DNA from: an uncultured Candidatus Altimarinota bacterium
GTDB lineage: Bacteria; Patescibacteriota; Gracilibacteria; BD1-5; UBA6164
Assembly: GCA_937944145.1 (NCBI GenBank)
Contig: CALDZK010000001.1
Location: 1 to 64,000, forward strand
Length of the DNA stretch: 64,000 nt
Direction: 5' to 3'
The number at the start of each line of letters is the position of its first letter. Within the stretch, counting starts at the first letter, position 1. Positions 1 through 64,000 of the stretch are shown one piece after another. The position numbers and the translations under genes were made by a program. The notes beneath the pieces are model-generated. The model had not been told where the DNA came from, did not search any database, and saw nothing but the letters and a program-made list of their open reading frames with translations.

Positions 1-55
1 ATAAAATTATATTTTGACAAATTAATAAATTTTATCACAATCAATTATGTTATTA

Positions 56-83
56 TTGACTTATATTTACATATATATATGAT
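56..83 (+). promoter_or_regulatory. Predicted sigma-70-type promoter
   Basis: TTGACT at 56-61 and TATGAT at 78-83 are separated by 16 bases, about 30 bases before the first start codon. The surroundings are almost pure A/T, so chance matches are likely. Confidence 0.45.
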
Positions 84-113
84 ATACACTAATTACATAC
101 TACTCAGAATAAC

Positions 114-539
114 ATGAATATAAAAACACTCGCTCTAGCAAGTACGCTAGCACTATGAAACTCTACAACTACTGCAAATGCAAACACACCCGAATACGTT
201 CCTTGAGCTGTGTTATGTATTGTAGATAAAGGTACTATTTCTCAGATAGAAACAAGCCCAAATCCAGATGCAGTATCTATACGTCTTGATACCTGAAATG
301 GAATAGTATGAGAGATATTACAAGATGTTCCTGGTATATTTGTCCTAGCTGTATATGAAACAGTCAATCAGGTCACTTCTGTCTTTATTGATAATCAAGA
401 TATTTACGAGTGAATTGCCATTGACTGAGAATGAATAAAGATTAATAGTGACGCAACTATAACCGATGGAGTTTCTGACTTCAAACACCTCATGAAAGAA
501 ATAAATGACTACTGTATCCCAGACATTCCCCAATCATAA
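114..539 (+). CDS. Small secreted protein of unknown function
   Basis: A 141-residue frame from ATG to TAA that needs seven TGA codons read as glycine. The N-terminus MNIKTLALASTLALG followed by a small-residue stretch ending ANA looks like a signal peptide with an Ala-x-Ala cleavage site, so the product is probably exported. I recognise no family. The mature part is acidic, with two cysteines. It stands alone, with a promoter-like sequence in front and a strong terminator directly behind, which supports a real monocistronic gene. Confidence 0.7.
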
Positions 540-540
540 T

Positions 541-580
541 AAAAAAAGACGTTCAAGATCTACTCTGAACGTCTTTTTTT
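541..580. terminator. Bidirectional intrinsic terminator
   Basis: Stem GACGTTCA/TGAACGTC with a 9-10 base loop, flanked by A7 on one side and T8 on the other. It lies between the convergent ends of the secreted-protein gene and der and can serve both. Confidence 0.85.
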
Positions 581-581
581 A

Positions 582-1994
582 TTATTTTACTACATCTTTA
601 TACTTCCCCCTTCCCTTAAACTCTATAATCATAGGAGTTCCATTAAATCAGAAATTATCTCTGATTTTATTTTCGAGATATCTCTTATAAGAGAAATGAA
701 AGTGATTTGGATTATTTACTGAAATTACAAATTTTGGAGGATTTGTGTCGACTTGTGACCCATAGTATATCTTTGGACTATGAGATTTCTTGTTTCCTGT
801 TGGAGCATGTTTGTAGGTAGCCTGTTCGAGAAATTCGTTGAATATACTCGTCTTTACTCTCTTTTGCCTCTCTGAGTGTATTTCTATAGCTCTCTGAAGT
901 ATTTCTGTGAGTCTTTTCTTTTCTGTCGCTGAGGTAAATATTACCGAAACCCAAGGAATAAACTCTATCTTTTCTTTGAGGTATTCGATATATCTGAGCA
1001 TCATCGTATCCTTGTCTACTCCTGGTTTCTCAAGAACCTTATCCCATTTATTTACGACGATGATAAGTCCTTTATTTTGTTCTATGACACTCGATATAAC
1101 CGATAAATCCTGCTGTACTATCCCCTCAAATCAGTCCACAATCACGGCAACTATATCAGCTCTTTTGATCGCTCTATCTGTTCTCATAACCGACCAGTTT
1201 TCTATGTTTCTTGTTCCTATTTTTGAGAGTCTACGAATCCCCGCAGTATCTATCAGGGTAAAATCAATAGATTCTCCCTTCTCTCAGCTAGAATCCTTGG
1301 GAGTAGGTGGTATATATGTAAACTTTGCATCGATAGCATCTCTCGTAGTTCCAGCCATGTCTTTTACCATCACTCTATCATTTCCTACCAGAGTATTGAC
1401 GATAGATGATTTCCCTACATTTGGACGTCCGACAAATGCAAGTTTTATACTCCCATCTTCGTCGGTATCTGTTTTGTAGTTGAGTCCTTTTTTTGTGAGA
1501 TAGTTGGCTATATATTTCTTGAGTTCTCTCACTCCAGAGTTATGAGAAGCAGAAACAGGAAAGAATTCTAACTCTCATTTTCCTGCAAGAGAATATGACT
1601 CCATCACCTGTGTTTCATTGTCACACTTATTAGCAATTACAAGAAAATCTACTTGTTTCTGTTTCTTAAGTGATTTAAATATAGCTTCATCGAGCTCTGT
1701 AAACCTATCATACTCGAGCATCCAGATGATCAGATCACTTTCCTCAAATGATCTCTGTGTTCTCTCCACTATATCCATAGCGACTTCATCATCACTACTA
1801 GAGAAATCGAGTCCTCCAGAATCAGCGAGTATATAGCTCAGATCATTGTCCTGATCATGAAATTCAAACTCACTAATATCTCTAGTTGTCCCAGCTTCGT
1901 CAGCAACTATCGCGATCTTGTGACCCGTAAACATATTAAAAAGACTCGACTTCCCTACATTTGGACGTCCAATAACGGTTACTTTTGCAAGCAT
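582..1994 (-). CDS. der: Ribosome-assembly GTPase Der (EngA)
   Basis: A 470-residue protein with two tandem GTPase domains and a C-terminal KH-like domain, the family's defining architecture and usual length. Both P-loops read GRPNVGKSS, near residues 8-16 and about 189-197. Each is followed by the switch I motif AGTTRD, and the first domain has NKCD. Der acts in maturation of the 50S subunit. The frame contains several TGA codons that must be Gly, including ones in the first domain and before the C-terminal segment ending in KDVVK. It begins at ATG 1994 and shares a terminator with the convergent upstream gene. Confidence 0.96.
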
Positions 1995-2076
1995 ATTGTA
2001 TCTGATTATATCATTTCATAATTCTTTTCTCCTACTGGCATCGCTCTGAGGAGATTCTCTCTATCGTTCGAGAGCT

Positions 2077-2307
2077 CTAAAGAATACTCATGAAAATTAA
2101 AGTGATGTGATTATATAGAGATTTTTGAGAATGCAAATTCGACTTATTTCTTGCACTTCAAGAAACATTGAGTTCGATACATTCATTTTTTATACTTTCT
2201 CCGAGTGTAAACTTGTACTCTCTTTCAAATTTCTTTACTATTTCAAATATCTCAATCAGTAAATCATAGCTGGATTTATACACAGGGAGTCCATCATAGT
2301 TGACCAT
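2077..2307 (-). CDS. Avd-like / four-helix-bundle protein, C-terminally shortened
   Basis: A 76-residue frame starting MVNYDGLPVYKSSYDLL and continuing with EYKFTLGESIKNE. This matches the N-terminal half of the four-helix-bundle family that includes Avd, the accessory protein of diversity-generating retroelements, and the 23S intervening-sequence proteins. Those run to about 115-125 residues. Here similarity stops near residue 48, the rest looks unrelated, and the frame ends early at TAG. I saw no continuation in another frame. It lies 40 bases downstream of, and on the same strand as, the DGR-type target gene. It is probably a degraded accessory gene; a functional short version cannot be excluded. 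Confidence 0.6.
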
Positions 2308-2347
2308 AGTTTTCTAGAAGAGTCAAAGAGTACAAAGAGTCGAATTT

Positions 2348-3238
2348 TTAGTTCTGGGAAGACAAAGAAGAGAAGCCATAATGACGGCGACCCCAGCCTA
2401 CGTACACTCCATCCAAAAGCATAACGACACCCCACGCACGATTACCATTACTCTCGTGATAAGAAGAAGACCAATAAAATCTACCTAATTCTATACCTGC
2501 AACTTCTGATAGAAATGATGATATCTCATTCCCTCAGAGTTTATATCTATCCTGTAGTTTTATTTGTTTTCCTCAGAGAGCCTGTATCATGGCAACCATC
2601 TCTTCTATAGTATAGGGTTGTTTATTGAGGTCTGCGTCACTTTCTACATTTACTCCTCAAAATTGATGTCCTCTCCATCTGAGTACCTGTCCTCATAGCT
2701 CTATTCCATCATTTGTAATTCTTACATTTTCTTGAATTTTATGTTGTGTTGCATATTCTTCATTATCTGCTAACCAGGTATCAAATTTCTTTTGTACTTC
2801 TAGTGCCTCTGGGGAGAGTGTTATTGTGTCTGAAACTCTCTCTGATACATCAACTCATGCTTGTTCTAAAATACCATTCTTTGTTGTTTCAAATCCATCT
2901 TCTGTAAAGACTCATTCAAGAATTTCTCAAAATGATTTGTGCTGTTCAAGGTTCTGTGTTCCTGGAAGTGATGACTCAGAAAGTTTTGCAAGTATTGGAG
3001 TTACTGCATCCTCTACATTTTTATTATCTGCAAAAGAAGTAAGATTTATTTTCTCTTGCTCTGACAGTTCTTCTCACTTTCAGAGTTTTTTAAAGACACT
3101 CAATATTGCTTCTTCATTGAAACATCATGATTTTTTAATAGCTATTTGTATAACTCTTGTGAAATCTTCTGACTGGAAAAGTTCTTGGTAGTTTGTACAC
3201 ACAGAAGTTATTTCATTTGATGCGGTAGTTTTTGCCAT
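2348..3238 (-). CDS. Putative DGR target (variable) protein with C-terminal lectin-like domain
   Basis: A 296-residue protein with no signal peptide. The first about 150 residues are acidic and unrecognised. The C-terminal about 110 residues resemble C-type-lectin/DUF1566-like folds used by diversity-generating retroelements, with the signature FYWSSSYHES and then NRAWGVVMLLDG near the very end. Codons in the last about 40 positions differ from the rest of the window: many end in C or T and encode R, G, V, H, Y, F, D, S or N (CGT, CGC, GGC, GTC, CAC, TAC, TTC). That is what adenine mutagenesis of AAY template codons would leave. An Avd-like gene follows. No template repeat or reverse transcriptase is in the window. 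Confidence 0.65.
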
Positions 3239-3272
3239 ATGTAATTATTTACAAAAATATTAATACCCTCCT

Positions 3273-3299
3273 AGTATATTCTATTTTTCTTATTGTCAA
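3273..3299 (-). promoter_or_regulatory. Predicted promoter of the DGR-type target gene
   Basis: On the minus strand a consensus TTGACA (3294-3299) is followed after 15 bases by TATACT (3273-3278), about 35 bases before the start codon. An AGGAGG lies just downstream but about 30 bases from the ATG, too far to be its ribosome binding site. Confidence 0.5.
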
Positions 3300-3326
3300 A
3301 TATATATTTTATATTTTAATATATTT

Positions 3327-4235
3327 TTATATCTTTCTCCTCCAAGAGTAATACAAAAACGCGATTCCCAGAAGTGCCACACTCACTCACATCGCTCCAT
3401 ATACAAAATTTGCTTCCCCATATGGCAAGTCTATATTCATCCCATAAAAACTGGTTATCAGTGTCAGAGGGAGCATAAATGCTGAAAAGATAGTAAGGAA
3501 CTTAATAATACTATTGGTCTGAATATCAATCATCGATTTGAACGCATCTTCGACAGAGTCTATATGCTCTTCGAGTATCGATATATCTGTAATGATCTTT
3601 TGCATCTTGTCCTCCAGATCCTCGAAATACGCTTCTATTTTTTCGTCAAATATCTTGTTCATATGGAGTTCTAGAGTCCTGAGTACAGAAACTTGAGGCT
3701 GGAACATATGCTTGAGAACCACGATATTTCTCTTCTTAGTAAGTATATCACGAACCAGAGGAGATCTCGGACTCTCAAATACCTGTTTTTCTATTTTTAC
3801 GATATCACGACGGACATTTGCTCCGACACGAAACATCTTTTCGAGCATTTCCTGGATAAGTTCATAGAGAATAAGCCCTGATGAAACATCGATATCATAC
3901 TCATCATCATCTCATTTTTCTTCATATTTTTTATATACTTGATCTATATGTTTTCCCTGAAAATCTCGAAGCGTGATAAGAAATCTCTTCCCCAGAAATA
4001 TATGAAACTCATTGAGTTCATAGAGCTTTTTTATTTGATTATATTTCGGGAAATGCAGCGTAATAAACACATAATCATCATAACTATCTATTCTCGCTCT
4101 CTGATTTGGTTCGAGTACTGCCTCCACATCCAGTTCATGAAAATCAAAAGGAACCAGTATTTCTTCTATCGATTTATTTGATTCATTGACTGCATCTATC
4201 CAGGTGATTCCTTTGACTTTGAGTTTTCTAATCAT
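3327..4235 (-). CDS. corA: CorA-family magnesium/divalent cation transporter
   Basis: A 302-residue inner-membrane channel for Mg2+ (Co2+/Ni2+). The long N-terminal cytoplasmic part contains the acidic and coiled helical region. The C-terminus has two membrane segments, and the first ends in YGMN, the universal CorA selectivity motif, at ITSFYGMNIDLP. The second segment and basic tail (YYSWRRKI) follow. Two TGA codons read as Gly join the pieces. The length is near the family norm of about 310-320. It is on the same strand as aspS but separated from it by a terminator. Confidence 0.94.
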
Positions 4236-4290
4236 AATCTAAAAGTAGTAAGTATATAACGAATGGTATCTCTAGGAAAATATTTGTAAA

Positions 4291-4318
4291 GAAAAATCCC
4301 CATATAGGGGATTTTTTA
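4291..4318. terminator. Intrinsic terminator at the end of aspS
   Basis: AAATCCCC-ATAT-GGGGATTT hairpin flanked by A and T runs. The T-run overlaps the aspS stop codon. It separates aspS from corA downstream. Confidence 0.8.
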
Positions 4319-6139
4319 TTCTTCTTCTATCTCTACTTTGAGTGAGAGCTCTTGGAGCATTTCATCATCTACTGCAATTGGAGAGTTCATCATAGCATCT
4401 TGAGCCTTTCCAGATTTTGGAAATGCGTAAATATCACGGATATTATCTTCGTTCAGATAAATCATCATCAGTCTATCAAACCCGATCGCAAATCATCCAT
4501 GTGGAGGAACTCCATATTGAAACGCTTCATATACAGCACCAAATTTTTCTTTTACTTCATCTGCACTTCTTCCTACTGTCTCAAATGCCTTTACCAGTGA
4601 CTCAATATCATGGTTTCTAATCGCTCCTGAGAGTATTTCGTATCCATTACAGGCAAGATCATACTGATATCAGATGACGTCCAGCAGATCATCACCTGTT
4701 TTATCAAAGTCAGATGGTCCACCTTGTGGCATAGAAAATGGATTATGCTCAAAATCTATTTTCCCGGTAACTTCATCTTTTTCAAAAATCGGAAAATCAG
4801 TAATCCAACAGAAAGAAATTTTGGTAGGATCTTGAAGCTCTAATAGTTCTGCAAGATAGACTCTAAATCTCCCCATATAGTTACATACCAAATCTCTTTC
4901 CCCTGCTCCGAAGAATATTACATCTCCCACTTCTAACTCTGTTCTCTCTACAATTTCTTGCAGGTCAGATTCTTCGAAGAATTTATTGAGTGGTCCTTTG
5001 AGCCCGTCTTCTTTCATTTGAAAATATCCAAGTCCTCCTGCTCCAAACTTACGCACGTAACTTTCAAATCATTTCATCTGAGTCTTTGAGAATACATTGT
5101 CTCCTCCTGGGACCTTGAGAGCTTTGATTCTATTAGCCTGAGTATCAGCTGCAATTCCTGAAAATATTTCGTTTGAGCTTCTCGCGAAAATATCTGCGAC
5201 ATCAATGAGTTCAAGTCCATATCTCAGATCTGGTTTATCTGAACCATATTTTTCGATAGCTTCGTGGTGCGTGAGTGTGAAAAACTTTCCACCATTTCTC
5301 ATTACATCTTTTCCAACTGTTTCTGAGAGTACTTCTTGCGAAGAAAGATCCTTTGTAATATCTAGGAGATACTCCTCAACTACGGTAAATACATCGCTCT
5401 GCTCTACAAAAGACATTTCACAATCCACTTGGTAAAAATCCCCTGCGTGTCTATCAGCTCTTGGGTCTTCATCCCTGAAACATGGTGCAATTTGGAAGTA
5501 TTTATCAATTCCCCCAACCATGAGCAGTTGCTTAAATTGTTGTGGTGCTTGTGGAAGTGCATAAAACTCTCCTGGGTTCAATCTACTTGGCACGAGGAAA
5601 TCACGTGCTCCTTCTGGAGAAGAATTCGCAAGAATCGGAGTTTGTACATCCAGGAAGTCTCTCTGAGTAAACCAGTTTCTTGTATAGGTTGTCATCTCTG
5701 ATCTGAACTTGATAAAGTCCTGAATTCTCTGAGTTCTAATATCAAGATATCGATATTTGAGTCTAATTTCTTCGTTTGCCTGATCACCATGTCCATCCAG
5801 TTCAAATGGAGGGGTTTTTGCTTTCGATATAAGCTCTACTTTCGAAGTAATGACTTCTATTTCTCCTGTTTTCATATTTGGATTCGCCTGACCATCTGGT
5901 CTACTACGTACTTTCCCTGTTGCTTTGATTACATACTCAGATCGAAATCCATCAGCTGTTGCGTGAGACTCAGCACTGTCCTCTGGGTCAAACACTACTT
6001 GAGTGAGTCCGTATCTATCTCTGAGATCTATAAATATAATTCCACCGTGGTCTCGTCTATTACTTACCCAACCTGAAAGCACTACTTCTTCTCCAATATT
6101 TTTTGCTGTAAGTTCGCTACATTTGTGTGTTCTATGCAT
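4316..6139 (-). CDS. aspS: Aspartyl-tRNA synthetase
   Basis: A 607-residue class II synthetase charging tRNA-Asp (possibly also tRNA-Asn, since gatB and gatC are in this window). The N-terminus holds the OB-fold anticodon-binding domain ([13 protein letters not shown]...IDLRDRYG). Next come motif 2 ([12 protein letters not shown]) and the bacterial GAD insert, and the catalytic core continues to an acidic C-terminus ending EIEEE. Length fits bacterial AspRS at about 590-600. The start is ATG 6139. A structured leader of about 200 bases precedes it with T-box features (separate entry). Confidence 0.96.
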
Positions 6140-6160
6140 AGTTATCTATAATTTATAATT

Positions 6161-6200
6161 AAAAAAACACATGAATATACGTATATATCTCATGTGCTTT
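6161..6200 (-). terminator. Regulated terminator in the aspS leader
   Basis: On the minus strand CACATGA pairs with TCATGTG around an AT-rich loop that can itself pair (ATATA/TATAT), followed by T7. It lies just upstream of the aspS ATG, so termination here would block aspS. Its base (AAAG) is shared with the antiterminator helix, the expected mutual exclusion. Confidence 0.7.
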
Positions 6201-6360
6201 CGGTTTGTAGTATCTACAAAAGGTGCCACCTAAAGCTGTTTCTTAATTTAATTTTTATGTCGGAGGTTTGAAACTCCGGAGGGGTCTACTAAGAATTATC
6301 TGTTCTTCCCTCTAGCATCGTCCCGTGTCGCGAGACTCAAGTGCTTCTAGGATGTATTGT
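6161..6360 (-). promoter_or_regulatory. Candidate T-box riboswitch leader of aspS
   Basis: On the minus strand, 5'-GCUUUAGG (6229-6236) can pair with CCGAAAGC (6196-6203). Directly inside lies the 7-base bulge UGGCACC (6222-6228), then a second helix UUUGUA/UACAAA. This is the T-box antiterminator layout: helix, UGGNACC bulge, helix. The variable base is C, which would pair with discriminator G73 of tRNA-Asp, matching the downstream gene. The 3' arm overlaps the start of an alternative terminator hairpin (6161-6200). A further hairpin CGGAG/CUCCG lies upstream (6261-6279). I could not fix Stem I or the specifier codon by eye. Confidence 0.65.
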
Positions 6361-6397
6361 ATAGAGAACTGGAGAAATGCAAGATTTTTGTCAGGAA

Positions 6398-7216
6398 TTA
6401 AGAATTATTTTTCGGTTTTACTAAGACTTCTCCATATATGTCAAACAGTACATCAAATGTTTTTCTAAGAGTTCCATCCACTGAAGCCGGACAAAGTCCA
6501 TATCCATCTTTCCTAGATATAAAAGCACATACTTGTTGAATATAAAAATCAGACTGGATATTAGAATCAAATGCCTCCTTGATACTTTCCAATATGTATG
6601 GTGTATCGTTTCAAATGATATTTCATTTTCACGTATAAGAAGCTGTCAATCATTCTTGTACTCCTGAAGGTACTCTAGTAAAATTATTTGTAATATTCCA
6701 TAAATCTTCTCTTATAGATTCCCAAGAGTCTAATGTATCTACATACTTCGCTCATGTTGTAAATATACAATCATAAGCTTGTATAAACGTTATTGCAAAT
6801 CATATTAAGTGTGTCTGATTAATTATTAGATCAATACAGTCAGTAGATTTAATAGAAGAAACGACATGTGATATATAAGCCCTGTAAAGAGTATTTGCAA
6901 GTCTTGAAACTTGTTTGTGACATATCTCTGAAGATGCGAATTGAATTGCATCATGGCTAACTCACTTCTCAGGAATAGTAACTAAAACCATTTGTTCAGG
7001 ATAGAAAATCTCTATATTGGGGAGTTTGTGAGAATAAAAATACTTGGTAAAGTCTAAAAAAGTTTTTCAGTCAAGTCATCATAGTTTATTAGTATTTTTT
7101 ATGGTAGGCTTTCAAAAAATTTCATGAGATTTTTTACGAATGGGTTCTACCTGATCTACTATATCATGAATTGGACATTCTCATGGAGTCGTTTTTTCAG
7201 TAAGCTTATCTACCAT
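6398..7216 (-). CDS. Hypothetical protein, 272 residues
   Basis: One open frame with about a dozen TGA codons read as Gly, starting MVDKLTEKTTPGECP and ending VLVKPKNNS. No signal peptide, membrane segment or known motif is visible. Composition is mixed alpha/beta with several scattered Cys, so it is probably cytoplasmic. It has its own promoter-like sequence (TTGACT/TATAAA). It lies directly upstream of the aspS leader on the same strand, so readthrough could feed that leader. I do not recognise the family. Confidence 0.7.
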
Positions 7217-7247
7217 ATATCTAAAAATAAATCATTAATAAATAATA

Positions 7248-7275
7248 TTTATAATTTATATTAAAAATAAGTCAA
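7248..7275 (-). promoter_or_regulatory. Predicted promoter of the 272-residue hypothetical gene
   Basis: Minus strand TTGACT (7270-7275), 16-base spacer, TATAAA (7248-7253), about 30 bases before the ATG at 7216. Confidence 0.5.
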
Positions 7276-7284
7276 TTATTTGTA

Positions 7285-8607
7285 TTAATAATTAATCTCC
7301 CTAAAAAAATCTAGGATATCATCACTTCCATTTTTTGGCCAACTATGTTGGTCATTTCCGTAGGTTGCATAGGAGTTACAAAAGAGGGTAGTATTTCCCG
7401 TGGTACATGAAGTTTTTTCTACACAGCTACGTATATCTCAGAGAGTAGTATTTTTCTCCCCTGATTCACACTTGTTTACCTCACTTCGTATACGATAGGC
7501 TCTCTCTCCTCAACTATATGCTGCCAGATGATCACCTGGAAGATGTGTGATAAGACTCGCTACTGGACCAGTACAGTCTCATCTAAATCCATCACTTGCT
7601 ACTCCAGCCATAGCGCGGATAACATCTCATCTTTGACAAGAAACTTTGTTACTCATCCATGATCCTAGGGAATGCCCTACAGAAAATACTTTGTCTCTAT
7701 TGATACAGAGTTGCTCAGATACTTCTGTGATTATCGCGTCAAATAGTTCTATGTTTTCATACTGTGACCAGCTAAATGGTCACGCTCACATACCAGCTGG
7801 ATAGGCAACTACAAAGTCGTTCTGTTTGTATCCATATGAACCTCCTCCGAGCTGCATATAGTCACGTACTTGTTCATTGTTATTGGTTCTGCCATGGAAC
7901 GCTACTGCGAGTGAGAGTTCTTTTCATCTAGAGATTCATGGTGGGACATAGAGAAGATAACTCCTCTGAGAATTCCCAACTTGTATCGTATACGAACCTG
8001 ATTTTAGTGTAGGATTTATAGAACATCCCTGACTCCTATAATCGAGTTCTTGTTCTTGTGAATACTTATACACTCTCTCTATAATACTCGCTGCCTGTCA
8101 TCTAGATGCGACTCTCTCGGTCGTATAACTATGAATGGGGATGATATTATTCTCATGAACAAATTCTTGATACCTCTCAAACCACTGTTCATCTCACTGA
8201 GCATCTCTCACCTCTACATCAAAAGCTCTGAGTGTAAAGGCAAGAGTCTCTAGCAATGTCACATTCCCATTTTGACGAAATGTCCCGTCATCATATCATC
8301 TGGTTATTCCCTGCTCTACTCCGCTACATATATATTTTGCCTGCCAATCCGAAAGTCTCATATCAGAGAAACAGATCTCCTGCGGATCCTGTACCTCTAC
8401 TCCTGCAGCTCAGAGGATTATTTTTAGTACTTCTGCTCTGGTAATGTTTTCATGAGGCAAAAACGTATCATTATCAAAACCATTCACGATTCAAAGATCT
8501 TTGAGCTCTTGAATAGAATCCTTGTACCAATTATGCTGTATATCATCAAAAGCAAATATAGGCTGAATAAAGGCAAACATAAGCACCAGAGAAATAATCT
8601 TCTTCAT
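7285..8607 (-). CDS. SLH-domain surface protein with PHB-depolymerase/feruloyl-esterase-like domain
   Basis: A 440-residue protein. Residues 1-20 are a signal peptide (MKKIISLVLMFAFIQPIFA). About 20-190 carry three S-layer-homology repeats; the second reads ITRGYDDGTFRQN, close to consensus. The C-terminal half is an alpha/beta hydrolase of the LpqC/PHB-depolymerase type: AVAFHGRTNNN (oxyanion region), VVAYPAGM, nucleophile GHSLGSW, and a late His in DQHSWP. Six or more cysteines suggest disulfides, consistent with export. The likely role is a cell-wall-bound esterase acting on polysaccharide or polyester substrates; the substrate is unknown. The fusion ties a secreted hydrolase to the S-layer. 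Confidence 0.85.
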
Positions 8608-8617
8608 CAAATACTAT

Positions 8618-8649
8618 TTAAAAAATACCCCTATATAATATAGAGGTAT
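8618..8649 (-). terminator. Intrinsic terminator downstream of lexA
   Basis: ATACCCCTATA (8625-8635) pairs with TATAGAGGTAT (8639-8649) with one G-U pair. On the minus strand the hairpin is followed by a T-run. It would end the lexA transcript after the large inverted repeat at 8697-8820. Confidence 0.65.
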
Positions 8650-8696
8650 CATAAAAAGTACAGAGTAAGGTCTAGGTAAGATTGATGAAAAATACA

Positions 8697-8820
8697 GAAA
8701 GTATATAAAAACAAGAAGTTCGAGGAAAAATAGAGTTGGATGAAGTAAGCGTACTGATTGTACATGTCTGAAGACAATCTCTTATTTTGACAAAGAAATT
8801 CGAAGTTTTTATATACTTTC
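8697..8820. repeat. Perfect 16-bp inverted repeat enclosing about 92 bases after lexA
   Basis: GAAAGTATATAAAAAC (8697-8712) is matched exactly by its reverse complement at 8805-8820, with partial extension inside (TTCGA against TCGAA). The outer end touches the last base of lexA. In RNA it would form a long hairpin in the lexA 3' region. The arms share AAAGTATATA with the lexA promoter region, so they may instead be DNA operator sites. Confidence 0.6.
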
Positions 8821-9450
8821 CTAAAATGAAAACACATCTACAACTTTTCCATTGGAACTCAGATCATCATCCTGAGTCAGTACAATAGGTTTATGAGAAT
8901 CATCCTTCGACTCCGGGAGAAGATATACATACTCTCCATCTTTTTTAAATTTTTTGAGTGTCGCAGCACCATTTACCACAAAGAGATATGGTTCTGAAGG
9001 ACTCGGAGACATCTCGTCTTTTTTTATAAGTACATAGCTTCCATTTTCTATCATCTTTCCTTTGACACTACAGGCATTCATAGACGTTCATTCTACCTTG
9101 AGAACAAAATAATTTTCTCCATCTCATGAAAGAATTTTTTTGGAAATAGGAAGAGTTCCATAATCATTTTCTTCTGCAACTGCCAGTGGGGTACCAGCAT
9201 TTGCGTACCCAAGAATCGGTATACTCAGGGTCGTTTGCATTCCGATACTGTTTCCGAGTCTGATACCTCTATACCCCTCCCCTCTGGTGAGAAATCATTT
9301 CTTTTCAAGTACTTCTAGATATTGAGTCACTCCTCTCTTGGACTTTTGCCCCAGGATATTTTTGAGTTCTTCTATCGTTGGAGACTTTCCATAACTCTGA
9401 GCAAACTCTGTGATAGTGTCGAGTACAGTTTGTTGTTTCTCTGTAAGCAT
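8821..9450 (-). CDS. lexA: LexA repressor (SOS regulator, self-cleaving)
   Basis: A 209-residue protein. The N-terminus (about 1-65) is a winged helix beginning MLTEKQQTVLDTI. The rest is an S24 peptidase fold with an Ala-Gly cleavage site in YANAGTP (A85-G86), nucleophile Ser123 in EGTSM and base Lys near 166 in ATLKKF. Length and order match LexA. On RecA activation it cleaves itself and frees SOS promoters. The start is ATG 9450; a promoter with AT-rich repeats lies just upstream and suggests autoregulation. Confidence 0.93.
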
Positions 9451-9482
9451 ATTTTTAAAAAATTATATACTAATATATCCAA

Positions 9483-9510
9483 AGTATATACTTTTAATAT
9501 ATACTGTCAA
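9483..9510 (-). promoter_or_regulatory. lexA promoter with candidate operator repeats
   Basis: Minus strand TTGACA (9505-9510), 16-base spacer, TATACT (9483-9488). The spacer and -10 contain AGTATATA twice, and the -10 lies in the palindrome AGTATATACT (9483-9492). A repressor bound here would block RNA polymerase, as expected for LexA autoregulation. The motif differs from the classic E. coli and Bacillus SOS boxes. Confidence 0.55.
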
Positions 9511-9579
9511 AACAATTATTTGAAAATGTGATTATTTCCAGTAATATAATATCTATATATATCACTAATACTCTAAACT

Positions 9580-10290
9580 ATGGCAAACCCTATGATGGAT
9601 GAAAAAACGTTTTCATGACTCGGTGTATGAAACGAAGTCATGACACTCCAAGGAACAGTCAATAAATCTATACTCCTGATCGCAATAACCATACTTTCAG
9701 CAATCGCTGTATGGAGTTATGCTGCGTTATTTATTCCCTATATACTGCCTATTATACTTTTTGCATTTGTATTTTCACTCATAATCAGTTTCAAAAAAGA
9801 AACAGCTTCATATCTCTCGATTCCATTTGCTATTATCGAATGAATCGTCATCGGGACCATCTCGGCATTTTATGAAACGCAATTCCCAGGAATAGTAATA
9901 CAGGCTACATCACTGACATTTGCGACATTTGGACTCATGCTATTTCTCTATAAAACCAAAGTTATCCAAGTTACAGACAAGTTTCGTGCTATCGTAGCTG
10001 GAGCGACTGGAGCGATTATGGTAGTCTATCTCGTAAGTATTATAGGAAGTCTCACTGGATGGTACAATGTCCCATATATTCACGATAGTGGAGCTATCGG
10101 AATCGGAATTAGTATATTTATCGTTGGTATTGCAGCATTTAATCTGGCACTTGATTTTGATCTGATCGACAGAGGAGTTCAGTCAAAAGCTCCAAAATTC
10201 ATGGAGCGGTATGCCAGTTTCGGTATACTCATAACACTCGTATGGCTCTATATAGAAATACTCAGATTACTCTGAAAAATGAGACGTTAA
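9580..10290 (+). CDS. Bax inhibitor-1 / YccA-like membrane protein
   Basis: A 236-residue protein with about seven membrane segments. The start MANPMMDEKTFS and the following MTLQGTVNKS are typical of the bacterial Bax1-I family (actinobacterial YccA-like branch). These proteins are proposed to modulate proteases or Ca2+ leak; the role here is not known. Three TGA codons are read as Gly, one of them five codons before the true stop TAA, so the C-terminus is GKMRR. It is divergent from lexA and ends at a strong bidirectional terminator. Confidence 0.85.
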
Positions 10291-10291
10291 G

Positions 10292-10329
10292 AAAAACTCT
10301 CTTTCCAAGTTTGGAAGGAGAGTTTTTTT
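10292..10329. terminator. Bidirectional intrinsic terminator
   Basis: AAAAACTCTC..TTCC paired with GGAA..GAGAGTTTTTTT between convergent genes. The far end overlaps the stop codon of the OB-fold gene. Confidence 0.85.
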
Positions 10330-10957
10330 ATAAAATTTCTACGATAACTCACTCTCTTCTTCTCCCTCACTCTTTGATAATTTTTACCTGGACCTTGTCC
10401 CCGTTTTGTGCATCTGCTTTTTTTGATCCTGCGATAAATATATCTGAGGACGTATCATCTGGGAGGACAAAACCAAACTTGTCGTTATCTGAGTATTTTC
10501 AGGTAATAATGATCTCTGAACTCCCAAGTATCTCGACAACTATTCCTTCTTGTTTTCCATTATATTTTACGATTTCTGCTCTGACTCTGTCACCATCTCG
10601 AGCTCCATTCTTTTTCTTGCCATAAATAAAGTATCATTGCTCCTCTCACTCTACATCTACGAATCCAAAATCCCCATTTCCTCAGCTATAAATTCCCTCA
10701 ACTACTTTGAGTACTGTTTTTTCGTTTTTTGATGATTTACGGGAAACAACTTCGAGTATACGAACTTCTGGTTTTTTTCCTTTTCCTTGTATCGTCTCCC
10801 CACGAACAGGATCTCCGTCCTGAGCTCCGTTAAAATTCTTGATATTTACAAAGAAATCTCCTCCATAGTATGATCTCTCATTTGGTATCAAAAATCCAAA
10901 ATTCCCTCATTTGGATTCGAACTTTCATAGGATAGTCTCGGGTTGAAATTTATTCAT
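10328..10957 (-). CDS. Protein made of three RNase R/B-type OB-fold repeats, no nuclease domain
   Basis: A 209-residue protein made of three similar segments: GNFGFLIPNERS..GDFFV..NGAQDGDPV, GDFGFVDVEG..YFIYGKKKNGARDGDRV, and DKFGFVLPDD..DIFIAGSKKADAQNGDKV. Each is followed by a VxxxI/VVEIL strand. This is the N-terminal OB pattern of RNase R/RNase II, but the frame ends at TAA just where the catalytic RNB domain would begin, and nothing follows. The role is likely RNA binding or chaperoning, similar to cold-shock proteins. It may be a remnant of RNase R. A glycine/arginine-rich patch (EGGRRREG) precedes the last strand. Confidence 0.75.
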
Positions 10958-11038
10958 CTTGGTTGCGTTTTGGTATGCTATATATGTATAGTACGAGAAT
11001 ATAGGAAATTACAATTTTATCTTCAAATACAAAGTTTT

Positions 11039-11530
11039 TTAATGTCCATGCTCTCATCCCCATAGATATCATAGATGTACTAGAGTATATAATGCAACAG
11101 ACAAGCCCACAAAGAAAAGAAAACCTACTAGTCCATATATCAGATGTGTCTTCTTACGAAAAAATTCCTTTTCCAGAGCAAGATAGGCATATACCGAAAC
11201 GAGAAATCATACTGGAACGAGCCATACACTCCTACTCGGAGAATCTGGAAAATGCTGTAGCCCTCACGTAAGTGCTCATATAGCTATAGCCAGAAGCTAT
11301 GAAAATATAATCGTTCTTGTATAATCTCTATCCTCCGACCTCTGCTCCAAGAGAGTTCAGATAATGAAGAGTCATACTCCAACAAGTGAAGCTATAATCT
11401 GTCTCTCACCCGAGAAAAACCCATGAGAAAGTCATCCGGTTATAAACGATATACCTGTGTATTTTATTATGAGAGCCACATGCTCTTTTTGAATTTGTTT
11501 CTACTTAGGGAGTTTTGGTTTACTGCTCAT
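11039..11530 (-). pseudogene. Four-helix membrane protein interrupted by two in-frame TAG codons
   Basis: From ATG 11530 to TAA 11039 one frame of 164 codons reads as a coherent protein (TGISFITGGLSHGFFSGE, SPSRSVWLVPVGF, about four membrane helices). It contains TAG at codon 10 (11501-11503) and at codon 78 (11297-11299). Code 25 still uses TAG as stop, so it is a broken gene, or a gene needing readthrough. The protein segments continue in register across both stops, so no frameshift is involved. It lies downstream of the DUF305 gene on the same strand, and from memory similar membrane proteins accompany DUF305 in other bacteria. Confidence 0.65.
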
Positions 11531-11542
11531 AGTATTTTTTGA

Positions 11543-11911
11543 TTAATTTTTATATCCCCACTCTACTAACCATTTTTCCATCTGATCGATCTCTGCCTGT
11601 TGTGCTACGATGATATCACGTCATAACTGCTGGAGTTCTGGGTGTTTTGCATCTACCAGAAACTCAGCCATATCTATCGCTCACTGATGATGTGGGATCA
11701 TTCATTCTAAAAATGCTCTATCAAGATCGTCTCCAGTCTGTCACTGTAGCATCGCTCACATATCAGCCATACTCATCTGCATCGGATCATGTACTCATCA
11801 TGCGTGATGCGTACTATGACCTGGTGTGTGGGTCATAGCAGAAGCAATTCAAAAACCAAGAACAAGACATATAATTCCAGTAACTATATGAGAAGTATAA
11901 TTTTTTTTCAT
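11543..11911 (-). CDS. Exported DUF305 protein
   Basis: A 122-residue protein with one N-terminal membrane anchor or signal peptide (residues about 7-26). A His/Met-rich part follows (MTHTPGHSTHHAGG, MQMSMADM), then the DUF305 core FLEGMIPHHQGAIDMAEFL. HHQ(G)AI is the family hallmark. Members are often found with copper or other metal-handling genes, and the His/Met richness fits metal binding. The direct role is unproven. Membrane-protein genes lie on either side on the same strand, suggesting a small envelope metal-response unit. Confidence 0.85.
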
Positions 11912-11924
11912 AGTATATTTTATT

Positions 11925-11962
11925 AGAAATAAATAGTAAATAATATAATACTATTTATTTCT
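11925..11962. repeat. 13-bp perfect inverted repeat upstream of the DUF305 gene
   Basis: AGAAATAAATAGT (11925-11937) and its reverse complement ending at 11962 flank a 12-base AT loop. It sits 14 bases upstream of the DUF305 start and covers the stop of the upstream gene. There is no T-run, so it looks more like an operator or RNA hairpin than a terminator. Confidence 0.6.
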
Positions 11963-12314
11963 AAGTTGTGAGTTTTATAATTCCTATAAGAAGAGAATAA
12001 TTATAGTTTTTTATGGGGTAATAAATATTTGGAGGGATATATTTTAGAAGAACATATAACAAGATGAGAGGAATACTAAACTCAAATATACCCGTAGAAA
12101 ATACTTTTATGATAAATACCTCAATACTCTCTCAGAATAAGACAACTCTATCAGAATAGATATATGCCTCCGAGGATATACAGTGCTCAATACAATCCCC
12201 TGCACTCATACCATGATGGGACATCATCCCTGCATGGAGTCACAAAAATACTGGGAGTACTAGAGCAAACACAAAAACAGACAGTATCAGAAATGTAGAA
12301 AGTATTTTCTTCAT
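11961..12314 (-). CDS. Small membrane protein of unknown function
   Basis: A 117-residue protein with two hydrophobic segments (residues about 3-26 and 65-90). Between them is a His/Met/Cys-containing loop (HAGMMSHHGMSAGDCIEHC) that looks suited to metal binding. It lies just upstream of the DUF305 gene, on the same strand, separated only by a hairpin. The combination suggests a metal (copper-type) stress cluster. No named family recognised. Confidence 0.65.
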
Positions 12315-12362
12315 AGGAAGTATTATATACAGTTCTGATTATATGCAATGACACAATATCTA

Positions 12363-12728
12363 CTAAGCTTTCCTCAAAATCTTGTCCATACTCTTTCACT
12401 TCGCGAGTTCATCTACGAGCTTGTCCAGATATCTGACTTTTTTCGTAAGAGGATTCTCTATCTCTTCTACTCTATATCAGCAGATCACTCCGGTAATGAA
12501 GTGAGCATTTTCATTCAGTATTGCTGTCTCAAAGAACTCTTGAAATGTTATTTTTTCTTGAATACAATTCTGGATTTGATCTGCGTCATAGCCTGTGAGC
12601 CACTCTATAACTTACCCTAGTTCATCTACTGTTCTTCATTTTCTTTCGATTTTTTGAACATAACATCAGTAAGCTAAAACAAAAGTCATATTTGCGATTT
12701 TTGTGTCATGTGTATTTGGTGAAGTCAT
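12363..12728 (-). pseudogene. DUF2200-like protein with an in-frame TAA
   Basis: The frame from ATG 12728 to TAG 12363 (122 codons) reads as a DUF2200 protein: TKIANMTFVLAYGCYVQK, KGRTVDEL, VIEWLTGYD, ITFQEFF, FITGVICGYRVEEIE, RYLDKLVDELAKGK. Codon 39 (12612-12614) is TAA where homologues, as I recall them, have Gln or Lys before VIEWLTGY. A single C-to-T change in CAA would explain it. The rest of the gene shows no other damage, so the loss is recent or the base call is wrong. The function of DUF2200 is unknown. Confidence 0.7.
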
Positions 12729-12767
12729 ATGTATGTGTCAGATATTATCTGACTATAGTATTATTTT

Positions 12768-13964
12768 TTAACTATGTTGTAACTTTACGCTACTAAAAAG
12801 AAGTATAGATATAAGTATTATTCAAGCCATTATTCAAAATAATATCTGTACTCAAAGAGCATCGAAACTTCATATAAAATATATACAAATAAAAGCTAAT
12901 ATTCTTCAAAACATTAAAGGAGTTTCCCCAATAACCATATACTCAGATGTGATTTCTTCATATCATCTAACATCATGAAATACATTTGCACTATATACAC
13001 TTTGTGGAATATCCATAAAAGTAAAGAGTAAATTTAATATAGAAGCAAATAATATTACATATCAATAAGTCGGAAAAAATATAAGGATAAGTACTGATGT
13101 AATATAAAATATTCCTGAGAAGATATACGTCTTTCTATAGTGCTTATAATGTACAAACTTCCCAAATACATATGAAGCTATAACTGTTATGATCGCAAAA
13201 AATGAAACGAGAAATCACAAATTTATCTCTGTGATTCCGTATGAAAAGAGTAATAATGGGAAGATAGTTTCAATAAGAGGATTAGATAAAGAAAAGCCTA
13301 ATAAACTAAAATTTCAAGCAACTTTAGTTAAATCTTTATTTTTTGTAACTTTTTGAAGTGCTTTTCTCATATTATACTTTGTATCGGTTGCATATTCTAC
13401 TTTTATAATTCCTATTACTCCTGAGAGTAAAAATAGTATCATTCATATTGAAAAAGCTATTTCATAACCATATCATAGATAATTTAATCAAATAATTGTC
13501 CCCACTAAACTCGGTATAATAATTGCTGATAAAGTTTTAAGTGATTTTTTTAATCATTGAAAATTTCATCTATTACTCTTGTTCGTTAAATCAAATTCAT
13601 TATTGTTATACCCTATCCAATACATTCAACTAGATAGTCATATCCCTATCGCAAGAAGTAAATAATAATCTATTATTCTTTCTCAAAGAATAACAAGGTT
13701 AAAGTATACAAAAGATAATCAGAAAAGTGATACAATATGTGTTACATTTCTATACCCAAACTTTACAATTCTAGCGAAGAATGTAAATGATAGTAACTGA
13801 GTACTCATCAAAACAATATTAAAAAGGGCTACTAAGGTTATATCATTAGTATTTTTAAATAAGAATATATTTAAGAATATCTGAGAAACTAGTGTAGCAG
13901 ACCTAAATAGTATATTAGAAATAAGGAGTTTCTTCGTTCTGCTATCTTGTATATTATTATTCAT
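12768..13964 (-). CDS. Major facilitator superfamily transporter
   Basis: A 398-residue protein (408 if the TTG at 13994 is used) that is hydrophobic throughout, with about 12 predicted membrane helices. The N-terminus is SRTKKLLISNILFRSATLVSQIF. The frame needs many TGA-Gly codons, several inside helices as expected for MFS glycines. I see no motif that fixes a substrate. ATG 13964 is preferred over the in-frame TTG. A 14-bp inverted repeat lies about 60 bases upstream and may be a regulatory site. Confidence 0.75.
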
Positions 13965-14020
13965 TTTTATAGCTTTAGTGCCAAGCGGGTTCAAACTAGC
14001 CTTATTACCTATTCTAAGGT

Positions 14021-14063
14021 AAAACTATAAATTACAACTTTAAATCGTATAATTTATAGTTTT
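14021..14063. repeat. 14-bp perfect inverted repeat upstream of the MFS gene
   Basis: AAAACTATAAATTA (14021-14034) and its exact reverse complement (14050-14063), 15 bases apart. It lies between the tRNA-Cys terminator and the transporter start. It could be an operator or a second terminator-like hairpin; only one side has a clean A/T run. Confidence 0.55.
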
Positions 14064-14092
14064 AAAAAAATCCCTATAAACAGGGATTCTTA
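14064..14092 (-). terminator. Terminator of tRNA-Cys
   Basis: On the minus strand AATCCCTG-TTTA-AGGGATT type hairpin followed by T7, a short distance after the tRNA 3' end. Confidence 0.8.
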
Positions 14093-14106
14093 GATTTAAA
14101 AGTCAT

Positions 14107-14180
14107 TGGAGGCACCACCGGGAGTCGAACCCGGCTACGAGGTGTTGCAGACCTTTGCATAACCGCTCTGCCATGGCGCC
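14107..14180 (-). tRNA. tRNA-Cys (GCA)
   Basis: Starts GGCGCCA and pairs with TGGTGCC at the 3' end. The anticodon loop is CTGCAAC with GCA in place. The T-arm is CCGGG-TTCGACT-CCCGG. The discriminator U73 (typical for Cys) is followed by an encoded CCA. One A-C mismatch lies at the top of the anticodon stem. Confidence 0.95.
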
Positions 14181-14232
14181 ATCATAATGCGAAGAGCATT
14201 ATATAAAAGAGTCGTGAAAATCCAAATTATTT

Positions 14233-14805
14233 CTAGGATTTCTGACACTCAAAAGTAGAAGCAAGACGTTTATAACGCGTCATATCCTCTATCTCTGGAT
14301 CGACCGTCATAGTGATCACATACCCATTTCCATTACAGACTCTCGCTGTTTGAAAATACTGCAAAAGTGGAGTATTTTCATTGTAACGAGCACGAAACAC
14401 TGAGTACTTCGATACAGCATCATCGAAAAACGCTATATCTCCAGAGTCAGTTTCTCTATATGAGTCAAAACCTCCAGCAGTTCCGATTCAGATACTACGA
14501 AAATACTGACTATCACTTGTGTCTTTTGAAATAGGATTTTTGAGAACTACGACATTATTAGCCACATTATTTCGAGATTCTTGTGAACTCGCTATGAGTA
14601 CGATATCTCCTGAGCTTGGTTTTGGGATTCCTTCAGAATCTTTTGATACGAGAGGCCACGACTGAGGAATAGAGATAGATACATCTCCAATCGTTTTCTT
14701 TTCTAGTCCGATAGAAGAACCAGAATTATCATCTCCACATGAAACAAGAGCTCCAGAAACACCGAGTAAAAGAAGTATTTTTATAATAGTTTTTATAGAT
14801 CTCAT
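14233..14805 (-). CDS. Lipoprotein of unknown function
   Basis: A 190-residue protein from ATG 14805. The signal sequence has a lipobox (SGALVSC, Cys about residue 22) followed by DDNSGSS, typical of a lipid-anchored surface protein. The body (about 40-190) contains IPQSWPLVS, GGFDSY and several beta-like segments, resembling PsbP/DcrB-like lipoproteins; this is only a guess. An in-frame upstream ATG at 14895 would put the lipobox too far inside. The start overlaps the end of the upstream membrane gene by 13 bases, so the two are co-transcribed and probably translationally coupled. Confidence 0.75.
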
Positions 14806-15134
14806 AGTTCGAGTACAAAAGAAAATAATATAACTACAGCTATAGCAAGCAAAACCAAAAACAATAAGTACAAAACTACAGCTGGTACTTTTCATTGCAA
14901 CTTCTCGACGATAGCATAATAGATATATAAAATAAGCGAAAACACAAAAACCGTATAACTAAAAGGGAGTAAAAAAAGATTGAACTCATAATAAAATCTG
15001 GCTCCAACAAAAAAGTAATTGAGAAAAAAAACAAAACTACACAGCAAAAACATAATCTTTGCAGACCTGTATCTCAGAAGAGTAATCTGGTCAGGGTGAG
15101 AAAAAACATCTTTGAGTTTTTTTGCAAGAGGCAT
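14793..15134 (-). CDS. Small three-helix membrane protein
   Basis: A 113-residue protein with a basic N-terminus (MPLAKKLKDVF) and hydrophobic segments at about 26-46, 52-75 and 84-108. It ends VLELGDL after two TGA codons read as Gly. It overlaps the start of the lipoprotein gene by 13 bases, a typical coupled pair. No family recognised. Confidence 0.7.
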
Positions 15135-15203
15135 ACTTGATTTTTTTTGTATAAGATATACTATCTCAATGAAGAGAAATTTATATAAAAATCATATAGA
15201 AAA

Positions 15204-15491
15204 ATGACCATAACTCAAGACCAAATACAAAAGATCGCAAGAAACCTGAGTAAAATACCAGGAGGAAACGAAAAACTCGCAGGAAATATACAAGATATCC
15301 TCAAATACATGGAACTCCTAAATGAAGTAGATACTGATGGAATAAAACCAACAGTGTCTGTCGTAACTCAGTGACAAGCTCTCAGGGCAGATATACAAAC
15401 TGACAAAAAAGTCCCTGCAAACGAACTCCTCAAATGCTCTCCTCAAAAAGTAGTAGGAGAACAGATTATTCTCCCAAACATCATGAAATAA
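15204..15491 (+). CDS. gatC: Aspartyl/glutamyl-tRNA amidotransferase subunit C
   Basis: A 95-residue protein: MTITQDQIQKIARNLSKI, a middle DILKYMELLNEVDTDGIKPT and the C-terminal LRADIQTDK. This is the GatC pattern and length. GatC stabilises the GatCAB amidotransferase that makes Gln-tRNA and Asn-tRNA. gatB is also in this window (60.7-62.1 kb), while gatA is not seen. It is followed 16 bases later by recF on the same strand. Confidence 0.9.
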
Positions 15492-15507
15492 ATCATACCC
15501 TCACTCT

Positions 15508-16545
15508 ATGATCCAACAACTCATCCTCAAGAATTTTCGTAACTTCACTGATAGTTGTTTCGATTTCTGACATCACACCTACATCTCTGGAAAAAACGGA
15601 AGCGGAAAGACCAATATCCTCGAAGCTATCAGTCTATTTTCTGATCCCCTACTAGATATAGATATATCCAATATGGTCTCAAGACATGAAAACAATCTCT
15701 ATATAGAAGCGAGACTAAACGATGGAAAAATACTCGCGATTTCATACGATAAAGAATCCTGAAAAAAGAAATACCTCTCCCAAGGAAAAGCAACTACTAA
15801 ATCAAAAATCAAATCTCTCACGAGTTGAGCTGTACTGTTTCACCCACTCGAGATGAATATGATGTATCTCTGACCTTCAAAAAGACGAGAGTTCCTCGAT
15901 ACTATTTTATCAAATACTTATGATAACTATGCTAAAACACTCAAAAAATACAAAAAAGTCGTCTCTTCCAGAAATAAAGTCCTTAAAAATATCTCTGAAG
16001 GAAAGAGTTCCAGATCAGAGATAGAGTTTTGGGATCAAGAATTTATCCTACTGGCAACAGAGATATATAACTATAGAATCAAGCTCATAGAACACTTCGT
16101 AAAAAATACCTCGAACTTCACACAATACCTCTCGCACAAAGTAAATTCAGTAGAGTTCTCCTATCAAAGCAAGATAGATATATACTCTCCCGAAACAGAG
16201 ATAACTCAGTATCTCAAGCAAAACCTAGAAAGAGATATACTCATGCGAAAAACTCCTATTTGACCACATGTAGATGATTTTGATATCGTGCTTGATAATC
16301 AATATAGTCTCATAAACTTTGGATCCAGATGAGAAGTAAAAAGCTGTATCATCTGACTCAAACTCCTTGAGTCAGGATTCCGCAGTGAGCACACACAACA
16401 AAATCCCATCTTTCTCATAGACGATCTTCTCAGTGAACTCGACACTCCTCATCTCAAAATGCTCATGGAACATGTAGATAGCTCTCAGACACTCATTACA
16501 TCGATAGAGCTTATAGAAAATACTGAGACAAGTATTTATCTATAA
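15508..16545 (+). CDS. recF: DNA repair protein RecF
   Basis: A 345-residue SMC-like ATPase. Walker A GKNGSGKT is at about 28-35. The signature/ABC region (FGSRGEVKSCIIGLKL) is near residue 275, and Walker B with D-loop (PIFLIDDLLSELD) near 305. N-terminal LILKNFRNF is typical. RecF loads RecA at gaps with RecOR. Length is close to the usual 355-370. It follows gatC closely and ends before a promoter. It fits with lexA in the window as a sign of an SOS/recombination repair system. Confidence 0.93.
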
Positions 16546-16586
16546 ATAATATAAATACATTTGTAAAGTCTTATTTCATAATTATA

Positions 16587-16615
16587 TTGAATAAAAAATC
16601 AAATCTTCGTACAAT
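16587..16615 (+). promoter_or_regulatory. Predicted promoter of the surface-protein gene
   Basis: TTGAAT (16587-16592), 17-base spacer, TACAAT (16610-16615), about 36 bases before the ATG. An inverted repeat (AAAGTCTTATTT near 16564 and its complement near 16634) brackets it. Confidence 0.55.
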
Positions 16616-16650
16616 GCAAGTAATAGGTTTAAAAAATAAGACTTTTTCAC

Positions 16651-18057
16651 ATGTATTTAACACAAAAACTCCTCCTCAGATGTATAGCATTTTGTATACT
16701 TGTGAGTCCTCTATCACTCTTTTGAGCAGGACCTCTTGATCATTTTGAAGTGATCCTCAATCAGGAAAAAGCAATGGTATGAGAAAGTCTTGACCTGACA
16801 GTAAAGGCTGTAGATAAAGACGGAGAAACTATTACAGAATATGATGGAGATATACTTGTATTTTCAGAAAGTGACCCAGAAGCTGATTTTCCAAATGAAC
16901 TCGCAGAAAACAGTTATCAGTTCACTGCTGCTGATGAAGGAGAAGTAAAGTTCGAAAATGCTGTAAGTTTCAGAAACGAATGACTCCAAGATATATATGT
17001 ATATGATCTCAATGATGAAAATGTTCTCTGAGTCACAGAGATAGAAATCACAAAAACTGAAGCCGAAACAAATGTCGAGATAGCAATACTCTCACCAGAA
17101 AACAGTGTTACACTTGGATCAAACACGATTACTATCTCAGGTCAAACACGTAAAAATCATCAAATACATATCGTAGTAAATGACCAGCAGGAACTCAAAA
17201 CAACCAGTAATTCAGAGTGAGTATTTGAAAAAGAAGTAGAAAACCTCATAGAGTGAGAAAATACCTTTGTTGCGAGTATTCTCAACGCAGATGAAGAAAT
17301 AATCGGTAGCTCCAATCCTGTATCAGTAAGAATAAACTCTCTCCCACCAGAATTTAAGTCTATAAAAATAGACCCAAAAGGAGAAGTAGAAGCAGAAACT
17401 CCTATATCTATAGAAGTCTACTCTACTGCAGGACTCTCTGAAGCAACAGTAATCATAAACGATATACTTACTAGCCTCGAAGAATGACAGAGTGGAGTCT
17501 ATCTTGCAACGACTAATGCTCCGGTAGAAGCAGGAAAATATGGAGTTGATATAATTCTCTCCGATGAGTTTGGAAATCAGACAAAAAAATCAGATGTAGA
17601 AACACTCTTTGTTACAGAAAAAGTAGAACTCAACTCCGCAACTCCAGAACCTGTAGAAGTCATAGAAGAGATAGTAGAGCCAACTCTCTCCAGCTGACCT
17701 GATCTCTCTATAACTGGGATCAAACTCACAGAACTCAAAACAAAATCTATCCTCACATGGAATCCAGTCGCAAACGTAGAGAGCTATAACATCTATAAAA
17801 AAGTATCTGGAAACCAAATAGAACTCGTAGAAAACGTTACTGAACCTAGATTTGAAATAGATATAACTGGTGATGCTGTCAGATATGACCTATTTGCTAT
17901 AAAAGCCGTAGCCAGAGCAGAAACTGGAGAAATCATCCAATGAGATCTCTCAGCTATGACCAGGGTACAAACGGGTCCAGAACTCTACATAATCCTCATG
18001 ATCCTCGCTCTATTGATCGGATGATGTGGGATGTATCTCACGAGTAAGAGAGCGTAA
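16651..18057 (+). CDS. Membrane-anchored extracellular protein with Ig-like and fibronectin III-like domains
   Basis: A 468-residue protein. A signal peptide covers about residues 1-26. Several beta-sandwich-like repeats follow, including an Ig-like bacterial segment with VNDQQELKTTSNSEGVF and a fibronectin III-like segment (LTWNPVANVESYNIYKKVSG, about 365-435). A C-terminal helix (LYIILMILALLIGGCGMYL) and KRA end the chain. The layout, with domains outside and a single C-terminal membrane anchor, suggests an adhesive or structural cell-surface role. No LPXTG motif is present. Confidence 0.8.
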
Positions 18058-18069
18058 GTAATTCACAGG

Positions 18070-18117
18070 AATAATATAAAAGAGTACTTTTAAGAAGTGC
18101 TCTTTTATATTATTGTA
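18070..18117. terminator. Long bidirectional terminator-like hairpin
   Basis: AATAATATAAAAGAG paired with CTCTTTTATATTATT around an 18-base centre, between convergent genes. Confidence 0.7.
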
Positions 18118-18131
18118 ATTCAGACGTAATT

Positions 18132-19250
18132 TTAGTTCCCTAGGTTCTTTGCTGTCTGAGAAAACTTATCAAGGTGTTTATCGAGTACCGCTTTACGAGC
18201 TTCAAAACTTGGTACCCTGTCCTGTTTTTGGTCGTTAGGAGTATACATATCACTATAGTCCCAATTCCTCATTACCTTTGAACAAATAAATTTTGCTAGT
18301 TGATCATTTGTAACATCTCTTTTCTTCATTTCTGACTCAAAGTATGCATCTATCTCCGAGTCTCTAAAATCTATATTATGTGCACTAAAGTATCAAAACA
18401 ATATTCAACGTTTTTCAATAATATAGTTGCTAATATGTGTAGATGTAAATAACCCATCACTAAAACCTCATTGGTACTCCTGTTGCGTTTGATTCACTAG
18501 CTTCATAAGGTCATCTTCATTTCACGAAGAAATAGTTGTATGATAATCAAACTGTATTTTTTTTCTTCTTTGCAAATACATATCATCTTTTGCTGTATCT
18601 CACATCTCACTCTCTCCTTCTTGTTTTAAGTTTATTTGTATACCTTTATCAAGAAGTATCTGAGTTCATTCATCTCATATCAAACCTACCTCAAGTTCTT
18701 TGACACCTAGAGACCTCATCGCATTCAAACAAGCTTCTTGTATATCACTGCTCATCTTACTATAACTTATGTAGAGTCACTTTTGTGTATATACCTCAAA
18801 ACCATAGTGCCTCTCAGAAAAAACGAGAATATTTTGAGGATAGAAGAATGATTCTGAAAGATTAGACATTCACATACTTATTTTATTCTCATAATCCATT
18901 TCTACATCTTGTGTGGTATCTACTTCTTTCAATTGAACACATGGAAAAGCATTTAAGTTTCCTTCTTTCACCGTGAGCCTGACAGAGCTTCATATTACAT
19001 ATGCCTCTTTAATAACATCGTTCTTTAGAAGCTCTTCTACTTCTGTATTTGTCCATTGTCTTAAATTACAAGTAATCTTATTAAGTTCTTCATAGGACAA
19101 CTCCTCTGTGAAAGTATATTGACCTCACTGCTCAAGGATAGATACAACATCTCATGCTATTGTAGTGACTGCATTTTCCGATATAGAGTTCTGTTCATTA
19201 CTCTGCTCTCATCATTCATTAACTCATAGTTTCTTTTCATGGTCTGACAT
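18132..19250 (-). CDS. Hypothetical protein, 372 residues
   Basis: One frame from ATG 19250 to TAA with about 15 TGA codons as Gly. It starts with a polar, disordered-looking stretch (MSDHEKKLGVNEGGEQSNEQN). Further in are mixed alpha/beta segments and a charged helical C-terminus (FEARKAVLDKHLDKFSQ). There is no signal peptide or membrane helix. It lies 76 bases downstream of the AbiEi-like gene on the same strand, in the place where an AbiEii toxin might be, but it shows no nucleotidyltransferase motif I can identify. Function unknown. Confidence 0.7.
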
Positions 19251-19326
19251 AGCATTATTTTAAAAAAGTAATTTTCTATATTAGGATACCATACAAAGAC
19301 AATAAGTGCAAAAAGTGATTAAACAA

Positions 19327-20115
19327 CTAAAACCCCCTCAAACCTTCCCCAATAAATAAATTTCCATTCTTCTTGATGACATCTAGGAACACCTCATATA
19401 AATCATGATTTACAGGTCGTGCTATTTCTTTGAGTCTATTGAAACTCATAGCATATTTATACTTCCCTATCTCATAGAACTTTTCGTGAGAGAGTACCTT
19501 TCCATATTTCTTTATAGTTTTGTTGAGTATAGCAAAGGATAACCCATTCTCATTATCACTCACGAGTGCTGCTTCGAGAAGAGCCAGTTCGAGACAGGCA
19601 ATCTTGAAATCAATTCCTTCTATAGATACTGTCGAGACCATAGCTGAGAGTTTTGCGTAGAGATTAATCTTCTTTCACTGGTACTTTCCAGAGAGCGTCT
19701 TAAATACAATTTCATAAGGTCATACTTGTATCTTCTTGGAGAGAGTTCTATTTACCACATAGATCTTTTGTGGAACAGAATAGTCCCTCAAATGAAACTC
19801 GAGAGACTTGGAACCAGAGATATAATACTGCGATCATACATAAAAACTGATATATTTCTTGAGAAGTTTGAGATAATACTTTTCTAGTAGATCGACACTG
19901 TTGAATTCTGCGTCCTCAGGAGTAGGAACGATATATACTCATGCTTTGAGAGAGAGGATAATTCCCTGAGCCTTGAGTTGATACACAACCTTATTGAGTT
20001 GTGTAGCATACTGAGGCTTGCACTCAGGATCAATGATTTCAAATATATCTTTTTTAAAAAGTATCTTTCATCATTTCTTTCACATTTTATTAACAATATT
20101 GTTAAAACTTAACAT
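19327..20115 (-). CDS. AbiEi-like antitoxin/transcriptional regulator
   Basis: A 262-residue protein. The N-terminus (about 15-75) looks like a winged helix: FKKDIFEIIDPECKPQYATQ then LKAQGIILSLKAGVYIVP, matching the AbiEi family in which a helix-turn-helix is followed by a beta wing reading lkrGvY. The C-terminal part (DFKIACLELALLEAAL) fits the antitoxin domain. AbiEi proteins repress their own operon and neutralise an AbiEii nucleotidyltransferase; no such toxin is seen here. Two copies of a 16-base direct repeat lie upstream. The function assignment rests on weak similarity. Confidence 0.55.
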
Positions 20116-20165
20116 ATTAATTTTTACTTATATATAGGTAATAAATAGCTATAAAAAATATAAAC

Positions 20166-20204
20166 TTTTTACTATAAAAATCAAATATTTTTTACTATAA
20201 AAAT
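20166..20204. repeat. Direct repeat of 16 bases in a divergent promoter region
   Basis: TTTTTACTATAAAAAT occurs at 20166-20181 and 20189-20204, a spacing of 23 bases (about two helical turns). It lies between the AbiEi-like gene and the divergent winged-helix gene. Each copy is itself nearly palindromic (TTTTTA..TAAAAAT), a plausible operator pair. Confidence 0.6.
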
Positions 20205-20314
20205 TATCTATTAATATATATTTTATGGATGTTATCTATATAATTCTATATCTAAAAAATTTGCAAAATACATTTATCTAATTATAAATAATAAATATAT
20301 TCTCAGTATGTACC

Positions 20315-21169
20315 ATGACCACTCATAAAGAATCTCTCGAATGATCTGATAATAATAATGAGGACAAAATTACGTCAAGTATCTCTACACAAATAGACTC
20401 TACCTGTAATCAAGTCACCGATACTATCGATACAACTCCCTCTAACAAGAAAACAGCTGGAGAAAGAATGCTTGATTTCTTTGAAAATAATCAGGGAGTT
20501 GTAATCTCTAAAGAAAAGATATCAGAAGTCTGCGAAATTAATATAAACTCCGTGAGCGTTATAAAGTGTAGGGACAAAACAATCTTTAAAAATGGAGAAA
20601 AAGACCTACATACCATTTGAAGACACTGATGATATATCTATGGAACAACAGAACAACATAAAGAAGCAGGAAAAAACTACCTCACACCATCAGAGAGAAA
20701 TATCCTGAATTACTTCAAAAGACATGAATGAAAACTCATAACAAAAGAAGAAGTAACACAGCAAGTAGAAAAACCTATACGTACTTTTACTCAAATAAAA
20801 ACAAGCGGAAAAAATAAGTTCTTCTGAGATAACAAAAGTATACATACTATAGGACACTCTTGATACCTCTACGGAACTAAAGAACAAGCAAAGAGTAAAA
20901 TGAAAGAACTATGACTGAGGACAAAAAAGACTACCAACAGCATTAAAACATTGAACAAAGACATTCGCGAAAAAATCTACGATCTCAGGGAAATACTCGA
21001 AAGAAAACAATGAAAAACAACCAATAGACAAGAACTACAAAGACAACTCAATATAAACAAAGATTTGTTATATACGCTTATAACTACCTATAAAAACTCC
21101 GTAGAAGAAGACGGGTACAAACTCACACTATATACTAACGGAAGTATTGCCTACAGAAAGATATCTTAA
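20315..21169 (+). CDS. DNA-binding-like protein with two repeated winged-helix-type domains
   Basis: A 284-residue protein. After a polar N-terminus (1-50) come two homologous segments. One runs AGERMLDFFENNQGVVISKEKI..HTIGRHGGYIYGT (about 51-115); the other runs SERNILNYFKRHEGKLITKEEV..HTIGHSGYLYGT (about 125-190). Each looks like a short helical DNA-binding unit ending in a shared HTIGxxGYxYGT strand turn. The C-terminal third is helical and basic. The gene is divergent from the AbiEi-like gene and shares its AT-rich repeat region. I do not recognise the family; a regulatory role is inferred. Confidence 0.7.
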
Positions 21170-21173
21170 GCAT

Positions 21174-21209
21174 AAAAAAAGACTCTCAATTATCAGAGTC
21201 TTTTTTATT
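21174..21209. terminator. Bidirectional intrinsic terminator
   Basis: A7-GACTCT-CAATTATC-AGAGTC-T6 between convergent genes. The T side overlaps the stop codon of the MscS gene. Confidence 0.88.
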
Positions 21210-22110
21210 ACTTATTGACTACAGATATTTGCTTATACGGAATCACAATTCCTGATTGTGCAAATGCGAGATTCACTGTCTCTGTAACGTTTGATTTGAT
21301 ACTCACAAAGTTATCATCTGAATGTATCCAAAAACGTAGTCTCACAAGAATACCATTATCCGAGAGTGTTTCTATGACGATATCATGAGCTGGAGCTGGG
21401 AGAATATTTGGAAAGTTTGAAACTACTTTTCAGAGTATCTGTTTTACCTTTGCGACATCTGTCCCGTATTCTACTACCGTTTCAACACTCATCCTTCTCT
21501 TATCATTCGTATGATAGTTCTTTACTTCTTGTTCGAGAAACTTGATGTTTGGCATATAAAATATCACTCCATCTAGCTGTTCTACCGAAGTAAACAAAGC
21601 ATTGATTTTTACGATGGTTCCCCTGTTTGATTCTACCTCTATCAAATCCCCAGAATGATACACTCATTGCGTTACCACGATGATACCTGCGATAAAGTTC
21701 GTCAGAAATGTCCTCAGAGTAAACCCAATACCAAATCAAATACCTCCCATAAAAATAGCTAGATCAATACCCAAAACCCCAAGAGTAATAGAGAAACCTG
21801 TAATCAAAATAATAATATTTACCGTTCTGCTAATAACTCCTATAAGTTCTTCTTTTCCCTCTTGAGCTCAGAGAGATGATGACTCAAGATATCCAAATAA
21901 CTTTACTCGTACAAGTTTTGAGATAACAAAAGTCAAAATAATAACAATAATCGCAAAAATAACTTTGAGCAAGACCTCAGTAGAAAACAAACTCAAAAGA
22001 ACCGTTATAAAACTCGCTGTTTGTTCTACCTCACCTCAAGATGTAGCACTATATACCTGAGTAGCGGAAATCAAAAATCCAAAAACAATTGTAAAAAATA
22101 TCTTTTTCAT
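21208..22110 (-). CDS. MscS-type mechanosensitive channel
   Basis: A 300-residue protein with a signal-like first helix and three more membrane segments. TM3 carries the Gly-rich pore helix (GGIGFGIGFTLRTFLTNFIAGIIV, about 125-148). The beta domain follows (GDLIEVESNRGTIVKINALFT), then the C-terminal domain. It releases solutes under hypo-osmotic shock. Length is slightly above E. coli MscS (286). It stands alone; a terminator follows immediately. Confidence 0.93.
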
Positions 22111-22167
22111 AATCTAATAATTACTATACATCTCTATAGTACTATAAATATCCATAAAAAATCAACT

Positions 22168-22210
22168 CTTGCAAACAAAAAAGAGAGACCTTTTCTAGAC
22201 AAAAAAGCTC
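22168..22210 (-). terminator. Terminator of the M23 peptidase gene
   Basis: On the minus strand AAGAGAGAG..CTCTCT with a long A/T-rich loop and a following T-run. Confidence 0.6.
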
Positions 22211-22229
22211 TCTCTTATATAGTATATAA

Positions 22230-24233
22230 TTACTGTATACGAAATTTGAAATCATCTGGTACAAACTCTCACTTAATATGAGACATACACTTCGTGATAT
22301 TGTTGTGCCAGTTATAATCACTCGAAGCATAAATAGGCTTAGAACTATCCTTGTTTCCATAACGAGAGAGTTCTTGTATCTCTGTATACTGTCCGAGAAA
22401 TCTATTATTGAGGGTAATAGCCATAGCGTAGACTCCACTACGAGCATTTGGAAATGTCTTGGTTGCTCAAGAGTCAGTATTCCCTACATTTCAGATATTA
22501 AAAGGAGTTTTAAGGTATTTTCACAGCGTTGTCTCAGCGAGTCCAATACACATAACAAAAGTCGGATCAATACCAGCGTCAAGTGATTCTTCTACCCATA
22601 TATTCCAGTCTCTAAACGGCCCAACAGCATAAGTATTTAGAAGATACTTCTGTCTCTCTACCTCAGTCTCTCACTCTATACGAAACACTCACGAAGTACT
22701 TTTCTTTGTTGCTTCAAATTCATATCATTTTCTCTTACGAAAGTCTTCTTGGTACTTGAACTCATATCTTTCAGGAACGTTGTCATAATTCAAAAGAGAG
22801 ATATCCAAAAATCTCAGAGGATCAGTGTACTCTTTGTCTTCATATACTCAAAAGTGTAGATGTGGCCCAGTAGTCAAAACTCATGCTCATTTTGTCCCAT
22901 ACTCTCATCCAGAGAGAGCAAATACTTCTCATTTTTTTATAAAATCAAAATTTTCGACTTTTATTCGATTGAGATGTCCATAGATAGTTACCAGATCATT
23001 GGCATGCTTGATCGCAACATAAGAATAGTTGTTAGTCGTTGGTTCCTCTATATGTACGACATACCCATCTTGTGGAGCACGTATCTCTGTTCCTTGGGGA
23101 GCCACGATATCTAGAGCGTCATGATCTGCGCGGAAATCTTTTCTATATTCTTCATCTCTAAAATGAGCACTTACTCATCTCGTTGGATTTATCGGCCACA
23201 AGAAAGGATTTGAAGTAGTATCAAACTCTTTGAGACGAGACTCAGCAAAAATAATCTTGTTTACATCCCTACACTTATCACTCAGACTACGAGACTCTAC
23301 GGTACTCTTACTGAGATCTACAAAGTCACAACCATGCTGTCCAAGGAGTCTATCACGAGCATTGTTGAGTTTTATTTGCTCTTTGAGTTCTTGAATTTTG
23401 ATATTTTGTTCTATTGCGAGTTTATCATTTATATACTCTTGATAGAGTTCTTCTTTTCATTTTGTTATTTCAAGGAGCCTATTTTTTGCTTCTTTTTTAT
23501 CATCAAGCACTCTTTTTTCTAGGAGTCCCGATTTACGAAGTTGTTTGAGTTTCTTTTCGTCTTTTTTGAGTTCTATCTGTTTGACATAGAGAGTCGATAC
23601 AAAATTCCTATGATTGTCCAAGAGACGCTGCCCTGTCAGCTGGATCACTCCATTATAATGAAGATCATCTACTACTTTTGCAACATCTTCTCAGGAAAGA
23701 AGTATTGTTTTTATCGTATCTATATCTCCCCCCTCTGAGAGTGAGTCTCCTCTCTTATACATATAGGTTATGTATTCCAAAAGTACTTGTGTATTACTCT
23801 CTATCTTTTTTTTCAGGAGATTGATAGTCTTGGTTTGGATATCTATCTGATTTTTTGTCTCGATAACTTCGAGATTTATCTTGTTTACTTCCTCTAGGAC
23901 ATCTGCGATACTCTCATCCAGCTCTTTTATAGAATCCTCCAGGGAACTCACTCTACTGAGAACCTTTCTACTCTGAAACTCAAGATACGCACGTTTGGAA
24001 CGAATACTCTCTCAGATACTATTATATATGTTTATCTTGCGAGCTGTTGAGAGTATTCCTATGTCTTCGTTTGCGATGATACTCGCATCACTTTCAAAAA
24101 TGAGCTCATACTCTTCACGTTTAAAATTATCGAGAATCTGTCATTTTTGTTCATTTGTAAGAGCCGAAACTCATGAACTATTTCAGATAAACAATAGCAA
24201 TACAATAATGGAAAAGATACGATTACAACTCAT
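22230..24233 (-). CDS. M23 (LytM-type) peptidoglycan endopeptidase with coiled coil and lysozyme-like C-terminus
   Basis: A 667-residue exported protein. A signal peptide covers 1-23. A long coiled coil (about 60-330, rich in E/K/L with DSIKELDESIADVLEEV) resembles EnvC. An M23 metallopeptidase domain follows (about 365-480) with DALDIVAPQGTEI, KHANDLVTIYGH and the zinc site HLHFG. The C-terminal about 150 residues look like a lysozyme/SLT-type fold (WVEESLDAGIDPTFVMCIGLAETTLG). It likely cleaves cell-wall crosslinks during division or remodelling. A second wall-active domain in one chain is unusual. Followed by its own terminator. Confidence 0.88.
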
Positions 24234-24292
24234 GACTTTTAGTGGTTTTTATTACTATTATAGTATAGCCTATATTCTCATTTTTTTCAAAT

Positions 24293-24670
24293 CTAATTAC
24301 TCTCAAGATTTTGAAAGAATAATTCTAGAAATATAAGCAGTCATATAGCAACCATACTAGGGAGTATAACTGGTGCCCCGAGAGTATGAAGCCCTACATA
24401 AAAGATAAAAAACACCGACGCAAAAAATGACTGACGAAAGCTCGTATAGATATGATAGATATAGATATTTCCTCTATAATAGATCTTTTTAAAGAAATAC
24501 AAAACAACCGTCCAAAAACTCGAAAACATCAATGTAAAAGAAATAATTAAACTCCCTATAGCTAAAACGGTATTTCCGTAGGGGTCAACATATCTCAGTA
24601 CTGATATAAAAGTCAAAATACTCGTAATAAAAATACACAGTATCAATATAATCAAAAAACGTCTCTGCAT
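24293..24670 (-). CDS. Small four-helix membrane protein
   Basis: A 125-residue, very hydrophobic protein with about four membrane segments (7-28, 35-60, 80-105, 105-120) and a short cytoplasmic tail ending QNLESN after a TGA-Gly. It sits between the YmdB-type gene and the M23 gene on the same strand, so it may be in the same operon. No family recognised. Confidence 0.65.
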
Positions 24671-24686
24671 ATATAGTTATTTAGTT

Positions 24687-25499
24687 TTATATACCTGAAC
24701 GGATAGATATCTTTTCTACTTCGACACACTTACCAGAAGTATCCTCTATCTCAAAAAATACACCCGACACTATACTCTCTGGATCAAGAGATTGTTCTAT
24801 CTTTCATTTTTGTAATCAGGTCAAAAACCTCGGAGTAACAGATTCAAGAGTCGCTCATATAACACTATTATACGGCCCTGACATACCGAGATCTGTAATA
24901 TATCCTGTTCCTTTTGGAAGTATACGATCATCATTTGTCTGGACATGGGTATGTGTCCCTCCTACAAAACTTACTCTCCCATCTAGATAAAGCCCGAGGG
25001 CTTGTACTTCGGCTGTTGCTTCTTTGTGAAAATCTATGACAATTCATCAGATATCTTGTTCCTCATACTTTTTGAGAATAGAGTCTACGACATGAAAAGG
25101 ATTTTCTACTTTGTGATTTATAAATACCTGCCCAAGCAAATGAATCACTAGGAGTTTGTATCATCCTATTTCAAATACTTTGTGCCCAATCCCAGGAACC
25201 TTGTATTGAGAGTTTTCTGGGAAATTTGCAGGTCTGAGAAGTCTCGTATCGTGGTGTGACATATACTCAGATATAGAGTCCTTATTGTCAAAAACATGAT
25301 CTCCTCCAGTACATATATCTACTCCTGCTTTTGTGAGAGTCTCTATATGAGACAGAACTGGTCCCCTTCCAGAGGTAAGGTTATCTATATTTGCAACAAC
25401 TATATCAGAGTTATATTTCTCTTTTAGAGATGGAAGTTCTCTGAGAAATGACTTCCTTCCGATTCTTCCATAGATATCACCAAAAAATAATACTTTCAA
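24687..25499 (-). CDS. YmdB-family metallophosphoesterase (2',3'-cyclic-nucleotide phosphodiesterase)
   Basis: A 270-residue protein with the family pattern: [13 protein letters not shown] at the N-terminus, a [10 protein letters not shown] motif where most homologues have a Glu-Asn pair, [17 protein letters not shown], and the C-terminal DFHKEATAE and [11 protein letters not shown]. These are the metal ligands of the TIGR00282 group. In Bacillus YmdB it influences biofilm and sporulation signalling. It begins with TTG at 25499 (MKVLFFGD). An asparagine-aspartate order (NIDN) at the metal-site region differs from the usual ENA pattern. Confidence 0.82.
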
Positions 25500-25524
25500 A
25501 ATATAAATGTAATAATCTAAGTAA

Positions 25525-26751
25525 CTACTTTGTTTTCTTTACTGGTTTTTTTGTAGTCTTTTTTGTAGTTTTCTCGTCTTTCGTTGATTTCTTCTTTGTT
25601 GTTTTCTTTGCTATTGGCTTCTTCTTTGAAGTAGTCATTTTCTTGAGACTATCTCCTAGTTTTTTTACTGCTCAGATGATACTCTTATCTTTTGGTTTTT
25701 TCAAAAAGTGAAGATAAAAAGAGACAAGTAGCATTTGAAATAGTCCCTCTATCAACAAAAATCCAATAATAGTATAGAAAAATATCTGCCTCTGAGTCCA
25801 AACGAGACTGGAAAGAACTTGCTCATCTGGAAGTTGCCCATAGACGCTCTGAAGGCTCTGATAGTCGAGTTCTGCTTGTTTGGTGTTTATAGGGGTTTTT
25901 CCAGTACTATATGAGAGATATGCTTTTTTATCATCAGAAATCCTCTCTAAACGCTCCCCATAAGAAGCAAACGGTCCAACAATCAATCCAAAAAGAAATA
26001 TAAAAAGTATAAATGGAAATACTATCTTTCCTTTTGTCAGAGCAAATGAATCAGAGAGTATCTGTTTTGGACTCAAAAAGTCTTCTTGTTTTCCCGATTC
26101 AAACATCAGCACATAAGCAAAGGAAATACGAAAGGATATATATCAAAACACAAGAGCAACGATGATAGTGACATATAAGCTCAGATTTGAGATAATTCAA
26201 AAAGATATAACTCCTTGATTATATAACACAAAGAGTATCACAAAGAGCACTACTCCTCACACTAGTGGAAGCAAGAGATATCCAAGAGCTCTAAAAAATA
26301 TTCTTATATACTGAGAGATAACCTCTCTACTAAAATAATAATTTTGTTTATATCCTAAAGGTGCTCCAGAGACATATGACAAGGAAAGTTTAGTATTTAG
26401 GGCAATGCTATAACTCGTCCCAACAACAAAGAAAAATGCTCCTATAAGAAAGAAGATCGTCTCAAATATAACATATATAGGATGTGATAATAACTGAGAA
26501 AATAGCTCTATAGCAACGGTATGACTCGCTCATGAACTAGAAAATATATCTATCCGTGAAATAGGATCAAGAAAAAATAGTACTATCACTACCAGAAAAA
26601 AAGGGAGAGCCATAATAACTCCAAGCAAAAAGCTCGTAACCATAATACAGAGCTTTGAGATGTTCCAGTGAATAAAGTTCTTATACAGTAGAGACATATC
26701 CCTTAAAACAGAGAGAAACTTGTCAGAAAAAGAGGTATTTTTAGACGACAT
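25525..26751 (-). CDS. Multi-pass membrane protein with lysine-rich C-terminal tail
   Basis: A 408-residue protein. About six hydrophobic segments spread from residue 30 to 360, and the last about 45 residues are almost only K, T, S and P (repeats such as KKTTKKPVKKTK). The tail is reminiscent of basic, nucleic-acid- or wall-binding tails. ATG 26751 (MSSKNTSF) is preferred over an in-frame TTG at 26760. The gene lies 25 bases upstream of the phosphodiesterase gene in the same direction. The family is unknown to me; it resembles glycerophosphoryl-diester or DUF975-type integral proteins only loosely. Confidence 0.65.
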
Positions 26752-26920
26752 ATATATCAAGTATAATAGGGTATTTCTATAGTCTCGACTATATGCAAAA
26801 AGCCAAAGTTTGCAATTAAAAAAAACACAGCTACAATAGCTCTCATAGATTTTCTTCTTTTATAAAATAGACATAGAAGAGTATCATTTGATATACCAGT
26901 TGCTAAAAACTCCTCCTATA

Positions 26921-28390
26921 ATGAAGAAACATGAAATATTATTTAGCATACTCAAGATTCCTCTTGATTTTGCGGTAGTAGTACTGTCGTTCTTTGTAGC
27001 TCGTGAGATCAGACTCGTGACAGATTTGATTCCAGGGGTTGTTCTTCCTATACAAACAATCGAAACTCCAGAGCTCTTGTCTTTTGCACTATCATGAGCC
27101 TTACTATATACATTACTATTTGCAGCCCACGGCCTCTACAGTATACAGATAACCAACTCAAAAATACAAGAGTTTCTCGATGTGCTGAGATATTCTCTGT
27201 ATTGGTTTTTATTCTTCTCTGTCTGAGTATTCTTGTGAAAATGAGTCCTCTATGATGGAGTAGATATCCCGAGGCTCATTATATTTTTTGCTTTTTTGCT
27301 TTCATTTTTTTCTGGAGTGACCCTGAGAATACTCCTCAACAACATCCAGTACCTGCTCCTAAAAAACAAGATCATCCCTAAACGCAGAATGCTCCTCATC
27401 CACAATATCTCTGACGCAAAACTCCAAGAACTCTATCAAGACATACAAAACTCCAGAATATATAGTCTCATAGGATATGTAAATACCGATCCTATCTCAA
27501 ACTGTAAAAAAATACAATACCTCGGAGCATTTACCGATCTCCAAAAAATCCTAGAAAACAACACTTGTGATGAGGTACTCTATATAGATAGTGGGTTCAA
27601 GAAAAAAGAACTCTTTGAAATATGGGAACTCTGCAAGATATATGGAGTACGATACAGATATGTCACCAATTCTTTTGATATAACCAAAACAAATACAACT
27701 CTCTCACTCATAAATAGAACTCCCGTAATAGAGATAAAAAACACTCCTTTAGAAAACTGGGGAAGAGTCATAAAAAGAACTGCTGATATAATCGGAAGCA
27801 TCATAGGAATACTATGTCTATCCCCTCTCATGCTCATAGTAGCACTACTCATAAAACTCGAAGATCCAAGTGGTCCTATCATATACAAAAATAGGAGAAT
27901 CGGACAAGACTGAACTCTATTTGATTGTTATAAATTTCGATATCTCAAATGGGAATACTGTACTAAAGAAAGCTATGACATAAAAGACGACGCTCTATCC
28001 TATGAAAAGAAACTCATAGAAAAGCAATCCTCGAGATCGTGACCTCTCTACAAAATACAAAACGATCCTAGAAAAACAAAGATAGGAACACTTATAGAAA
28101 AATATTCTATCGATGAAATACCCCAATTCTTTAATGTAGTAAAAGGAGATATGAGCCTCGTTGGACCTCGCCCACACCAGCCAAGAGAGGTAAAAAAATA
28201 CGAACAATACCAAAAACGTCTCCTCACCATAAAACCAGGGATAACTGGTATGGCTCAGGTCAATGGAAGAGAAACAAATAACTTTGTAAAAGAAGCGAAA
28301 CTCGATATATTTTACATCGAAAATTGGAGTTTTCTCCTAGATATAAAAATACTCCTAAAGACTTTTGGGACTATACTAACACGTAAATAA
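26921..28390 (+). CDS. Undecaprenyl-phosphate sugar phosphotransferase (WbaP/EpsE-type)
   Basis: A 489-residue protein. The N-terminal half has four or five membrane helices and a CoA-binding-like domain. The C-terminal domain (about 285-489) is the bacterial sugar transferase family: KRTADIIGSIIGILCLSP, GPIIYKNRRIGQDG, DEIPQFFNVVKGDMSLVGPRP, KPGITGMAQVNGR. It transfers a sugar phosphate to the lipid carrier, the first step of capsule or exopolysaccharide synthesis. An in-frame TTG 33 bases upstream is possible; ATG 26921 is chosen. The next gene starts five bases after its stop, so the two form an operon. Confidence 0.92.
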
Positions 28391-28395
28391 CAAGC

Positions 28396-29910
28396 ATGAA
28401 AAACTGGCAGATAGCAATCTATACTATACTATGTCTTATCTCTTTTCCTCTCAGTACATCTGCTGAACTCGTCGGAGAAGAACTACAAATGGAAGTAGAT
28501 ACATCTATCCATATAGATGACGTCTTACTGATAGATATCTCGCAACAAATACCAGACTACGAACAAGAACTCGAGCAAGAAAATCTGAGTTTTGAATGGT
28601 CCATAACAGGGAAACCTACTATAGATGGACCAAAAATAGAAGAATCATTTCAAGAAGCTGGAGACAAAGAAATAACCCTCAATATATTTAGCGAAATAGA
28701 AGAACAAAAAACACTCATCACTAAGATAGAGTTCTCAGTTTTTGTGTATGAAAAGAGTCTTCCTTTCATCTTTAGTCAGAGTGTAAGTCAAGCAGAAAAA
28801 AATGATTTTTTACAACTCGGAAAAAACTCCGGAGTATATATATATGATGTTCTCCAAGTAAGAGAATCAGACATCTATACACAGGATATCATCTCAAAAC
28901 TCCAACAATATTCACAAAGTGAAAGTGGAAGATCTAACTATATAGGTATATGGTGAGAAAAAGATTTTCTCTTTAGTATCATCTCAAAAATAAACAGAGA
29001 ACAACAAAACATACAAAACCCTAGAAAGATGAGCTTTTTACTCCTCTCTGCTTTCAACGGAAATATACTTGAATGATATCTTGGTAACCTCCTTACAAGT
29101 AAAAGTTATATAGAAGATACCTTAATACTCAGCGATTCTCTTATATTTCAAATAACAAAAAACCCCACAGATATACAAGCTCTCAGACAACAACTTCTCC
29201 AAAATCAGTATCCTTTTATAGATGTAGATACTTCTGGGGAGGTACAGCAGTACTTTTTTATCTCTCGTTTTATAAATACGCTCTCTAACCTATGAGTCAA
29301 TACTGGGGATATATATGTACTAATTATTATTCCTCTCTTGTTGACACTGATAAGCTTTATGAAACACTTCGTTGGAGTCTCTCCTATAGGGATAGCTCTT
29401 CCTTTATTCCTCTCTATACTTTTTTATCAAATAGGACTTGGATTTACCTTTATTGTGCTTGTTTCTCTATTTTTCATAAACCTCTGAGTATCCCAATGAA
29501 TCAATAAATACAACCTCCTCTACACTCCAAAGATATCGTTTCTCATGAGTATTAACCTCATAGTTTTTTGTATTATACTCGAGCATGTTCTGAGACTCGG
29601 ACTCCTCACACTACAGCTCACAGATATAGTATATATGTTTACATTTATCATCATAGCAGAGAGACTTATCATCCTAGTTATCGGAAAAGAAATACGTGAA
29701 TACAGAAGAAACCTCCTTGGGACTATATTTATTGCTTTTTTATGATACTTAATGATGACTATTAGCTCCCTCCAAGTTATACTCCTAGCATATCCTGAAC
29801 TCATTATCTTCCTCGTACCGATAAATTTTATGATAGGGAGATTTACATGACTCCGTGTTACTGAGTATTTGAGATTCAAAGAAGTTATCAAAAACATCGA
29901 AGAAGAATAG
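28396..29910 (+). CDS. Secreted-domain protein fused to seven membrane helices (7TM_transglut-like)
   Basis: A 504-residue protein. A signal peptide ends near LSTSAEL. An extracellular beta-rich domain spans about 24-300. The C-terminal 190 residues contain seven membrane helices beginning GVNTGDIYVLIIIPLL and the VGVSPIGIALPLFLSILFYQIG motif of the 7TM domain usually fused to inactive transglutaminases. That family typically has an ATP-grasp partner and an unknown wall or polyamine role. Here the extracellular part does not look like transglutaminase. Coupling to the sugar transferase suggests a job in surface polymer assembly or sensing. Confidence 0.78.
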
Positions 29911-29912
29911 TG

Positions 29913-30311
29913 CTATCTACTTGTGTAGATAACACGTATCTCCCTCTCCCCTTCTACAGGAGCTTTTTGTAGATCTATAGATATATCTGGAGTGTAGTAT
30001 TGTTCTATGAGTTCTGGCCATTCTATGATAACAATGCCTTCATTATTATCGAGTATCTCCTCTCCACCTATCGATATAAACTCATCATATGAACTGAGCC
30101 TATACAGGTCAAAGTGATATATATCCTGTATTTTATTGTAGTACGTATACGTCGGTGAAGTAACCTCAGCAGATATACCAAGTAAATTTTTGATGATATG
30201 TTGAGTAAGCGTAGTTTTTCCTGCTCAGAGCTCTCACTTGAGAAACATAACACATGGTCTTTGTATCTCAATAGAGAGGTTCTTCAAAGTATCACAGGTA
30301 TATTTTTTCAT
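29913..30311 (-). CDS. tsaE: tRNA t6A37 ATPase TsaE
   Basis: A 132-residue P-loop protein: GELGAGKTTL at about 26-35, SPTYTYYN (the TsaE switch), HFDLYRLSSYDEF and IIEWPE. These are TsaE signatures, and the length is usual (about 140-150). It acts with TsaB/TsaC/TsaD to make t6A at position 37 of ANN-decoding tRNAs. Two TGA codons are Gly, one in the P-loop itself. It is convergent with the 7TM gene, their stops two bases apart. Confidence 0.93.
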
Positions 30312-30337
30312 TGTCCAATAATTTATCCTTCTAAAAT

Positions 30338-30366
30338 TTGCGTAAAAATTTTATTTACGATATAAT
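30338..30366 (+). promoter_or_regulatory. Promoter of the STAS-domain gene
   Basis: TTGCGT (30338-30343), 17-base spacer, consensus TATAAT (30361-30366), 33 bases before the ATG. Confidence 0.65.
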
Positions 30367-30398
30367 AGTATGTATGTTAATTATATAAAAAATATTTT

Positions 30399-30749
30399 AT
30401 GGAAACACTCATAGAAGTAAACAAAAAGGAAGAATCAGGAGTTACTATTTTTCATTTTAGTGGAGAACTCGATGAAACAAATGCCGACAAGACATTTACA
30501 TCTATATACGAAGAGATTGGAGATTTTGCAGGAAAGAAAATCCTCTTCAACCTCGAAGGTCTCAAATACCTCAACTCTAAATCGATTGGGTATATAGCAG
30601 ATGTATTTTCGAATATAGAAGATAACGATGGACAAATGCATATCTCTAACTGCGACGATGGGGTAAAAGACGTCCTCGAACTCGTAGGGATTACTACTAT
30701 CATCCAAACAGTTGATACAGAAAAAGAAGCAATCGAAGCTATGGTATAG
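30399..30749 (+). CDS. STAS-domain protein (anti-sigma-factor antagonist-like)
   Basis: A 116-residue single STAS domain: VTIFHFSGELDETNADKTF, KILFNLEGLKYLNSKSIGYIADV, and VLELVGITTIIQ. The Ser in LNSKSIG is at the place phosphorylated in SpoIIAA-type antagonists. A partner serine kinase or phosphatase is not visible here. It is monocistronic, with a consensus promoter and a clean terminator. It contains no TGA codon. Confidence 0.9.
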   Translation: METLIEVNKKEESGVTIFHFSGELDETNADKTFTSIYEEIGDFAGKKILFNLEGLKYLNSKSIGYIADVFSNIEDNDGQMHISNCDDGVKDVLELVGITTIIQTVDTEKEAIEAMV

Positions 30750-30762
30750 AAGTTTAATTTCA

Positions 30763-30796
30763 AAAAAAGCAGCTACTCTAAGTCGCTGCTTTTTTA
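30763..30796. terminator. Bidirectional intrinsic terminator
   Basis: A6-GCAGC / GCTGC-T6 around a nine-base loop, between the STAS gene and the convergent glycosyltransferase. Confidence 0.88.
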
Positions 30797-30812
30797 AAAG
30801 AAATTTAAGTAA

Positions 30813-31901
30813 CTAGGTATATTCTTCTAATTGTTCCTGAAAAGCATCTATCCCAAATCTCTGAGCTTGCTCTTCGCAGGCTTGTCGCATATCTAAGGCC
30901 ATATCTGGGGTAAGCGTAGTTACTGCATCTATGATATCTGATATTCGTATTTTTTTTGGAAGGAGATACCCTGTTTGTCCATCTATAATCGTTTCTTTGA
31001 GTCATCCATCATTGACTCAGATAACAGGTTTTCCTGCGGACATAGATTCAAGTGGACTCATTCAAAAATCCTCATCTATAGGTATATATAAAGTAGCGAT
31101 ACAGTTTCCTATATATTCTGTAAAGCCTTTATTTTCTGGAAGAGTTATAAAAGTAATATTTTTATATCATCTTGCTATATCAAAAACCTTAGCTCTTTGA
31201 GGATCATTTTCTCAATATATCACAACAAGTTTCTTTTCTGGCATTTGCATAAAAGCCTGAACTATCATATCTACCCTTTTTGCGTCAGAGAGACGAGCAA
31301 AACTCAGGTAATAATCTTGCTGGGAGAGAAACTGAAATACCTTACTGTCAACAGGTGGGTAAAGTATATAAGAATCTACTCAAAGAAAAGATTTGATACG
31401 ATCTGAGGTATTTTGAGAATTTGTAAGCACAAGATCCATACGAGATATATCTCTCTCATACATCTTTTTGAAAACAAAACAAAATACTTTGAAAATAGGT
31501 CTGAGAAAAAAAGGGACTTTTTGCAAATAAATATCATGTAGATCATAGATATACCTCGGAGGAGTATGACAATAATATATTTTCTTTGTACTTCTTTTAC
31601 AGTTCCTCACAGCACTGATACAATCACCACTAAATATAACTACATCATAGTTTTGTAAAACTTTTGTCTTATATGTAAAAGTAAGTTTCAGTTTGAAATG
31701 ACGAAGTCATTTTTTAAATATTTCAGTAGAAAGGGGAATCATCTTACCAGTGAATCACTCTGACCTCAGATCAAAACTCCCAGCACTAAAGAATGCTGAA
31801 GCTATATCTGACTGCAAGGCCTTTCCCATCATCATAATAAGACGTTCTCATCATCATTTATAGAGAAAGGTATCATGAAGTATAATTATTTTTTTTGACA
31901 C
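30813..31901 (-). CDS. Family 4-type (GT-B) glycosyltransferase
   Basis: A 362-residue protein. The N-terminal domain begins IIILHDTFLYKGGGERLIMMM, a donor-binding glycine motif with two TGA-Gly codons in the triple Gly. The C-terminal domain has VVIYGENDPQ, GFTEYIGNC and the E-x7-E signature [27 protein letters not shown]. Family 4 enzymes make surface polysaccharides. The start is GTG at 31901, because it follows an ideal AGGAGG eight bases upstream; no ATG fits better. It is convergent with the STAS gene. Confidence 0.9.
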
Positions 31902-31984
31902 GAGTATAACCTCCTAACAAAATACATTATTAGCCCACTTTTCGTAGTAATTATATAATGATATTTGTAGAAAGCAAAGAGGAT

Positions 31985-33208
31985 TTACTTTATAAGAGGA
32001 GTAACTATATCTTCAGAACATATGTTTATAGTCGATTGGTGACTTTCTTCTTTCTGAGCTCCAACTACAAGCATAGATACACAACCATTTGCAGTATTTA
32101 CTTCCGAAACCTGTTTGAGTATATCTCCCGGGTCTAGTTCTACTCTTTGTCCTTCAGATGTATCACCTACTACAGAACAGACTCCTCTAAAATTCACAGT
32201 ATAGTATGAGCCAATTGCTGTTTGAAAAGGTGTATCTACTGAAACTACCCTTGTTGGTGGAGTTGTTATTTTTGCTTCTTGACTTACTATTCCATCTGGT
32301 TTCTGTGGAATAATTGCTGGAGTATCATTATGTGTATCCGTCTGAGTATTTTCAGATGGTGTCTGTACTTCATTACCTCCTGAGACGTCTGTTTCAGTAA
32401 GGTATTTTTTTGAAACAAAACCTATTTTTCCTATATTCTTAGGATTTGAAGACGAAATTATTTCTATTTTGAAACATCCGTCCCTTTCCTCTCCTATTTG
32501 TCTCACTATATCACCTCTCATCATGTAGGCCAGTGCCTGGTTAAAAAACCTATTATTGAGTTTTAGTGAATGCGCCCCAACAGCATACTCTTTCCCTACA
32601 GCTGTCTCGAGATCAAGCCCTGGAAGATTACTACGAGAAACAGAACTATGCACAGATCTAAAACCATACTGAGATTCTATATCCTGAGTCTTTGTATTAT
32701 TTTTTGCGAGACCTGAGTCTGTAGTTTCTACTACAGTACTCACTGTTGTCTGATCTTTTTCATCAGTTGAAGCTTCACTATGGACCACTTCTGCGTCAGA
32801 GTCTTCTGGCATCTCATCTTTTTCCTCTGCAACTTCCTGCTCTGATTCTCCTGCTTTTTTATCAGTCTGGGTATCCTTTGCTTTTTTCTGATCATCTCAT
32901 CCCTTAAAGAAATCAAAAAATGTCTTCCTCTTCTTTTCTGGTTTATCAGCTACGAGACTCACTTCCTCACTTGATTCTTCTTCTATTGTTTCTTCAGCTT
33001 CAGATTCATCTGAGATCTTGTCGATCAGATTATTAAGCTGCTGTGTTTCACTAGTAGTTTCACTATCTAAAGCTCAACTAGACTGATCTAGTGCTCAACT
33101 AAGAGTTTGGTTTACAGGAGCATTTTGATTCGTAGAAATAATAAACAACATAAACAAAAAGAAGAACAAAAGGAGTATCCAACCAAGATTCTTAGATATG
33201 AAATTCAT
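31985..33208 (-). CDS. Membrane-anchored acidic protein with two SH3-like domains
   Basis: A 407-residue protein. An N-terminal helix (about 8-28, LGWILLLFFFLFMLFIIS) anchors it. A long acidic, Ser/Glu-rich linker (about 35-185) follows. Two SH3b-like modules are at about 190-265 (RFFNQALAYMMRGDIVRQIG..GKIGFVSKKYL) and 325-400 (FQTAIGSYYTVNFRGVCSVVG..VELDPGDILKQV). The domains probably sit outside the membrane and bind cell wall or protein ligands. It lies downstream of the shortened mutS on the same strand. Function beyond this is unknown. Confidence 0.75.
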
Positions 33209-33275
33209 AAAATAATAAATTACAATGTAAATATTGACAAATATACGAACTAACTTTATGATTTCAAACTTTTTT

Positions 33276-34646
33276 TTATTTTTCTGATAGTTTTTTGATT
33301 TCAGCAAGACAGTTAAGCGAATCTAGTGGGGTAAGAGTAGTTATATCAATACTTTCCAGATACATCTCTAACTCTGATTTCTGAGATACATCACTCTCTA
33401 CAAGTTCTGAGATACTCATCTGTTGTGCTGAAAGTGAAGAAATCTTATGACGTGATATCATCTGTTTTGCCTCAGATATAATTCATTTTTGTATTCATGC
33501 GATCTTTGCTACCTCGAGACCATAACTCTTTTTAATTCATCCAGGGATAATTTTTCTCAGAAAAACAAGATTTTGTTCATTTTCCCCAACAGCAACACTA
33601 TAATTTTCAGCCTTTTTTAATAAACTCGACTCATCAATAATCTCATGATAATGTGTAGCAAACAAGGTCTTTGAACCAAGGATATCATGAATATATCTCA
33701 GTATGCCCCAAGCCAAACTCATGCCATCATAGGTACTCGTTCCTCTCCCTATTTCATCAATAATTATAAAACTCTCTCTTGTAGCATTATTGAGTATATA
33801 AGAAACTTCTTCCATCTCTACCATAAAAGTAGATTTTCAGAGAAACAAATTATCATGAGCTCCTACTCGGGAAAATATCTTGTCTATAACTCAGATTTTT
33901 GCTGTATCTGCAGGAACAAAAGCTCCTAAATGAGCTAGAAGAATAATAAGAGCATTCTGTCTGAGAAATGTAGACTTTCCTCACATATTTGGTCAGGTGA
34001 TTATATGTACTTTAGAGTCTCTCCCGAGGGATACACTATTTTTTATAAAATCTTTTTCTATCTGCTCTATAACTGGATGTCTTCATCACTCTATAGATAT
34101 ACCTGCCCCAGAAACAAATTCTGGCCTATTATAGTTATTGATATACGCACCATAGGAAAATGATTGTATCACATCGATATAGGATATCTTTTGACTGGTA
34201 CTCTTCAGATCTAAGTAACGATCTAGAACCTTGCAACGAATATCTTGGAAAACTTTGTATTCCTCTTCAGACATATGATTTTGTGCTTCAAATAGACTTT
34301 TTTGAAAACTTTCAAGTTTCGTTGTCGTGTAACGAACCGCATTGACAAGAGTCTGCTTGTGAACAAAATCACCTGGGACTCCGGAAACAGATGACTTTGA
34401 TATTTCAATAAAGTATCACGATACATTTGTAAACTTAATTCTCAGTTTTGGTATCTCTGTAGTCCTTGAGAGTTCTGACTGATATTCTGAGAGCCAGTTA
34501 TGAGAATCTCGTATAGTTTGTCTATACGTGTCGATACTATCACTATAACCATCTGCGATAATATTTCACGATGTGATAGTGTTTTCTCCATCTTCTTTGA
34601 GAGATTTCTCCAAGAGAGTGATAAGATCTCGTACTTCTTGTAACAT
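33276..34646 (-). CDS. MutS-family ATPase lacking the mismatch-recognition domains
   Basis: A 456-residue protein. Residues 1-190 match the MutS core/lever (domain III) late part: GYFIEISKS and HKQTLVNAVRYTT. The ATPase domain has P-loop GPNMGGKST (about 218-226), ST(F)MVEM, Walker B IIIDEIGRGTSTYDG and the ATHYHE switch. The C-terminal helix-turn-helix region is present. A normal MutS is about 850 residues; domains I-II, with the FxE mismatch wedge, are absent, and nothing similar lies upstream. It may be a natural short MutS, or a truncated gene that begins at an internal ATG. No mutL is seen here. Confidence 0.85.
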
Positions 34647-34777
34647 GGTAATAAAAGATATATTAAAAAAAGTGTAGTTTTAATATTTTTTTTGTAAAGC
34701 AAATTTGATAAATAGTGTTTTTTTTGTAAGTTTTAGAGTGATACTTCACACTCAGTCCTTGACATCACTACACGTCC

Positions 34778-36421
34778 ATGATACATATAAAAAATAATGA
34801 TACTCTGATAGATATAATAGGAAAGATAGAAAATTCTCCTTCTGAAAGTATTATCCTAAAATTTCCTATAGGGCACAGTATACTCCACAACCATCTCTCT
34901 CTCAAACTCATAAAATCCAAAGCCAAAAACAAAAAAATCACAATAATTACCAGTGATATACTCTCAAGAAAAATAGGGAAAAAACTCGGGATCAATTATA
35001 CTATTATATCAAACACTGAGTTTATAGAACAAAAAAAACAAGACTTAGCAGAAGAAAATCTCGTAAAGTTAAACTTTTCTTTCAAGGAATATCTATTGTT
35101 TGAAATGAAAAAATACTATAGAGAAGTTAGTTCTCTGATCCAAAGGAATAAAAACATAAATCATATAAAAAGTTATTCACAAAAATATAAATCGTTCTCA
35201 AATGTAGGAATATTCGCCTGACTCTTACTAGTATCAATAGTTCTATTTATTGCTATATTCTATTTTGCTATAAATAAAACTATCATAACTATCACTCCTG
35301 AAATAGTAGTAAAAAAGAAAGCTAAAAACTTTATATTTCAAGAAATTAATGATTTCGATACACTAAGAGATGATAAAATAATAAATATATCTACATTAGA
35401 TAAAGAATTATTTCTCAGCGATACATACTCTACTACCTGAATACAAGAGTCTTCTGTAAAAAAGTCTCGTGGTAAAATAGAGATATCTAACCTTTCAAAA
35501 GAAGAAATAAAACTTCTCCCTGAAACACGTTTTGTAACGCAAGATGGTATTTTATTTGAAACTGAAAGTTGGATTATCCTCCCACCTGCGATAATAGACA
35601 ATTTTTGAGCTGTCACACCAGGGACTAAGCAAGTAGAAATCATTTCTCAGAATTATGACAATACTTGAAACTTTATAGGATCAAGTGGAAATATAGAAAA
35701 GGATACACTCCTAACGCTCCCATGACTCAATGACAACGGAAGTACTGTTTCAGCTATAGCTCTAGATGATTTCAAAGGTGGTTCAGACACCTACACAAGA
35801 GCTATCTCTGAACAAGACCTAGAAAGTTCTGTTCTAATCTTTGAACAAAAGATAAAAAACAGAGTCATAGAACAACTCAGATCAGAAGTACAAACTAGAA
35901 ATAAAGAGGAAAAAATCTCCCTAGATATAATTTCAATAGACAACATCATAGAATACTCTGACTTTGAGTTCTCTATACAAGACCAAGTAGAACTCTGAGA
36001 TATAGCAGAAAGCATTACTATAGAATGATCTATAAAGTGAAAGACTTATGTATATGACCAAGAAGAAGTTATCAATAAACTTAGAACTGTTATTCAAGAA
36101 AATATCTTAGAATGAGTAGAAAACATACTCCTAATAGATAGAGATTCTCTCAGAATATCATCTCTCATATATAGAAGAGAGGATCCCACAGAAGTAAAAG
36201 CAACCGTAGAAATAGATGTGCTCATATCTCATGATTTTCAAAATCAAGAAAATAGTTACCTCGAAAAACTCCGTAGCACCATAAGAGGTATCGAAAAAAG
36301 AGAAGCAACAAAACTCCTCTTAAACGACCCAAAGATTAGTAATGTTTCTATAGACATTCGTCCATTCTTTCTCAAACATATCTCAAACATTTCAGAAAAT
36401 ATTATATTTGAGGTAGAATAA
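34778..36421 (+). CDS. Baseplate J-like / large surface protein with one membrane helix
   Basis: A 547-residue protein. The N-terminal about 145 residues are cytoplasmic and include an ATP-grasp-unlike segment rich in K and I. A single membrane helix follows (VGIFAGLLLVSIVLFIAIFYFAI, about 142-166). The extracellular part has beta structure: LLPETRFVTQDGILFETES, VTPGTKQVEIISQ and GGSDTYTRAISEQDLE. That order matches the baseplate J / VgrG-adjacent 'gp47-like' proteins that I recall as frequent in Candidate Phyla Radiation genomes. The role is unknown, perhaps a surface or contact structure. It is divergent from the mutS-like gene. Confidence 0.6.
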
Positions 36422-36425
36422 TATC

Positions 36426-37391
36426 CTATATCCAATCAAAGCAAATATTCACTTTTTTGTCTTTTAAAATAGTTGAAAAGGTATCATAAAACCATTTTCT
36501 CACTTCTATATCCTGTCTATGGAACCCATCTTTTTCTTTATCCATATGGTACAGTATCTGCAATGATGATTGTTTTTTTTGCATCTTCTTATAATCATCA
36601 TCAGTATACAAGAGTCATCAAACAAATACAGAATAGATCTGTCGCATATCCAGAGAAGTTGTAATTTCTTCTAAAAACTCTCTATATACTGACTGGTAAT
36701 TCTCGATTCCTATAAGTGGCATAAAACGTATTCATACTTGCCATCCTGATCCTAAGAGTCTATTTATTGCCTGCAACCTAGCAGAAAGACTGGGAGTTCC
36801 CGACTCATATATCTGAGTAACAGACTCAGGACTCAAAGAAAAAGCTATCTCTACGTTATTCGTTGGAGTAAGCTTTAGGAGTCAGTCTATGTTTGTAGAT
36901 TTTGTACGTATCTCCATCTTTGCGTTTTCTAACTGGGAAAAAAACGGTATAAACTCTCGAGTGAAACCTGTAAGTGTATCTGTTGCGAGATTATCAGAAT
37001 AATCAGAACTATAAAACCATGTTACTCAATCAGTATTTTTCTCAGATAGTTTCTTATTTATTTCATTTTTAATACATTCAAAGTTTACAAAAAATACCTT
37101 TGTATCATTTTTAAATATTCATTGTAAGTAACAGTAGGAACAATCATACACACAGTTGAGACTATTTTTGAGAAAATATCACTTGCCAGAATACCCGTAA
37201 AAAATAGGAGCTTCTATAAGAGGTTCCCTCAGTCTGGCTATAATAATACTAGAAGAAATATTTCAAACTATGTTGGTATCAAAAATATTTTTGTAGTTAT
37301 CTATATATATCAGTTTAGCATCCTGAAACTTTTCTATAATAGAAAGTGTATAAGGATTATTTTCTTCAGTTTTTTCTACATATATAATCAT
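36426..37391 (-). CDS. Spore-photoproduct-lyase-like rad­ical SAM protein
   Basis: A 321-residue protein with the radical SAM cysteines in NCVYDCSYCYLQGIF (CxxxCxxC) at about residue 90. FYSSDYSDNLATD and MEIRTKSTN follow, both typical of the SPL family, as are the C-terminal GIRFMPLIGIENYQ and VFVGGLLYTDDDY. SPL repairs the thymine dimer photoproduct in spores; in non-spore-formers the substrate of these homologues is uncertain. The start is ATG 37391 because a TAA lies in frame about 60 bases upstream. It is convergent with the baseplate-like gene. Confidence 0.82.
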
Positions 37392-37522
37392 AAGATCTTT
37401 TTCAGGAGTCAGATATAGATTTTGTGTCTTTTGTGAAGTATAAATATTTTTTTACATTCACCAACCAAAACATATACTAAGAGTAAATATCATTAGAGTA
37501 TTAATATAATCTACTATAAAGA

Positions 37523-38095
37523 ATGGGAACAAACGACATAGCATGACTCTTACAAGATCTCATATCTACAGAGTCTATCAACAAAATAACAAAAGTAAGT
37601 GGAACAGACTCTAACACTACAAAGAAAATAATTTCCCAAGCACTTCCTGAACTCCTAAAATCAGTAGAAAAGCAAGCAGAGTCAGATAAGTGAAGAACAT
37701 GACTTCTTAGGGCTCTTGAAAACCATAGTGGAGAAGTATTTTCAAAAGACGTGTCTATCGACGCAACGGATGGAAGCAAAATACTCTGACACATAATGTG
37801 AAACTCAAAAAAACAAGAATTAGTAGAACAACTCACAAACTCACTCTGAACAAAAAAACAAGATACAGATGGAGTCATAAATAGTCTAGCCCCTCTCCTC
37901 ATGGGATTACTCTGAAAAGCGACAAAATCTGGAAATCTCGATATAGGAGACCTCTGAAAAATACTCTCTAACAGTGGATCCCTAAAATCAAACCTCCTTA
38001 CTTCAATGCTCGACAAAGACGGGGATGGAGATATCAAAGATGACTTACTCAATATGGGAGTAAACTATATAAAAAAATCTTTTTTCAAAAAGTAA
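37523..38095 (+). CDS. DUF937 (YidB-like) protein
   Basis: A 190-residue protein: GLLQDLISTESINKITKVSG at the N-terminus, FSKDVSIDATDGSKILGHIMG in the middle, and a Gly/Leu-rich C-terminal with DGDGDIKDDLLNMG. The last part resembles an EF-hand-like calcium loop. This pattern is DUF937, present in many bacteria, role unknown. TATAAT at 37505-37510 gives a -10 just upstream. The SulP gene follows. Confidence 0.82.
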
Positions 38096-38161
38096 TCAAA
38101 TATTTTTCGTATATCTACGGGAGATATGCTACACTAAAAGTATCTATAAAAAGACACGTGT

Positions 38162-39955
38162 ATGCAATCTCCTCGTTTTCTAGATATATATAAAAAAATA
38201 ATCCCTCCAACTACTACGTTAAAAAGGGATGTTTTTGCAGGTATGAGTGTATGATTCATACTGATACCACAGTCTATGGCATACGCTGGACTCGCTGGAC
38301 TTCCGGTACAAGTTGGTCTCTATACTGCATTTTTTCCAGTAATGATAGCTGCTATATTTGGATCAAGCAAGCAAATGTCTACAGGTCCTGTTACCATAGT
38401 ATCCCTGATGACAGCAACAGCGCTCTGACCCATAGCAGTATCTGGGAGCGAATGATATATACTCTATGCTTCCCTTCTAGCTATATTTATAGGTCTTTTT
38501 TATTTGATACTCGGGATACTAAAACTCGGAGTGATTGTTGATTTCTTGTCTCACCCTGTCATAGTTGGTTTTACCAACGCAGTAGCAATAGTAACTATTA
38601 CTTCTCAGGTAGGAAAAATCTTTTGAATAAGTGTTGATAAATCAGGGAGTTACATATATACCCTTATAGATATAATTCACAGAGTATTTACCCAAAGTCA
38701 TATCCCAACTCTCATAGTATGAGCAAGTTCTGTATTTTTACTCGTAGTTTTATGAAAATATACCCCTAAAATTCCAAGAGTCCTTGCCGTGTTAGTAATA
38801 TGTATTAGTGCTTCTTATTTTTTTGATTTTGCGTGAAACTACGGATGACAGATAGTAGGAAACATCCCTGCAAGTCTTCCTTTTTTCATAAATCCTCTGA
38901 TTGATCCTCTGACTTTTCAACTATCCTTTTGAGAAATACTTAAACTCATGACCTATGGTATGATTATAGGACTCATAGGTTTTACTGAGTCTATATCTGT
39001 AGCAAAGTTTGTATCCTATAAAACCAAACAAAGGGTTTCGGCAAACAAAGAACTCATAGGACAATGACTTGCAAATATGAGCTCTGGTTTTTTTGGAGGA
39101 TATGGGGTTGCTGGATCTTTTTCAAAAACAGCTGTCAACATGAGATCCTGAGCAAAAACGAGTTTTTCTTCTATTGTTACAGGACTCATGGTCTGAGCAA
39201 CGCTTTTGTTTTTGACCCCTATTTTGGAGTACATCCCAACAGCTACACTCGCAGCTATCATCATCGTAGCAGTCATCCATCTCGTTCGCTTTGCTCCTCT
39301 CGTAAAAGCCTGGAAAGTAGAAAAACATGACGGAGTAGTTGGTTTTGTGACGTTTTTTATGACACTGATCTTTGTTCCAAACATAGACTATGGAATCATG
39401 ATATGAGTACTTCTCTCAGTCATACTTTTCATATACAGGTCTATGAGACCAAAAGTAACAGAAGTATCTCTGTATAAAGATGGAAACTACAGAGATGTTG
39501 ATTTTTTTGGGCTCAAAACAAGTAAACATATCAGTGTCTATAGATTTGATGGAGCACTATACTTTGCCAATGCTTGATTTTTTGAAGAAAAAATACTCGA
39601 ATATATATCTCAAAAAAAGAAACTCCGTATCGTCATACTCGACATGGAATGGATAAATAATATAGATTCCTCAGGTGAAGAAACGCTCCACAATCTCGTA
39701 AACAGGCTTGATAACAATGGAATACACGTATATCTCACGGGAATACGCGCACGAGTACTCGAAAAGCTTCAAAAATCAGGTTTCGTAAAAAAATCTGGAG
39801 AAAAAAGAATATTTGGAAAGATATCTGATGTACTGGAAAAAATCAAGAAAAAACAAAATATAGACATAGTTCCCCTCACTGATTACAAAAGAGACAAGAA
39901 AAAATCTCCCGAACTCGAAAAGAAACTCATCAAGAAAATAGATAAAATGCTCTAA
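38162..39955 (+). CDS. SulP-family anion transporter with C-terminal STAS domain
   Basis: A 597-residue protein with about 10-12 membrane helices. The motif IPQSMAYAGLAGLPVQVGLYTAFFPVM is the SulP signature; SHPVIVGFTNAVA follows, and a STAS domain lies at about 455-555 (YRFDGALYFANAGFFEEKI, LDMEWINNIDSSGEETL). The last about 35 residues are Lys-rich. SulP proteins carry sulfate, bicarbonate or other anions. Length matches the family. Its stop codon overlaps by three bases with the stop of the convergent response regulator. Confidence 0.92.
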
Positions 39956-40662
39956 TTCTTTCGAAGTATATATCACTCCCCTCTAATGGTCTGTATCCAT
40001 TTTGACATCCCGTACTTTTCGAGAGATTGCTTGAGTCGGAGTATGTTGACTCTAGGGTTTCTCACGTAGTCCCCTCCTCTATCTCCCCAGATCTTTTGTA
40101 CCAAAAAACACGAAGACAACAAAGTCTCAGGATATGTCAAAAATAATCAAAGAAGATACTTTTCTGATTTACTCAACTCAACATATTGTCCTTCATAGAG
40201 AAATTCTCTGGTACTTACATTATACTCAAGTCCTGAGTATCAAATCTTTGAATTTTTCCTATAATGACAGGAAGAAACATAATCTAGAAACCATTTATTG
40301 ATACGTATTTCGAGTTCACGAAGTCGAAAAGGTTTTATAATATAATCACTCGCTCAAAAGCGAAATGCATTTTCTAGAGACTCACACTCAGAGAGACTAC
40401 TAATAATAACAATAGGTATATCCAGATCGAGCGAACGTATATACCTGAGTATATCAATCCCTGTCTTTTCATCACTACTAAGGTTTGTTGAGAGCATAAT
40501 ATCTGTAATAACTATATCATATGCTTCCAGACTTGGAACTTCGCTGAGATACTGATCATAAGAATGAACTACTCTTACTCTATTGGTAATAATATTTTTT
40601 TGAAATAGTTCAGATATTTGTGAAGCCAAGTATATGTTATCTTCTACTATGAGTATATTCAC
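39952..40662 (-). CDS. OmpR-family response regulator
   Basis: A 236-residue protein. The receiver domain has acidic residues EDN (about 7-9), phosphoacceptor Asp54 in ITDIM, and the conserved Lys in YIIKPF. The C-terminal winged helix is OmpR-like (YVELSKSEKYLLWLF, RLKQSLEKYG, IRGEGYILRKN). It starts with GTG 40662, seven bases after the stop of the histidine kinase, on the same strand. This is a normal two-component pair. It is convergent with sulP and shares its last bases. Confidence 0.92.
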
Positions 40663-40668
40663 ACTCGT

Positions 40669-42765
40669 TTACATTACTATACTAAATTTGGCTCATCAGA
40701 GGGTATTTGATACCGAAGGGATAATCCCTCCTCCATGAAGTTCAACTATTCTCTTACAGAGATAGAGTCCTATTCAGAGGCCTATAGAGTTTGATTCTCC
40801 TGTAGAGTACTTATCAAATATGTCTTCAATATCTATCCCTTCAAACCCTACACCATTATCCTCTATAGTAATTTCTATAGAATGCGTTTGACTCTTTTTT
40901 AGAGAAACGCTTATTTGTGGATTATTTTGATCCAAGAACTTTGACGCATTAGTCAGCAGATTGTTTATAACCTGTCAAAATTGTACTTGATCTATTTCTA
41001 TATTACCTACATGATCTAGATCTAGCTTTATATCTATAGAATCATGCTTTTTCTTGAATGATTCTACTAAATCAAGTAAAAAACTACGTATATCTGTAAA
41101 TTCTCTATAAAGTTCAATGCTATGGATATCATATTTTTCAGCTAAAAATATAGTTTTTGTGAGACTTGCAACACGAGACAATTCTTTATTCAGGATACTG
41201 ATATCTTCTGTGGCAAGATCTTTTTCTTCTCCAGACAATTTTTTGATGCTAGACTTCAGGGCATCTCCTACAAACATTGCATTTGTAATAGGATTTTTTA
41301 TTTCGTGAGATACAAAAGCTATAAATTCCTTTTGTCTATTAATGAGATTATTATACTCGATAGTCTTTTCATCAACCTTCTTATCGAGATTGATGTTGAG
41401 TTCGTGGATTTGAGAGTAGATAGATATATACTTGAGGTGTCATTGTATAAATCATGCGAAGTCTTTCAGTGCATCTATTTCTTCTGAAGAATAAAGGTCT
41501 CAAAATTTTTTTCTTCAAACACACAAGAATCAAACAATTTTTCAGGTATTATCATACAATGGGAAATATAAGCCTATATTTTGATCAATTTCTTCAAGAA
41601 TATTCTGTTTATGAAACTTATTTTTATTCTCCTCGATAAAAACCATATCATTTATAAATACATCGTTTCTTAAAGAAGAGATGAAAAATTTACAAAGCTC
41701 CTTCTTATTTGATATATAAAAATCTATATTAGAAAAGTCTATATTAAACTTGGTATTAAACGACCTTAACAAAAAATTGTTTAAAGATTTTCTAGTTGTT
41801 AAGAATGGTATTTTTTCCTTCAATGAATGAAGGTCACCTAAAAATTTATTAATAGACACATTAGACAACAGTTTACTAGAAAGGTACCTATAGATAAGCA
41901 GAAATAAAAATATTCAAAAGAAGAAATCGGTAGAATTTAATTGTGCAGAAAGTCACCAAAATAGAGCCATACTATTATGTACCGTAAAGATATAAGACTT
42001 TATAGTAATAATAATCCCTATACTCAAAGAAATAGAAATAAATAATACAACTAATTTTGCTATAGAAAATCAGAGATCAAAAAATTTATATCTGTAACTA
42101 GAATATAAGACCGAAGCTATAAACGGTAATGTATAAACAGGAGCAAATTGTTCGAAATATAAGTTAGATGAGTCTCCAGTAATAAAAGGTATAAATACTA
42201 AAAACGATAGTATAACACTAAGAAACACAGTATAGCCTGACACTATGTACTTTAACCTCTCTCTATTAACGTCATTAAGAGATCTAAGTTTGAAGAATGA
42301 TGTAATCAAAAAAGCTGGTATCAAAACAAAGTATAAAAAAACGATCAGTAAGTATAAGTCACCAAAAACTTCTACGTATGAATCTATCTTATTACTATAT
42401 TCAACATTCTCTACAATAAATCATGTAAAATTCGAAGTTAAAAAGAAAGTGAGGAAACACGCATATATTTGTAGTCTAGCATTTCTAGTTTTTTGCTTTG
42501 CTTTTCAAAAAAATAATACAAAAAATAGTATACTATAGAGTCATATCATAGAAAGTGAATACTGAAACCTATACATCATTAGGACTATTTTCTCTCCATA
42601 TGAAGAATCAAAAGAGATAAAATATAATCCAAACCACATAGACATGGTGACGGAAAATATGAGGTAAAATATGCCACTTGTGAGCTTATATTTTTTAAAC
42701 ACAAAAAAACTAGAAATAATGCTAGTTACAATAAAGATTATGGTTGAAATAAGATATATCGACAT
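40669..42765 (-). CDS. Membrane histidine kinase with multi-helix N-terminal sensor
   Basis: A 698-residue protein. The N-terminal about 270 residues have about eight membrane helices, in the manner of 7TM/16TM sensor kinases. A coiled segment then leads to the H box FVSHEIKNP (His near 487). The ATPase domain follows with N box INNLLTNASKF, G1 DNGVGFEG and G2 GLGIGLYLC. It should phosphorylate the response regulator right behind it. The frame needs about 20 TGA-Gly codons and is intact. The linker (about 280-480) carries no PAS or GAF motif I can identify. Confidence 0.9.
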
Positions 42766-42858
42766 GCATAGTTATTATCATTATTTCAGTTGATTATATT
42801 ACAAAGTATTCAGGTTCCAAATAGAAAAATTACTGTAAAGAGGGAAAGAAACCAGATT

Positions 42859-43722
42859 TTAAAGATTTTTAGAATACAAAAGTACGTCTTTGGTTGATAT
42901 TCTAAAATTATTTTTGTAGTCAGCAACCATGTTAGGATGAAGTATAACTTCTGTTGGATAGTTTTTATTTCTATTGATCAATGTATCGCATCAACCTCTA
43001 TCTTGAAAATCTATAGATTCTCATCACATAATTTTGAATATACAATAAGTACTACTTCATATTATAGACTCAAATATAGCTAGTTTATCATCATACTGTT
43101 GACCTAACTCATTAAAGAAGTTTTCCAGAAGAGCAAATACAGTTAATAGACTTTTATTTTTATCGTTTGTACCAATAGAAGAAAATGTAAGTAGTCTATC
43201 AGACCTATGTATTTGATACCTAGATTTTAGTTCGGTTAATATATCTTCAGTATAATGAAAATGTAATTCTTCTTCATATATCTCTTCTAAAGTAGCGATA
43301 TATCAATCCATAAATCCTATGATTTCATTACTTTGATTATAGGCAACAGATAAAAATGACTCTTCCTTATTATACCTATTCCCTATCAGAGGCTTATATA
43401 CTTTTGGATCATATATATGATACATCTCTGAACTTCAACACTCGCATACTAATTCATCAATAGGATTAAGGTCGTTTAATTTTAGATACTTTTCTATCTC
43501 CATAACTGTACTAATTCTAATATCTTGTGGGAGTTCCATAAGCCCTCTATCACCAAATACATCTTTCTTCGAAAAAACAGTATTACAAGATCAACATGAT
43601 ATATACTCTCATATTCACCTTGCCCACATATCCTGTTCTATTTCAAATATCTTGTCTAGAAGTGAATTTGTAAGCTCTTTTGTGGAAACAGACTGTACAG
43701 TATTAAGACTAGAAGTATACAT
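42859..43722 (-). CDS. Zinc-ribbon protein of unknown function upstream of the histidine kinase
   Basis: A 287-residue protein. Two pairs of Cys form zinc-ribbon knuckles: CGSCNTVF (about 44-52) and CECGSSEMY (about 93-101). A mixed alpha/beta domain spans about 120-287 with SVAYNQSNEIIGFMDGYIA, which recalls the acetyltransferase (GNAT) beta strands. The ATG is preferred because in-frame sequence upstream is noncoding. It reads toward the histidine kinase, with 93 bases between; it may be part of the same unit. Function unknown. Confidence 0.65.
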
Positions 43723-43829
43723 AATAGGTTTATCAAAAATAAACACAACTATGCCCTAAAAAAGTTACCAAAGTGTTACTCTAATATTAATTTTATATTA
43801 ATATCTAGACCTATTTTTATACACTACTC

Positions 43830-43857
43830 TTGAGAAATCTCAGATATATACTAGAAT
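43830..43857 (+). promoter_or_regulatory. Predicted promoter of the second response regulator
   Basis: TTGAGA (43830-43835), 16-base spacer, TAGAAT (43852-43857), 23 bases before the ATG. The palindrome GAGAAATCTC covers the -35 element. Confidence 0.5.
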
Positions 43858-43880
43858 ACAACAAAACTAACCAAAAACCC

Positions 43881-44552
43881 ATGAAAGTACTGATCATAGA
43901 TGATGAAAAAATACTCTCTCAGTCAATAGCAAGAAACCTAGAACAACATGGCTATCACGCAGATGTTGCGCATTCATTTCGTGAATACAAAAAAAACGAT
44001 CCTCTCAAATATAGTATATTTATCATAGATATATCCCTATGAGATGGGAACGGTCTAGATATCATACATGAAATAAGAACAGAGCTACGTCTGCAAGTAC
44101 CTATACTCATCATATCATGACATGAAAGTACGAGCCTCAAAATAAAATGACTCGATATATGAGCCGATGACTATATAACTAAACCATTCTCTCCAGATGA
44201 ACTCATGGCTCGAATACGCAGCATCATGAGAAGATAGTGACAGTCGTGAGATGCTGGAAACGTGATACGCTACAAGGACATCACTTTTGATCTCTGATCA
44301 CGTGAAATAAAGAAATGATGAAAAACCATAAACTTTACCAAAAAAGAAAAACAAATCGTCGAATTCTTCTTATTTCGTAAAAAGGAGTTAATATCAAAGA
44401 GACAACTCATACAATCCCTACGGCACACAAAAGACTTAGACTATGTCACAGATAACACTATAAATGTAACTATCTACAAGGTACGCAAAAAACTCTGAGA
44501 TGGTTTTCATCTAGAGACCCGTATCTGAGAATGATATATACTCAAAGACTAA
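43881..44552 (+). CDS. OmpR-family response regulator (second)
   Basis: A 223-residue protein. MKVLIIDDEK holds the acidic pocket, Asp50 in FIIDISLGDG is the phosphoacceptor, and YITKPFSPDEL has the conserved Lys. The C-terminal winged helix (INFTKKEKQIVEFF, RQLIQSLRHT, TINVTIYKVRKKLG) ends IGEGYILKD. No kinase lies directly next to it, but the histidine kinase and its paired regulator are 1.2 kb away in the other direction. It could be a second output of the same sensor or an orphan regulator. Confidence 0.92.
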
Positions 44553-44624
44553 AATTTTCAAATCTCTATCAAATAGATATAATTTAAAAGGAAACTATGT
44601 GTTTACCTTTTAAAAGCCCCTAAA

Positions 44625-45278
44625 ATGATATCTATAAAAGCATCTGGGTACGCAGGGATCATCGCTGCAATACTTGTAGGAATAGGAGAATTCTTTCTAC
44701 ATTATTCTCCAAATATCTTAAACATAGAAGGAAGTTTTGATTTTCTCGCTGCTGTTCCTGTCGAAAACCTCATGATCTGACACCTCTTTGTGCTGGCTGG
44801 GATCCCGTTTTATTTCCTATGATACTACCATCTCTATTTGATGCTCAAATGAGGAGGAGAAAAAATCGCAAGATTATTCTTTGCAGTATGAACTATAGCC
44901 TTTTGATGTGGTGCTATATGGATAGCAAGTAGGTGATTTATCGGGCAGATTATCCACATGAAAGACCTGATCGATCCACAAGTATTTGTAGCAATAGAAA
45001 CTCATTATTTTTTCTATTACGAAAACCTACTCACAGTACTGAGACGTTTGATATTTGTCATATCAGGACTCTGGATATATCTGATATATACAGGAAAAAC
45101 AAACTATCCTAAGTATATGATGATATTTTCCCCTATTGCTCTACTGTTACTTATGTTTACCACACTTGCTGTCCCTACTATCGGAAAATACATAGTCCCA
45201 ATAGCCCTCAATCCTGCACATTTTGTACTCTTTAGTCTCTCACTCTACCATCTCCATAAGCTCCCATCATGAAAATAA
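44625..45278 (+). CDS. Multi-pass membrane protein, 217 residues
   Basis: About six or seven membrane helices (GYAGIIAAILVGIGEFFLHY, LMIGHLFVLAGIPFYFLGYY, ...). There is a short cytoplasmic tail (LHKLPSGK) after TGA-Gly. The arrangement resembles the DUF6796-type or heme/quinone membrane proteins, but I cannot name it with confidence. It overlaps the next gene by 10 bases and follows the second response regulator, so it may be a target of that regulator. Confidence 0.65.
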
Positions 45279-45640
45279 GAACAACTCTACTTTGTCTTAT
45301 GTATGTACTATTTTTTATAGGAATACTTGGATCTCTGAATCTCGCATACTCCGAGTTCACGACATCTCATATATGTCCTGAACTCCTTTCTGTACCTGCT
45401 TGTTATGTTATATTTAGCTGTTTTGTGGTATTACTAGGACTCCATCTCTCAAAGATAAAGAACCTATACTTTTACATAGTCATATCTATACCTATCGGAA
45501 TAGCCCTATATGGTAGCGTCTTTCAAGTACTCTGACTCATAGAATGTCCAAAAACAGAGTGAGCTATACCCATGTGTTTTATATCTTTGGCTATTTTCTC
45601 GAGTATTCTCTTGTGCAAATACCTATCTGATAAGAAATAA
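45269..45640 (+). CDS. Small membrane protein with a cysteine pair, 123 residues
   Basis: Four hydrophobic segments (about 6-24, 45-62, 66-85, 102-118). Pairs of Cys lie outside the first (HICPELLSVPACYVIF) and near the third helix (IECPKTEGAIPMCF), a pattern also seen in disulfide-exchange (DsbB/VKOR-like) membrane proteins. That match is loose. It overlaps the upstream gene by 10 bases, so translation is coupled. It ends at a strong terminator. Confidence 0.6.
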
Positions 45641-45653
45641 AAAACTACGATAT

Positions 45654-45684
45654 AAAAAGAGCTTTCATACGAAAGCTCTTTTTG
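45654..45684. terminator. Bidirectional intrinsic terminator
   Basis: AAAAAGAGCTTTC-ATAC-GAAAGCTCTTTTT between convergent genes, nearly perfect 13-bp stem. Confidence 0.9.
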
Positions 45685-45705
45685 TTTATATCTAAATACC
45701 TCTAC

Positions 45706-47841
45706 TTAGTTTACTTGTACTAGGGAGTTGATTCCTAGATCGATAACCGTCTCTACCTCTCCTGAGATATAAGTAATCTCTAATTTTTGAAGAGATTCTT
45801 CTTTTCCGAGACCAAAGTAGAGTATATGTGTTCCATCAGAACAGAGTCATTCACTGGTTATAAAATACTTTGTCAGTACCTGTCCTGAACCAAGAGTCAA
45901 TTGAGCTTTTGCTCAGATAGACTCGGTAGTGTTTGGAAGTTCCACTTTCAAATAATTATTATTAATCCCATTACTCATCTGTACTACGGATTGCCCCTGG
46001 AGATTTGCTCTCACCATGTCAAGTGCCCCATCATTGTTAAAGTCTGCTACAAGTGCTGCTATTTCAAAAGCCCTGTTTACAGTGTTTGTTTCTTTTTCCT
46101 TATCCGTAAACTTTCCGTTTTCCGCTTGAAAGAGAGTTCTTCCTGGGAGATATACGAGATGGTTATACGGAAGTTGCACGTAGTTTTCTGAGATAACGAG
46201 ATCCTCTCTGGTATCGGCATTGAGATCCTCAAATAACATTCCCCAAGAAAATTCATAATCTGCTACATGTATGTCTTTTGCTGTATCCAGAAACTCAAAG
46301 TTTCCTTGATTTTCAAATACGATAATATCTGGGTTATATACTTGGTCAGCTCTGAGATCACCACGAACTATTTTATTCATAGGTCCCATGTTTCCTACAT
46401 TTGAAAATGCAAAATCTACAAGTCAATCATTGTTATAATCCCCTATTGCATTTCCCATAGGATACCCATATTGTTCACTATTTGGGTTTGGCATATTTGT
46501 AAATGTATTATCACCATTATTTCTCCAAGTACGTACCTGTCCCGTATCATGAGATACTACGAGATCGACATCAAGATCATTATCTATATCTACAAAATTC
46601 CCCTGAAAGGTGTTATGGATATAATCCATACCCGCGGACTCTGTAATATCAGTAAAAGTGTTATCACCATTATTGAGAAACAAGAGACTACTTGCTCCAT
46701 AATCTTCGAGGTTAAAACCTGTTTGAGATTCTACAAAACGATTTTTGATATATGCAGCAACATACATATCTACCCACCCATCCTTGTTTATATCACCAAG
46801 AGCAATAGAGAGAGGTGCAGATATTTCATTAAACGGAAGATTGAGTTTCTTTTCTGTAAATACTCATCCTTCGTTAAACGATATATATACATCATTTTCA
46901 CGGGCTATGAATATATCATCATATCCATTTTTATCTGCATCTATAACGGCAGCCCCAAAAGTTTCAGATCATTTTTCATGACCGATTCCATGTTCTGTAG
47001 TAACATCTACAAAACCTCCGTCTTGATATTTGTAGAGTACATCTGCTTGATTGAGACCTCATCCGAGAAATATCTCTTCAGTTCCATCGTTGTCAACATC
47101 TATAACAGCAGAAGCAAAAAACGGAAGAGATGGTTCTATCGCGTATTTGTGTTCAAACGGCAATGTGATACTCTCATAAGTTGGGAGATCAGCCACCTCT
47201 ATATCTGGATATCTATCGGTATAAGCCTGATGTACGAAAAAACTCAAGAAACTTCATACGATAAGGATAAATCCAATAGGTACAATCTCTACCCAAAAGA
47301 GCCAGTGTTTCCAAATACGGGGAGTAAGGATTCAAAGTATTCATTTTTTCTCATCAGATTCACGGTGCATCAAAAATAAAATTATTCCTCCAAAAAACAC
47401 TGTAACAGCAGTATAAAAAAGAGAACCTCCATCATCGAGTACTTCTATTCACAGTTGAGAAAAAAGATGAAAGAATATCGCTCCTCCTGTTATCATTGTC
47501 GCTCCGAGTCCACCAAGAGTAAACATCTTTGCTGTGTTTACTTTGAGAGAAAAGAGTTTTGTCTTTCTACCAATCCAAGAAATAAAAGGAAGAAGTAAAA
47601 TAATCGAGATAGCCAGCTCTCACATACCTATGATGTAGCCCATATATTTTCAAAAAAGTCCTCAGAGAGTATCACCTATAGCAGCTGACAACCATAAACC
47701 AATAGTTCCAAATATATGTTGAGTTACCTCGTGATTACTAAACTTGTATGGGAGTGAGGTGGCAAACACCTTTACGATCCAAATTACCAAAACGCATACT
47801 ACAACACAGCGTATAGCATTTTTTATTTTATGGAGATTCAT
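45706..47841 (-). CDS. FG-GAP repeat surface protein with DoxX-like membrane N-terminus (ASPIC/UnbV type)
   Basis: A 711-residue protein. The first about 215 residues hold four to five membrane helices resembling DoxX. The rest consists of FG-GAP/VCBS repeats with calcium loops: DVDNDGTEE, DADKNGYDD, DINKDGWVD, DIDNDLDVD, DYNNDGLVD, DLNADTRED and DFNNDGALD. The C-terminus resembles the ASPIC/UnbV domain (ISEGLCSDGTHILYFGLG is close to its pattern). The repeats form a beta propeller outside the cell and probably bind a surface partner. A terminator shared with the previous operon lies just after it. Confidence 0.85.
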
Positions 47842-47933
47842 AATAGATAGTTAATTATACAAATGTAAGTGTATACTACGAAAAATCAACAGTGACGCAA
47901 ATATAAGTCAGACCCGAGGCCTCACAACAAAAA

Positions 47934-47966
47934 AAACTAAGAGAAAGACTCTTAATTTTTTTGTTT
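47934..47966 (-). terminator. Terminator of tRNA-Trp
   Basis: Minus strand TAAGAG-TCTTT-CTCTTA followed by T8, a few bases after the tRNA. Confidence 0.85.
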
Positions 47967-47974
47967 TTTTATAT

Positions 47975-48049
47975 TGGCACCCCCACTTGGAATCGAACCA
48001 AGAGCGCGGGATTTGGAGTCCCGAATTTTAGCCGTTAAACTATAGGGGT
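47975..48049 (-). tRNA. tRNA-Trp (CCA)
   Basis: Acceptor ACCCCTA pairs with TGGGGGT. The anticodon stem CGGGA/TCCCG encloses CTCCAAA, giving anticodon CCA. T-arm CTTGG-TTCGATT-CCAAG; G73 and encoded CCA. With UGA assigned to Gly, this tRNA should read only UGG, and a C34 fits that restriction. Confidence 0.93.
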
Positions 48050-48053
48050 AAAG

Positions 48054-48090
48054 AAAGAAAATCTTAGTAGAAACTAAGATTTTCTTTTGT
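48054..48090. terminator. Hairpin terminator after tsf
   Basis: AAAATCTTAGT-AGAA-ACTAAGATTTT with A/T runs on both sides, between tsf and tRNA-Trp. Confidence 0.85.
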
Positions 48091-48095
48091 AGGGA

Positions 48096-48878
48096 TTATA
48101 TAGCAATTCTTTCAAAAGATACGAGTGTATCTTCCCCCCCTATAAAGTCTTTTACTTTAGTATTTGGATCGATAACAAATGCTTGTTCACTGAGAGAAAT
48201 TTCAGATTTGAATTTTCCCATTTTTCCTTCGATAATTTTGAGAAGTACATCATCAGATTTATTCCCCATCTTTTCATCATTTTTCATGATTTCGAGTTGG
48301 ATAGATTTTTCTTTGTCTACGACTTCATCAGAGATATCTGAAGGCTTGAGGTATTCTGGATTTGCAGCAGTTACGTGCATTGCAACCTGTTTTGCTTTTT
48401 CTTCATCTACTCCATCAACTACAACTACAATAGCAGCAAGCTTCCCATTTGAGTGAACATATGTCCCTGTATTACCAGAAATTATTTTATAGTCTCTTAG
48501 TTGCAGGTTTTCTCCGAGTTCGAGAGCATATTCTTTATTAATCATTTCTTGAGCTGCTTCTTTTGAGTCTACTCCATTGTCCTTGAGATATGCAATAACA
48601 GCAGAAACCATAGATTTGAAGTTATCGCTATTTGCAAGAAAATCTGTCTCACAACTAATAGATACTACATAAGTGTTATCTCCATCTTTTTCAATAGCAA
48701 TAGCTCATTCACTTGTCTCTCTATCAGCTTTTTTTGCAGCTTTTGCAAGACCTTTTTTTCTGAGTTCTTCTATAGCGAGTTCTATATCTCCATTTGCTGC
48801 CTCGAGGGCTTTTTTACATTCCATCATCCCGATTCCGGTTCTATTTCTGAGTTCTTTTACTTGTGATGCTGTGATCAT
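48096..48878 (-). CDS. tsf: Elongation factor Ts
   Basis: A 260-residue protein with the N-terminal UBA-like segment ([24 protein letters not shown]), the ETDF motif in CETDFLAN, and the core [15 protein letters not shown]. It exchanges GDP on EF-Tu. Length is normal for a short bacterial EF-Ts. The order rpsA-rpsB-small membrane gene-tsf resembles the classical rpsB-tsf operon with an inserted gene. Confidence 0.95.
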
Positions 48879-48955
48879 GATCTTATATTTTTTATATAAA
48901 TAAATTCTGTCTCTCTATCAAAAAAGAAACATCTCGGTCGTATACAAAGCCTGTA

Positions 48956-49327
48956 CTATTTTTTAACTTTTTCTGAAATTTTGTCTTCGATTGTATCAAG
49001 TATCTCTACTTGTACTTTCTCTCCTTTGTACGCTTTAAAAGCAAAGTACATAGATATACCCCAATACCCAAAATTTACTATTCCTGCAAAAAAGCTATTG
49101 AGAACAATAATTAGGATAATTGCTCCTACAGCCATAAGTGCTGCATATTTTATATGATGCATTGCCTTTTTTTTGTCTGTATTTCCAAAAAAATAAGCAA
49201 CAATCGGACCTATGAGATACGGAAAGTATGCAAGTGCATGAACTTTGTGAGCATCATAAAGAAAACCTAAGAAGTTTGAATCTTTTGACGCAGAAGCTGA
49301 TGATTTTTTGGTAGTTTTTTTAGCCAT
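48956..49327 (-). CDS. Small DUF4870-like membrane protein
   Basis: A 123-residue protein. A basic, Ala/Ser-rich N-terminus (MAKKTTKKSSASASKD) precedes an amphipathic entry (FLYDAHKVHALAYFPYLIGPIVAYFF), a DKKKAMHHIKYAALMAVGAIILII helix and a third segment. The pattern 'AxxYFPyLigpi..HxkqalxL' is that of DUF4870/Tic20-like proteins. It sits between rpsB and tsf on the same strand, which is unusual for that operon. Function unknown. Confidence 0.75.
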   Translation of the reverse strand: MAKKTTKKSSASASKDSNFLGFLYDAHKVHALAYFPYLIGPIVAYFFGNTDKKKAMHHIKYAALMAVGAIILIIVLNSFFAGIVNFGYWGISMYFAFKAYKGEKVQVEILDTIEDKISEKVKK

Positions 49328-49386
49328 ACAAAAATCTTAAAAAAGTAATACTTTCAAGTATACGAAACAATACACAAAAATTAAAT

Positions 49387-50139
49387 TTATTTTTCTGAAG
49401 TTTCTTTCTTGTCTCCTACTGGTTTATCTGCTACTTTGGGAGCTGGCTTTGCAGCTGATGGTTTCTTTGCAGGAGTCTTAAATCATGCTTTAAGGGCATT
49501 TGCAAGGTAATCAATAGACTTTACAGAGTTTGTATTTGCTGGAATAACTTCAGTAACATTATCCGTTTCACCATTTGTATTTGAAACAGCAAAACATGTA
49601 AGTCCAAGAGATTTTGCTTCTTTCACAGCTTGTGATTCAAAACTTCCATCTATAACAAAAATAACTTCTGGTACTCTCTTCATTTCTTTGAGACCGTGAA
49701 ATGCTCTATCAAGCTTCTCAAGTTCGAGAAGCTTTGATGCTTTTTCTTTCTTTGTGAGTCCTTCAAAGCCTGTTGATTCATTATCTCTAATAAGTTTGAG
49801 GTAGACATTGATTCTCTTTCTAATAGTTTTGAAATTCGTAAGAAGTCCAGGAACCCATTTTTCTGTAACATAATAATGTCCTGTGGATTCTGCAAGTTTT
49901 CTAAAACCATCTCTTGCTTGGAGTTTTGTTGCTACAAAAAGTACTTTTTTCCCACTTGCAGTGAGTTCTTGCATTTGAGAGATAACATTCTCTAGTTGCG
50001 TAGAAGTCTTTACAAGATTTATAATATGTACTCCATTAGTAGAACTGTGGATGTACTCTTTCATCTTTGGATTCCAATAGTTTGTTTTATTTCCGATGTG
50101 TAAGAGATTATCAAACATCTCTTTTAGTTGTGATTCCAT
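49387..50139 (-). CDS. rpsB: 30S ribosomal protein S2
   Basis: A 250-residue protein: FDNLLHIGNKTNYWNPKMKEYI, GVHIINLVKT, YVTEKWVPGLLTNFKTI, and the PEVIFVIDGSFESQAVKEAKSLGL region. All are S2 signatures. The C-terminus extends after a TGA-Gly by a Lys/Ala/Pro-rich tail (KTPAKKPSAAKPAPK). The chosen start is the ATG of MESQLKEMF, not the upstream in-frame one at 50175. It is in an operon after rpsA. Confidence 0.96.
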
Positions 50140-50248
50140 ATTCCGGTAATTTATTAAGGTAAGTAAATCAAGCAATTATGCTTTTAACATTATAGAAGCT
50201 GTTCCTAAAAAATATTTTTAAAGGATTCCCAACTCCTATATATGGGAA

Positions 50249-51502
50249 TTATTTTTGCTCTGCTGTGTCTTGTTTTTTATCAGCAGTTTTTTTCGCAGGA
50301 GCTTTCTTTTTAGAAACTTCTGCATCGATCTTATCTTCTTCTGAAACTCCAGCAGTTACTTTTGGTTTGTTTTCATCGAGTTTTGGTTCGATTTTCATTC
50401 CCTCCGGTACTGGTTGAAGTGCCTTGAGAGAGAGTCCGATCCTCTTTTTCTGTGGGTCAAAGTTGATAACTTTTGCACTTACTTCTTCTCCAACTTTTAT
50501 ATGATCTCTGATGTCTTTCACTACATGGTGAGAGATTTCAGAGAGATGTATCAGACCTTGGATACCTCCCTCGAGATCCATAAATGCACCAAACTGAGAA
50601 ATTCTTGAGATCGGAGCTTTGATCGTATCACCTGTTTTGACTTTCTTTGAAAGTATATCCCAAGGATTGTCTTTGAGTCTCTTGATAGAGAGTGAGATCT
50701 TTTCACTCTCTAGACCGATAACTTTCACCTTGAGTTTCATACCTACTTTTGCAAATTTGCTTGGATCATTTACATGACCCCAATCGATCTCTGATACATG
50801 AACCAGTCCTTCGAGACCTTCAAATGTAACAAAAAGACCATATGAAAGAATACCTGAAACCGTTCCTTCCACGATATCTCCTTCCTTGAGAGTATCAAGT
50901 GCTTTGGTCCTCGCTTCTTGTATTGCTGCTTTTTCAGAAAAGATAATTTTTTTCCCTCCTTCATCAACATTGATAACACGAACTTGAAATGGTTTCCCAA
51001 GAAGCCCTTCAAGGTGTTCTAGAATCTTTGCAGGATCTGCTCCCTCAACTCTTGGGTAATGAAGTGGTGTAAGCTGTGAAACTGGTATAAACCCTTTGAG
51101 ACCATCAATGTCTACAAGGAGACCTCATTTGTTGGCTTCTGATGGTTTTACCGTCATCACTTCTCCTGATTCATGATTCTTTCCAAGAGTATCCAGACTC
51201 TTGATCTGGTTTGCTCTTTTGAGTGAGAGAATGAGAAGTCCTCTCTCTACACTATCCCCAAGAACCATAACATCAATAGGTTGTCCTTCTGCAAGAGCAT
51301 CAAAATCAACACTATTTCCAAGTTCCTTGTTTACTACGAGACCTGTAAATTGATTGTTTACATTTACAAGTACGTTTTTCTTTTCTATCTTTACGATAGT
51401 CCCAGAAATAATTTCTCCATCTTTTGGATACTGTATCTCTGGAGAATCTCTAAATAGCTTCTCAAACAAAGCCATGTCTTTACTCTGTGTCGCTGTAGCC
51501 AT
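50249..51502 (-). CDS. rpsA: 30S ribosomal protein S1
   Basis: A 417-residue protein with four S1 RNA-binding domains, starting MATATQSKDMALF. The first is GEIISGTIVKIEKKNVLVNV; the third is GTVSGILSYGLFVTFEGLEGLVHVSEIDW; the fourth is ISQFGAFMDLEGGIQGLIHLSEISH. The C-terminal tail (KKKAPAKKTADKKQ) is Lys-rich. E. coli S1 has six domains, but four-domain forms are common elsewhere. It helps mRNA bind to the 30S subunit. It comes first in the rpsA-rpsB-tsf group. Confidence 0.94.
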
Positions 51503-51893
51503 AATGACATACTAAAGTTATTAAATAAAATAGTACCAAAAAAAGTTATATGCTCTTTTTGATTATTTTTTATTTCTTTTGGTAACAAAAGAAATTTAGG
51601 CGAAATCCTTACTCGATGAGCGCATTCATCTTTCCCTCACATGGGACAAACTACAATATATGAAGGAAGGCTTTAATTTTCCTTAAATTATAATTTATGA
51701 GAATTTCTCTTTAAAAATTAGGTAGTAAAAATTTGAAAAATAAATTTCTACTATGTAATCTTGAAAGTTTTTTTCAAAGGTTTTTCAAAGAAGATTGTAT
51801 GAAAAATATGAATATTTTAACGAGTCGTATACAAAATACGATGAGTGAATATTTATATTTTGAATGCAAGATTCAAAGAAAAATCAAAGAAAA
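51503..51893. other. Noncoding stretch between rpsA and tRNA-His
   Basis: 391 bases with no convincing gene. It contains the hairpin TTTCTTTTG-GTAA-CAAAAGAAA at about 51571-51592, sharing TTCTTTTGTTAC with the sequence near 63710. A plus-strand frame at 51733-51951 runs through the tRNA and is spurious. The rpsA promoter must be in the first 100-150 bases, but I could not fix it. Confidence 0.6.
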
Positions 51894-51971
51894 TGGGGTG
51901 CCCGAAGGGTCTCGAACCCTCGACCTCCAGAGTCACAACCTGGCGTTCTAACCAACTGAACTACGGGCACC
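51894..51971 (-). tRNA. tRNA-His (GTG)
   Basis: Acceptor GTGCCCG pairs with CGGGCAC, with an encoded extra G(-1) opposite C73, the hallmark of tRNA-His. The anticodon arm is CCAGG-TTGTGAC-TCTGG with GTG. T-arm GAGGG-TTCGAGA-CCCTT. The gene-encoded CCA is present. Confidence 0.95.
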
Positions 51972-52115
51972 GTAGAAGTATGTAGATGTACATAAAAATG
52001 TGCTTTTTTCAAAAAGCCTCAGAAGTATATAAAAATAGCATATCCTGTCAAACAATTTTTTGGCTTTTTTAAGAGATGTATGATAGTATTTGAGAAGCAA
52101 TATAAACACACTTTT

Positions 52116-52796
52116 ATGGGTATCGATATCATACCACAGCATGAAATAATTCTCAGACTTGGATTGACTCTGATCTTAGCCTTTGTACTGGGACTGGAGA
52201 GAGAACTCAAGAATCAACCTGCAGGACTCAGAACACATATACTCATAGGTCTTGGATCATGTCTCCTTATGATACTCTCTGTACTCGTTCCAGAAATATA
52301 TAATTCCAACATCAACGATCCAGGTCGTATTGCAGCCCAAGTAGTTTCTGGTATATGATTTCTCGGAGCAGGAGCGATCATAAAGATGTGACTCGATACG
52401 AGAGGACTTACTACAGCAGCCAATATATGGGCTACCTCTGCTATCTGACTCTGCGTCTGAGCTGGACTCTACTTTGCAGCAATCACCACTACCCTACTCA
52501 TACTGCTCAATCTCGTACTTATCACAAAGATAAAAAGTCGATTAATCACGAGAACTCGCTTCTGCACGATTAGTCTCTGGTTTCCCAAAAAATGAACCAG
52601 CGCGTCGTCTGTCTACGAGACAATAAAAACTCTTCCTCTTATCCCTATGAACAAAAGCATCAAAGAAGACGGAAAGAATATACATCTCACGATTGTTTCA
52701 AAAATCAAAAAAAGTGAAAACATATTTGAGATACAAGAACAAATAAAAGATATCACCAAAATTCAGAAGATTAGTATTTCTGAGAGTGTGAAGTAA
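52116..52796 (+). CDS. MgtC/SapB-family membrane protein
   Basis: A 226-residue protein from ATG 52116 (238 if the ATG at 52080 is used). The N-terminus runs IILRLGLTLILAFVLGLERELKNQPAGLRTHILIGLGSCLLMILS, the MgtC signature. GFLGAGAIIKM follows, then GLTTAANIWATSAIGLCVGAG. Five membrane helices precede a C-terminal ACT-like domain. MgtC proteins affect ATP synthase and Mg2+ stress. The ATG that puts about 10 residues before the first helix is chosen. It ends exactly where the convergent gene begins. Confidence 0.92.
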
Positions 52797-53147
52797 TTAT
52801 TTTCAAACACTTGCAAGAAACGCAAGAATAACTCACTTATAGTTCTCTGCGTTTTTTTTGAGATTGACTTTTGGTTCCTCGAGTTCATGAACGAGTCTAT
52901 TTCTGAGTTTATGCAGTTCCCACAGTTCTTGGAGATTTTTGATTTCCCTTGGTTCTCTTTTGAGTATTTCTCAGAAACTTCATCTGTATCACAGATCTTT
53001 CAGTATAGCATGATAGATCTTATCAGCATCTATTATCTGGGTTCTAGGGTTCTTTCCCTCGAGCTTCTCCACATAACGCATGAACTTCTTGTATGATTTT
53101 TGCGAGAGAGATCTTCACCAGAAAAGTCTTTTTAAAAATCACCACAT
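52797..53147 (-). CDS. Helical basic protein of unknown function (HEPN-like)
   Basis: A 116-residue protein: MWGFLKRLFWGRSL, then FMRYVEKLEGKNPRTQIIDADKIYHAIL, and EIKNLQELWELHKLRNRLVHELE. The RNxLVHE motif near residue 92 resembles the Rx4-6H signature of HEPN-fold proteins or DUF4145, often RNA nucleases or toxins. It starts one base after the stop of the PH-domain gene on the same strand, a tight pair. It ends directly against the convergent MgtC gene. Confidence 0.7.
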
Positions 53148-53148
53148 A

Positions 53149-54084
53149 CTATATATCAAATCAAATAATAAGTGTCGCGTCGTATTCTCAGAGATTTTGA
53201 AATTTTGGTACGAGATACTCATGTACTTCTTGACCTGGAGAACTGGAAACAACTGATGGTCTCTGTATTTCATGAAACTTTACGGTTGGAAAAATAACTT
53301 TTTTTCCTGCTTTCATCACGATAGCTTCATCAGGTTCACGAAAAGTACTATCATGCGTCGCAGCTAGGAGGACTTGTTTACGAAGAGACTCATATACTCC
53401 ATGATTTCTATCCTCTTCATGTTCAAATATATGCCTCCTATCACTATCACTTAGTACTACGACTTCTTTTATTCATTGTATACTCAGCAGAGTCTGTATT
53501 TCTTTTTGTGCTGCCCCGTCAAGCGTCTCCTGAGGTTGTCCTCAGACTATATCACGTCCAGCTGTCATACTTCAGGTTACCCCATCTATATGATCGAGAT
53601 CTTTTCTGATTTTTGGATCGAGATTATGGAGATAATTTACCAGTTTGTAGACTTTTTCGATTTTTGGAGTCCAGTAAGCTTCAAAATCCCCCACAGCAGC
53701 AGCACTACTACGAGCAAACAAACTCCCTGTATCTGTCAGGTAATGAAATACATTGTTTTTAGAAAATGCCACATCACGGATATTCTCATAATGAATAGCC
53801 ATGTGAAATTTGGAAAAGATTCCATTTCTTACTTTTTTTACGAGCTTTTCATTGGTAATAAGGAGATAAGATTTACTCCAGAGAAAGTGCTCATATATCC
53901 CTACAATTAGAGATAACACAACAATCCATAGACACTGAGAAACTATACTCCACTCTGGAAAGAGTATCCATCCCAGAAACACCACTGTAATGATGATGGG
54001 GATAATGAGTCTCAGACACTTAGAAACCAGTATCAGGATATGCTGACGGGTTTTGTAGAGAACGTTATCTGTAAAGAGTGGCAT
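53149..54084 (-). CDS. Membrane protein with bacterial PH-like domain
   Basis: A 311-residue protein. Two membrane helices (about 17-40, 47-70) lead to a PH-like segment (YLLITNEKLVKKVRNGIFSKFHMAIHYENIRDVAFS) typical of bPH_2. About 150 more residues follow with AGRDIVGGQPQETLDG, IQGIKEVVVLSDSD and SPGQEVHEYLVPKFQNLGEYDATLIIG. The ending FDI* is short after the last strand; the gene stops at TAG 53149. The next gene starts one base after it, so they are coupled. Confidence 0.7.
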
Positions 54085-54092
54085 AGTATCTT

Positions 54093-54605
54093 TTACAGAG
54101 AGATTATCGTTTCAACTAACTCATCTAGTTTATTCAAACACTTTTCATTTACTATCTTTCCATCCTGAAAATCCATAGACCAAGTATATGGTGTTGGTGC
54201 GATATTGGTACATGCGTATTCGTAGTAGAGACAGTCAAAGAGATCACGAGATGCCATATAACAGTTGGGTCATCCAGCATTTACTATCGCTCCGATTGAT
54301 TTTGCTTTGAGTCCTGTTCCACAAACGTCGAGGATATTCTTGAGAACTCCACTCATCGAGTACTGGTATACCGGCATACCAAAAACTATAGCTTCTGACT
54401 CTGCAAATGCCTTCGTTATACCTTGCATATCTGCGTTATACTCTTCCTGATTTCTTCCGTCACAGAACTGGAGTTCCTTGTTCTGTAAATCTATATAATT
54501 CACCTCAAGACCTGCACTTACACATCTTGCTTCAAATTCTTTACATACTATATCAGTATGTGAACCTTCTCTGAGAGAAGGTTGGAGGACAGTTATTTTT
54601 TTCAT
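54093..54605 (-). CDS. NAD(P)H-dependent FMN reductase-like flavoprotein
   Basis: A 170-residue flavodoxin-like protein: KITVLQPSLREGSHT at the phosphate-binding loop, INYIDLQNKELQFCDG, FGMPVYQYSMSGVLKNILDVCG and GAIVNAGGPNCYMASRD. These are the FMN-reductase (PF03358) signatures. It may reduce flavin or quinones. It ends eight bases upstream of the PH-domain gene, in the same direction. ATG 54605 (MKKITVLQ) is favoured over the in-frame ATG at 54629. Confidence 0.85.
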
Positions 54606-54666
54606 TTCTATAAAGGTTAAGATATACACATCTTACTATAGTTATTATTAAGAAAAAGAAAAATTT

Positions 54667-54714
54667 TTGACAGAAATACAATTTCGTAATATAATACGTA
54701 AAATACTACGTAAT
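54667..54714 (+). promoter_or_regulatory. Promoter and operator of the toxin-antitoxin operon
   Basis: Perfect -35 TTGACA (54667-54672), 17 bases, perfect -10 TATAAT (54690-54695). Right after it TACGTA occurs twice, in ATACGTA-AAATAC-TACGTAAT, partly palindromic as expected for antitoxin binding. Confidence 0.75.
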
Positions 54715-55005
54715 ATGTTACACATGAGTACGCTATACACAGAAGAAGAACTCGTCTCTAGTTCAAAACTCGTAAAGAACTTTGGGAGTTATCTCTCAAA
54801 GGTTTCAAATAACGAACTCGAAAAAATCGGAATCCTGAAAAACAATAAACTCGATGCGGTTATGATATCTGGAGAGATGTATAATATGTTCCAAGACTTT
54901 CTCGAACATGCAGGCATATATGACTCTATCAAATCAAGAATAGATAATACTGAAAACATACCTGGAGACCATATACTTGAGAAGTTTTGACTCTCTGTAA
55001 AATAA
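54715..55005 (+). CDS. Antitoxin of a type II (RelB/Phd-like) system
   Basis: A 96-residue protein (93 if it begins at ATG 54724). SKLVKNFGSYLSKVSNNELEKIGILKNNKLDAVMISGEMYNMF resembles the Phd/YefM N-terminus with the ordered ...AVMIS.. strand, followed by an acidic C-terminus. It precedes the RelE-like toxin by four bases. It should bind the promoter palindrome and neutralise the toxin. One TGA-Gly sits near the end. Confidence 0.82.
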
Positions 55006-55009
55006 TTCT

Positions 55010-55312
55010 ATGAGCCAGTATACTCTTGTCTTTCATAAACAGGTAGAAAAAGACCTCAGAAAACTCGATCAGAGCATCTTGTATCTATTTGAGAAAAAAC
55101 TCAAACAGATCATACAAAACCCTCAAATATGAATCGATCTCGGAAATAAGTATGGCATGAACCTCTCAGGTTTCAAAAAAGTGTATTTTGCCAACAAAAA
55201 ATACAGAATTGTGTATCAAGTGCAGGATAGTGAAATCTGTATTTATATCATTTCTGTGGGAAAGCGAGAGAGTATGAAAGTGTATAGAGAGGCTTTTAGA
55301 AAAGTGAAGTAG
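55010..55312 (+). CDS. RelE/ParE-family toxin
   Basis: A 100-residue protein: YTLVFHKQVEKDLRKLDQSIL, GNKYGMNLSGFKKVYFANKKYRIVYQVQ, and ISVGKRESMKVYREAF. This is the RelE/ParE toxin fold with the basic YRIVYQV strand and a C-terminal YREAF that fits the mRNA-cleaving branch. It is translationally coupled to the antitoxin. The endonuclease specificity cannot be read from the sequence. Confidence 0.88.
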
Positions 55313-55339
55313 TGATGTTGAAAGGAGATTGGAAGATGG

Positions 55340-55816
55340 TTATTTTTTTCATAAAATTATCGTTTTTATTTTATAAATTAATTTGAGATTATATAACCGT
55401 TTTATAGCTAGATAATATAGTAACGAACATAGCCATCATAAAAAAATAATCACTATATTCACAAATAAATATAACTCAGGGGGTAAGTCGAATATGTACG
55501 GTATATTAATTTCTGGTAATTCTCTAACTTCATTTATTATAGATTCAAATTCTGTTTCATTGATAATGCTAGAATCTTCATTTCCATTAACAGTAATTCA
55601 TAACGATCACAACCTTCTTAACGAATCACGTAAGAAATAAAAAGATCTGAAAACATTAAAAGAATAAGTCAGTAAAAATAGTAAGCCCCATGAAACCAAG
55701 CAATAACAAATTATCTTCCACTTTGACTGTTTTATATCAAATCTAAACAAGATAAAGGGGAGTAAAACTGGGAGAATTACTAACACCCCTAATATAAACG
55801 AATCATAATCAAACAT
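55340..55816 (-). CDS. Membrane protein, 158 residues
   Basis: Two N-terminal membrane helices (about 9-27, 36-55), an extracellular middle (about 60-115, NGNEDSSIINETEFESII) and a third helix (about 118-140). The frame is completed by several TGA-Gly codons and ends with KK after G. The gene starts one base before the end of lepA on the same strand (55816 against stop 55818), so it follows lepA in an operon. No family recognised. Confidence 0.6.
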
Positions 55817-55817
55817 C

Positions 55818-57701
55818 CTACTTCTTCAATAAATTAACAAAAGCTTCACTCGGAAGACTCACCTTCCCAAACTGCTTCATCTTCTTCTTCCCTTTCTTCT
55901 GTTTATCCAGGAGCTTATTCTTACGAGAAACATCTCATCCATAGAGTCCTGCAGTTACATCTTTACGAAAAGCTGAGAGCGTCTCGCGGGCAACCACAGA
56001 TCCTCAGATAGCAGCCTGTATAGGTATCGCGAACTGTGCTCTTGGGACAACTTCTTTGAGGTTTTTTACCATTTTTCCTCCTATATATCTGGCCTGATCA
56101 CGATGACACATGAGTGAAAGTGCTGCGACTCTTTCCCCTGCTATCAGGATATCGAGTTTGACGATATCGTCTTCACGGTACTCGAGAAACTCGTAGTGGA
56201 GAGACGCGTATCAACTACTGATAGACTTCATCTCATCATAGAAATCTCCGATAAGTTCATTCATCGGGAGTTCATAGGTCAACATAATACGAGTCTGATC
56301 GATAAACTGCTGATTCTTAAAGACTCCTCTACGATCCTGAGAGAGTTGCATCATCGCTCCGACATACTCGCTTGGAGTGATTATTTCTATTTTTGCTATA
56401 GGTTCGAGTATTCCCTCACAGGTTTCTCTTGCTGGGAAATCCTCTGGATTTGATATATGGAGAATCGTCTTAGTTTTATTTTCATGTTCGATTACTTCTG
56501 GAAGGAGTCTCGAGTACTCAGAAGATTTATCTCCATACATGCGAACCTTGTAAGTTACTTGTGGAGAAGTCATAATAACATCCATGTTTGATTCACGGAA
56601 GAGACGTTCTTTGATGATATCCAGATGCAGTAGTCCGAGAAACCCACAACGAAATCATTGCCCGAGTGCTGTTGAAGCCTCTGATTCTTTGGTAAGTGCT
56701 GAGTCGTTGAGCATCAGTCTCTCCATACCATCAGCCAGTGCTGGGTATTCGTCAGTAGACATAGGAAATACTCCTGCGTAGATAAACGGAGTTACGGTTT
56801 TGAATCATTCTATAGACTGGGCATCTTCGGGTTTTGCTTTTGGTCATTCGACCATTTCTGGTTTCCAGAGCGTGTCCCCTACTTGTGCGTCACGGATAGA
56901 CTTGAGTCCCGTTACCACATATCCAACCGAACCATTATCTATCGTTTTGCTACTGGTATACTCTGGAGCGAAGAATCCTACATCCAGTGCTTCTATCTTT
57001 TTTCCAGTATTTAAGAAGTGAAGTGTATCTCATTTTTTTATTTCTCAGCTAAATACTTTTACATAACTCACTACACCACGATATGAATCATATTGGCTAT
57101 CAAAAACGAGTGCCTTGAGTTCTTGTTTTGGAACTTCGCTGTTACTTTCATGAACGACTGGTTTTGGAATTCTTTCGAGTACCGCATCAAGTATTGCTTC
57201 TACATTATCTCATGTCTTTGCTGATACGGGAATAATTTCTGATGGATCACATCCCAATAAATTGACTACTTCTTCTGTAACTCTCGGTACATCTGCTGCT
57301 GGAAGATCGATTTTGTTGAGGACTGGTATTATCTCGAGTCCATTTTCTATAGCCAGATATACATTACTGAGAGTTTGGGCCTCTATCCCCTGACTGGCAT
57401 CAACGACCAAAAGGCATCACTCTACCGAAGCGAGGCTACGAGAAACCTCGTACTGAAAATCTACATGCCCAGGAGTGTCGATAATATTGAATTCATGATC
57501 TTTCCAGTTCATACGTACTGGTTGGAGTTTGATCGTAATACCTCTCTCCTGTTCAAGTTCCATTGTGTCAAGCATCTGTCCGTGTTTCATATCACGTTTT
57601 TCTATAGTTCCGGTTATCTCCAGCAGCCTATCAGCCAGAGTTGATTTTCCGTGGTCTATATGTGCAATAATACAAAAATTGCGTATTTTCTGGAGTTTCA
57701 T
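55818..57701 (-). CDS. lepA: Elongation factor 4 (LepA)
   Basis: A 627-residue GTPase: [20 protein letters not shown] (P-loop), [18 protein letters not shown] (switch I), [22 protein letters not shown], and the LepA-specific C-terminus [21 protein letters not shown]. LepA acts on stalled ribosomes and back-translocation. Length is slightly above the usual 600. Several TGA-Gly codons fall in conserved glycines. Confidence 0.97.
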
Positions 57702-57826
57702 GTATGTATTTTTTGATTAACAAAATGTCTAAAAATCACTAGTAGTGTAGTTAGAAAGTCATAAAAGTAAACTTGATTTTGGGAGATAAATATTATACTA
57801 AGAGAACATTTTTAAATGAAGTAAAT

Positions 57827-59050
57827 ATGCTACAAAGCAGAAGAAAATCAATATCCGTAGACGTATGAGGAGTCATAGTATGAGGGGATAACACGGTAGT
57901 CATACAGTCTATGACTAATACTCCAACGAGGGATACACAAGCAACAACTGATCAAATCATAGAACTCGCAGATGCTGGGTCTCAAATCGTCAGAATCACT
58001 ATAAACGATGATGCCTCTGCAGAAGCTGTTCCAGAGATATTTGCACTGATGAAAAAAAGAGGTTGCTCCGTTCCTATAGTAGGAGACTTCCACTATAATG
58101 GTCATATACTTCTCGAGAAATACCCACAGATGGCAAAACTCATAGCAAAGTATAGAATCAACCCAGGGAATGTTGGAAAAGGAGAAAGGCAAGATGAAAA
58201 CTTTTTCAAGATTATTGATTGCGCTATCAAGTATAACAAACCTGTTCGTATTGGAGTCAATGGAGGATCTCTCGACGAGGAACTTCTCTCAAAAAATATG
58301 GATGAGAATTCAAAACTTACTGAACCACTCAGTGCAGAAGAAGTATATGTCAATACTATGGTAGAATCAGGAGTGATCTCTGCTCAAAAAGCCGTAGAAA
58401 GATGACTCCCAAAAGAAAAGATCATCATCTCCGTAAAACTCTCTCATCTCCAATCAATGGTCGATGCTTATCAAAAAATATCAGGTTTATGTGAATACCC
58501 TCTGCATCTGGGTCTCACCGAAGCAGGTGGAAACATGAAAGGAATCGTATCCAGTAGTGCAGCTCTAGCGATCCTCCTACAACAAGGAATCGGAGATACC
58601 ATCAGAGTATCTCTTACCCCTGAGATATGAAGTCCTCGTAGTAAAGAAGTCGAGGTATGTAAAAATCTACTCCAATCACTCTGACTCAAGAGCTTCTCCC
58701 CACAAGTAGTAAGTTGCCCAGGATGTGGAAGAACTTCATCAGATAAGTTTCAATTTCTCGCAAAATACATAGAAGACCAGATAAAAAAACACCTCCCAAA
58801 ATGGAAGCAAAAGTACACAGGTTTCGAAGATATCCATATAGCCGTTATGGGATGTATTGTTAATGGTATTGGAGAGGCACGAAATGCAGATATAGGGATA
58901 TTTATCCCTGGTGATTTCGAAAACCCAACTCTTCAAATATATGTAAAATGAGAGAGATACATGGAAATAAAATCCAAAACTATAGGAGAGGTTGGAAAAA
59001 TATTTTTCAAAGAAATAGAAACCTATTTAGATACTAATTTTCAAAAATAA
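57827..59050 (+). CDS. ispG: 4-hydroxy-3-methylbut-2-enyl-diphosphate synthase IspG (GcpE)
   Basis: A 407-residue protein: [76 protein letters not shown]. The 4Fe-4S ligands are in SCPGCGRT and [12 protein letters not shown]. The enzyme reduces MEcPP to HMBPP in the penultimate step of the MEP pathway. It is followed by a small gene and ispH, so the last two MEP steps are grouped. Length matches the bacterial form. Confidence 0.96.
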
Positions 59051-59051
59051 T

Positions 59052-59369
59052 ATGTGAATTCAAGCAGCTATAGAGCAAGCGAAAGCATTACCTGATTTTT
59101 TGAAAGAAAAACAAGGTCTTCCTCTAGACCAGCAGAGACTCTGAGTATGAGAAAGAGTTATAGAAATAATAACTGATCTACAAAAATCTGTTACATGAAT
59201 AGATACATGGCAGCCACTTATCGATGGGAAATTGAAATCTCTATGATTTCAGGTTCCAGACAAGGAAACACTTACATCAGAAATAGAAGCTTTTATAAAG
59301 CTTCTGGAAAATATATCAAGAGATAAAGCTACTAAAGATATTTCTTCAGGAAGTAATACTATCCAATAA
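59052..59369 (+). CDS. Small hypothetical protein between ispG and ispH
   Basis: A 105-residue frame beginning two bases after the ispG stop and ending eight bases before the ispH start, with nine TGA-Gly codons. It is helical and soluble: IQAAIEQAKALPDFLKEKQGLPLDQQRLG, then VIEIITDLQKSV and FIKLLENISRD. I recognise no family. Its tight placement suggests it is translated with the two MEP enzymes and may serve them. Confidence 0.7.
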
Positions 59370-59377
59370 TTATTTAT

Positions 59378-60313
59378 ATGTTTGACATATACCTTGCATC
59401 ACCCCGTGGATACTGTGCCTGAGTCGATAGAGCTATCGGTATGCTCGATGATATAGTAAAAGCCTACCAAGATGAAGGGCCTATCTACGTCAATCATGAA
59501 ATAGTGCACAACAAATTTATCGTAAACTATTTCGAAAGAAAAGGAGTTGTTTTCAGTGATAACCTAGATGAAGTACCTACAGGGTCTATTATAGTTTTTT
59601 CTGCTCATGGAGTTGCTCCGAGTTTCGTAGCAGCAGCCAAGGCAAAGTGACTCAGATGCGTAGACGCAAGTTGCCCACTCGTGATAAAAGTACATAATGA
59701 AGCAAAGAAGTTTATCTCTGAGGGATACCAGATCATATACATAGGAAAAAAAAACCACCAGGAAGCGATCGGAGTCGCAGATAATGATCTAGAGAATATA
59801 TTTGTAGTTGGAAATAGACAGGAAGCAGATGGGCTGAGCTTTCCAGACTGACAAAAACTTGCACTCCTCAACCAAACAACTCTCTCAGTAGATGATACCA
59901 AAGAACTTATAGACTATATATGTCAAAAATACCCAGATATAAAACTCCCAGGATTTAGTGATATATGTTACGCAACTACCAACAGGCAAGAAGCAGTAAA
60001 GGAGATCGTAAAGCTCTCAGATGCGCTCATAATAGTTGGATCAGAAAACTCGAGTAATTCTCAGAAACTCAAACTCATAGGAGAAAGAGCTAGTATACCA
60101 AGTATACTGATAGATAACAAAGATGAGCTTCCTAATAGTTTTCTAGAATGAATCTCTAGTATATGAATATCTTCCGGAGCTAGTGCTCCAGATAATCTGG
60201 TGCAGGATCTCCTAGACCACCTCAAGGGAAAATGAGGTGTTCTCAAAGAAGAAATTATTACCAAAGAGGAAAAAATGATATTTCCCTATAAGATTGATAT
60301 ACCAAAATCATAA
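59378..60313 (+). CDS. ispH: 4-hydroxy-3-methylbut-2-enyl diphosphate reductase IspH (LytB)
   Basis: A 311-residue protein. Iron-sulfur cysteines lie in SPRGYCAGVDRAI, DASCPLVIKVHNEA and FSDICYATTNRQ. HEIVHNKFIVNYF, FSAHGV, TLSVDDTKELI and GISSGASAPDNLV are further signatures. It makes IPP and DMAPP, the last MEP step. Short spacing to the gene before it supports one operon. A GIY-YIG unit lies right after its stop. Confidence 0.96.
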
Positions 60314-60320
60314 ATACCTT

Positions 60321-60344
60321 GTCATTCCTGCGAATGCAGGAATC
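60321..60344. repeat. Left copy of a 24-bp inverted repeat flanking the GIY-YIG gene
   Basis: GTCATTCCTGCGAATGCAGGAATC, itself a palindrome (ATTCCTGC-GAAT-GCAGGAAT), is the exact reverse complement of the right copy at 60649-60672. Confidence 0.85.
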
Positions 60345-60346
60345 TA

Positions 60347-60634
60347 CTACTCGCAGATTTGTGAATATAAATCTTGCCAAGCAGGATTAAACTCTGTGAT
60401 AATATTTACTTTGTATTGTCGTATACATTTCTTCATTTGTTTTTCCCTTTTTATAGCTTGATTGATATCTTGATGAACTTCATAATATACAAGCTTATTT
60501 ATATTGTATTTTTTAGTAAATCAATCAACAAGTTTATTTTTATGTTCATAAATCCTTCTTACTAAATCTGAAGTCACTCAAATATACAGTCTCTCAGAAG
60601 TACTGGCAAGGATATAAACATAGTATTGTTTCAT
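60347..60634 (-). CDS. GIY-YIG endonuclease-like protein inside inverted repeats
   Basis: A 95-residue protein: [30 protein letters not shown], the GIY-YIG core (here YYVYIL and LYIGVT), then YEVHQDINQAIKREKQMKKC. It belongs to the single-domain UPF0213/YhbQ group. The catalytic Arg in RRIYEH and Glu near 70 (AIKREKQ) are present. The gene lies between two exact 24-bp inverted repeats, only two bases from the left one, suggesting a small mobile or repeat-associated unit. No transposase is nearby. Confidence 0.88.
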
Positions 60635-60648
60635 AATTGATTTCTAGA

Positions 60649-60672
60649 GATTCCTGCATTCGCAGGAATGAC
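60649..60672. repeat. Right copy of the 24-bp inverted repeat
   Basis: GATTCCTGCATTCGCAGGAATGAC, an exact reverse complement of 60321-60344, 15 bases upstream of the GIY-YIG start codon and 12 bases before the end of gatB. Confidence 0.85.
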
Positions 60673-60683
60673 ATAAGACGATC

Positions 60684-62117
60684 TTATTTGAGTTTCTGTC
60701 TGAGTAGTTCATTGAATATCTTTGGATTCCCCTGTCATTTACTACGTTTCATACACTGCCCTACAAAGAACCCAAATATATTTTCATTTCCTCACTTGTA
60801 GTCAGCGACTTGTGTCTGACAGTCAGCAAGTACTTCATCAACTATTGCTTCCAGAGCTCCTGTATCATTTTTTTGTCTGAGATTATTTTCATCTACGATG
60901 ATATCAGCTTTCCCTCCATTTTGAAATAACTCCTCTATTACCTGTTTTGAGTTGGTAGAAGAAAGCTCATCAGCATTGACCAGTTCTATCACTCTTGCAA
61001 ATTCTGCGATATCGAACCTGAGGTCATCCACCCCATTAACTTCATCTGATTCACTAATCATCGCGAGTAAAATAGTCGTAATGTAACTACATGATTTTTT
61101 TGGGTCTTTTGTAAGTTCTACGAGTTTTTCAAAATACGTAGTCAGACTACTGTCAGTTGTGAGAAGTCTTGCATCATCCTCTTTGAGTTTGTATTCACTG
61201 AGATACCTAAGCCTCTTATCTATAGGAAGCTCTACGAGAGACTGTCTACACTGCTCTATAAAATTATCATCTAGATCTATAGGAAGCAAGTCTGGTTCAG
61301 GAAAATACCTATAATCCATAGCATCTTCTTTGCTACGTTGTGTCGTACTCATACCTGTATCGTCATTCCAACCTCTGGTTTCTTGATCTACTTCTCCACC
61401 TGATTCTACTATTTTTTTCTGACGTTTGAACTCGGCATCGATACATCTCCCGATAGCAGAAAATGAATTTACATTCTTATGCTCTGTTCTGTTCATGAGC
61501 TCACTACTTCCCTGCGGTCTGATAGACATGTTCACATCACATCTGAGTTGTCATTTTTCCATATCTGCATCACTCACCCCAGCTGCGCGAAACATCTTTT
61601 GAAGTTCTTTGAGAAATTCCATTACTTCTTGTTTGGTCGAAAAGACTGGATCAGTTACTATCTCCATCAACGGACTCCCTGCTCTGTTGAAGTCACAGAG
61701 TGTCTGTCATCCTGCGTGTGAGAGTTTTCCTGCATCATTTTCCAGATGCATATGATGAATCCCAAAAACTCTCTCTTCTCCATCCACGAGGACTTTTACT
61801 TCTCCAGCTCAGACGATAGGTTCATAGAGTTGTGTGATCTGAAAACTCAGGGGAGAGTCCGGATAAAAATAACTCTTCCTATCAAAACGTGAGTGTTTAT
61901 TGACCTCGCACCTCATCATCATCCCTCCTATAGTTCCCAGACGAACTACTTCTGAATTCAGACTTGGGAGCATTCCTGGAAACCCCATACATATAGGACA
62001 TACATTGATATTTGGTTCAGCAGCGAGTTCTATTGCATTTTTACAGCTACAAAACATCTTGGTCTCTGACTTGATACGTACGTGTATCTCGAGTCAGATT
62101 ACTTTTTCATAGGTCAT
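60684..62117 (-). CDS. gatB: Aspartyl/glutamyl-tRNA amidotransferase subunit B
   Basis: A 477-residue protein: IGLEIHVRIKSETKMFC, then CPICMGFPGMLPSLN, KSYFYPDSPLSFQITQLYEP, HMHLENDAGKL, NRAGSPLMEIVT, QLRCDVNMSIRP, and YRYFPEPDLLPI. The C-terminal YqeY-like tail reads GQGNPKIFNELLRQKLK. It is the substrate-binding subunit of GatCAB. gatC is far away at 15.2 kb. Length is usual. Confidence 0.96.
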
Positions 62118-62279
62118 TTCTCTCTAAAATATAAACAAGATAATATATATAAAAATATATAGACTTTTATGTTTTTTACAACGTAAAATTCTGTATTTTT
62201 TGTTTTGATTTTACCTCGAGATATGATAATATATATACATCTCGAAAGAGTCATACTATATACATAATTTAAAAAAGAT

Positions 62280-62585
62280 ATGCAATTACAAACTATCTGT
62301 CATGTGGGAAAAGATCTCGAAGTATCAAAAGAAGTCGTAGAAAGAATCGTAGAAGAAAATGTAGGGACAAAACTGGATCACTACCTCAATAAATTCAAAA
62401 AAGAAGACGCAACAGGAATGATTGAAGTAAAAGTAGATAAGAATAAAAAGGGAATATTTGACGGTTCTATCCAGGCAAATCTCGATGGAAGTAAATTTCA
62501 CTTTTCAAGAGAAGACTACAAGAATATGGATGACCTCATAAACCATCTCTTTGATCATTTCAAAGAAGCACTCAGTGATATGTAA
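62280..62585 (+). CDS. Ribosome hibernation / stress factor (HPF/RaiA family, short)
   Basis: A 101-residue protein beginning at ATG 62280: MQLQTICHVGKDLEVSKEVVERIVEENVGTKLDHYLNKF. The pattern is that of short HPF/RaiA domains: a beta-alpha unit with helix YLNKF, then MIEVKVDKNKKG, FHFSREDYKNMDDLINHLFDHF. It stabilises inactive ribosomes. Divergent from gatB and followed by a terminator. Confidence 0.8.
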   Translation: MQLQTICHVGKDLEVSKEVVERIVEENVGTKLDHYLNKFKKEDATGMIEVKVDKNKKGIFDGSIQANLDGSKFHFSREDYKNMDDLINHLFDHFKEALSDM

Positions 62586-62599
62586 TACTGGAAAACAAA

Positions 62600-62632
62600 A
62601 TAAAAAGTCCTAGAAATAGGATTTTTTATTTT
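62600..62632 (+). terminator. Terminator after hpf
   Basis: AAAAGTCCTA-GAAA-TAGGATTTTTTATTTT, a short stem with a T-run. Confidence 0.8.
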
Positions 62633-62687
62633 GACAGTTTTTGATTATAGAGTAGTATCATCCTATAATATATATAATTGTAAAACT

Positions 62688-63134
62688 ATGAAAAATCTCC
62701 CTGAAATAGCACTCGCAACGGTAATATCCCTATGAAGTACTATCCCGTGAAATGCTCAGGAAGTATCTAAAAATACTTCTGATATATCCCATACAACTCA
62801 AAGAATCCTTAAAAAAGACTGGTGTAGTAATCTCACAGGACAAGAGCCATGATATAGCGAAGATGTAGCAGCATATCATCAAACTGGAAGGATAGGAACA
62901 GCAAAAGATCTAGATGTAGATCCAAAGTACTGTATAAAAGTTCCTGTAGATCTGCGAGGCTCTCAGTGACCGAGACAATGTCATAGGGATAAGGTAGATC
63001 CAAACTCTATGTGGAAATGATTTTATGAAGAAGACCAAAAAAATATATCCTATAGTCTCACTCCAGAAATGCAGGTACAAGAAAAATGTCTCAAAGTAAG
63101 ATACTCTGTTGAGTGACTAATAGGTACTCAGTAA
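62688..63134 (+). CDS. Secreted protein of unknown function with conserved cysteines
   Basis: A 148-residue protein with a signal peptide (MKNLPEIALATVISLGSTIPGNAQ). The mature part has four Cys (DWCSNL, KYCIKV, QCHRD, EKCLKV) that could form two disulfides. PGYSEDVAAYHQTG and GSQGPRQC are also notable. TTGACA at 62631 and TAGTAT at 62653 form a likely promoter. I do not recognise the family. Confidence 0.7.
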
Positions 63135-63142
63135 AAAAACTA

Positions 63143-63172
63143 AAAAAGAATCCTAATTAGGATTCTTTTTTA
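63143..63172. terminator. Bidirectional intrinsic terminator
   Basis: AAAAAAGAATCCTAATTAGGATTCTTTTTT, a nearly perfect palindrome between convergent genes; it contains the stop codon of yigZ. Confidence 0.88.
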
Positions 63173-63560
63173 ATATTTCCATCACCTGCTTGGTTGCTTC
63201 TATAACATTTTTGAATCTATCTGCATGGAGCTGTACTCCTCAGAAGTAACGAGTTACAATCACTATTCCTCACAGAAACTCAACTCGTTTGAGCTCGCGA
63301 AGTATGCACATGCCAGCTCCCTGTTCTCCATCATCGTTTTTTCATTCTACTATCAGTCCATTGGTATCTTTGTATCTATAACTATAGCTATTATGAGTAG
63401 CTTTTCGAAAATAGGGATCTTTTATGAGTTGTTTTATAAATGGCTTGATATCATCTTTTCATCAGATTTTTCATACCACAACGGTATATCTCGACCCTCT
63501 ATCAACGATGATATTTTTCCAGATTTGTATATTTTTTCCTGGAGAGACTCAACTTCACAT
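63153..63560 (-). CDS. YigZ/IMPACT-family protein
   Basis: A 135-residue protein: RYTVVVGKIGGKDDIKPFIKQLI, THNSYSYRYKDTNG, NDDGEQGAGMCILRELKRVEFLGGIVIVTRYFGGVQLHADRF. The last two are the UPF0029 (IMPACT N-terminal) signature. Most YigZ proteins are about 200 residues and have a second domain; this one lacks it. The stop codon lies in a terminator stem. Confidence 0.85.
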
Positions 63561-63846
63561 ATCTAGGGAGAATTGATTATCGTTTTGCATTATTTTTAAG
63601 TTATTATGCTTTAGAATGTATCAGTGGGTTTTTTAAGGGGGAGATGAGCCAAACATAAGCTTATAAAACGTTTCCTTTAAATCAGCGAAGTTCGAAACCC
63701 TCGAATTCTTTTGTTACTTTTTGAATAAAAAGTAAATAAAAGTAGTAACTCATTTTAATACAAAGAACTATTTCTTCTCTATATAGAATATTCTCTTTAA
63801 GTGACTTCTAAAGATCCCTCAATAAATACGGGATAACACAATCCCC
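63561..63846. other. Noncoding stretch with hairpin repeats
   Basis: 286 bases without a credible gene. It contains TTACTTTTTGAATAAAAAGTAA, an inverted repeat, preceded by TTCTTTTGTTAC, also seen (as its complement) near 51575. It may carry the promoter of yigZ and an untranslated end of the glycosyltransferase. Confidence 0.55.
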
Positions 63847-64000
63847 CTATTTAAAGAATTTATTCCAAATAACTTTGAGAAGTATACTAATTGCATTGCT
63901 TGATTTTTGACCTTTTCAGAGAGAGTACTCACTATAGCGAATAGTGACGGGAACTTCTCTATAGCTGATTTTTTTCTTGGAAATAATATCAACTATCTCA
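63847..64000 (-). CDS. C-terminal end of a family 2 glycosyltransferase (cut by the window edge)
   Basis: The last 50 residues before TAG at 63847. IISKKKISYREVPVTIRYSEYSLGKGQKSSNAISILLKVIWNKFF matches the C-terminal part of dolichol-phosphate-mannose-synthase-like family 2 enzymes, especially EVPVTIRYS and GQKSSNAI. The rest lies beyond the window. It probably adds sugars to lipid carriers or surface polymers. Confidence 0.78.

Follow-up and report, generated by a model that had tools for sequence, protein, structure and literature searches.

In Class III T-boxes, Stem I is short and lacks the double T-loop; these T-boxes display their specifier within an apical loop of 5-6 nt, depend upon Stem II, and act mostly at the level of translation (PMC10482949). 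According to reviews, a T-box that acts on transcription usually requires a long Stem I with a double T-loop that grips the tRNA elbow, whereas those with a short Stem I are mostly translational (PMC7583486, PMC10482949). In the S-turn of the Nocardia farcinica ileS leader, G37-A38-A39 faces G67-U68-A69-G70-A71, and the substitution G67U costs little (PMC7583486). A tandem, or two-codon, T-box of the indirect asparagine route is reportedly found in the clostridial gatCAB operon; in that indirect pathway a non-discriminating AspRS and GatCAB make Asn-tRNA-Asn, with gatB encoding the partner subunit.

The leader described here precedes the aspartyl-tRNA synthetase gene of a bacterium of the Candidate Phyla Radiation (CPR) that reads UGA as glycine, and was found in a stretch of 64,000 nucleotides that is referred to below as the window. 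It is located on the minus strand, within a gap of 258 bases between the stop codon of the upstream gene and aspS, and corresponds to an RNA of approximately 190 nt (about 6350-6161), the start of which, near 6350, is inferred from the position of the -10 box. Along that strand the order of elements is promoter, Stem I, Stem II, Stem IIA, linker, antiterminator and terminator with U7:

6377 to 6382, minus strand: probable -35 box TTGCAT, read from the sequence (TTGCAT or TTGCAA at the same place in many relatives, for example L028, L022 and L024)
6356 to 6361, minus strand: probable -10 box TACAAT, read from the sequence (TATAAT in relatives), with a 15-nt spacer to the -35 box in the window
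6314 to 6345, minus strand: short Stem I with K-turn, AGCA-CUU-GA-GUCUC[GCGACAC]GGGAC-GA-UGCU, from a comparison of hairpins
6327 to 6329, minus strand: specifier codon GAC, positions 3-5 of the 7-nt apical loop (in relatives, AAC in aspS leaders and AUC in ileS/ilvA leaders)
6280 to 6312, minus strand: Stem II with S-turn (loop E), GAA ... GUAGA inside the helix GAGGG/CCCUC, with a variable apical hairpin
6261 to 6278, minus strand: Stem IIA hairpin, CGGAG[UUUCAAAC]CUCCG
6237 to 6260, minus strand: linker with conserved AAAUUAAG
6196 to 6236, minus strand: antiterminator, with helix A1 at 6236-6229/6203-6196, bulge at 6228-6222 and helix A2 at 6220-6204
6222 to 6228, minus strand: T-box bulge UGGCACC, of which UGGC is complementary to GCCA-3' of tRNA-Asp
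6161 to 6200, minus strand: intrinsic terminator, its 5' arm beginning with AAAGC of helix A1, then U7
4316 to 6139, minus strand: aspS, aspartyl-tRNA synthetase, 607 aa, code 25 (UGA=Gly)

Neither the promoter nor the terminator of this leader was listed by generic scans for such elements. The finding is real; on the strength of sequence comparison, and with tRNA binding untested, the leader is almost certainly a complete T-box with the short-Stem-I layout of Class III. Its control of aspS by transcription attenuation, through an ultrashort Stem I of Class III type, is considered very likely (probability roughly 0.93), in the absence of any binding, termination or expression data. What sequence and comparison do establish are the parts themselves, the fact that they are conserved and covary, the agreement of codon and bulge base with particular tRNAs and genes, and the presence of a competing terminator.

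When set beside the Class III ileS leaders of Nocardia farcinica and Mycobacterium (PMC10482949, PMC7583486, PMC10651847), the aspS leader displays: (i) a short Stem I that has a K-turn but lacks the double T-loop by which the elbow is bound; (ii) a codon in the apical loop followed by A, a IIA hairpin, and an antiterminator-type module with a UGGN bulge; and (iii) as in N. farcinica in particular, an S-turn GAA/GUAGA in Stem II, along with a matching K-turn sequence. Unlike those leaders, it closes with an intrinsic terminator where they have a Shine-Dalgarno sequestrator; with a terminator upstream of aspS, it falls outside the Class III criterion of translational regulation (worded as 'mostly', PMC10482949, and hence not absolute). 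It departs from them further in the reach of its scaffold, which in CPR is also placed before aspS, ilvA and (in other CPR) valS, and in its loop of 7 nt by standard pairing (5-6 nt in Class III), its 8-nt bulge, and its CPR host with UGA=Gly. With Class I (RF00230, the Bacillus subtilis tyrS type) the leader shares transcription attenuation, the logic of specifier and UGGN bulge, and the Stem II S-turn, and RF00230 scores related CPR valS leaders significantly, below threshold; in contrast to Class I, it has no long Stem I or double T-loop, shows no evident Stem III in the window, and is undetected by RF00230. The relation to Class II (B. subtilis glyQS) is a side comparison only, concerning a glyS leader of this genome that lies outside the window (G000:C3): it lacks Stem II and carries a bulge A that matches U73, whereas its Stem I is short, unlike that of glyQS. 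The clostridial gatCAB T-box is similar in its link to transamidation-dependent Asn-tRNA synthesis, and differs in that a single codon (AAC or GAC) is found here, before aspS. The leader is classed, by inference from sequence comparison, as a T-box of Class III architecture that is new in mode, genes and host; the comparison with Class III rests on the published pattern, no actinobacterial sequence having been aligned directly.

Stem I, approximately 32 nt in its whole length and without a double T-loop, has an upper stem flanked by GA/GA or near-equivalents. Across 39 distinct hairpins of aspS and ileS/ilvA leaders this upper stem is paired throughout (100%), and each of its positions shows three to five kinds of standard pair. 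Counted by standard pairs, the apical loop has 7 nt in nearly every leader, or 5 nt if a non-standard closing pair is allowed, and the GAC of the window occupies the exact loop position of AAC or AUC elsewhere, within an intact 5-bp stem. Stem II of the window reads GAGGG-AAGAA-hairpin-UUAGUAGAC-CCCUC (6312-6280). The S-turn bases AGAA and xUAGA are present in all 66 leaders parsed, in which the first base of the GUAGA strand varies (G, U, C, A) and UAGA is invariant, and the surrounding helix shows compensatory changes. The tip of Stem II often bears long insertions, some resembling dispersed repeats, with the S-turn retained (L025, L027, L104, L115, L116, L127, L132, L045). A pseudoknot IIB, joining the IIA loop to downstream bases, is supported by covariation in 11 leaders of one family of relatives (GUUC/GAAC, ACUC/GAGU, GCUC/GAGU, GUUC/GAAU) and is not evident in the window's own leader. 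No Stem III hairpin was found between IIA and A1 in the window, where a conserved AAAUYAAG is present instead; relatives L031, L052 and L134 contain insertions at this place in the linker.

Helix A1 consists of GCUUUAGG (6236-6229) and CCGAAAGC (6203-6196), forming seven pairs and one A-G mismatch; UGGCACC is followed by one extra unpaired U, giving a bulge of 8 nt, and then by helix A2 (UUUGUAG/CUACAAA, 6220-6204), which comprises 7 bp closed by an AUA loop. The folding model predicts that terminator and antiterminator exclude one another. For the 3' domain, the computed folding energy is -21.9 kcal/mol in the terminator state and -17.6 kcal/mol with A1 forced, so that in the window the terminator state is favoured without tRNA by 4.3 kcal/mol; deprived of the shared AAAGC bases, the terminator hairpin falls from -13.1 to -6.0 kcal/mol. 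The same state is favoured by 0.6 to 7 kcal/mol in relatives for which the terminator was correctly delimited, a comparison that excludes L012, L022, L024, L026, L029, L039 and L051, which were cut at an internal U-run and for which the values are meaningless. Folding of the whole leader alone did not yield the functional fold (z -0.6 without the terminator), and a comparison of relatives was therefore needed.

With the AspRS protein as query, aspS loci were collected from 60 related genomes, and the leader was found to recur before aspS in many of these relatives, with the same short form in all that were aligned. RNAalifold, applied to 20 homologous aspS leaders with no structure supplied, recovered Stem I, Stem II and A2; of the 24 pairs, 16 show compensatory changes. 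A covariance model built from the aspS leaders (R1, the E-values of which are rough) matched in 52 of the 60 genomes, usually twice per genome; of the 53 genomes in which aspS was matched, 31 have an R1 leader adjoining that gene and about 22 have none beside it. Because of this covariation, and of the recurrence of the model's matches in relatives, the structure is not a product of chance. Among 380 genomes drawn across the phylum, 67 contained R1 matches, mostly before ileS among the loci read, and some of these phylum-wide leaders precede valS and display GUC in the loop. Several weak R1 matches (L137, L138, L141, L142, L144-L147, L149) look like chance and were rejected. All of these counts describe related sequences, and the codon-bulge pairs discussed below derive from a few paralogous lineages and are not independent events.

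Evidence for tRNA sensing comes from the joint change of codon, bulge and downstream gene. In a second class of leader the loop reads AUC at 45 of 46 loci, the bulge is UGGUACC or UGGUAAC, and the downstream gene is ileS or, in G013, G027 and G034, ilvA (threonine deaminase); at five such loci, this genome's own copy among them, the gene does not lie within 1.5 kb, and ileS was located further along in all five. The aspS class pairs AAC with UGGCACC, except for the window (GAC) and G015, where the bulge is UGGUACC (its U can pair with G73). The resulting tally is AUC/U 39, AAC/C 18, GAC/C 1, AAC/U 1 and AUC/G 1, the last being G002, in which the bulge in the sequence reads UGGUAUU and the script took a later match. 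A third type, located before glyS, has the bulge UGGAACC and no Stem II, and in four genomes it reads U-GGG-A, U-GGA-A, U-GGG-A and U-GGC-A, all of them glycine codons. The tRNAs of this genome carry G73 (tRNA-Asp, GUC), A73 (tRNA-Ile, GAU) and U73 (tRNA-Gly, UCC), and the bulge bases C, U and A of the aspS, ileS and glyS leaders are complementary to these discriminators in three of three cases. Since codon, bulge and downstream gene change together, and all three discriminators match, no non-tRNA hypothesis that was considered predicts the pattern.

Several further observations concern these leader classes. Many isoleucine leaders (L092, L094, L099, L100, L110 and others) have UGGUAAC rather than UGGUACC, the last bulge positions varying while UGGN is kept. 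This genome's AUC leader, which lies outside the window (G000:C12:6658-6827, L058), leads into an operon that includes ileS; a tRNA-Ser(GGA) gene and several small ORFs separate the leader from ileS, and it is possible that its terminator gates the tRNA-Ser(GGA) gene as well. The glyS-type leader of this genome (G000:C3:9414, L001/L054; outside the window), without Stem II and with UGGAACC, precedes a nuclease-like ORF and glyS; in this UGA=Gly organism the codon of the glyS-type leader is of the GGN type and not UGA.

An earlier, sequence-only reading of the region had proposed a T-box antiterminator and terminator before aspS, and this is supported, with the correction that the element is of the short-Stem-I Class III type and not classical. 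Every piece described in that reading is at its place on the minus strand, exact apart from A2, given there as UUUGUA/UACAAA and one bp longer (7 bp) in the present analysis; the AAAG said to be shared by the terminator and the first helix also held, the shared stretch being AAAGC. The proposed match between bulge C and G73 of tRNA-Asp held as well, with G73 confirmed on this genome's tRNA-Asp. Stem I, Stem II and IIA (6345-6261) were absent from that description, and its interval, ending at 6397, extended too far upstream, the -10 box being at 6361-6356 and the RNA start near 6350. It had named as refutation the lack of a specifier-bearing Stem I together with loss of the UGGCACC helix in related aspS leaders; both halves of that test were survived, in that Stem I bears a specifier (GAC in the window, AAC in those relatives that were read) and related aspS leaders retain the UGGCACC bulge along with its helices. 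The aspartate specifier that it suggested looking for is present in the window as GAC, while relatives instead display the asparagine codon AAC.

That asparagine codon is best considered alongside the gene content of the group. An asnS gene over the curated cut-off was found in none of the 60 genomes, and an asparagine route based on AsnRS was rejected on that ground, whereas gatB exceeded its cut-off in 56 of 60 and is encoded in the same window:

60690 to 62117, minus strand: gatB, amidotransferase subunit, TIGR00133 over cut-off

It follows that AspRS most likely also charges tRNA-Asn, and the enzyme is probably non-discriminating, an inference from gene content and from what is known of the indirect pathway. 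A pattern located tRNA-Asn(GUU) in 45 genomes, and the tRNA carries G73 in every one of them; AAC and bulge C therefore form a coherent tRNA-Asn sensor, and the AAC leaders of relatives probably sense tRNA-Asn, for which there are no binding data. A single-base difference at the first position of the codon separates the GAC of the window from the AAC of relatives, and GAC fits tRNA-Asp. No tRNA-Asn was found in this 98% complete draft assembly by a tRNA family search and the pattern, and this is the only genome with an aspS codon GAC; since other tRNAs are missing too, an assembly gap is the likelier cause of the absence.

The sequence-only reading had also asked whether the Rfam T-box model (RF00230, threshold 93 bits) would recognize the leader. 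When run, that model gave no match on the leader at E<=10 and none over its cut-off anywhere in this genome, and all Rfam models together returned nothing on the leader. In this genome a weak RF00230 match (L002) was also noted, and L001 is a real glyS leader. On four leaders found by R1 (three valS, one ileS), RF00230 scored 31-52 bits (E 1e-8 to 4e-3; 1e-8 to 1e-5 for the valS leaders), below 93 bits, and an independent model thus ties the group to the T-box family. RF00230 alone, applied to the 380 phylum genomes, matched in 127 of them at E<=1e-3 and in 13 over cut-off; the matches in these 13 span approximately 210-300 nt, which indicates that CPR hold longer T-boxes too. A pattern combining the AUC loop and the S-turn identified 75 stretches in one-per-species GTDB genomes, hosted by Saccharibacteria, Gracilibacteria, Nomurabacteria, other Patescibacteria and unnamed bacteria. 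Downstream of 57 of these stretches there is an IleRS-type signature; the only record labelled Anaerolineae lacks the bulge. By sequence comparison, the short T-box variant is widespread in the CPR and is largely missed by standard models. The earlier reading knew of no T-box described in a UGA=Gly CPR lineage; as a correction, the RF00230 counts show T-boxes to be common in CPR generally. No literature joining the T-box with CPR, Patescibacteria, Gracilibacteria or Saccharibacteria was found in the open-access literature searched, subscription papers being outside its scope; CPR T-boxes may have been mentioned before, and the few canonical ones will already carry an Rfam-type annotation. The novelty resides in the variant and its use (Class III architecture, transcription termination, genes, CPR host), and not in the bare presence of T-boxes in CPR.

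In the mechanism proposed, RNA polymerase would transcribe Stem I, with its K-turn and GAC loop, and Stem II, with its S-turn; the anticodon GUC of uncharged tRNA-Asp would pair with GAC while the S-turn holds it from the side. The free GCCA-3' of the tRNA would then pair with UGGC of the bulge and stabilise A1/A2, as inferred from known T-boxes, and formation of A1/A2 would withhold AAAGC from the terminator, allowing transcription of aspS. Charged tRNA would not fit, the terminator would form, and transcription would stop. In most relatives the AAC switch would probably read tRNA-Asn, the charging of which would start with a non-discriminating AspRS and end with GatCAB.

The rival explanation that survives best, and is nonetheless unlikely, is that the leader is a T-box in which GAC is not the functional codon, and that it still answers tRNA-Asn (for example through a shifted register) or both tRNAs. 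In its favour are the AAC of all other aspS leaders read, the probably non-discriminating AspRS, and the G73 common to tRNA-Asn and tRNA-Asp; against it, GAC occupies the exact AAC/AUC loop position within an intact 5-bp stem, and a tRNA-Asp(GUC) with G73 is present. A constitutive or protein-regulated attenuator, that is, a conserved structured RNA and terminator without tRNA sensing, is very unlikely: a terminator and conserved structure would fit any attenuator, and no binding data exist, but a protein ligand would predict neither the joint change of codon, bulge and gene nor the match to three of three discriminators. A reading as a simple terminator was rejected. A classical Class I T-box with a long Stem I overlooked upstream, suggested by the earlier interval's start at 6397 and the intergenic nature of the upstream stretch, is all but excluded and was rejected for want of room before the promoter-proximal Stem I: the -10 box at 6361-6356 leaves only about 5 nt, the short form is found in all relatives aligned, and RF00230 does not match.

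With tRNA-dependent attenuation by a short-Stem-I T-box retained as the preferred reading, a bolder joint interpretation also appears likely: that CPR run a large and largely unannotated set of Class III T-boxes, which terminate transcription without the tRNA-elbow contact thought necessary; that in Gracilibacteria this set couples aspS to tRNA-Asn via the indirect asparagine route; and that a change from AAC to GAC re-aimed the switch of the window to tRNA-Asp. Short-Stem-I leaders that end in intrinsic terminators contradict the division of T-boxes into long-Stem-I, transcriptional and short-Stem-I, translational forms, and these compact systems (approximately 190 nt) are offered for testing that division. 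They also represent amino-acid-responsive regulation in ultrasmall, host-dependent bacteria, and provide a natural codon-swap series on one scaffold (Asn, Asp and Ile, plus Val in other CPR).

Two observations were made in passing. In-frame UGA codons are absent from aspS in a sister family (the f2 relatives, for example L023, L027, L029 and L030) and numerous in the window's family, so that recoding load, as measured by in-frame UGA in aspS, varies strongly within a single order. G075 carries a c-di-GMP-II riboswitch (L161:2432-2515; RF01786, 62.6 bits, over threshold) close to a CPR valS T-box.
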